From Allacma fusca (lineage: Eukaryota > Arthropoda > Collembola > Symphypleona > Sminthuridae), in assembly GCA_947179485.1 (NCBI GenBank), contig OX359247.1, positions 10,640,588-10,704,587 of the forward strand: 64,000 nt of DNA. Reading direction: 5' to 3'. A program made the translations under genes and the position numbers. The notes under the pieces were generated by a model. It did no database searches. It was not told where the DNA came from and saw nothing but the letters and a program-made list of their open reading frames with translations. This document shows positions 1 through 64,000 of this stretch, piece by piece. Within the stretch, counting starts at the first letter, position 1; each line of letters opens with the position of its first letter.

Positions 1-15243
<15,243 letters not shown>

Positions 15244-16650
15244 CGATAGGGGAAGACTAGCTGTGTAAATATATGTGTCTAAAAAATAATAATATACAAG
15301 GAAGAAATCCAGATTGTTGATCTGTTAACTTGAAATCGTTGACTCTTGAAATAGTGGAATTATAACTGACAAGTTAACATGTTCGTGAGCAACACACTTT
15401 TACCGTTCGAGTTTTTTTTCTCGTTTTCCAAAATGATTCTAGAATTTCAGTAAAAAAGAGTTTTAAAATCGAATTTTGCGATAATATCATGGGCTCTTAT
15501 TTGTTTGTAAACTTTATGCAAACTCTCGTTGCATGTATGTACACCGCTGTACATTAGCAAAAATCGGGGCTGATAAATGAGCGGAAAAAGTTGTACTTTG
15601 TAGTAGTGGATATCGCAAAAAAAAACTCGCAAACTTTGGCTATTGACTATTAAGGATTTTAAAGTACTTTTCAAGGACTTTCTAAAACGGGATAACAAAT
15701 TAATGTCTATACCATTGATAAATGATACACGGGTCCTCCTAGTCCTAGTTGATTCACGTCAAAAAAAATAATACAACTATCATCTGTTTTTTGCTATAGG
15801 TTTACAGGTCAGACGAATGTTAGGCTAAGTTGTTGCTATTGTCTACGGCCTTTTTCAACGGGGCTATTAACCTGATTAATCTCAAAGAGAATCGTTGATG
15901 ACTTTGCTAATTAATAGTGAAGCCAGCGTCTAGTCTACGTGTCTAAAATAATCACAGTATATTTAAGCCTAATAATTATTATTGTTACCTATGTAATTAT
16001 GTTTACGTAATTATGTAATAGATTAAAAATTTGGTGCATACAAGGAATCGATTTTTTTTATTGCTCTGCCCGCCAATTTAGTTACCTTTCGGTTCTACTT
16101 GGGGTTGCATCAAAAAAACTTGTAATAACAATGCTAGTCAGTTTGTACTACAATGGGGAACCTATAATGTAGATTACACTGTACGTAATTTTGTTCCTCC
16201 GATGGAAATTATATTGTCTAATAGTAATTACTTATAGTTCATAAAAGGGACACCGGATCCCGGATTGTACAGTATGAGTTCGCAGTTTGTCATTACCTTA
16301 TTGTGAAACTAAACGTCCAGGGTCCAGTTGTTGTTCTTCTGTGAGCAGGTGCAATGGGTCAGTGTGTGGAAATATTTTGAGGAGAGGTACAATGTTGGAA
16401 CTGGGATCGCCGGAATTTCACCGTACATAATTATTATAGTCTAGTCACATGGTGAAAGTCGTGAAAGCACTACTCAATAATACTTGAGGTACTGTTTTTC
16501 AAGACCATTATTGTTGTTATTGTATGTGTATAATCAGTTAATTTAAAAATGTAGAGGAACTCATTTAATAGCAGACGACCCGGATCAAGTTCTGTTTACG
16601 TCTTAATTTTATACTCATTTAAATATACTTACTTAATTGTAAAAACTTTC

Positions 16651-16656
16651 AATAAA
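16651..16656 (+). promoter_or_regulatory. Candidate poly(A) signal of TTBK
   Basis: AATAAA about 1.4 kb after the TTBK stop codon, in AT-rich sequence. It is the clearest canonical hexamer before the convergent Sos gene. No transcript data are available to confirm it. Confidence 0.35.
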
Positions 16657-17249
16657 GATGTTACTGTGCAAGGTAATTCAAACATCGTCAGATTTATCAA
16701 GTAAAAGTCAACTAGTTTTTAAGTTGACGTCTAGCACGTGAAAGAAATAAGAGAAAATTTCGTACAATAATTTAGTTACTACCTGTTAAGTTGTTTATGT
16801 TTTAATTCATTGATAAATATAGTAATACGTGTAATTATATCTACATATATAGCTATTGTAAAATAGAAAAAATAATGATAAGCTTTAATATTTATTGAGG
16901 AAGAAACATAGAGCCAAAAATGGTAAAAATGCTTAAAACGTTGAGATCTCTTTGTAGTTTCTCTGGCTAGAGAATCAGTCCCTTTTGTCGGTAAGTAAGT
17001 TGGAAAAGATAAATACATTATGTAATAAGTATTTCAATTTGCGATACAAACTTGAATAACCTGTAATCTATATAAGTGACTATATGAGTATGTGAATAGC
17101 AATTTAAAAGTCCATTCGGAAATGGTGCATTCGCAAGGTTAGACATAACTGGCTCAATGTCAAGCTGTGAGTTGACATTACTTGTGCATTCGCAATACAT
17201 GATAAGCATTTTACTGTAAAATAAACTTTTAACGGTAAATTATTGCATA

Positions 17250-17302
17250 CTATATATATATAATTATATATATATATATGCATATATGTATGTATATATA
17301 TT
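17250..17302. repeat. TA-dinucleotide microsatellite
   Basis: A nearly uninterrupted alternation of T and A, broken once by AATT and near the end by GCA, in the interval between the convergent TTBK and Sos genes. Confidence 0.85.
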
Positions 17303-17563
17303 ACTCAATTCCTGGAAAAAATACGCCGTTTCAAAATGTCAATTAAAAATATGAAAGATCAAATGCAGGAATAAATATTAACAGTTTCAAATTTTGTCTG
17401 ATTGTGTTTTTTATCACCCTCACAAAATCCTTCAGTATTTAATAACTGATTTCCGCATCATCGACGAATGTAATCTTATGGATGAGTAGGGTGAATAATT
17501 TAATGCGACATAGGGCTGCTGGCGAAATTGATTGCACAACATTTACTACAAAAAATATTTAAC

Positions 17564-17569
17564 TTTATT
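17564..17569 (-). promoter_or_regulatory. Candidate poly(A) signal of Sos
   Basis: TTTATT on the plus strand reads AATAAA on the minus strand, about 345 bp beyond the Sos stop codon. Another copy is at 16891-16896, so the site used is uncertain. Confidence 0.35.
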
Positions 17570-17913
17570 AAACTGTAAATTTGGTTGTGTGACAGGAAAC
17601 AGTTTCAAAATCTATGTTCATGCATTTAAACTTGTTTTTCTTCGATTTCGAAAACGCTCAACTAAATAAGTTACCGAATACAGAAAGATAGCATGGCATG
17701 CATTAATTTTCCTTAAACACAGTAACTATCTTAAACTCTGAGCAACTCACTAAACCAAAGAATAAGGTATGCAATCAATTTCAAATTATGAATGAATAGC
17801 ACATATGGTTAGTTTTCTCGTTGATTTATGTAATCAAAAATTATTATTAGTAATATGTCTCAAGTTAATTCCTATAACTTTCACGATTTGGGCACTACAT
17901 CTTGTTAGTCGTC

Positions 17914-20900
17914 TTACTCATTATTATGCCGCTGATAAACCGGCAAAGTTGCTGGAGTTGATCTGGACCTAGGAGGTAAAGTAGGAGGAATTTGTGAAAT
18001 TTGTGAAGCCAAATGTACTGGAACTCGATGTGAAATTCTATGTGGGCTTTGGGGTGCAACTACTGCAGACTCGAATACAAAAGTGCGATGGCAATGCTCA
18101 CCGCCATATTGAGTAAAATGCCCTACAATAAACAAGGGGCAAATTTTTAATTTAGTACAAATCAGCCAAGCCTTCCAACTTTTATACAGTTTCTTTTTAA
18201 ACAGGTACTCTTACCAGTACAAGGAGGATTATGGGTTGGAATCTGTGGACCATTTGGAGTCAGTCTTTCAGGAGATAGCAGCGGCACTGACGGTAGCGGC
18301 TGATTATTAGCACTGGAATGGGATGGTGACGTCATACTATGGAGATAGTTTTTCATATTAAAGTGGTTGAAAATAAAATCGTAAATACTACGTGCTTGTT
18401 AACCACACTAGTAGCAACTCACATGAAAGTAAAACACACGGCGCCTAATCACTACTCTCTAATGATAAGCGATAATTCAAGCGGAATGTTCACTCAAAAT
18501 TCATACCTTGGTGACATTGAATCCGTCATGGTTGTGGAATTTCTCCGTGGTATAGGTGGATTGGGAGTTCGTGGTGAGACTTTACGAGGAGGAAGTGGAG
18601 GTGGCGGTAGATTGGGGCCATCTCGTGCCTGTCCATTCCAAAATGAAACAATTTTTTACGTATTCGAGCATAATAAAACAAGTAACAAAAAAATGAACTT
18701 TCCCAAAAGTACTCACGCTTGGTGAAGATGACTCGTTGACTGGTGCATCTGGTTTTCTCCTAGGCGGTAGCGGAGGAGCTGGAGGGGGTGGAGGGATCGG
18801 AGGACCAGGCACTTAGCAAAGTAAACAATGAAAAATATTAGATTTATCGTTAACATCAACAGATAAATCCGCGTAAATTATGCCTTATATAAATTAATCA
18901 TTGAGGCTGCTTCAAAATAAACTGATCAACTTACTTGATCCAATTATAACCGGGACGAAAATAGAGTTGTCACTGCTACCTGTGTATGACGGTGAAGTAG
19001 CAGATTGAACAGAAGAAGGAGTTAGTGTTTTAGGGGTGTGTGATAATGATTCTGTGGGATCCTGTTCTGAATCAAGGGCAATTTTCGATAACGAAGATTG
19101 TAAGGATGTTGTTGATGCTGACGAATTTGAGAAAGGGCCTAAGGGTCCAGGATGAGATTTTCCTGGCAAATGTTTGGGTTTGATACCTGGTGATTTCAGA
19201 TTTAAATCTGGCCAGCGTTTAGGCTAAAGAGAAAACAAAAAAAAAGTCATTTCATGTCAACGTTAGGTTTGAAATATTCTAGGCGCGAAACACTGTCAGG
19301 CATTCTTTTTCTTACAAATCTCAGGGGCTGTTTCGACCCTCTTGGTTCGATCTCTAAGGATTTAGCGTACAAATAATTTGAAATTTCGTTTTCAGATGTG
19401 TCAGGTTCAAAGGGCTGAAGGGTTTCAATAAACTCTCGAATTTTCGGTTCCACAGACAAGCAATAATGAGAATACTGGAACTGCCGAATTTCACTGGTAA
19501 TTTCCGCGACTTTCCTTCGCTTACTAAAATTAATCAGTTCGGACGACTGTGGTAAAAAATCCAAGTTTCCCTCCTCAATATGCAATATATTTGTCAGGTA
19601 CATTCCTAAAGTACAAAATTCCAATAAAATATTCACTTGCTTGAATCAACTGCACACAAAGTTTCAAACGACGGGAGATTATCAATTGCTTTCCTTACCA
19701 AAGAAGGGAACACAAGGGGGATTGATTGATCGAAGACGCTCCTGGTACTTTTTGTAATGCTCGCTTTGCAAATCTTGAGCGTCTTCTAAAGCCTTTAGCA
19801 ACCTTTGCGGCACAACCTGTAATAATTTATTATTGCGTTACGAATAACATCCTTTCAAAAGAAAATAACTTATATCTGCAATAACAATTATATTTGACAC
19901 AAGCTATCATACGAGTATTATTGCTTAAAATTGTCTATGGACAATGTGCAGCAGATGCGACAGATAGTCTGCCACATTCACACCAATGCATGCAGGGAAT
20001 AAACAGCAGTAGTTAAATTAATTAGATTAAACAATTAAACTTGTGAATTGATCTAGAGAAGCACTTTTAAAACTTCTACCTGGAATGTGCAATTTAGGCG
20101 ATGAACAGAAGCAGAACCCATGGCACTTACAACAGCCAACACACCATTAAAATTATTAAGTTCTTGTAACACCATCATAATTTCGAGTATTCGAGACACA
20201 ACAGCAACTCGTTCCTCCAAGTTTTCTGCATCCACAATGGTTCTTTCGAACCAGCGGGTTACCTGTTTGGGTATATCAAGGTCATATATCTAGCAATGTA
20301 AAATATTTAGCCATAGTTTGTGTTGGCAACAAACTACTTAAGTGAATGCACGTAAAATTTCTTTTGAAGAAAGAGTTAAATCTTACATTGGTAGTATGTT
20401 TTATCATACGAAGCAAGTTAGGCGATGATTGCTCTTTATTCTTTTTGGTCCAGACGCTGCCAACTAACTCTGATGGTTTCACAACACGGTAATAGTCAAA
20501 CTCGAGCAGTGTTAACTGTCGTGCAATTTCTATTGGGTGGAGCTGAGAAATGAAAATATTTATATAATCGTAGAGAAACAATGCATATATTCAAAAGACT
20601 ACAACAATTTATTTTGTAGCACTAGCATACCGTTAAAATGTTCCATTCGCTCATAGGACACTTGATATGATACTCCAAAGGAGGAGGTGATCTTACTGCC
20701 GAAAATGACCGATCAAAGTCCGTGTTGCTATTTTCAGCCTTGAGAACACAACATACATCATTTAAGCTTTGTTGCAATACATTTATAAACTCTGTTCGAG
20801 AACGGCATAAATTCATGTCTTCAAAATATTATTGAAATTAATTTACCGCTTTACGAATGCATCGGCGAACCGATTCTAAAATACTTTTTGCATTGCTCTC

Positions 20901-23900
20901 GTCCGCTTCGTCTAAAAAATTCTCCAGTTCAGTCTGCAAACTCGGATCTCGCTCAAAATCGTAGTAGTGATGTGTTACCCACTGCTTGATCACATTGAGA
21001 ACCCTGACACGAGGTAAAAAAAATATCCAAATGCTCATATAAATATAGCCAGCGCGTAGCATATCATGTTATTTTTCACCAATCCGATCGAATTAATCAC
21101 GAAATAACGGAAGATATAATTTAGTATATCTGATCTTCCTCGTTTTTACCTTAATTTAACATGGCGTGAATATTCTTTTCGAAAACGCTTCAGCATCTTT
21201 CGTTCGTAAATCGATTCCATCTCCTCCACTGCAAATTGAGGATCGGGAACGTTATAGCGTTCCATTAGTAATCCCAAAAATTCCTGTTAGTGATATTACA
21301 AATATTTCAGTCCCTTTGTAAACACACTCTAGTCCTAAACAAAGCATTGTATTCTAAATTTAGGTAATGAAGTAAAATATTACTTTGGGTGAGCAGAAAC
21401 TGCGATACGTCGTCAGGAAGGTATTTATAAAATTTGGATCAGAATATTGATGATGAGTAAGACGCTCCACAAGTTTTAATAAAGTCGCACCCTTTAAAAT
21501 ATTCACATTCAGATTTATCAGTGTTAATTGTTGACAGACTCATGCGGCATTATTACCTTATAAAGTATTAAAAAGGTTACTACTTACCTTTATCACAAAA
21601 TGATTTCCATTGTCTTTATCAAAAATGATATTATTATCAGAGTCTTCTTCAGCGAATCGGTATAATTCTTTAGGCGGAAGCTTTAGAGGATGCTTTTTCT
21701 CCTCATCGGAGAGAATTCGGTCCAGAATACGATCCAACATACTAAAAATTAAAAAAGAATGTATGAAAATATGCTCATGTACAAAAAAATATTTAAGTAA
21801 CAACAGTATAACCTCTTCGTGGTAAGCATGACTAGTAAAGACATCCAATTTGATTTTTCCTCCCTAGTTCTACATGATAAAACTATTGGAGGCTGATCTT
21901 TGACGACAACGTCAAACAAATTCTTCCATTCTGAAAATCAATACCAGTATCATTATTTGTTCGTACATCAATAGGAGAATGTTAAAGAAAAGAGGAGTGA
22001 CAATGAGTAAATGCGAAACAAAGAGGACTTGTTTAATAAAAGTGTGACTGATTAGAATAGTGTGTAAAAATATCTGTAAACTGTGTAAACCATCTGTATC
22101 CTCCTTGTCCCGAACTTCAACTTTGGTCATGTAAAATGATTCTTTCAGTCGATACTCATGTTGTGGTCCTCCAGTTACAACTGATGTGCGTCGATAATTC
22201 GGTTTGCACAAAAACAGACAACCATCGAACAAATACGCGTGTCGCTCCGAGGGTTTCTTGCTCGAACCAATTTTTTGCAATTCTCCCTCTTTAAATAATC
22301 AAATTTTCGTTATTGATAACTTAGTTACTTCGAAAAAATATGCCATGCATTTGTTGGGAACAAACATATAAGCATGCCAAATCTGATTTATTATGAAAAC
22401 AGTTAGCTACTATAAAAATCCTACCGTAAAAAAACTCATTAAAGTGGGTCTGTCCAACGGAATCATTAAACCCTTCAATTTGTGCCTTCATTTCTTGAAC
22501 TTTAAGCTGTGCTGCCTGCTTATTCTCCTTTCCCGACATACGTACATCTCTACGGATTTGCAAAATCTTGTCTTAAAACAAGTATGAACAAATTCAGGCT
22601 TTAAAATTGATATGTCATAACTATGCTTACCCAGTAGACTTCTTTGGAATATTTGGAATATAATTTCCCATTATAGACTTAAGACGAGTTAAAACACTGT
22701 CGGCTTGCAATAAATCAGTCTTGTCTTTTTCTGAGGGTGATAATTGGTAAAGCATCTGAAAGAAATAATACATCGTACTGTAGACACAAGAGGACTCCTG
22801 ATGCCAAATTATTAATAAAAACAATAGCTTACCTTTATATAATCAAAGTAGAGCATACAGTGATAGAATGGCTCAAGAAGCAATTTAGGAAAGTAGAATT
22901 TGACTGCTTCAACAAATCCATGACCAGCTGTGGACATGGTAGTTTCAGCGTCAGGTCTACTAAGAAGGTCGTTTAGGCCTTGCCTGATGTTTTCATTAAA
23001 GGCTTCCGCATAACGGTAGTAAACGTCGAATTCCAGGCCCTACATTTTTTATTAAGCAGTGAATTACAGGGAATATACTGGTGAAAATTTGCGTAGCTGC
23101 AGAAACACCTGAGTTTGCTTTCTTGGTGAGTCTATCCATGGGTAGACGTGAACCCAATATTTCATTAAAAACTTTTTTACGATTTGATACTGTCTTGTAC
23201 CAACTGCAAGGAAAATTTCGAAGGTTGTTTATTTTGATCAATGATGACTTTCCAAACCGGTGTGGTATATAAAACCCAAACTAAATGACACCACTATTTC
23301 AACCCATATTGATTAAAATTACTCATAAATCGACCGAGAACTCGATGAATCAAGTTTCCTTCTAAATACCACCGTAATATGGTTACGCCAAAATAAAGTC
23401 ACTACATATCACCACTCAGCAGTTTTGGCAACCAAGCTGTTTTTGACTTAGTCTTTATGTACTTACTGAATTAAGATAATTTTAAAATAATATACAGCAT
23501 ACACATCTGAAATAAACTAAAGTTGGTACTTTATAAGTATGGTATTACGTATTACCTCTGCCAGTTCAAGAAAACAAACTCCAATTGCTGGTTCGTGATT
23601 TGAGTCGGACATTTCTAAGTTATCTTCTATTGTACTGATTAACGTTATTGTCAGTTCGGTTATATCCACAATGGAGATGAATACTGCCTCTAGGGCCTGT
23701 AAAAATTAGGTCAATTACTTCACCTTAAGAGGTTCCAATGCTTACCTCAATTAATTATCAAAAATTCTTACCTGATTTTCCTTTTCTAGCTTATTGGCTA
23801 ATTCTTCACGAAATACTTTAATTAACATTTGTAAATCACGTAGGTACTGCCTCTCTGACTGTAGTAAGTCCTCAGCAACCTGATGATCAAATTATACAGT

Positions 23901-25085
23901 TTGCCAAAAGTTCCCTCCATTTGTATAGACTGCTCTACATTTATATACTTTCTAAGTCACTTACTTCATTATATGTTAAGGAGTTCCTTGTGATAGGCTC
24001 TTCTACTACACCTAACGAGAATATATCACCTAGTTTAAACAAATCACACAGGACCTGTAAGCAAAAATAAAAATCCAAATGAGAATTTGACAACCCTTTA
24101 TAATTGACATTTGTTTACTACCAAAACACGGAACAGCTTTTCAATTCTGACAGGAAATTGAACCAAAATGAGTAAATTCCACAATTAAACAATCTCCTAC
24201 TTTGTCGCAGCACATGGCCGCTTTGATGTCTTGAATAGAAAATTCTCCATTACGGCTATGCTTCACGTAATTTCCGACCAACTATAAACAGTACATCATT
24301 TAATAATATATAAAAACAGTTTTTCATTTGTATTAAAATTAATAAGCATTACATGATTATATTCATAATATTCTTTCATGCCTGCAAAACGTCTGCTGCT
24401 AAATACTCAAGCACTGCTGCGATATAAACCGCAACATTATGATCAACACGATACTGGAACACATCCTATAAAATCAGAAAAATTCAAATGTTTTGTGAGC
24501 TCAAGAAATATTTTATCCATTATTATGTTCAAAATATTCATGTTCAAGATCAGAAATCAATTATCAATTAATCAGCAATTAATTAATGTTTACTTTTTGC
24601 AGAAGAGAATGTATTCTATCAACAGGGAAAACGAGGTCAGCTTTTTTCTTTCCCTGCTTAATGGCACTGGTGGCTTCGTCAATGACCCATTGGTCAATAG
24701 GCTGAGGAAGCATCCTTAATATACGGTCTTGGACGTCTTGGACAGTATGTGGAGAAGGTTTGCTGCAAATCATCCCAAGTAATTGCAGAATTAACCTTTC
24801 CAAATAATCGAAGGCATCTTCTCTGGCTTGGACTGCATGACCGCGCTTCTGTGACACCTGAATTTGAAAGACAGCTCTATTAGTTTTTCATTATAGTTAT
24901 TTAACGCACTGAAATAAAATTATACGACAGTTTTCACTGTCATTATATAGTTGTGTAAAATTCCAAAACAATTCGGGACTAACCTTTCTCAACCCATTGA
25001 TGAACAACCCCTTCCATTTGGATTCATTCTCTCGTGCACTGAAGTCATAGTGAGTCAAATCTACAGCAGAAACGGCCGGGAACAT
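17914..25085 (-). CDS. Sos: Son of sevenless, Ras guanine-nucleotide exchange factor
   Basis: Complete gene of about 1295 residues (human SOS1 has 1333). Sos links receptor tyrosine kinases, through Grb2/Drk, to Ras GDP release at the plasma membrane. Coding exons, 5' to 3', by high-low coordinate: 25085-24984, 24857-24594, 24465-24382, 24281-24201, 24054-23965, 23879-23772, 23696-23556, 23039-22833, 22755-22631, 22549-22425, 22288-22091, 21930-21813, 21741-21588, 21491-21384, 21283-21150, 21003-20847, 20738-20631, 20542-20387, 20262-20080, 19816-19699, 19605-19316, 19223-18935, 18811-18717, 18628-18507, 18336-18215, 18122-17914. Domains: histone fold about 1-190, DH from about 207, PH about 440-550 (HAYLFDG), REM about 595-740 (FLTTYRSFC), CDC25 catalytic about 770-1015 ([43 protein letters not shown]), then a proline-rich tail with SH3-binding [18 protein letters not shown] and PTLPPRSR. 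The ATG at 25085 was chosen because it gives [15 protein letters not shown] just before the conserved KWKGL segment. Confidence 0.95.
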
Positions 25086-28000
25086 TTTTCCAGTCTGTGC
25101 GATGATTGATGTCTTCAAAAACTTCTCTTTGGAACAAGATGATAGATTTGCGAAGAAGACGCAAGTTCCTGCTTGTGTACTAACTTTGAACTTGATTCCA
25201 ATAAAAACTTTAGCTGTGGAAAATCCTGTGCCGACAGCGATAATGCATCAACCATTTTACGTACATACTAACTATTGATCCTCGAAACCGGCCCTATAAT
25301 GATTTAATCTTCACAACTTGACTGTCACAAGAATTATTATTGGATCCCTTTAATTGAAACATGGGTCATGTTGGCCAAAGACTGAAGTTCGTTCGTCGCC
25401 TCGTTTCGTCTTTGAAATAATTCGTAAGGAGTAGATTAGATACGTACAGTACTTTTTTTTTAAGTACAAGTAAGTAGTAAAATTAAAGTTGACAGTGCAA
25501 GCATATCTTTCCCACTTGTAATCATACTAATTATCATGACAGAAGTGTTTATTTGCCAATATTCAAAAATTGGATTCCTTCAAGAATCATTTACCATGGA
25601 ATGCTATCTTAAGCAGGTTTCCCCCTTGCACCGAGGACACCAAAAACGCTTGGAAAAGTGAAGAGATAGGGGTAAGACTATACCAGTGATGAATGTCACA
25701 GCGTTAGGTAATGACTTACGAGTAGAATCGCAATATAAACTGATTCTGAGCCACACTTTGCTTCAAAGTCTCATGAAAAATGGGCATAATCTATTCATAC
25801 AATTTACGCCGCATAATTAGCAGGAGAAAAAAAATCACGTTCAAATCAAATTATCCTCAACACTGGGGCCATGTACGCACACAGCACTTCATCCTCGGCA
25901 TCCTCCAATAACACTAAATAGAGAAATAACAAAGTGATTATGTATACAGCCACACGGGTTTAACAACACGTCTTCAATGCCCTCACTCCTACGGAACTTT
26001 TAACTCCAATGAATTGCAATATCTTCAACGATTTCTCTTCTTCAATAATAATAATAATAATAATTGTAAATCCATCTTGAAACACTGCTCTTACTCCACA
26101 GTCGTATAGTTATTGATGTTGTTTTAAGTAAGGATAATTAAGGATGAGCCAGCGACTGTATACTGTTGGTAGTTTTATCGTCTCTAGAGAGTTTCGCACT
26201 TTAAGAATGCATACTTACAAATATCATCTGCATAATTTGTAACACAATGCGTGATATTATACAGGTAGATGAGACTTGCTCGTGAACTGCCCGGTGTGGA
26301 AAAACTTGTGCATCAAAAGAATTAACCCATCGTTATGGGGGGGGATGACTTTTTGTACTATTAGATTATAGTTCTGTTCTTTCTAGCGAAGGAGGGTAAA
26401 GTTCACGGTTGATGTCACAACATTAGCTTCCCCCGATCTTTGGTTTCCGTACTCAAGGAAATCCGATCCCCAGTCTTCCAGAATTCTCAAAAGAGGCAAT
26501 CCCAGGAGTAGCACCGGATGACCACCGTCGAAGAAGACACGATTGGAGTTACTATTACTGGAGTTCCCATCAACTTTGAACCCCCGTCTGGTTGTGCCGT
26601 CGTCGTACTTGTGGAAATGACTGTAGTGCATACTAATGTCCTCAATTCACTAATTAAAAACAAACTTTTAGCAACCTTTTGTAAGATGTCACAATGGAAA
26701 AATGTGTAAGCTTGCAAAACTGGGTAAGTCCAATACGGATAAAATAGATTATAGTAGTGCCCAAAAAAACTGTCACTCTTGAAAGACACGTTTCTTTTGC
26801 GAAATAATTTTTTTTCCAGCGAAATCAATATTTTTGAATAATACGATCTAGCTAAAAAAAAGGCATTTACGAGACTGTTAATTCCAGCACTTTAGATGAG
26901 GGCAGAGTATCATTGTGATTCACTGCATATATATATGCAAAGTAAGTAGTAGGTCCACTCTTGATCCTGGCTTTAGCAGTGGACTTATAACTACATGAAA
27001 TACTACAAATTGGTAGTAATATTTTGACAAGACTCACACAATGATAATAACAGAACAAATGTCCGAATTTATTGTTGACTGACTCGGAGAACAATGCGAG
27101 GAAATGATGTGTGTATGTGTGTGTGTGTGTGTAGTTACTTACACTGTGGTCACTAAATAACTTTTATTTTTTACCTACCAGCAGCCTCTTATTACTACAT
27201 TGCTGTGCAGTAAATATCTCAAGGGTTTATCATATACAGTTGACGATACTCTTTTAATTCACAAGTGTGCATAAAAATTCTTGGGAATAGTGAAATGTAG
27301 TAGTAGTAGTAGTTAGTTAGTGCTTCTCCAATAAAATAGTAGACCTGACTCGAGAAAGCATATCTTATGAGTGAACGAGGCAAGGCAACCCTTGAGCTCT
27401 CAAGAGTTATGATACACTTGTCACAATTCAATCTTCCCTTCGTCCACACTCCAGCTCCGCCTGATCACGTATGTACAGAACCTTTGACCTTAAGTACTGC
27501 CATGCTCCGCCCGGAACTCTGGTTACCTCCGCAACTTCCCATAAGTCAACATGCATCTGTGTGGACCATTGCCTGGCCCCCAAAGGCGCGGCTTTCCCTT
27601 CCATAAGAGCCGCCTTTTGGGTAATACAAAAGGTGGCCCCTCTCCACATTATGTCATCAATGTCATTATCCCCCAATTCCTCAGGGTCTGAGGTAAAGGC
27701 ATCATTTTTTTTTAAGACGTGCCTATACATTTAAAATTCATAATTGCATCCATGTCATCCCTACTCATTTCCAGGTTCGGTTCCGGTGATCTCCTCCGGA
27801 GGGGGGGCTAAATTGTCCAATCCCTGGAATTTGCAATGAGTCTCTTGTTTTGGTGTGGACCACAAGAGTCTATTGAAAGCTTGACAGGGTTGCCGAGTCC
27901 CGTCCTCGGACCTGACTCTCACGAGGCACGGAGCCCCTAAAATTGCAGCGTTCGTTGGCCAGAAAGTGTAAGGCAAAACATGGGGCAGCAATAGTCCGGT

Positions 28001-28310
28001 TTCGCTCTCAACACAAAACCCAAGGGTACACTCTTTGTCTGATAACAAGCCAGCATTACATACTTATGCATAGCTAAACAACAGTCAACTTGTTATTGGG
28101 ACTCTAAAATACAGGAAAAAAAAAATTAGCACAAAATTAAAAGCATCTCCGACCCCCGGAATTACTAATGCTTTCGTTTATCCTAAAATAAATCCTTTTG
28201 GAGAGTCTCAGTGCCTGGTGTAGTTAACACACAGTTTGGAGTTCTTTTGAGTGAGTTCCGAGAGAGTCTCTCTATTTTTTGAGGGAGATAGTAATAAATA
28301 TCCTTTGAAA
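25086..28310. other. Head-to-head interval between Sos and YY1
   Basis: This holds the upstream regions of the two divergent genes. No conserved coding exon is recognised. Simple repeats are AAT units at about 26045-26062, GT at about 27109-27132 and TAG at about 27297-27312. The part at 27360-28060 is clearly richer in G and C than its surroundings and is listed separately. Confidence 0.6.
27428..28048 (-). other. GC-richer open-frame island of unknown nature
   Basis: Two adjacent minus-strand open frames (28048 down to 27761, and 27730 down to 27428) have balanced amino-acid compositions unlike the AT-rich noise around them. Examples are ILGAPCLVRVRSEDGTRQP and EVAEVTRVPGGAWQYL. Overlapping plus-strand frames are also open, so strand and coding status are not settled. 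I recognise no domain. It could be an exon pair of an orphan gene divergent from YY1, a decayed mobile-element fragment, or a CpG-rich promoter. Confidence 0.3.
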
Positions 28311-32762
<4,452 letters not shown>

Positions 32763-34836
32763 AGTTTTTTATAGAATTATTGTAAACTTCTGTATTGATT
32801 TATGGTTGTAATGTGGTCACTTCTAAAGTCGTATTCACAGACGCTATTATAAATCATTGCATTATTAAACTTAAAATAGTGTATAAACTTGTATGTTGTA
32901 AATTTACGATTAACAAATTAGCAGGCGGTATTTTGGAGGTAGTATTCCTGGGTACGAAGTATCTTGCAGGAGTGACGGGATTTGTAATTCTGCTATGTCC
33001 TAGAACATAATTTTTCGATTTAGAAAAATATTAAATACCTTATTCTAATAACGTTAGTTTTTATTGTGGAATACTTTTCAAAGATACAGCTATTTATATG
33101 ACTATTTTCTTTAAACTCTATTAGGGGTACTGATTTTAGAAGACTCTTCAGGCTACTTTTTCTTGTTTCGGTTATTTTTTTGTTTTTTCTTGGGAGTAGA
33201 CACAAGTATGTAATCCCAAAGTGTGTACCAAGATAGAGCCATATCATTTGTTATTAATTTCATGCTGCATCTGTAATCTAATTTTGATTATGGTCAGATG
33301 GAATATTATATAGTTGTAGATGCCGTATTAGTAAGTTGTTTTTCTTGTTATGGTGGAACTAATGTCTTTAACTTCCCTCGTTGAGTAGATTCTATGAATA
33401 TTTTAACTAATTACTGATTTTTTTGCGTATTTTTCTAAGCACATCGTGTTCATGGTGGGTAATTTAAATTGCTGCCATTTAGTTTTATTCAAGATAATAT
33501 TTTGCGCTGTAACAGGTGTATTCAAACGTTTGCGGTTGAACAGCGAGAATGACTGTACTGAATAAGTTTTCAAACCAATTTGAAGAGAGAATTAGTTAAT
33601 ATAATGAAAGATGTAATAATGTTTACACGATTCATGGATTTGTGTACACGGTATACTAAATGTAAGGCTTATTTAAGTTAAACACAAATAAATCTAAATA
33701 AGTTAAATGTTAAATATTGAAGACCAAGCTCAACTGATTTCCCATTGTATTAGATACAGTTTTTTTGGGGGCAGTAATTGGCGTATATTTCTACTGTTTC
33801 TCCTTCGCATTACAACATACTTTTACATTTCACCAGGTACTTAAAGTAGTATTTAATAGTTTTTCTGCCTTCTTATTAACCTTAAGCGCTACCCAGGTAA
33901 GTGAAATATTTTTATTGTGTAACTTGTTGCGCTCCTATGACGTATGTGTAGTTTATATAATCAAGTAAATGGAATTTGTTGGGTACTTACAACAAGTGGG
34001 ACAGAAGATATCTCGAAGTACTAGGAATACGCACAAAATGAAACAAGAAAGTTTCGTTTACAGTAAACTACACAGATTCATGTCATTCACATTAGCGACA
34101 TTCTGTTTATAAATTTGGAAAGCAATTAAGGAATGAAACATTTTTATATTCATCATTAGCAGCCGCCTTTCTCATTAGGATTGCGTTAAAGTTGATTTGC
34201 TGTATAAAAGGCTGATTGTGAGGATTCCGGATACAAGCGAAAGCCATTCTATTAAAACCGTTTTGCATTTTACACTTGAATAAGTACTGATATTTTGCAT
34301 TTTTTTTTGATTTCATGAATGAACAGGACAACAGAAGTTAATAATAAAATACCAAAATCACCCGTTTAAGGGGCATATTGAAACGAAAGTCATTGTGGAG
34401 GTGGAGGATATCATTTCTGGTATTCTATACACTTGTACTTCAGCAAAATCTCATTTCAATACCAACTCCAATTTCGGTTTAATGATGGAACTCAGGTAAA
34501 ATTAATCAAAAGAATACCTCATCTCACAAGAAAATTGTCACCATAGTCCACCTCACACATTATATTTAAACACCTTTCACAATTACAGCCACAATTAGTC
34601 CTCTATTAGTTGTCCAGTTGTCTATTGTGTATAAAGAAAGAATAAAATGTATAATTAGTTTACGAAGATCTGTCCTTAAGGTTCCAAGTTCTTGGATCAA
34701 AATAAAATCTCATCCACACCTGCATCCCTCATTGATGCCGATGCTGGACGGATAAGATACGAGATTATAACATACATTAACACTGTTGAAGAATATTTGA
34801 AGCATGTCACTTCATAAGTGTAATAAGATGATTTAC
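32763..34836. other. YY1 3' UTR and convergent intergenic DNA
   Basis: No coding exon is recognised. The left part is the likely YY1 3' UTR. An AATAAA at 33687-33692 is a candidate end. The right part would hold the 3' UTR of the minus-strand small membrane-protein gene. Confidence 0.5.
33687..33692 (+). promoter_or_regulatory. Candidate poly(A) signal of YY1
   Basis: AATAAA about 925 bp after the YY1 stop codon in AT-rich sequence. It is assigned only by position. Confidence 0.3.
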
Positions 34837-36658
34837 CTACTGCCCCATTAACTTAAATAAGTATGCTGATGACATCCCTAGAAGAACCGCAAACAAAATC
34901 GTCACCAGAAATAGAACACTCCCAAACACAATTATTAGTCTCCTGCAGTATTTCCATATTTCACTAAAGTTTTCACTTAGGTTTTCTTCTGGTTGGGCAC
35001 CTACAGAAATTCAAAATGGAATAAATTATACATGTTTTTATTGTTCAACTTATAAAAAACGGTTTTCAGTGGTAGTTGAAAATATTGAGTAGATTTGAGG
35101 AAGGCATGTGTACTTCACGTTAGGGCACAAAGGTGTCCGCCTATCCTACATATAGGCCTATATATATGCTATTTATAGGGTGCGAGGATTTTATTAAAGA
35201 GGCTTGTAGGCAAAATAGGGTGCAAGAATATACACTTAAAACCTAGCCTACAAAATAGGTAGGCTCAGCCGTCGTAGAATTATAGGCATATATGTAGGCT
35301 ATAGAAGCACGCTATTTTCATTTAATGGTATATGGAACGGGCAAAATGAAAATTAAAGAATAATCCGCGACTGGTACTTGCAGATAGTGTGTTTCATCGT
35401 GCGGTTCAAACATGAAAAGTTCGTGCTATCTCGTCTTGATATGCGCTAAAATATCACCAAAATTAAAACTTCAAAATACTCGGTAAAGGGAAAACTATAA
35501 TCTTCACCAATGAAATGAAAAATTGCGGTTGAATACAATTCAAATTTCAAACCGGATTTACTGAGATATGTTGTCAATCAGCTAATAGATTTCCGTTGTC
35601 ATAATTGTCTTATTGTTCAGCTGACTTTGAAATGTTTCTTGTTGTATTTAATTTGTGAAATTTTAAGTATGACATCACTTTTGATCAACTTTGTAAAATT
35701 TAGGTACTATTTCTGGCGTAATCCAAGGCTAGATCGACACTGTTCTGCTCTTAGGGACTTTGGTCAAGGTGACTAAACTCGAACTATTTTATTACGATTC
35801 CATTTACTTGAGACATTGTTTTTAATTAGAATAGAATGCCCTTAAATAGTCTGTCAGTAACGAAAAGCATATAAAATGTTGGAAGGGTGTAGAATTGGTT
35901 GATCTAATTTGTCAATGAAATGTAGGCTAATATGTAGGCTTGGTGCTCCCCATATAGGAAGGATGTAGGATATGCTGAACTATTCGACGGTTAAAATGTA
36001 GGCATATATGTAGGCTGGGTTCAAATTTTATAAATAGGAAGGATTTTAGGATAGGCTGAGTCATTTGGACACCTTTGTTAGGGCATCTGACAGCCATAAT
36101 GAAAATGTGACTTGTGTAATACGCTTACTTTCCTGCCACCGTGAAAACATCAACATGAAATGATGCACTTAAAGTTTAATAATTAGCTGGGATTTAATCC
36201 CAATTTTTTTGGCAGCAGCAATTCCTTACCAGGCTCCATTTCGGTTGAACCACTTAGGTACTGATTTGTTATTACATTTCCAACGTAAATATTGATCTTT
36301 GATCCTGAACAGCATGCCTGGCTCCGTCTTGGTCTTTCTATATTTGAACTGGTACTCCTTTCCGTTCCAGAACTCGCTCGTAGCGGAGCACGAGACACTC
36401 GCGCTTTACCTATTCAATTTCACAGGACATACCACAAATGAAGCAAAAACATACAATTTACTTTTTTATATTAAATGGCACATTTTATTCCGACAAGGAT
36501 TTTAAGAACTTTAGTTACTTAATACAAAGAGCAAAATAATTCCCTCAATATTTTAATATAAAAAACGAAGAAGCTGAAATTAAAATCTTACTGCGTGTAT
36601 ATATTCCAGAAGACATGTCTGTTCCTTCCTTCTCATTTGTATCCGTAAAACTAACCAT
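34837..36658 (-). CDS. Small single-pass membrane protein, unknown family
   Basis: A three-exon gene reconstructed from splice sites: 36658-36592, 36409-36230, 35000-34837, in phase throughout, 136 residues. The donors are GTAAGA and GTAAGG and both acceptors are pyrimidine-TAG. An in-frame TAG lies 24 nt upstream of the ATG. Exon 1 (22 residues) is polar and acidic. Exon 2 is basic and Ser/Arg-rich (ERPRRSQACC), followed by a beta-prone stretch INIYVGNVITNQYL. Exon 3 begins AQPEENLSENFSEIWKYCRR, then has a strong hydrophobic helix at about residues 104-130 (LIIVFGSVLFLVTILFAVLL) and a short tail ending KLMGQ. There is no N-terminal signal peptide, so a cytosolic N-terminus with a C-terminal anchor is inferred. 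A second donor, GTAGGT, overlaps the stop codon and could give a longer isoform. I do not recognise the family. Intron 2 carries a hAT-like element. Confidence 0.6.
35128..36077. mobile_element. hAT-like non-autonomous DNA transposon (950 bp)
   Basis: The ends are perfect 11-bp inverted repeats: CAAAGGTGTCC at 35128-35138 and its complement at 36067-36077. They are flanked by an exact 8-bp direct repeat TTAGGGCA at 35120-35127 and 36078-36085. An 8-bp target duplication and CA...TG ends are typical of hAT elements. A further inverted match, GCCTATCCT, lies just inside. Internally there are many copies of a TAGGC/ATATATGTAGGCT motif in both orientations. There is no transposase frame. It lies wholly within intron 2 of the small membrane-protein gene. 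Confidence 0.88.
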
Positions 36659-39600
36659 AATTGTTAGTGTACTGCTCTACCGTCAAAAATAGTATTTGAA
36701 TTTGAACTGAACTATTTTGAATTATCAAGATAAAAGAAACTGCATTATTTTAGACACTCGTCGTCAAAAATTTGTTTAAGTAGGTTCGTAGAGTATTGGA
36801 TAGTCTAAAAACGCTTCACCTGTGTTTGAGATTCTGTGATTGTATATACTTGTTGTGTCTACGTGTAGCCATGTAGCTGCAGGTACTTCGGTATATACAA
36901 GGGTTCCAGGGCTGTTTGTAGGAAGCTTTGAAATGTTGAAGGTCATACATATAAGTACCTACAATCAGACGTGAACATGTTATACAACTACAAATAGCAT
37001 GAGTAAACCATATCAGCGAAAAAATTTACTACACAACATATTTCCTTTCCTACATGAAATCGTATACTCCTAAAGTAATGTGATAACAGAAAATTAATAT
37101 CTAATGTCAAGGGATAGAACATTTTCCTCCTGTATGCATATTCCTTTATATCATGTTAAAAATGTGGTAGCTGTATTGTCAAATAACTCAGGTCTGGGCC
37201 GTCTAGGCACTGATTTCCCGTTACAACATTTTTGCTTTCATTACATCTAGATCTAAGTACTACTAGTCCAATTGCATAATTGTTACAGACTAGGTACCCA
37301 TTCTTTTGTAATATTTTCATATCAAATTTGTTAATATTTCATCACTTTTGACAACTTAAGTACACCGAATTTATTTTCACCTTAATAAAATGAATTCATT
37401 TAATTTCAAAATATCCAGAACTTTCCCGAGGAAACTAGAATAAACAAATATCGACAAACATTTTAAAGGTTCTTGCTTAAAAAATGGTGTACTTAATTTT
37501 AACAGTAAGGATCTTTACATCAGTGACACACTCTTTTGTCATTTTGTGTTTATTCTCCCTCCTTATTCTTGCAATTGTGGGATACACATGGGAATCGAAC
37601 CTGGTGCAATAAGTATTGGCTGGTAATGTAATTAAACATCATACATATACATATCTACAGATATGCGAAAGATGAGAAATCCAAAGTAGGTCCTACCACC
37701 AGACAACCACAGCTTTTTATAGCATAAGTGTAAACAAAGGGCAGGGATAAATCCCGGATCGGCGGGATGAAGGAAATGGATATAAAATCCGGGATTGCGG
37801 GCAAATAATTGAACGGATAAAATTTGGCATTGAAATAGCTGTGTATGTAGGGAAAAGGACATATTTGTGGAAAGCCCCAAGCCCCAACCATTTTTTACTT
37901 TTACAACTTTTGGTTACACACATGGCTGTTATTTATAACTAGATGATTTTGTCTAGTTAAAGAATTGCATTTGTTTACAATCTTCAAGAATATTCTATAA
38001 AATGTGGAATCGAAACTAATTAAGTTGGACCATATGAGCTAGGGGGAGGAGATAGGAGAATGTTTTCAATACCCTGTGTGTATGTACATATAGTGCATTA
38101 CACTGACCAATTGCACAGATATCCGTCCTTCGTAGTTTTCGTAATAATTTGTTGCGTCTGGTTTGTTTTCTTCTCATGTTTCGACAAAATCCAATCAATA
38201 AGAGCAAGTTAACTCGAAAACGCCTGGTTGACACGTACTTACGGAAAACACACGCACAAGGTTACTTTTAAACTGCTTTCGTGATTCCATTGAAATTCCC
38301 TGCTCATTACTTTCACATACTAAATACAGTATATAGTCTGAAGTCTGAACGTTTTGATAATTTTATCAGTACGTCTATGTTGTAGTATTACGTGACATTA
38401 CCACCAGCTTTTATTATTTGTCACCCCAAAAACATTTCTTCTCCCGTATGGATTCATTTACTCTGGTGTGATCAAGTGTTATATATTTTATTTATGTAAG
38501 TGCATGAACTTGAAGGTAAGTACGTAAATGTGTTATAAAAATTCAGGTAATAAATTAAAATGTTCATCACTAAATAATAAGCACGTTACAAGCACACAGG
38601 AAGTATGTACTACTTGTTAGATTTGTTCGTATAAACTCTGAGATATTGTCGATTTTAAAATTGTGATTATTTCTGCAAGTACAACTTTTTACTCCTTGCA
38701 CACTCATGAATTACTACAAGCACTATAAAATGTAATAATGAACTCCTTCAATTTTAATCATCCCATTAAATTGCATTTAAAGTAATTTTATCTAGTGCAT
38801 ATATTAGTTTACGTTCGAAATGACCCTAGTAAAATTTTATTTGCTCAAAACAAATGTCATTGATAAATACTAAAGAGGCATGCCCTTGTACAGTCCTAGC
38901 CAAACAGTATGTTTTGCTGTGAAAAAAAAGGTTTGATAAATTATTTGCAAATTTAGACATGTTAAACTCCAGATAAACAAGTGCGTGTCTCCTGAAAAAT
39001 GCATAATAAAAAGCATTTAAGAAGAAAAACGTTGACGTAATGTACACCTGTTGAGTTCCCAATAAAGTGCTCTTTAACTTACCACCCTTTTGTTTATTTC
39101 ATGTACATAAGCCCAGTAAGGTTTGCTTGTTGCAGTCTTTCTCTCACAAAGAATGAAATCACGGTATCCGTTTATCCTCAACTCATAATAATTTCATGAA
39201 GCCAGTGTTCAAAGAATTTTAGTATCTCGGGGCAAGCAGCTGTGTATACATAGGTACTTACACTACTCGAATCAGTTGAGGAGACAGATAAAGAGCAGAA
39301 GGTTACCCCTCATGTGTTTCTTCTTGTTTGTGAAGAATTCTGGTGTGTAAAAGCGTAATTATCGGTAAACTATAAGACATTTTGAATAAATAACCATGAG
39401 TGCATCCTACTTACTACTTGTCTTATGTCCAATTTATTATACAGTGTAAGATAGAGAGTAATGATTTCCGTACTATATGCTATATGCTAGAACACTGGAA
39501 ATAAAAATTCGTGGAGGCTGAGAAGTATTCCAGTACCAGCTGGCGACCACTTCTGATCATGTGCTTTCCATGAAATATACACGAAGACGTTGACACGCAA

Positions 39601-39975
39601 GTCGTGAAGTTCGCTTCCACACTTCACTTTCATTACTCGGATTTCCTTTCGGACGTCTAGGGCAAGGCGGGTGATTTTCTATTAGTACCTGCCTCGTCTA
39701 CGAAAGAAACTCTTCCGTGACGTCAAAAGGATTTTTTAATTTTAAATAAATAGCAACAATTCCCTGGGTATTAATCCTTTACTTCCGATTTATAAACCTT
39801 TGGGGTTAATTGATATTCCAAGAATGCAATTAGGAAGAGTGTGTAGGGTTCTACTCAAAATGTTCAGGATATATGATAGAATATATAATTTGTAAAAATC
39901 GAGTAGGGAAGAGAATTGAAGTGCAGAGGCAAGTTAACGTTTTGTTGCTTCAGTGGTTAACGAAGATCAAGTACC
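36659..39975. other. Intergenic region with no recognised gene
   Basis: I see no supported exon, RNA gene or transposon terminus. Several overlapping minus-strand frames at 37632-37923 and one at 38016-38234 look like chance. The right end (about 39480-39760) is less AT-rich and includes a perfect palindrome TGACGTCA at 39718-39725, so it may be the promoter for the transcript starting near 39976. Confidence 0.5.
39718..39725. promoter_or_regulatory. Consensus CRE palindrome
   Basis: Perfect TGACGTCA, the CREB/ATF binding consensus, about 250 bp upstream of the ATG at 39976 in locally GC-richer DNA. An 8-bp match can occur by chance, so function is inferred only from its position. Confidence 0.3.
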
Positions 39976-40080
39976 ATGGCCAAGAATTCAGAATGGTTAC
40001 CCGTGACCACATCAACCCCTACAGCTCTATTCCCACTTTTTGTTTCCGGTGAGGAACGGCCTGCATCCTCAGTCTATCAG
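39976..40080 (+). CDS. Candidate first coding exon, gene unassigned
   Basis: ATG in a favourable context (ACCATGG), 35 codons starting MAKNSEWLPVTTSTPTALFP and ending SSVYQ, with a good CAG|GTACGT donor in phase 0. The composition looks coding. I could not find an in-frame partner exon. Splicing from phase 0 into the acceptors just before the DUF229 start at 42131 gives early stops, so it may be an upstream ORF in the DUF229 5' leader or the start of another transcript. Reading through the donor gives a 91-residue frame with a hydrophobic segment; I judge this less likely. Confidence 0.3.
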
Positions 40081-42130
40081 GTACGTATGTATGAATATAC
40101 TCGAAATATTTTTCTGATACTTTTTGTAAGAAACTTATTTGTAGTATTTCTATTTGCCGGACCTTTGCCAGATAATAATCTGAATACAAGAATATATTTA
40201 GTACAGTGTCCCGTGTGCAGTTTGAACGATCCACATAGCTTGCTTAAATAGACGTTGCACACAATGTACAATCATGTATGGGATTCAGGGATTCCCTATG
40301 TAGTATTACATAGCTTAGCATTTGTGCTACTAAATTGTAAGAAGGATCTATCTCAAAATGTGTCTCCAACTTTTACAAGCTGGAAGAAATGTGAGGTATA
40401 GGTGCATATATATCTATTTAATTACTTATTGTAAGTTTTTGAGGTTTGAACTCACGCATGTATATGTACAAGCCTGCATACTGTAGAATGTACATGAGAG
40501 AGAGTTGATTTTGTGAATGCGAAAGTGAGAAGTGGCCAGTATGAGTGTTGTTATGTGACTGTTCTAATACCTGACGTGCATTGCTACCCCGGTTGGAAAT
40601 AGTAGCGTTTGGCGTTATTGAATCCCGCAAGTTACTCGCTTATGAACATACTGTATTCCTAGGGTAAAAGCAACTTCCAGTTTGCATGAATGATACGACT
40701 TGGTACTTATTTTTACCGGAAATTAGTGATTGACATCTATTTCCGGTTGTAATAAAATGACAATGTTATCAATTGGAGCTTTGAAGTATTCTGTAGATAA
40801 TTGCATTGCATTTTTATGACATGTACTTCCCCTAGAAAATTCATTTAGTTATAAATATCTACATTAATCGAGGTGCTTACAAGTAATCTTGGGTTACCAA
40901 GGTCATGGGGCAAACTAGAAATAAATTTGTAGCACAATTGAAGCAAAACGTTCTTCACTTGGTTATATATTTGTATTTGTTTTTTATTTGGGGTCCTCTA
41001 GGCTTTCACCCATGACCCGATAATAATGCAAACAAAACTTTTTACAATTCGTTATCACTTGGTTATATAATTTGCGTGTATGCAAATGTTTCACGGGAGC
41101 AGTCCCATTTGATATGTATGTACATATTACGTATGTATGTGGTGTTGAGATGTATGTATGTGGCATATTTGTATTAATCACTCAAGTTATTAAGTACTAC
41201 TTGTATTTATTATGTTTACTAAAATATATAAATAAGTTCTAACACGAAAACCTCTGAAAGCTCACAATTCTAGCTCTGTTTCCTCATCTCATTGCCTTTT
41301 CCTTTCTGATATTTACATCTAAACGGTGATCATGTATGATCTTGAACCAAAATTCTAAATAGGGAATTTAAAACTCCTCTCACGCAACTGGCATATGTAG
41401 ATACATATGTATGAGCCAATGATCCGATGGAAAAGAATTGTGTAAAACGAGGACAGTAATAGTAATAGAAATAGTACTAATGGGGTGATTTAATACATGA
41501 TAAAATATCCAGATACGAGATCAGAAATCGGAATGCAAACTGTCAGTACAAAGGCATATTCAGCATTGAAACATAAATCTTACCATGTCAGGTCGCTAGA
41601 AGATGATTTTGTTGGAATTAAAAACGGGAAGGAATACCACAAATTGATAGAGTATCTCACCAAATAAATGGAGGGTTATTTATTGCAGAGGCAAAACTTT
41701 TGCATGGAAGAATGTGTGTATGAGCAAAGGGATTAATGCCATTAAGGTTCAACCATTAAGGCTTGAAAAAAACTGGAGAAATTGCTAAAATAGGTTTAAT
41801 TTAAAGGCAAAACTCCAATTTTATATATAATTAATCGACCCTTTAAGAGTCAACAGTAATAGGTACGCCAAGGAAAGTCAGTATCTGCACAAGTGACTGA
41901 ACCAGGAAATTAAGCTACTGGTGAAAACGGCATTGAACTTAAAAATGTTGAAAAAAACATATTCATAAAACAAATGCAGAAATGTATGACTCAGTTATCA
42001 ATTATTCTTCTAATTAATCATGATTCTAAAATATGGCCCAACGCTCACCCCGACTTTCTTAATTGAAAAAAGTCATTTGGATCGTGTTCCAGCAGCTCCA
42101 GTGCTAAACACTCCAGGCGAGAGGTTCACC
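40081..42130 (+). other. Stretch between the orphan exon and the DUF229 start
   Basis: No supported exon. It may be the first intron of the DUF229 transcript. The region contains only short low-quality frames and AT-rich sequence. Confidence 0.5.
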
Positions 42131-45100
42131 ATGCGAAACAACGGAATTTACACGCGACCCTCGCTGACCCGAAAAGGACGACGGTTTTGTGTCTGCAAAA
42201 CTCTGATGATTCTTTTCGGTGTCACTATAACCACTTATGTGATTCTGAACAGCCGTTTGCAACATTTCTACCCGGAGCCCATTGCAATCGGGAAAGTAAT
42301 CAGCGGAAACAAAATCTCCCAGCCCAAATGTGCACTGCCTAATTTACCATTGGACAATCCGGAAATTACAAAATATATAGAAGAATTCCCGAGAATCGAG
42401 TGCAAGCAACCTGATGGTCAAAGAGAGGAAGACTGGGTCGTGGTCAATGGTAGCCATGCAGTAGTAACTGAAGAAGCCAGAGCTAGGCATAAAAATATCA
42501 ACTGCATATTTTCTGGTGAGTCCTTGCAGATTACAGCACGTATTTGTTTAAAGAAATAACACAACAGTGAAATATTTCATGTCATTATTACCCCTAAGGT
42601 ATTGCATTAAGACATAGGATTGAAATTACCCATGCATTTATTCCAATGAAACGTGACCGGCCAACTGCCACCCCCACAACTGCCACAATCACAACTGCCC
42701 CAATAATTTTTTGCCACCGATCCAAAATTACAAAGCGGTAACAACTGCCACAAAACCAACTGCCACCCGGAGAACTGCCACAAGGCAATGCAAACAGCCT
42801 ATGCTAAGTGATGTAGCAGAAACCAACACTCATGCAATGGCACTGACCATAGGATTTCGCCATGACACTTAGCATAGGATTTCGCCATGACACTTAGCAT
42901 AGGATTTCGCCATGACACTTAGCATAGGATTTCGCCATGACACTTAGCATAGGATTTCGCCATGACACTTAGCATTAGTTTCGCCATGACACTTAGCATA
43001 GGATTTGTAATGACACTTAGCATAGGATTTCGCCATGACACTTAGCATTAGTTTCGCCATGACACTTAGCATAGGATTTGTAATGACACTTAGCATTAGT
43101 TTCGCCATGACACTTAGCATTAGTTTCGCCATGACACTTAGCATTAGTTTCGCCATGACACTTAGCATAGGATTTGTAATGACACTTAGCATTAGTTTCG
43201 CCATGACACTTAGCTTAGGATTTGTAATGACACTTAGCATTGGATTTATAATGACACTTAGCATTAGTTTTGCAATGACACTTAGCATTAGTTTTGCAAT
43301 GACACTTAGCATTAGTTTTACAATGACACTTAGCATTAGTTTTACAATGACACTTAGCATTAGTTTCGCCATGATACTTAGCGTAGGATTTCGCCATGAC
43401 ACTTAGCATAGGATTTGTAATGACACTTCGCATAGGATTTCGCCATGACACTTAGCATAGGATTTCGCCATGACACTTAGCATAGGATTTCGCCATGACG
43501 CTTAGCATAGGATTTGTAATGACACTTAGCATTGGATTTGTAATGACACTTAGCATTAGTTTTGCAATGACACTTAGCATTAGTTTTGCAATGACACTTA
43601 GCATTAGTTTTGCAATGACACTTAGCATAGGTTTTTGCAATGACACTTAGCATTAGTTTTGCAATGACACTTAGCATAGGTTTTTGCAATGACACTTAGC
43701 ATTAGTTTTGCAATGACACTTAGCATAGGATTTCGCCATGACACTTAGCATAGGATTTCGCCATGACACTTAGCATTAGTTTCGCCATGACACTTAGCAT
43801 AGGATTTGTAATGACACTTAGCATAGGATTTCGCCATGACACTTAGCATTAGTTTCGCCATGACACTTAGCATTAGTTTCGCCATGACACTTAGCATTAG
43901 TTTCGCCATGACACTTAGCATAGGATTTGTAATGACACTTAGCATTAGTTTCGCCATGACACTTAGCTTAGGATTTGTAATGACACTTAGCATTGGATTT
44001 ATAATGACACTTAGCATTAGTTTTGCAATGACACTTAGCATTAGTTTTGCAATGACACTTAGCATTAGTTTTACAATGATACTTAGCATTAGTTTTGCAA
44101 TGACACTTAGCATAGGTTTTTGCAATGACACTTAGCATTAGTTTTGCAATGACACTTAGCATAGGATTTCGCCATGACACTTAGCATAGGATTTCGCCAT
44201 GACACTTAGCATTAGTTTCGCCATGACACTTAGCATAGGATTTGTAATGACACTTAGCATAGGATTTCGCCATGACACTTAGCATTAGTTTCGCCATGAC
44301 ACTTAGCATAGGATTTGTAATGACACTTAGCATTAGTTTCGCCATGACACTTAGCATTAGTTTCGCCATGACACTTAGCATTAGTTTCGCCATGACACTT
44401 AGCATAGGATTTGTAATGACACTTAGCATTAGTTTCGCCATGACACTTAGCTTAGGATTTGTAATGACACTTAGCATTGGATTTATAATGACACTTAGCA
44501 TTAGTTTTGCAATGACACTTAGCATTAGTTTTGCAATGACACTTAGCATTAGTTTTACAATGACACTTAGCATTAGTTTTACAATGACACTTAGCATTAG
44601 TTTCGCCATGATACTTAGCGTAGGATTTCGCCATGACACTTAGCATAGGATTTCGCCATGACACTTAGCATAGGATTTCGCCATGACGCTTAGCATAGGA
44701 TTTGTAATGACACTTAGCATTGGATTTGTAATGACACTTAGCATTAGTTTTGCAATGACACTTAGAATTAGTTTTGCAATGACACTTAGCATTAGTTTTG
44801 CAATGACACTTAGCATAGGTTTTTGCAATGACACTTAGCATTAGTTTTGCAATGACACTTAGCATAGGTTTTTGCAATGACACTTAGCATTAGTTTTGCA
44901 ATGATACTTAGCATAGGTTTTTGCAATGACACTTAGCATTAGTTTTGCAATGACACTTAGCATAGGTTTTTGCAATGACACTTAGCATGGTTATTTTCAA
45001 CGAACCTTTTCGATTTCAAATTTTTAAAAAAGTATTTACATGTAAATTAAGTTTGCACAAATGTGGTATAAGCGTAAGTGCTACAAACGTGATGTGGCAG

Positions 45101-47924
45101 TTGTGCGTGTGGCAATGGGTCTAAGTGGCAGTTGGGATTGTGACAGGTTTTGGTGGCAGTTGTGAATGTGGCAGTTCTCCGGGTGGCAGTTGTGATTGTG
45201 GCAGTTGTGGGGGGGGCAGTTGGCCTCGAACCCAATGAAATTATGACAAGAAATACAAAACAATTAGCCTAATTAACTAGACAGATCCTGGACAAATATC
45301 AAACCGCTACCGGGTTAGTTGTAAGGCCACAATTACGTAACATGTTGTTTATTACAGTATGTGACTTTATATGGATCATCGAATGATACTTTTAAGGGCT
45401 GCAGAATACAGTGCATGCTTTTTACTAGAGCCCCCTAAAAGCAGCAAAATTTGTTGCGTTTACGTTTATGGGAGAAATTGATATTGAAGTAAATGTGAAC
45501 GTGTCCAAATACTCCTGTCCCTAAAGAGAAAATATTTATATCTCAATGTGTCTTATAGATAGAGTGTAAATACATTGCAGTACCATTGATCATAGCCCAC
45601 CACAACAAATTTCATGTTTATTTTAAAGATTTATCTACGTATTTTCATTTTAGATATTGAACGACAAAATGACTTTGCCTCACGGACATCTTTCAAAAAA
45701 TCCAATGAGCTTTACTATGAATTTACTAACTCGGATTTTGTTGAAGTAACTTGCTCTTCTAAGGATAAAAAGTAAGTCCGAAAAAATAATTCCATTTTTT
45801 CTTCCCAAATCTCATGACATTATATCACTTTGGCTTCCGTCACTTTTTATAACGTTTCCGTAATTGTCTGATTTAACGTTCAAGACGTTCTAGTTTGTAC
45901 AAATTCTTGCAAATCGAGTTCAATTTATTATTTGCAGATGGAAGTCTTTTCTGGCAGCCCCAAGGTCCCATGTCCAGAGTCCTTCTCGGGAAAAACCAAA
46001 TGTGTCCAGCTCTCAATTTAATATTTTGCTGTGGGGTCATGATTCGCTATCCCGAAATATGTTCATTAGAAAACTTCCTCTGACCTATAATTATCTCATG
46101 GACACGTTGAATGGAGTGGTTCTTAAAGGCTACAATATTGTTGGTGATGGAACACCTCAAGCTTTGATTCCGATGCTGACAGGTCAAACGGAGCAAGAAC
46201 TCCCCGAAACCCGGAAGCGTAAAGGCTCATTAGCCAAGTTTGTTAATGTTTATCCTTTTATTTGGGACGAATGCAAGAAGAGGGGTTACCTGACGGGTAA
46301 GGGTTTTAAATAATTTGGTTTTATGTTTAATGTTTTGGAATAAAAATACAGTATTCTTATATATTGCACTATTGACTGACATTAAAACATCAAGTCAAAT
46401 TACTTTTGCTATTAGGATATATGGAAGACAGTCCAAATATTGGAACGTTCACATACCGGCTCAAGGGCTTTGATCAGGCCCCAACGGACTTTTACATGCG
46501 ACCTTACTTCATAGCAGCTCAGGCTGCGTATAACGACTTCCGGAAATACTGCATTGCATCCGTCCCAAGGCACCAGGTCATGATGAATTATGTGAGGGAT
46601 ATCATGAACTTCAAGAAAAATATACCAAAGTTTCTATTCAGTTTTCACTCCGAACTGTCTCACGGTAGCATTAACGCAATCCAGGGTGCTGATGCAGACT
46701 TGCAAGAATTCTTTCAACAACTTCGAACTTCTGGGGCCTTAAACAATACAGTTCTTATGATCTTCAGTGATCATGGGAATCGATTTGCTTCCATTAGGTA
46801 CGACAGGTTAATTAGTATAATTGAAACTTCGATACGGTGACGTTAGTGTGAACGCAAGGTTTGGGAAAAAGTTCAACTCTCGATATCCCAGGTTGATGGT
46901 CTATTTTCCTCTCATGACTGAACCCATTAGGTCACTGGTAATTATTGCTTGTGGGTACAAGTAATCTATTTTTTAAACTTCAGGATACCATCTTAACCAG
47001 AGCTAAATGCCTTTCATTATATCCCATTTTTCTATGCAACGTACTTACTGATAATACTAGTACTGATCAAATTGCCTAATTGAACGCTAATAATTTTTCA
47101 GAGAAAGTCAGCAAGGAAAGCAAGAGGAACGAATGCCGATGGTCATGTTTGTCTTCCCTCCTTCATTCAAGGAACTACACCGTCGCGCTTCCGAAAATTT
47201 CCTAAGAAATTCTCAAATATTGTCAACACCATTTGACATCCATGCTACACTCAAGGATTTGCTCAGATTCTCATCTTTATCCGAAGAGTACTTCTCCCAA
47301 CCTCATGAGACGCGAGATAGACAGTTGAGTTTGTTTCGCCCAATCTTTCCCGATAGAACGTGCAAAGATGCTTCCATTGAGCCTCATTGGTGCGCCTGTC
47401 TTCAGTGGCATGTCCTCAATACAAGTTTACCGTCCGTGGACAAGGCCGCGCTGGAATTTGTCGACTATGTGAACGCAAACCTCGCAAACCAAACCACTTT
47501 ATGTGCACCGCTGACATTAAAGCAAGTCTTATGGGCAGCAAATCTCTTCCCTTCAGAAGAACTGCTGCACTTTAAGCGTACTGCGGATGCAGATGGATTC
47601 TTACCTGACTTGTCTGATAAGACTGCAATCTCAAAAAGTACTTTGCAATTAAAATTAGAAACGCTACCTGGGCTTGGTCGATTCGAAGTCTCGCTACAAC
47701 ATGATTTATTTACAAATTCATTTCAATTTAATGTAAGTAAACCCCTACTTAAACAGTTAATCTGTAGGATATATTGATGGGCAGTCATTGAAAGACCTCT
47801 GTTGCCTTGTGCATTGCAGATGCAGGATATCAGCCGAATTAATAAATACGGAAATCAGGCATCCTGTGTCGAGGATAACTTGGAGCATCTGAGGAAATTC
47901 TGTTTTTGTTTGGATCAAAATTAG
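42131..47924 (+). CDS. DUF229 family protein (sulfatase/alkaline-phosphatase-like fold)
   Basis: Complete 659-residue protein from six exons: 42131-42515, 45654-45771, 45938-46296, 46416-46797, 47102-47732, 47820-47924. The DUF229 (PF02995) family is abundant in insects and nematodes; its substrate is unknown to me. The N-terminus is a short basic tail with a signal-anchor helix at about residues 22-41, implying a type II membrane or secreted protein. Family hallmarks are LLWGHDSLSR, KGYNIVGDGTPQALIPMLTG, GTFTYRLKGFDQAPTDFYMR, LFSFHSELSHG, LMIFSDHGNR, RMPMVMFVFPPSF and C-terminal DISRINKYGNQASCVED. The usual nucleophile position in LLGFDSxSR is GHDSLSR here, so the Asp-Ser is kept. An alternative in-frame ATG at 42020 would add 37 residues; 42131 was preferred for its ACCATG context. 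Intron 1 (3.1 kb) holds the fold-back minisatellite element. Confidence 0.92.
42652..45231. mobile_element. Fold-back (Foldback/MULE-like) element containing a minisatellite
   Basis: Inverted arms built of CAACTGCCAC-type units sit at about 42659-42790 and 45088-45225. The outermost match is GGCCAACTGCC at 42659-42669 against its complement at 45215-45225, and the similarity continues inward for dozens of bases. A 9-bp direct repeat CCAATGAAA flanks the whole at 42643-42651 and 45232-45240, a size typical of MULE and Drosophila FB elements. The centre is a roughly 2.1-kb tandem array. There is no transposase. It sits in intron 1 of the DUF229 gene. Class assignment is an inference from structure. 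Confidence 0.65.
42850..44990. repeat. 24/25-bp minisatellite with higher-order structure
   Basis: Tandem units share the core ATGACACTTAGCAT, followed by one of several spacers: AGGATTTCGCC, TAGTTTCGCC, AGGATTTGTA, TAGTTTTGCA or AGGTTTTTGCA. The number of copies is roughly 85-90. Blocks of many units recur in the same variant order. The segments at about 42944-43406 and 44181-44643 translate identically at an offset of 1237 bp, and a related partial block starts near 43745. Because most units are 24 bp, long frames stay open on both strands; these are not genes. Confidence 0.95.
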
Positions 47925-47966
47925 AAATATAAATTAAACATGAGTAGACAGAAATTGAATCAAGAA

Positions 47967-47972
47967 AATAAA
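47967..47972 (+). promoter_or_regulatory. Candidate poly(A) signal of the DUF229 gene
   Basis: AATAAA 43 bp after the stop codon, a normal distance for a short 3' UTR. Confidence 0.5.
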
Positions 47973-50529
47973 ACAGATAATGTCCGATGAGACTGCTTAA
48001 ATGGGCTTAAGACTGACAGCTCAGCGACCTACATTCATGTATTTGTATTTACTCAGCTTACATTCCAGATGTTATTATAGCAAATAACCCCTAGATCTTA
48101 ATATTGATTTTATGTAGAACATAGATCGCTAAGGATAAATGTCAGGTTTAGTGCACTCTGGCTTAAAGAAATCCCCTCATAAGAGCATTTTCTCCCTAGG
48201 AACAAAAATACTTGAACGCTTGTATTCTTCTTTACCACTATGTTAGTATTTCTCCTTATAAGTGTATAATACAAGTCACATGAAGCTTTTAGGGGTGCTC
48301 TTGCAGCGACAGTGTACTCTATTTACACAATCAGTTTGTGTCAAGCTGAATTATAATGATGATGCTGAAGTAGTATTTTACAGGACATTAACATGTATTA
48401 ATTGTAAATATGAATGAAACGTGGTTTCATTGTTTTTATTAGTTTTGGTTACATATGCAGTGAAAATAGAAACAGTTTAATGTAATAATAATATTATCTA
48501 AAACTTTCAACGAGCTTGTATTGTCCTAGCTTAACAGACAATCATTCATTGCTCTTCTAATTGATACATGTTGCAAACCACTTTTCGTCTTCCATTGTTC
48601 CATTAAATGGCGACTCCATTCCATCTACGTTACAAAGCCAGTTAGCGATTGGTACGCGTTTATTTGTTGTGAATGAAACAGCGAGGCCTGCCGTTCAATT
48701 CTATGGCCTTGGACCTTAATGTTTTGTCTGTTTTAATTTTTTCTTTTCACTTGGAATAGTTACAATTCAAAGCTTCTGGCAAAAAGAGTAATAAAAACGC
48801 CTGAGATTTCAACAAAATTTTACATGAAATGCCTCAACGACATCACGAATTATGAACTGCATATGTAAGTATACGTATATGGGACATAGACGATTATATT
48901 GGGACTCTGGCATAAGTTGTTACTCTAATTTTCTCAAAGAATTCTAAAAACATTTATTATTTGACAACTTTCGTAACGAATTTGAAGTGTTAGGAATAAT
49001 AGCAAAACATTATATTCTCACTTGGTTTTATTCGTCCTTCAAAAGTTCAAGAAGGTTTTATCTAAAGCGACTTTTAAGAAAGCTTAAACATGTAAATTGC
49101 TTAAATAAAAGTGATAAAAAACCGAATAAATAAGTTCGTAAGGCGTCCTGCGTGGAATACATGCAATGTAAAGCATTTGCGGAATTATAAAAACATATTG
49201 GAATTATTTTATTTATGTGTATCTATGTTTTCTGTACAATGAAAAGAAGAAAAAATATTTACTTTGCTTTAAAAACTTGAACATGACGCGACCCCTTAGA
49301 ATCCCTCTTATTTATTATACGATAAACCCAATAAATTATGATCGTAGTATATTAACCTACAATCTAATTAAATAAATATAGCATCATGTACTTTGATACT
49401 TGCGAAAATTTTCCAAATGTACAGCGACGTAGAAAGTTTACAGTAAAATTATTATTTGTCACCAGCCTGCTGCCATGGCAAAACATATGTACTTTACGTA
49501 CTAATTGTAAGAGGACAGATTTACAATATTCCTCAGAATAATTGTTTACCAAAATCAAAAAAATGATATGGTACAGTGATCTTGCTCTATGTTCTACAGT
49601 ATCTACAGTTAAATTATTAAATGTAGAACACAGTAGAAACTTCCGACAATTATACAGACAATCTAACAACCAGACAAGTCGCACTCGCAAATCAGTCTTG
49701 TAGTAAGTTTGATACTCCTGGTTAGAACTCAAAAATATTCGATGATGATTACTTGCGCTATGTGTGTTAAGTAGCTAATGATTTTGCTTAACGCTGTGAG
49801 TTGTACTGATAAACAATAATCGCGGAAGAAACATACAACAACTGTAGATAATGCAACTCCTTCGTTAAATTACATATTTACATAATAAGGTATGCATACA
49901 AATTAAATAACTTGTATTTTATCACAGATCAAAAACGCAAAAATTATCCTAGCAAGAAAGGCAATACATAAAGATAATAATTATGCTCACACCAACACCA
50001 TCCCGTAATTGAATGTGGAAAGGGATGAACGTCTAGACCTCTTGTAACCGGAAGATACACTTACATTATTTATATGACTTAAATGTTAGCCATTCTAATT
50101 TGAAAACTGTAAACCAACAACTTAAAATTAATAAGAATACGTCATGTTCATGGTAGAAGTCTCGTCTGATTGGTAGACCGGACAAAATAAACGATTCAAA
50201 TTTGTAACTTTATAATTCGAGAAAGCAGTTTTCTTATCCTATTTTCAATTTCAAAAAAGAACTAATAATAAATTATTCTTTTTGGCCTTAAGTTTCCTTG
50301 TGGTAATACTTTTGACAGATTCTTTAGTGGATTGACTGTATTACTTGAAATAGATAATCATTTTTAAAAACACATCATTGTTTGAGGTTCTGAAGTATTT
50401 AGCTAATATGATATTGGCCCAAAATTAACAAACTGAATGTCGCAGAAGCACCTTTAAAATTAAAAACATCCAAGAAAAGATTTATCATAGTGATTAAAAC
50501 AACTAAAATTAGACCTCATAAAATTATTA
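47973..50529. other. Convergent intergenic region
   Basis: No supported gene. The right part is probably the ZIP9 3' UTR on the minus strand. A 122-codon minus-strand frame at 49364-49732 has no recognisable domain and starts at a non-ATG codon. Confidence 0.55.
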
Positions 50530-53406
50530 TTAATGATGATGACCTGCAGTAAGAAACAAAGGAATAATAGCACCCAGTACTAGAGCTACTAATTCTTTTC
50601 GAGTAAACCCGTTTTGAGAATCTTTGGTAACTTCTGGGAGGACATGAACCGTAGCAACGTATAAAAAAGTACCAGCACTGAACAGCATAGCGATTGCTGT
50701 AGCGTTCATTGTTGACAAATTCTCTTTCCCTTCCTAGAATGCAACAATAATTTATGCATTAATTTCAAACCCAAGGTTTACTTTAAAATACATTTGCAAA
50801 AATACGAACATGCTGCATTTAATGAAGTTTTTGACTTGCTAGATCTTACCGGACTGATTCCGAAATACGTAATAATGGCCATTATGGGAGCGGCTAAGCA
50901 AAAAACAGCTAAATGTCTTCGTATACGATTTCTATCGAGACCTTCGTGGAGTAAAAACGTAACAAGTCCAAAAGCAGCCGGTGCCTAAACAACAAATTAA
51001 AATGCAATAACTCCTTCATCAGATTGGAGCTTGCTATCGCTCTTGATAAGTACATTACGATAGCTGGATTTGAAACCCCAGTCACTAAAGTAAAATGATC
51101 GTAAGCTATAATAATAATTACCTTGTGTAGCATGATAGCAACAAAAACAATCATTTCAACCTCCGCATGCGGTGTTGTTGCAGCAGCTCCCAAAGCAATC
51201 CCATCGGCTATAGAAGAAAAGATATGTTGAATTTTCCCAAATTAATCTTAGAATATATCTTACGTTGAAAAATAAATCCCTAAACATAAACAAGTGTCTA
51301 TTAACCCGAACATGTGTACTTGCATATTATTAATTGCATTTCGGGAACCCAATATAAATTAAATAGAAACAACTGATAAAATATCGTAAACAAATTGTGT
51401 AATAGTACCTGCAGAATGCACAACAAGTCCCACAGTAGCAGTAAAACTTCGTTTAGAAGGTGAACCTGGGGTTTCAACGTCTCTCGAACTAGACCGACTT
51501 CGGCTACACTGATCAACAAGAAGCATGAAACAGAATCCAAAGACTAAGGATATTCCCACGGAAGAAAAAGGGTCTCCTTCACTCTCCGAATGTCCATGAT
51601 TTTCTTGAGAGACGGACGGATGAACTGCCACATTCGCTGCTAATAAACAAAATGCCAACACAATTCTATAATACAATCAACATAATAGGAAAATGTGATT
51701 CCATATGAAAACTAAATGTCAGGCACTAGAACACTCAAATTCCCAACTCATTTGAAAAGTGGTCATAGATGCTTCACTCGCTGTAGTAAACTGATCTACG
51801 TCCATTCTTGCAATATTGGAAATTTAATTCTCTGCAGATTTGTGAAAAATACGGTTTATTGACTTACTTTGTTGTTTCTGTGACAGGTACAAAGTGTGCA
51901 TTCCTTCTGGGATGATAACACTCAAAGCCGTCCCTACAAGTAGTCCTGCTCCTACTACAGATACAATATGGAGTTTATCCTGAAAAATAGCAAGCATGTA
52001 ACAGTTATTATTACAACCACCTTTACATATGAAATCCATTCCCCTTAAGTAAATATCAGCAATGAAGATAGACTTGAAGATACTCCATATGTATACCTAG
52101 ATTCATTTAACTAAAAACGTTTTTACACACGTCATCAGGCGCGTAGCCAAGGGGGGGGCAAGGGGGGCAATTGCCCCCCCCCCCATTCGAAATAAAATAC
52201 TCTCAAATCACTCAAAAAGTTAAAAATAAATCAGTCCATACCGAGACATGCAAACATTTTTAGCGATTTGACAGTACATTTTTTTTATTTGTAAAAAAAA
52301 AATCACTTCGAAACTCAACATATGCAGTATTCCATGTAAATATCTGTGTATAAACAGCATAACTCTAGAATCACCCATGCAATTTGCATGCTTCGTGTGA
52401 ATGATTTATTACCCACGGCTCCTCCCGTCATTAATTGACCCATCCATACGCGCGAAAATCGTATCGCAATGTTTGTCCATTGCGAGAGCAAAGGATTTCT
52501 AGATCAATAAATTTCTATGGAAAAGCATTTCGATACGATTTTCGCGAGTATGGATGGGTCAACTTTTGACGGGAAGAAGCCGTGGGTAATAAACCATTCA
52601 ATAAAGAGACGTTTTGGGTGATTCTAGAGTATATTTTTATTGTGTTCATCCTTGCTTAGCGGGTGATTTGAATGCATTGCGAAATCCCGATTTCACTTTG
52701 ACCTTTGCCTCGTCGATTTGACTTCAACCTTCAACGGCAACAAAAGTATCGTAACAGCGGCTTTAAATATTTTCATATTAAAAGCTTTTAGCTTCTGTAA
52801 CTTACACGCATCGCTTCGAGGGAATTTTTAAGCTGGATAGAATTATTAAATTAGTGAATTGTATTTAATTCTTCATTATGAAAAGGTCAAGCACGCCTGA
52901 TATCCGCAGTTTCTTTTCGAAGCAAAGACGTGTGTCACAGGAACAGTAGGTTAAGCACCAGCTGAAACGATAGAAGCGAACCCAGGTCTCGAAATTCTCC
53001 GAAATCTGATCAAGCCCAATTAAAAATCTGGTCCAAAATTATTCAAATTTGATGGAATCGTAAAACGTGGAGAATTTTAAAATCTGAAATTCAGTTTGCA
53101 AAATTTGATGCGTTTTACATTCGTGAATTGGATTTCCCATAGAATGTGTCGGATTACATATGTACGTTCGAATTAATGTTGCCCCCCCCTTGGCCAATTC
53201 CTGGCTACGCGCCTGCACGTCATTATACTACTTGAACAAGAACGCTTAGTAATTTAAGTCTTACAGCCTGTAAAATAGGGATTTAAATTTTTTTGGATAT
53301 TCGATTTTACCTCCGACATGTGCATTATAATAGGAACTGATCCAGCAATGAAGCTTCCGATAAGCATTATGCCCGACAGAAGAATTAAACCCAGAGCTTG
53401 ATCCAT
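50530..53406 (-). CDS. Zinc transporter ZIP9 (SLC39A9 family)
   Basis: Complete 287-residue protein (human SLC39A9 has 307), a Golgi or plasma-membrane ZIP importer that moves zinc into the cytosol. Exons, high to low: 53406-53311, 51979-51868, 51639-51409, 51207-51122, 50984-50850, 50733-50530. The sequence shows several membrane helices and the family landmarks [19 protein letters not shown] (about residues 39-57), [14 protein letters not shown], the metal-site helix [15 protein letters not shown] formed across the exon 3/4 junction, [20 protein letters not shown] across the 4/5 junction, and [26 protein letters not shown], ending in a GHHH tail as in the human protein. The cytosolic His-rich loop is shortened to [12 protein letters not shown]. 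The ATG at 53406 gives the expected first helix [12 protein letters not shown]. Intron 1 contains a hAT-like insertion. Confidence 0.94.
52136..53215. mobile_element. hAT-like non-autonomous DNA transposon (1080 bp)
   Basis: Termini CAGGCGCGTAGCC (52136-52148) and its complement at 53203-53215 are perfect inverted repeats, extended inward by G-rich and C-rich runs before the centre. An exact 8-bp direct repeat CACGTCAT flanks it at 52128-52135 and 53216-53223. The CAGGCGCGTAGCC end is a motif I associate with widespread invertebrate hAT-type elements. There is no transposase frame. It lies inside ZIP9 intron 1 and contains a smaller palindrome. Confidence 0.88.
52362..52630. repeat. Nested fold-back palindrome inside the hAT-like element
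   Basis: Arms of about 105-110 bp in inverted orientation. The ends are ACTCTAGAATCACCCA and its complement, and inner matches include TTATTACCCACGGCT, GACCCATCCATAC and CGCGAAAATCGTATCG. About 40 bp separates the arms. The transcribed strand could form a long hairpin. It is either an element inserted in the larger one or an intrinsic palindromic core. Confidence 0.8.
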
Positions 53407-55813
53407 GATTATTAATATTATTACTTGAGAATGTCAGTACACTTGACCCAGACAGCTGAAATACAAATAAAACAAATTAACCAACTAAAAATACCAATAT
53501 GGTAGTGACATTAACAAATCCAACGACAACTGTACTATCAGACACATAAAAGTAAACAACAGACGGAATAACTGGAATATCCGTAACAAAAGCTACCAGT
53601 AGTTCGCAGTAAATCACCTGGAGTAATCTCAAGAGGAGTATAATATAATATCCAGCAAAGAAGAATACCATGTAACAAATATCAAAGAATTAAGTACTTA
53701 ATTACCTTACACGTCAACACTAATGTATTACAGCTATTCAATCGGGAACCCGCTCGTAAATGAAGGCGAACATCAGCTTGTAGAAGGGGAGGAATCTAAG
53801 TTTTAAATATTTTAAATTAAATATTGCTAGTAATTATATGTGTTGAATTACTTTGTGGAAATACAATAAGAATCCTACTTTACCTTAAATTTCCAGTGTA
53901 TACCCTGAAATGGTCCTCAGTATTTCAAAACTATGGAAGAATTAATAATGATTAAGTTCTGCCCTATTTCAGCCACATCGTATTAATGATTTTTGAACTG
54001 TTCCTTATAAACTACCAGAGTTAATATCACGAGTTGAATTTATAAGCCATCCAGCACAGCACTTGTTAATATCTCTTTTATTGGCAATTATTATTGAAGT
54101 CAAAGTGGGGGAGTCCAAACGGAAGTGTTTATAAGAAAGTGGAATATCAGCAGCTGCTACCTGCTACGGCTATATGGGCAGTTCAACTTGGACACTTCTC
54201 TTCTTCGCTTTGTTGCTTTTTCAGCCTCAATGCCTTATGATCTGACGTCCCCGAGCTTTGATTTTTTTTATTTTCAAGCCGACGAGTTTGAATTATCCCC
54301 TTCTTCAAGGATTCCAGAACTTCAAGGAATCATCATTCCAACCTGCCGTAATGCATTATTGCCCAATGATGATTCCATTGCATACGATTTTATTTCAGTG
54401 GAATAGTTTCAGTTATAGTAAAAATATTTACTATACACTAAATGTTAAATTAAATAATTTTTTAAATTCATTATAACTTAATTGTAATCATACACAACAA
54501 TAAATCTAATCACGTAAGTAAGTATCTGTAATTATTTTAAACTCTCCATTTCTTTGCATTTTATTTTTAATGTGATATGATTTTAATGAAATTAAGTGTG
54601 CCCCCAGGAGTTTATTTATTTTCAGATTCTGAGGGCAAAGCAAGAATGTGAATTTCTTGAGTTGTTAAATAGAGGGGCAGATATGTAGATTTACAGGAAT
54701 ATTTCATTCCTACGTGCTGCTAATCCAATTATGAGTAAATGCTTAAGTAATTACATGTATTTATGTGTCCACACATTCATTTTTATTAAAAGAGAAGTCA
54801 GTCCCATGATTCTGTTGTGGTCTTAAGAAATAAGTAAGTACCTGGGTACATACACTACACTACAGTCTACAGTACTTACTGTATTGTCGAAAATGTGAAG
54901 TGAATAGAGTACTTAATATTGTCAAAAGTCTCAATGTGCCCCATACATATAAGCCTGAACGAAAAGAAAAAAAATTGGAAAAGTAGGGATATGCTTAAAT
55001 TGAGGGATACAAACACAAAATAATGGGAAGGAATAAAAAGTGGTTAGAATGGCCTACCCATATTCTGACAGGTCATCTTGATCTATGACAAACATGCAGG
55101 ATGTTTGTTGTATGAATGTCCAAAATGAATGCTTAATTTTTGGAGTTCTAAAAGTAAGCGTACATATGCACTTTTTAAAGGTGTTGGTGTAGATTACTTA
55201 CCACGTGGTTGCTTTAGGTCATGGTAGATGCAGGTTGCATTGTAGATATATTAAAATTGTTTTACTGCTCTGTATGTAAGTAAGTACGTGTATGAATTCT
55301 AAATTCCGTATTGATGTCACATTGTTTAAGAACAAGTTTTCATGGGAAAACTATTGGATTCTTTCGTGGAATGTCGATGGCAGTCGGAGTACCGCTTGAA
55401 AGAAAATGGTCAAGGAACAGAAAAAATTTGAGGAAAAAGATTTTTGAGTAATAATATGAGAGAATCACAGTGCGACAGGAGAAAATACATGGTGAATTTA
55501 GGAATCGTTTTCCAAGATGTTTCACAATTTATAGGGAACACATTAAGGAATGTATTAAAATATTTTGAGTTCAAAGAAATTTTATTGTTTACAGGGGAAA
55601 ATTTATAGGAAATATACTGCTTTGTTTCATTCACAATCAGGAGAAATGCTAAATACTTGCATGACAGGAATCTTAGGAAAATTGTAAATAGCTTTTCCAG
55701 AAAATCTAGGCATTTTTTCTTTGATATGATTTTTAGGACTTTGAAGAAAATCCAGCATTATCCGATGTTTGACAGTTAATAAAGGTATCCAAACATTTGT
55801 ATTCAGTACAGTA
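53407..55813. other. Upstream of ZIP9, no recognised gene
   Basis: Probable ZIP9 promoter and 5' leader on the left. A 93-codon plus-strand frame at 54125-54406 begins at GTG and has no domain, so I do not call it. The sequence is otherwise AT-rich. Confidence 0.5.
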
Positions 55814-57450
55814 CAGTGTTGCGACCAAATCAAATATTTTCAAATCCGAAATTGAATTTGAATCCGGTTTTCAAATGCAAGTTATTCACGCCTCTTAAAT
55901 TGATTTGAATTTGAAAAACCAAATCAATTGAGTAAATAACCGGTTTGAAAAAACCAAATGCAGTGTTTCATTTGAATCCGAATTTTATTTGCATTTCAAA
56001 TCAACAAATTATCCGAAATTGAATTTGATTTGAAATTGGATTTGAACTTGGTTTTTCAAGTTTCAGCTACCCCAACAGGCGAATATGGTTAAGTATAAGT
56101 CAGCCAAACAATTCTACTCACTAAACTCACTGAGAATTTTGATAACAACTGCGTAAAGCCTTTTTACAAGTTTAAGTAGTAACAGCATGCATTACCATTC
56201 TTTTCTCAGTCAATACGTCGGTTCCTGTTGCGAATAAGCACACCAGTTGTTGAAGCTCCTAAGCAAATCTAAATATTTTTGACACATTATGGAATGAGTG
56301 TTCATTGTCGTAAAACAAGTTAGAAGCTGCCAAAATAGTTTAACTTATTTATTGTGTATTCATTTTAATTTAAATAATAAACTTCCACCACCAAAGCACC
56401 CCATTTTTCAGAGATGAGGAAGCGGCACTGGACAAAGCTAAATACGCTTCCAATTTAATTCATTGAATCAAGATTAGGCGGATCCATTTGACTTTTATAC
56501 AGAACATTGTGTTCAGGTTCAGCATTAGTGGACATTTCTTCGGGGATGTCCACTATGTTTTAATAGTCCTAAATTACCATGTATAAAGCATGAATTATAA
56601 AGGAAACGACAAAAAAGCACTTAATTAAAGTAAGTGTGCCAACATATAACTGGTGGTGCACTTGGGATCTTTAAAAAACTCTACTGTAAAAATAATACTA
56701 ATTAACTAGTTTACTTACATATTATATTATATATATTACTTAGTTTACATACTCATTTTTTTCTTGTTTAAAAATCTGGACCTGCTTTGCATTCAAGAAC
56801 TATAAGTAAAAGTATGTTGATTGTTTAACATATTGTTTGTACACTAGTAAGTAATTGCTTGTGTATGCTAACTTAATGTTTGATTTTGAAATGGTCGTGG
56901 GCGATGGATGTGTATTTTGAGCACGAATTACTTGAGTTTCGTCAACTGCTGGATCTTGAGTTTCTTCCTGTTCAATTTGAATTTTATTTTATAATAATTT
57001 TGGTACCTGGTACGATTTGCTGCAAAAGTGGTATTAGAAATCAAGTGAAATCGTGATCGCAACTTTAATCGTAAGAAACACGTGGCAAGTAATTGTCAGT
57101 AACTGCAAGTAATGCAATGCTTGTAAGTCATCCACAAATCGATCGTTCAATAGTCCAGAAGATTTCAATGTTTTAGACTTTATGTGATACAATTAAAAAC
57201 CAAGTTCAAAACCAATTTCAAATTCAAATTTTGCATTAAGTCAATCTGGATTCGAAATTGATTTGGTTTTCAAATGATAAAATCATATTTGATTTGAAGT
57301 TCATCCGTATTTCAAAACCAATTTCAAATTACAAACACAACCGAATTTGATTCGATAAACCAATTTATTAGAAAATGTATATTTGTATTTGGTTTGATTC
57401 GCATTTGAAATTGAATTTTCAAATATTATTTGCATTTGGTCGCAACACTG
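55814..57450. mobile_element. hAT-like non-autonomous DNA transposon (1637 bp)
   Basis: Perfect terminal inverted repeat CAGTGTTGCGACCAAAT (from 55814) and its complement ending at 57450, with imperfect similarity continuing inward. An exact 8-bp direct repeat GTACAGTA lies at 55806-55813 and 57451-57458. The subterminal 200-250 bp at each side are packed with AATTGAATTTGAA/TTTCAAAT-type motifs in both orientations, as expected of transposase-binding arrays in hAT elements. The core has no transposase frame. Confidence 0.9.
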
Positions 57451-58273
57451 GTACAGTATAGTGTCAAACTGATACGAGCAGAGCTAAAACATTAGCAGTT
57501 CGTTTTATTCATTGATTATCAAAACTTTAAAGGTGCATACACACAAAAATTTAGCGATACAAAATGAGGACGAGACAGAGTAGTTACAGCCCGAGTTTAA
57601 GTTTAAGTAAAGCACCGGTGAAAATATGGTGACTGCCAGAGCTGAATTTTAGTTGACACATGTGAGAACCTTGAAGATCGTAATTGGTATAACATGTGAC
57701 CTATTAGTCCAATTATTGCTCTTGAATATTTTGTCAAAGAGAATGCACCCCAAGTCCCGTAGCTATCGGGCTACGTTATAATCAACTGTTGCAAGTGGAC
57801 TTGGATTGCTTAACCTTCTGTCACACGTACTTACAGCAAACAAGGAAGAATAGACAAGTATAAGATAAGCTTTGTTTTCCCATGAGGGAAAGGTATTCAA
57901 AACCTGGGTAACACTAGGTCCAGAAAACGTGTTTTGTTATTAAACTTCACATGAATAATCTTGTTCACAAATCATAGGGGTGCATGACATTGCATCTAGA
58001 CAACACGAAACAGTCTTATGTATACAAAATTCAGTGCAACTCTAATACTATGTCAGTCTTCCTTCGTATTAATTCAATATCTGGCATGATTCACCTGTTT
58101 GCAATTGGTGTAATCTATCATCTTCAGTTAATATTGAACGTGCTATTTACATGTACTTAAACCCTGAGAAACAAATTTAAGTAACTGTGTTAAAGCAATA
58201 CACCCACGCACCTATTTTTTATTTGAAGTAAAAGTATAATTCCCTTATTCCATAAAATATTGCGATAGCAGCT
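57451..58273. other. Intergenic DNA after the hAT-like element
   Basis: Nothing coding is recognised. The right end would hold the short 3' UTR of the minus-strand gene that starts at 58874. Confidence 0.5.
58218..58223 (-). promoter_or_regulatory. Candidate poly(A) signal
   Basis: TTTATT, i.e. AATAAA on the minus strand, about 50 bp beyond the stop codon of the small gene at 58274-58874. Confidence 0.5.
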
Positions 58274-58874
58274 TTAGGCGTCTCCTAATTTTGGCAATAC
58301 ATCCTCAAGTGGTCGAAACGAATACTTGGACTGTCCAAAATCAGAATTACTCGTCTCTAAGTTCAAATTAGTTGATATCGCATCTACACGGTCCTTAAAC
58401 CCCTGTGGTAAAGTCGGTCTTTTGTCAAAACTGCTGCTTGGAAAAGCAGAAGTTGCTCCAGGAACAGGTTTTGGAACTACAGCTGGAGTGTTCGAGGAGA
58501 TAGACTGTTCCTTTGGGTTTGGATTCCCCACAGAGTACGATTCGCAATACAAATTGGACGAACTGCCTCGATTAGACGAACCCCCTGCATACCTCTTGTT
58601 TTCACAGGTTTTCTGAACCCAATTAGCCTGTTATGAAAAACTGAGCATTCATATCCTTGACATGAACTGTGTGATATGAGCCAGAAAAACATGCAACAAT
58701 AAAAATCTTGAGACTAACTACAAGCATATAAATACAATGTCATGATCAACTTACAATATGAGCTAGACGAGATGCTTCATATTCGGATCGTTGGTGGTTC
58801 CCCACTTGGTCAAGTCTGGTTGCTACTTCTTCATCCAATATTAGACAACGCCCAGGTCCTTCCTCAGAGGTCAT
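58274..58874 (-). CDS. Small hydrophilic protein, unknown family (two exons)
   Basis: Exons 58874-58755 and 58627-58274 join in phase 0 across a short intron with a GTAAG donor and AACAG acceptor, encoding 157 residues. Residues 1-50 look like a helical conserved block (CLILDEEVATRLDQVGNHQR, then SEYEASRLAHIANWVQKTCE). The rest is Ser/Pro/Asn-rich and probably disordered (PAVVPKPVPGATSAF), ending in a more ordered motif FRPLEDVLPKLGDA. There is no signal peptide or membrane helix. The reading frame, splice sites and nearby poly(A) signal support a real gene. I do not recognise the family. Confidence 0.7.
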
Positions 58875-61551
58875 GGTAGATTATGGTAACCAATACACAG
58901 ATGGGCTGAAATATTGTGAAAACCATTTTAGCAATACGAATTCATTATTTCTTTCATAAACTAAAAGACCCATAGTTCCTATAACAACTTTTATTACTCA
59001 ATCTTATTCATATCCTCCGATGTCCTATGCCGTACCATTATGTCTTACGGCATTCTAGTATTTGCGAGCTAGTAATTTGTAGAGGATATGTATAATATCA
59101 ACATTTCACTTTTTAGTAACAATAATTTCTGTTCTTACTACATCTCCCAAGTACCGATACAAAATAAGCTCACTTGTTATTATGTTTGTATAAAGTAAAT
59201 CCATATTAAGCGGTAATAATAACGGCAGACACTGCAAGTGCAAGTTTAGCCACCGATTTTGTTCATATGTTGTGAATATCGTCGCTGAAGAGGGAAACTG
59301 ATCTACAGTTTCAGTTTCGATTCAATTTGATTTTAATCGAAAATACATCTAGATTATATTCCCTCTTCACCGACAATATGTACCTTAGGGTCATGTCATA
59401 TTTCCTCAAAAAATGTACTCACATTCATTTCCAGTAAACTAGGAAACCAGTCGAAAGCAGTGTAGTTGCAGAATGAGCCGAGAATGCACCTGTGGATACT
59501 TTGACCCTACGTGGACCCTTATGCGTCGTAATTTTGATAAAAAGTTCAAAAGTTCCGGAAAGGCAGGCAATATTCTGAATTTCCGGTTATTCCGACTTTA
59601 TTCCGCAACCCGTCGTCAGATTTTAACCTGGTTTTCATCATTTCGCAAGAAATTTTCTTGCCGGATTTATTAGTTGTTGTCATACATTTCATAACTGAAT
59701 TTTGCACCAAGTAACTTAATTTCCAACGAACTGACACTAACCCGAGTAAAATCTGACAACGAGTTGCGGAATAAATTTGGACTAAGCGAAAGCCCCAAAT
59801 GCCCGCCTCTCCCGAACCCAATTTCTTGAAAATTGCAACGCAGAAGGGTCCAGGAACGGTAAAAGTATACACATAAGCATTCTCGCCCCATTCTGCAACT
59901 ACAATACTTTCGGTTGGTTTATTTCCTCCGAACTTCCTGTTCGGAAGACCTTTCATCCCCACCCAACCCCGAACATGCATACAACACTCCCTCCATTTTC
60001 GAAGATAAACAAGGTCATACACGAATTCTTAATTTTTCTGATCAGTGCGAGGCTATAATCGCTTTTGGAAGTTCTCTAGCATTACAAGAAGTGAGCTGGC
60101 TTAGCCGTATGTTCACAAACGTACATTTTTGGCAGAAATTTAACACCCTCAGTTACATAACCTATGAATTAGAACATTAAAAGAATTAAAATCTTTGAAT
60201 ATATGCCAAAATCAAGAAAAATATATCAAATAGCTGACAACACTTCCAGCCTCCATCCTCTGTTAACTGTTCCTATTGAGGACTGACTTACACTTTTAAT
60301 TTGACAATTTGTTAATACAAAATTCAAATGCCAATCTTGGATATTATCTAATTATTATTAAAAGCTAGTTTTGCATACCGGAACCAGCAAATCCTGTCTA
60401 TGAGTCGCAGCCAAAACAAATGGTTACCAACACCAACTAATTATGTAATTACATTCGTTAATCCAGGCATGAGTAGGGGGCTTTTGTTTATTTGCTGGAA
60501 CAGTCCGTGCATATGTACGTTCCTCAAACAAACCAACTCACAGCTCCACTGATTGCAAGTACGGAATTAATTTTTTAATTGTTTTTTTTTACTCCGGTGA
60601 AACCACTAAATCCCGACAAATGATGAAGCGACAAATTACCCAGTTTTACCCTAACCCTGATCAACACGCTCCTTCGTAATAATAATGTTGTTTTGATTTT
60701 TGATAATAACAACAAAATTCAAACGGAACGCGCAGAATAGATTGCTCCCATTATTTAGCCTCTTCGCAACTTTCAATGGCTATAGCCTTTTGACAATTTA
60801 TCAATTGTAAGGAAAGGACTAACGAAACGACACTTTATGCCTTGCATCGACTACCATTGAAATCACTGAAAGCTGTGTGTGTACATACTTGACGAGGTAC
60901 GAGTTACGAGTACCTATGCACCAATTCACTAGTGCACAAGTTAAGTGTACATGTACATACTTACATATCCGAAGGAGCAGGAGCTATTACAAATAGTTAC
61001 TTGGTTTCGAACTTCAAACTTGAAAGTACCATCAGACTTAAATTGGATTTTGAATAAGTGTAAGTTAGGATTTGAAAAACGAACTCGGCACGCGTTGTAG
61101 GAATAAAATACATCAGCCATACAGGTGGTAATTTCTAATTGTCACAATTTATTATTTCTTGTATTATTTTTATTATTCCTCATACGCGTTTTGTACATAG
61201 AATATGTACTACTAAAAAATGTTTTCAGTATTTTCGCTAATGCTTACCTAATACGTATAATGTAATAAATACTTTCCGCATTCTAAACTATGTTTGTTCT
61301 GAAACTTCATAAAAATCAGTTTTTAAAAGTGGCAACTGGTATTGCTGTATGCTTGGCACTTATTGCATATTTACTTGTCAATCTACTAATACTGTAGACG
61401 GCTAAATCAGATGTTTGATTCCATTATCAGGGTATTGTTAAATTGCATAGATGCATTGGAAATTAAACCGTTTAATGTAAAATGAATTTTTAATAATATT
61501 TATTATTACTGTTGTGATTTTTGTAAAGTTGTAGGTCATTGAGGACTGAAG
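58875..61551. other. Divergent interval upstream of FAM50
   Basis: No supported coding exon. It contains the fold-back repeat at about 59442-59930 and the promoters of the minus-strand small gene and of FAM50. Short frames inside the fold-back repeat resemble each other only because the repeat is inverted. Confidence 0.55.
59442..59930. repeat. Inverted (fold-back) repeat of about 490 bp
   Basis: Two diverged arms in opposite orientation, roughly 59442-59665 and 59690-59930. Matching blocks include TGTAGTTGCAGAATG, TGGACCCTT.TGCGT and TTATTCCGCAAC against their complements on the right. Arm identity is moderate, so the repeat is older than the exact-ended elements nearby. I found no clear target duplication, so I do not assign a transposon class. 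Confidence 0.7.
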
Positions 61552-63310
61552 ATGGCACAGTACAAAGGTGCTGCAAGTGAAGGCTCTCGAGCCATGCAGC
61601 TTATGAAAAAAAGGGAGAAGGAAACTAAAGAACTTGAATTCCGGAAGAAGAAAATTGAGGAAGACCTACGTGTGGATAAAATTGAAAATAAATTTGCTGT
61701 CCACTATGACGCCATTGAAGCTCAATTGAAAGTACGGTTTTTTTCAGTTCAGTAGATATACATACAATGGTGATGGGTGATGGTTAATCATTTTATAATG
61801 AGGACTGACGAAGTTACTATAATGTATGTCTGCTTTCTAAATTCCTGTGCGAATATTCCTGGAATACAGAGTTCTACCATCGGTTTAGTCACCCTTGATG
61901 AAATGAAAGCTAAGCAAGACACTGTGATCAAAGAGCGAGAACAGAGAATTGCACAACGGAAAGCAGAGAAAGAGCAGAAGAAAAAGGAGGAGATGGAAGC
62001 AAAGAAAGCCCAGAAAGAGTTGCAGAAGAAGCAGATCCGTGCTTTATCATTTCTTGGAGAGGAGGATGATGAAGAAGAGGAGGAAGAGGAGGAGGAGGAG
62101 GAGCAAAAGGCGAGTACTGATGATGATGATGTGAGTGATGAAGAGTATGACGATTATAGAGCAGGGGATGCTCCTCCATCAAAGAAGAAAAAGATAGGGA
62201 AAAATCCTGACGTTGACACCAGCTTTTTACCTGACAGGGATCGAGAGGAGGAAGAAAATCGTCAGCGTGAAAAATTAAGATTGGTTAGGGTTCCAAATTT
62301 TGTAGTTAAAATTTAATTAATTTTAATTTGATTTATGTAAGAATAATTCAAAATTTCTGGCATTAGTTTAAATGTACTGTATCGTTGCGTCGAATTTTCA
62401 GTTTATTTACTATTACTGTTACTTTACTATTAATTTTATTCGGTTCTTTTTCTTACAATTTCGGACCTTTTATGATTAATGGTAGGAGTGGTGCAAAACG
62501 CAAGAGGCACTGAAAAACGAGGAAATGGACGTAACTTACAGTTACTGGGACGGATCCGGACATCGTAAAACAATCAAAGTTACTAAAGGTTGGCTAACCT
62601 GTCTACATTTCACAAGCTTTTATGTTGGAACATTCACAGTTTGAATAGCAATACCATACTGAAAACGATGCAATTGTATCCTGGAATCTTTCATGTATGG
62701 ACGCTGATATATTTATAAAAAATATTAACACGAGCTCTCTTTTATACAGGTACTTCCATATATCAATTCCTTCAGCGCTGTTTGGAATCCCTTCGCAGTG
62801 AATTTGGAGAATTGCGAACAGTTACGGCGGATCAGCTAATGTGTGTTGATAGAATTTTCATTTTTTATATTTGTAGAGATATCTACATGTGTGCATATCA
62901 TGTCACATGATATTTATCATTACTTAACACTAGGTATGTCAAGGAAGACTTAATTCTCCCCCATCACTACACTTTCTATGATCTGATTGTTACCAAAGCT
63001 CGAGGTAAAAGTGGACCGTTATTTGCATTTCATGCACGAGATGACATTCGGATACAGAGTGACGCCACACGGGAAAAGGAAGATTCACACGCTGGAAAAG
63101 TTTTGTTGCGGAACTGGTATAAACTCCTAGCCCCATATCATTATGTTTGTGTATACATAAATCAGTAAACAAGAAAAAATATCTAAACTGAAAAATTTAC
63201 AATTGCGCAGGTATGAAAGAAACAAGCATATTTTTCCAGCGTCAAGATGGGAGCCGTATGATCCAAACAAGACGTACGCAAAATATACCATTTCAGATAA
63301 ACACAAGTAA
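61552..63310 (+). CDS. FAM50/XAP5 family nuclear protein
   Basis: Complete 356-residue protein (human FAM50A has 339). Family members are nuclear, associate with the spliceosome and are conserved from plants to animals. Six exons: 61552-61731, 61870-62283, 62486-62588, 62750-62840, 62934-63116, 63211-63310. The N-terminus [20 protein letters not shown] matches human FAM50A closely. Then follow a charged coiled coil (about 15-120), an uninterrupted Glu-rich run with Asp-rich stretches encoded at about 62063-62150, a basic KKKK nuclear-localisation-like patch, and [20 protein letters not shown]. The XAP5 C-terminal domain has [60 protein letters not shown] and ASRWEPYD. The start is the only conserved ATG. 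It converges with the minus-strand gene at the window's right edge. Confidence 0.96.
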
Positions 63311-63387
63311 TTATTAATAAATCCAGAAGAATGTTAAGATATGTTTGTTTTACCCCTTGGTTTCGTTTGATACATCGAGAGTACTGC

Positions 63388-63393
63388 AATAAA
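63388..63393 (+). promoter_or_regulatory. Candidate poly(A) signal of FAM50
   Basis: AATAAA 78 bp after the FAM50 stop codon. Another AATAAA at 63316-63321 is only 6 bp after the stop and is less likely. Confidence 0.45.
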
Positions 63394-63783
63394 TAATTAT
63401 TTCATATGAATTCCTATGCAAGTCTGCACACTTCAAAAGTAAGTTACGTTGCATACATAAATGATTACGGAAATGATTAATGTACACCCTAATTTATTTA
63501 CAGTGAGCTTTATTTTCATATCGATTGTTTGCAGACATTTAATTAAATTCATGGCGTAATTAGTTAAAATATAAATATTTATGCTTACATACTTAATACA
63601 CACATTACACTTAGAATAGCTCTACTTCCGTCAAATAACCAAAAACGTTTGTTTTATTGAAATTGTGAAATTCAAATATAAGGACAGAAATGTAAGTAAC
63701 CCCGAAACAACTTAACTTGAGCTTAATTTAATGGCGATCGTTACTAAAGTATGCCTAAATTAGTAACCTCTAACATGTATTAG

Positions 63784-64000
63784 TTAGTGTAGTAGGGAGG
63801 ACTTGAATACATAAACTTGACTACCAGCCAAAGCAAGAACAAAAGGTCGGGCCCGTAACCACTCAATATCTCTCATGTCTGGTTTTCTGTTAGACCATAG
63901 CATGGACTGAAAGTTTAGTTGGAAGACTTTGATTCGACTATCAGATCTTCCCATCGTAGCAAACATTTTGTAGTCTAATGGACTGAATTTCAACTTATTC
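63784..64000 (-). CDS. 3'-terminal exon, possible beta-propeller (WD40-like) protein
   Basis: The minus-strand frame is open from the window edge to a stop at 63784, giving about 71 C-terminal residues. FSPLDYKMFATMGRSDSRIK followed by VFQLNF fits a WD-repeat strand pattern (hydrophobic, small Gly/Ser turn, Asp, then I-K-V-F). DIEWLRARPFVLALAGSQVY reads like a final blade. No other part of the gene is visible, and I cannot name the family. It is convergent with FAM50, about 470 bp away. Confidence 0.55.
   Translation of the reverse strand, partial: NKLKFSPLDYKMFATMGRSDSRIKVFQLNFQSMLWSNRKPDMRDIEWLRARPFVLALAGSQVYVFKSSLLH

Follow-up and report, generated by a model that had tools for sequence, protein, structure and literature searches.

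A candidate orphan gene for a small, probably tail-anchored membrane protein in Allacma fusca

Introduction

Does a chain of three short open segments on the minus strand of Allacma fusca DNA encode a small membrane protein, or did short frames and splice-like sites fall into line by luck? The question was raised by an earlier note on positions 34837 to 36658 of the window, i.e. the whole stretch of 64,000 nucleotides that was analysed. In that note the chain was described as a three-exon gene, and a short core in its product was compared to RHIM-type amyloid motifs. Coordinates are those of the window unless a contig is named.

The window has a GC content of 36% and lies on a 66-Mb contig; the genome comprises 393 Mb in 91 contigs. 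The candidate is located between the YY1-type and the DUF229-type gene of the following set:

3.9-4.3 kb: protein kinase gene (Pfam match), which we take to be a tau-tubulin kinase
19.2-22.3 kb (pieces), minus strand: PH and RasGEF gene of the SOS type (Pfam; RasGEF just under the cut-off)
28.3-32.8 kb: zinc-finger gene (Pfam match), presumably YY1
42.0-47.9 kb: DUF229 gene (Pfam match)
50.5-53.4 kb, minus strand: ZIP zinc transporter gene (Pfam match)
from 61.6 kb: XAP5/FAM50 gene (Pfam match)

Rfam and tRNA scans of the window returned nothing. A tandem array of about 2.2 kb (42833-44992; 24-bp unit, 89 copies, 87% matches) separates predicted exons 1 and 2 of the DUF229 gene, and the long open frames on both of its strands are by-products of the repeat.

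Materials and methods

The minus strand was read from 37000 to 34500 and the proposed exons were joined by script. Chains were scored with a gene model that combined codon preference, splice-site matrices and a cost per intron. As a null, the 4 kb around the candidate were shuffled with dinucleotides preserved, and the best chain of each shuffle was compared with the chain under study. Codon preference was trained on 14 stretches (1664 codons) from genes within the window; among the four control genes, the ZIP-type gene alone stood outside this training set. The regions taken as non-coding, 48.5-59 kb among them, contained the ZIP gene, and the main controls were repeated without it.

Results

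Gene model

Reading and re-splicing of the minus strand gave the following features:

36705..36710, minus strand: TCAGTT, about 50 nt 5' of the ATG, presumably initiator-like (short motif, weak)
36592..36658, minus strand: putative exon 1, 67 nt, GC 0.37, starting with the ATG at 36658 and ending in phase 1, after 22 codons and one further base
36410..36591, minus strand: putative intron 1, 182 nt, GC 0.25
36230..36409, minus strand: putative exon 2, 180 nt, GC 0.46, coding for a Ser/Arg-rich segment and then SKINIYVGNVITNQYLSG
35001..36229, minus strand: putative intron 2, 1229 nt, GC 0.35
34837..35000, minus strand: putative exon 3, 164 nt, GC 0.38, including the stop TAG at 34837-34839
34478..34483, minus strand: ATTAAA, about 350 nt 3' of the stop, which we take as a possible polyadenylation signal (short motif, weak)

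Both introns are GT-AG and each splits a codon after its first base, so that the three exons join in phase into 136 residues and a stop. The exon coordinates, the junctions 36592/36409 and 36230/35000 and the length of the product were all reproduced as the earlier note had given them. An in-frame TAG was read 21 nt 5' of the ATG, leaving an open chain with its own start and stop. The N-terminus of the product is polar by reading, and exon 3 codes for an acidic linker, WKYCRR, one transmembrane helix (residues 104-125) and a C-terminal tail of 11 residues.

A second open frame spans nearly all of exon 2 (36229-36405, minus strand; SASVSC...NRNGAW). Its codon score is 5.2 versus 4.3 for the proposed frame, and a Pfam search with this second frame gave no match; nor did one with the read-on frame of exon 2.

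A hAT-type element in intron 2

Much of intron 2 consists of an insert, which was assigned to the hAT type on what we take to be the hallmarks of that class:

35128..36077, no strand assigned: hAT-type non-autonomous element, 950 bp, with ends CAAAGGTGTCC...GGACACCTTTG

A perfect 8-bp target duplication, TTAGGGCA, flanks the element (35120-35127 and 36078-36085), and the intron without the element and one copy of the duplication measures 271 nt. Searching the genome with the element yielded 66 matching pieces from the best 40 of 1376 candidates; the two best other copies among the matches listed agreed with it along the full 950 bases, at 97% and 96% identity. At five of the eight loci that were read (the intron 2 copy, L011, L012, L016 and L017), both ends and an 8-bp duplication were found, the letters of the duplication differing each time and one of the five copies carrying a variant first end. 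At L013, L014 and L015 one or both exact ends were missing. The 8-bp duplication, the short inverted end repeats and the many copies are all those of a hAT-type element. Its insertion in intron 2 is probably recent, and it neither favours nor disfavours the candidate gene.

The hydrophobic C-terminal segment

Over 19 residues, the segment at the C-terminus averages a hydropathy of 3.03. All 19-residue windows of the product with a mean of at least 1.6 start between residues 100 and 117, and among the windows that start no later than residue 80 the highest mean is 0.48. Ranked by hydropathy, the segment came second among the 661 open segments of at least 40 residues in the whole window. The top-ranked one runs antisense to an acidic repeat in the XAP5/FAM50 gene, and three segments over the ZIP transporter also appear in the top list, at 2.38, 2.42 and 2.48, the last of them partly intronic. 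The strong transmembrane helix near the C-terminus that the earlier note had reported is thereby confirmed.

Comparison with non-coding sequence was made in three ways. None of the 162 open segments taken as non-coding reached this hydropathy (0/138 without the ZIP gene; highest 2.73), and segments from shuffled sequence reached it in 4 of 20,204 cases. When the segment's own 66-nt tract was shuffled, 10 of 28,765 open frames were as hydrophobic. With about 160 segments available for picking, one this hydrophobic would, by arithmetic from the shuffles, turn up in roughly 3-6% of cases. The hydrophobic segment is the sole part of the chain that beats chance. Because it does so in several controls, exon 3 is regarded as probably coding and the rest of the chain as putative.

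Exon 3 alone (54 residues) was also submitted to AlphaFold2 as a single sequence. One helix was predicted over residues 5-53 with a mean pLDDT of 88.6, as would be expected of any such sequence, and the prediction says nothing on function.

Whole-chain, codon and splice-site scores

With a per-codon bonus of 0.1 the candidate chain scored 9.9, a value equalled or exceeded in 51 of 200 shuffles. Without codon preference and at a bonus of 0.15 it was matched in 90/200, and with no bonus in 200/200. The scores of the four known window genes (five tiles) were matched in 0/100 shuffles each. The coding score of the candidate therefore does not rise above that of shuffled sequence, in a test that has low power for so short a protein, and the earlier judgement that a chance chain of this kind is unlikely fails for the chain as a whole.

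Within the region, the top-scoring chain on the minus strand joins exons 1 and 2 to another third exon and lacks the membrane segment; it was matched in 12/100 shuffles. On the plus strand of the same 4 kb, the best chain scored 14.9 versus 9.9 for the candidate, and 2/100 shuffles reached 14.9. In four other intergenic tiles, the best chain was matched in 42, 22 and 12 of 100 shuffles and, in the fourth (37.6-41.6 kb, minus strand), in 0/100 by a thin margin, so that the gene model is not free of stray signals. When chains were forced to end at the candidate stop, the model passed over exon 1 for other upstream exons at two of the three settings; with no bonus it took a shorter last exon, from 34877 and without the helix.

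The codon score of the candidate is 3.5 over 136 codons, and the lowest among 1018 windows of equal length from the four known genes is 8.4. By exon, scores as good were found in 11% of the windows taken as non-coding for exon 1 (9% without the ZIP gene), in 17% for exon 2 (16%) and in 59% for exon 3 (55%), the last being at the non-coding average. The figure for exon 3 is neutral. Part of the low score is bias, because codons for membrane helices are scarce in the training set; the ZIP gene, with membrane helices and outside that set, nonetheless has a good codon score. GC at codon positions 1, 2 and 3 is 0.42, 0.47 and 0.35, with position 1 below position 2; in all 14 training stretches position 1 is above position 2.

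Splice sites were scored with matrices of general consensus frequencies rather than ones fitted to the host genome, against 18 known donors and 18 known acceptors. The exon boundaries of these known genes were themselves set by the gene model, with its preference for good sites, and by Pfam matches to parts of the products. The donors of exons 1 and 2 scored 0.7 and 4.2 (known range -1.0 to 6.2), and the acceptors of introns 1 and 2 scored -2.2 and 2.1 (known range -0.9 to 5.1). For the host genome the second junction is ordinary and the first is poor. The earlier description of good splice sites is not borne out at all four: the first donor is within the known range and the second donor and acceptor are ordinary, but the first acceptor lies below all 18 known ones. 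Doubt attaches to exon 1 and to its splice to exon 2, and a different 5' exon is possible.

Relatives and copy number

In Pfam, no family matched the 136-residue product, and among PDB chains no relative was found for the product or for the residues around its core; matches were listed up to E = 10 in both searches, although the HMMER filters drop most weak matches all the same. Within that scope the searches agree with the earlier statement that no family matches. Viral contigs, which may hold stray eukaryotic DNA, gave 14 pattern matches, none of them a relative. When the candidate's own 393-Mb genome was searched with the protein, the best candidates scored comprised its own three exons and no paralogue. 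With the DNA of exons 1 and 2 a single place was found, again among the best candidates scored.

The RHIM-like core and PGRP genes

The core in question consists of the residues N-I-Y-V-G. For RHIMs, PMC7885112 names the core G-(I,V)-Q-(I,V)-G; cryptic RHIMs of insects that lack the glutamine are described in PMC9496462, with VHIG as an example of such a core in PMC9531809. No Pfam RHIM match to the product was listed up to E = 10, and the core departs from G-(I,V)-Q-(I,V)-G. With cryptic RHIMs, IYVG shares the hydrophobic-x-hydrophobic-G arrangement alone. In frames taken as non-coding (40,887 residues), 25 instances of the loose motif (I,V)-x-(I,V)-G were counted, or an expected 0.083 per 136 residues, so that about one in 12 such products would carry it by luck. 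The resemblance, which the earlier note itself had called weak, is therefore of a frequency that chance explains.

A PGRP ectodomain was looked for in ten minus-strand open segments at 33.0-39.1 kb and was found in none; four of the ten lie where exon 3 ends or downstream of it. The sole Pfam match in the ten was to a zinc-finger model far under the cut-off (E 0.032; 38829-39098). Three Amidase_2 matches were obtained in the genome, all away from the candidate locus. A gene of several exons near C10:20.647 Mb (G000:C10:20645644-20648802) is plainly PGRP-like by reading, so the host has at least one PGRP-like protein; the gene model merged its exons with neighbouring multi-span genes. At G000:C8:66467491-66470637, a later open segment of another Amidase_2 gene continues, by eye, into an SH3-like cell-wall-binding stretch. 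In this it is unlike animal PGRPs, and the gene is possibly of bacterial origin.

Discussion

We put the chances at about even that the minus strand of the locus holds a real gene, present in a single copy and restricted to its lineage, with a last exon (35000-34837) that codes for a strong transmembrane helix near the C-terminus; the 5' part of the 136-residue model may be wrongly modelled. The hydrophobic segment, the single helix predicted for exon 3, the in-phase chain with its upstream in-frame stop, exons richer in GC than the introns, and the ordinary donor of exon 2 and acceptor of exon 3 argue for a gene. Against it stand the chance-level chain score, the fact that the best chains of the model in the region skip the membrane segment, the codon score, GC by codon position, the poor acceptor of exon 2 and the lack of a homologue in the libraries searched. 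The description in the earlier note is correct, its significance holds for the membrane helix only, and its amyloid speculation is not supported. As to the small tail-anchored-like protein that it proposed, the phrase reads the last exon fairly and may also apply to the entire chain.

A serious competitor, if short of an even chance, is intergenic non-coding DNA in which short frames and splice-like sites happen to be aligned, the helix being the luckiest of the T-rich open segments. Shuffled sequence matched the chain score in 51 (or 90) of 200 cases, the plus strand of the same 4 kb did better, codon use and codon-position GC differ from those of known genes, and no relatives came from Pfam, the PDB or the genome itself; what this reading has to call luck is a hydrophobic segment that holds up in three separate controls. 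Rather unlikely is a third account, in which the 136-residue product misrepresents a real, longer gene: exons 2 and 3 (or only exon 3) would be part of it, and its other 5' exons would lie further upstream on the minus strand, at 37-41.6 kb. With the bonus at 0 or 0.1, the model did favour upstream exons such as 40001-40073 and 39496-39656 over exon 1 for chains ending at the candidate stop; at 0.2 it kept exon 1, slightly extended, as an internal exon. Between 37.6 and 41.6 kb, the top-scoring chain of the minus strand beat 100/100 shuffles, narrowly, at 16.7 versus 16.2; against this account, that margin is thin, longer chains vary with the per-codon bonus, and the upstream chain has no Pfam relative. 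Possible exons of that chain are seen at 40073-40001 and 39656-39487 (or shorter), minus strand, with no Pfam match.

The core bears on one more reading, which we consider very improbable: an amyloid adaptor of the RHIM type, tethered to the membrane and partnering Imd from upstream, for example, in an animal in which no membrane PGRP carries a RHIM. I-Y-V-G fits the loose hydrophobic-x-hydrophobic-G of RHIM and cryptic RHIM cores, and it would lie on the presumed cytosolic side of the membrane helix, as in PGRP-LC. Parts of the Imd pathway without RHIM-bearing membrane PGRPs are reported for non-insect arthropods in PMC4833078 and PMC5437397: in crustaceans (Daphnia) the pathway is largely intact, yet Daphnia is without PGRPs, and in the myriapod studied no RHIM was identified in its two membrane PGRPs (both in PMC4833078), while a protein of unknown identity is posited upstream of Imd in a figure legend of PMC5437397. 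Set against these points are the expectation of 0.08 such patterns per 136 residues, the lack of a Pfam match and the failure of all the fuller cores cited from the literature to fit. Because of the PGRP-LC-like placement and the Imd-upstream component posited in the literature, the reading is kept slightly above zero. That the posited component would be a lineage-restricted membrane adaptor of this type, with a divergent RHIM-like core and no receptor domain, has likewise only a very slight chance.

To return to the gene itself, the candidate is best described as an orphan, single-copy gene for a single-pass protein that, judged from its sequence, is probably tail-anchored. If it is expressed, about 100 polar and probably disordered residues would be exposed to the cytosol, and the KYCRR cluster just before the helix suggests an N-in topology. 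Insertion would then be post-translational, via the C-terminal anchor, as for other tail-anchored proteins, and the product might act as a small membrane-tethered adaptor or regulator.

If real, the candidate adds to the orphan small membrane proteins that annotation can miss because both coding score and homology are weak. Plausible splice chains come cheaply in A+T-rich DNA; strongly hydrophobic segments do not. The locus would gain greater weight only if the amyloid reading were true, since Imd activation outside insects is described as open in PMC4833078 and PMC5437397.

Three known systems offer a comparison. The insert in intron 2 resembles hAT-type non-autonomous elements in its inverted end repeats CAAAGGTGTCC and in the 8-bp duplications at five of the eight loci. 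With the cryptic RHIMs of PGRP-LC, PGRP-LE and Imd, as described in PMC9531809 and PMC9496462, the candidate shares a short hydrophobic-x-hydrophobic-G core on the presumed cytosolic side, with glutamine absent from it; the published core is VHIG, that of the candidate IYVG. PGRP-LC carries a PGRP domain, whereas the candidate has none in the four open segments scanned from the end of exon 3 onwards. Tail-anchored proteins are a topology class rather than a family, and the candidate, for which no sequence relative was found, would join them by its own residues: given a correct chain, it has the single transmembrane helix near the C-terminus that marks the class, followed by 11 residues.
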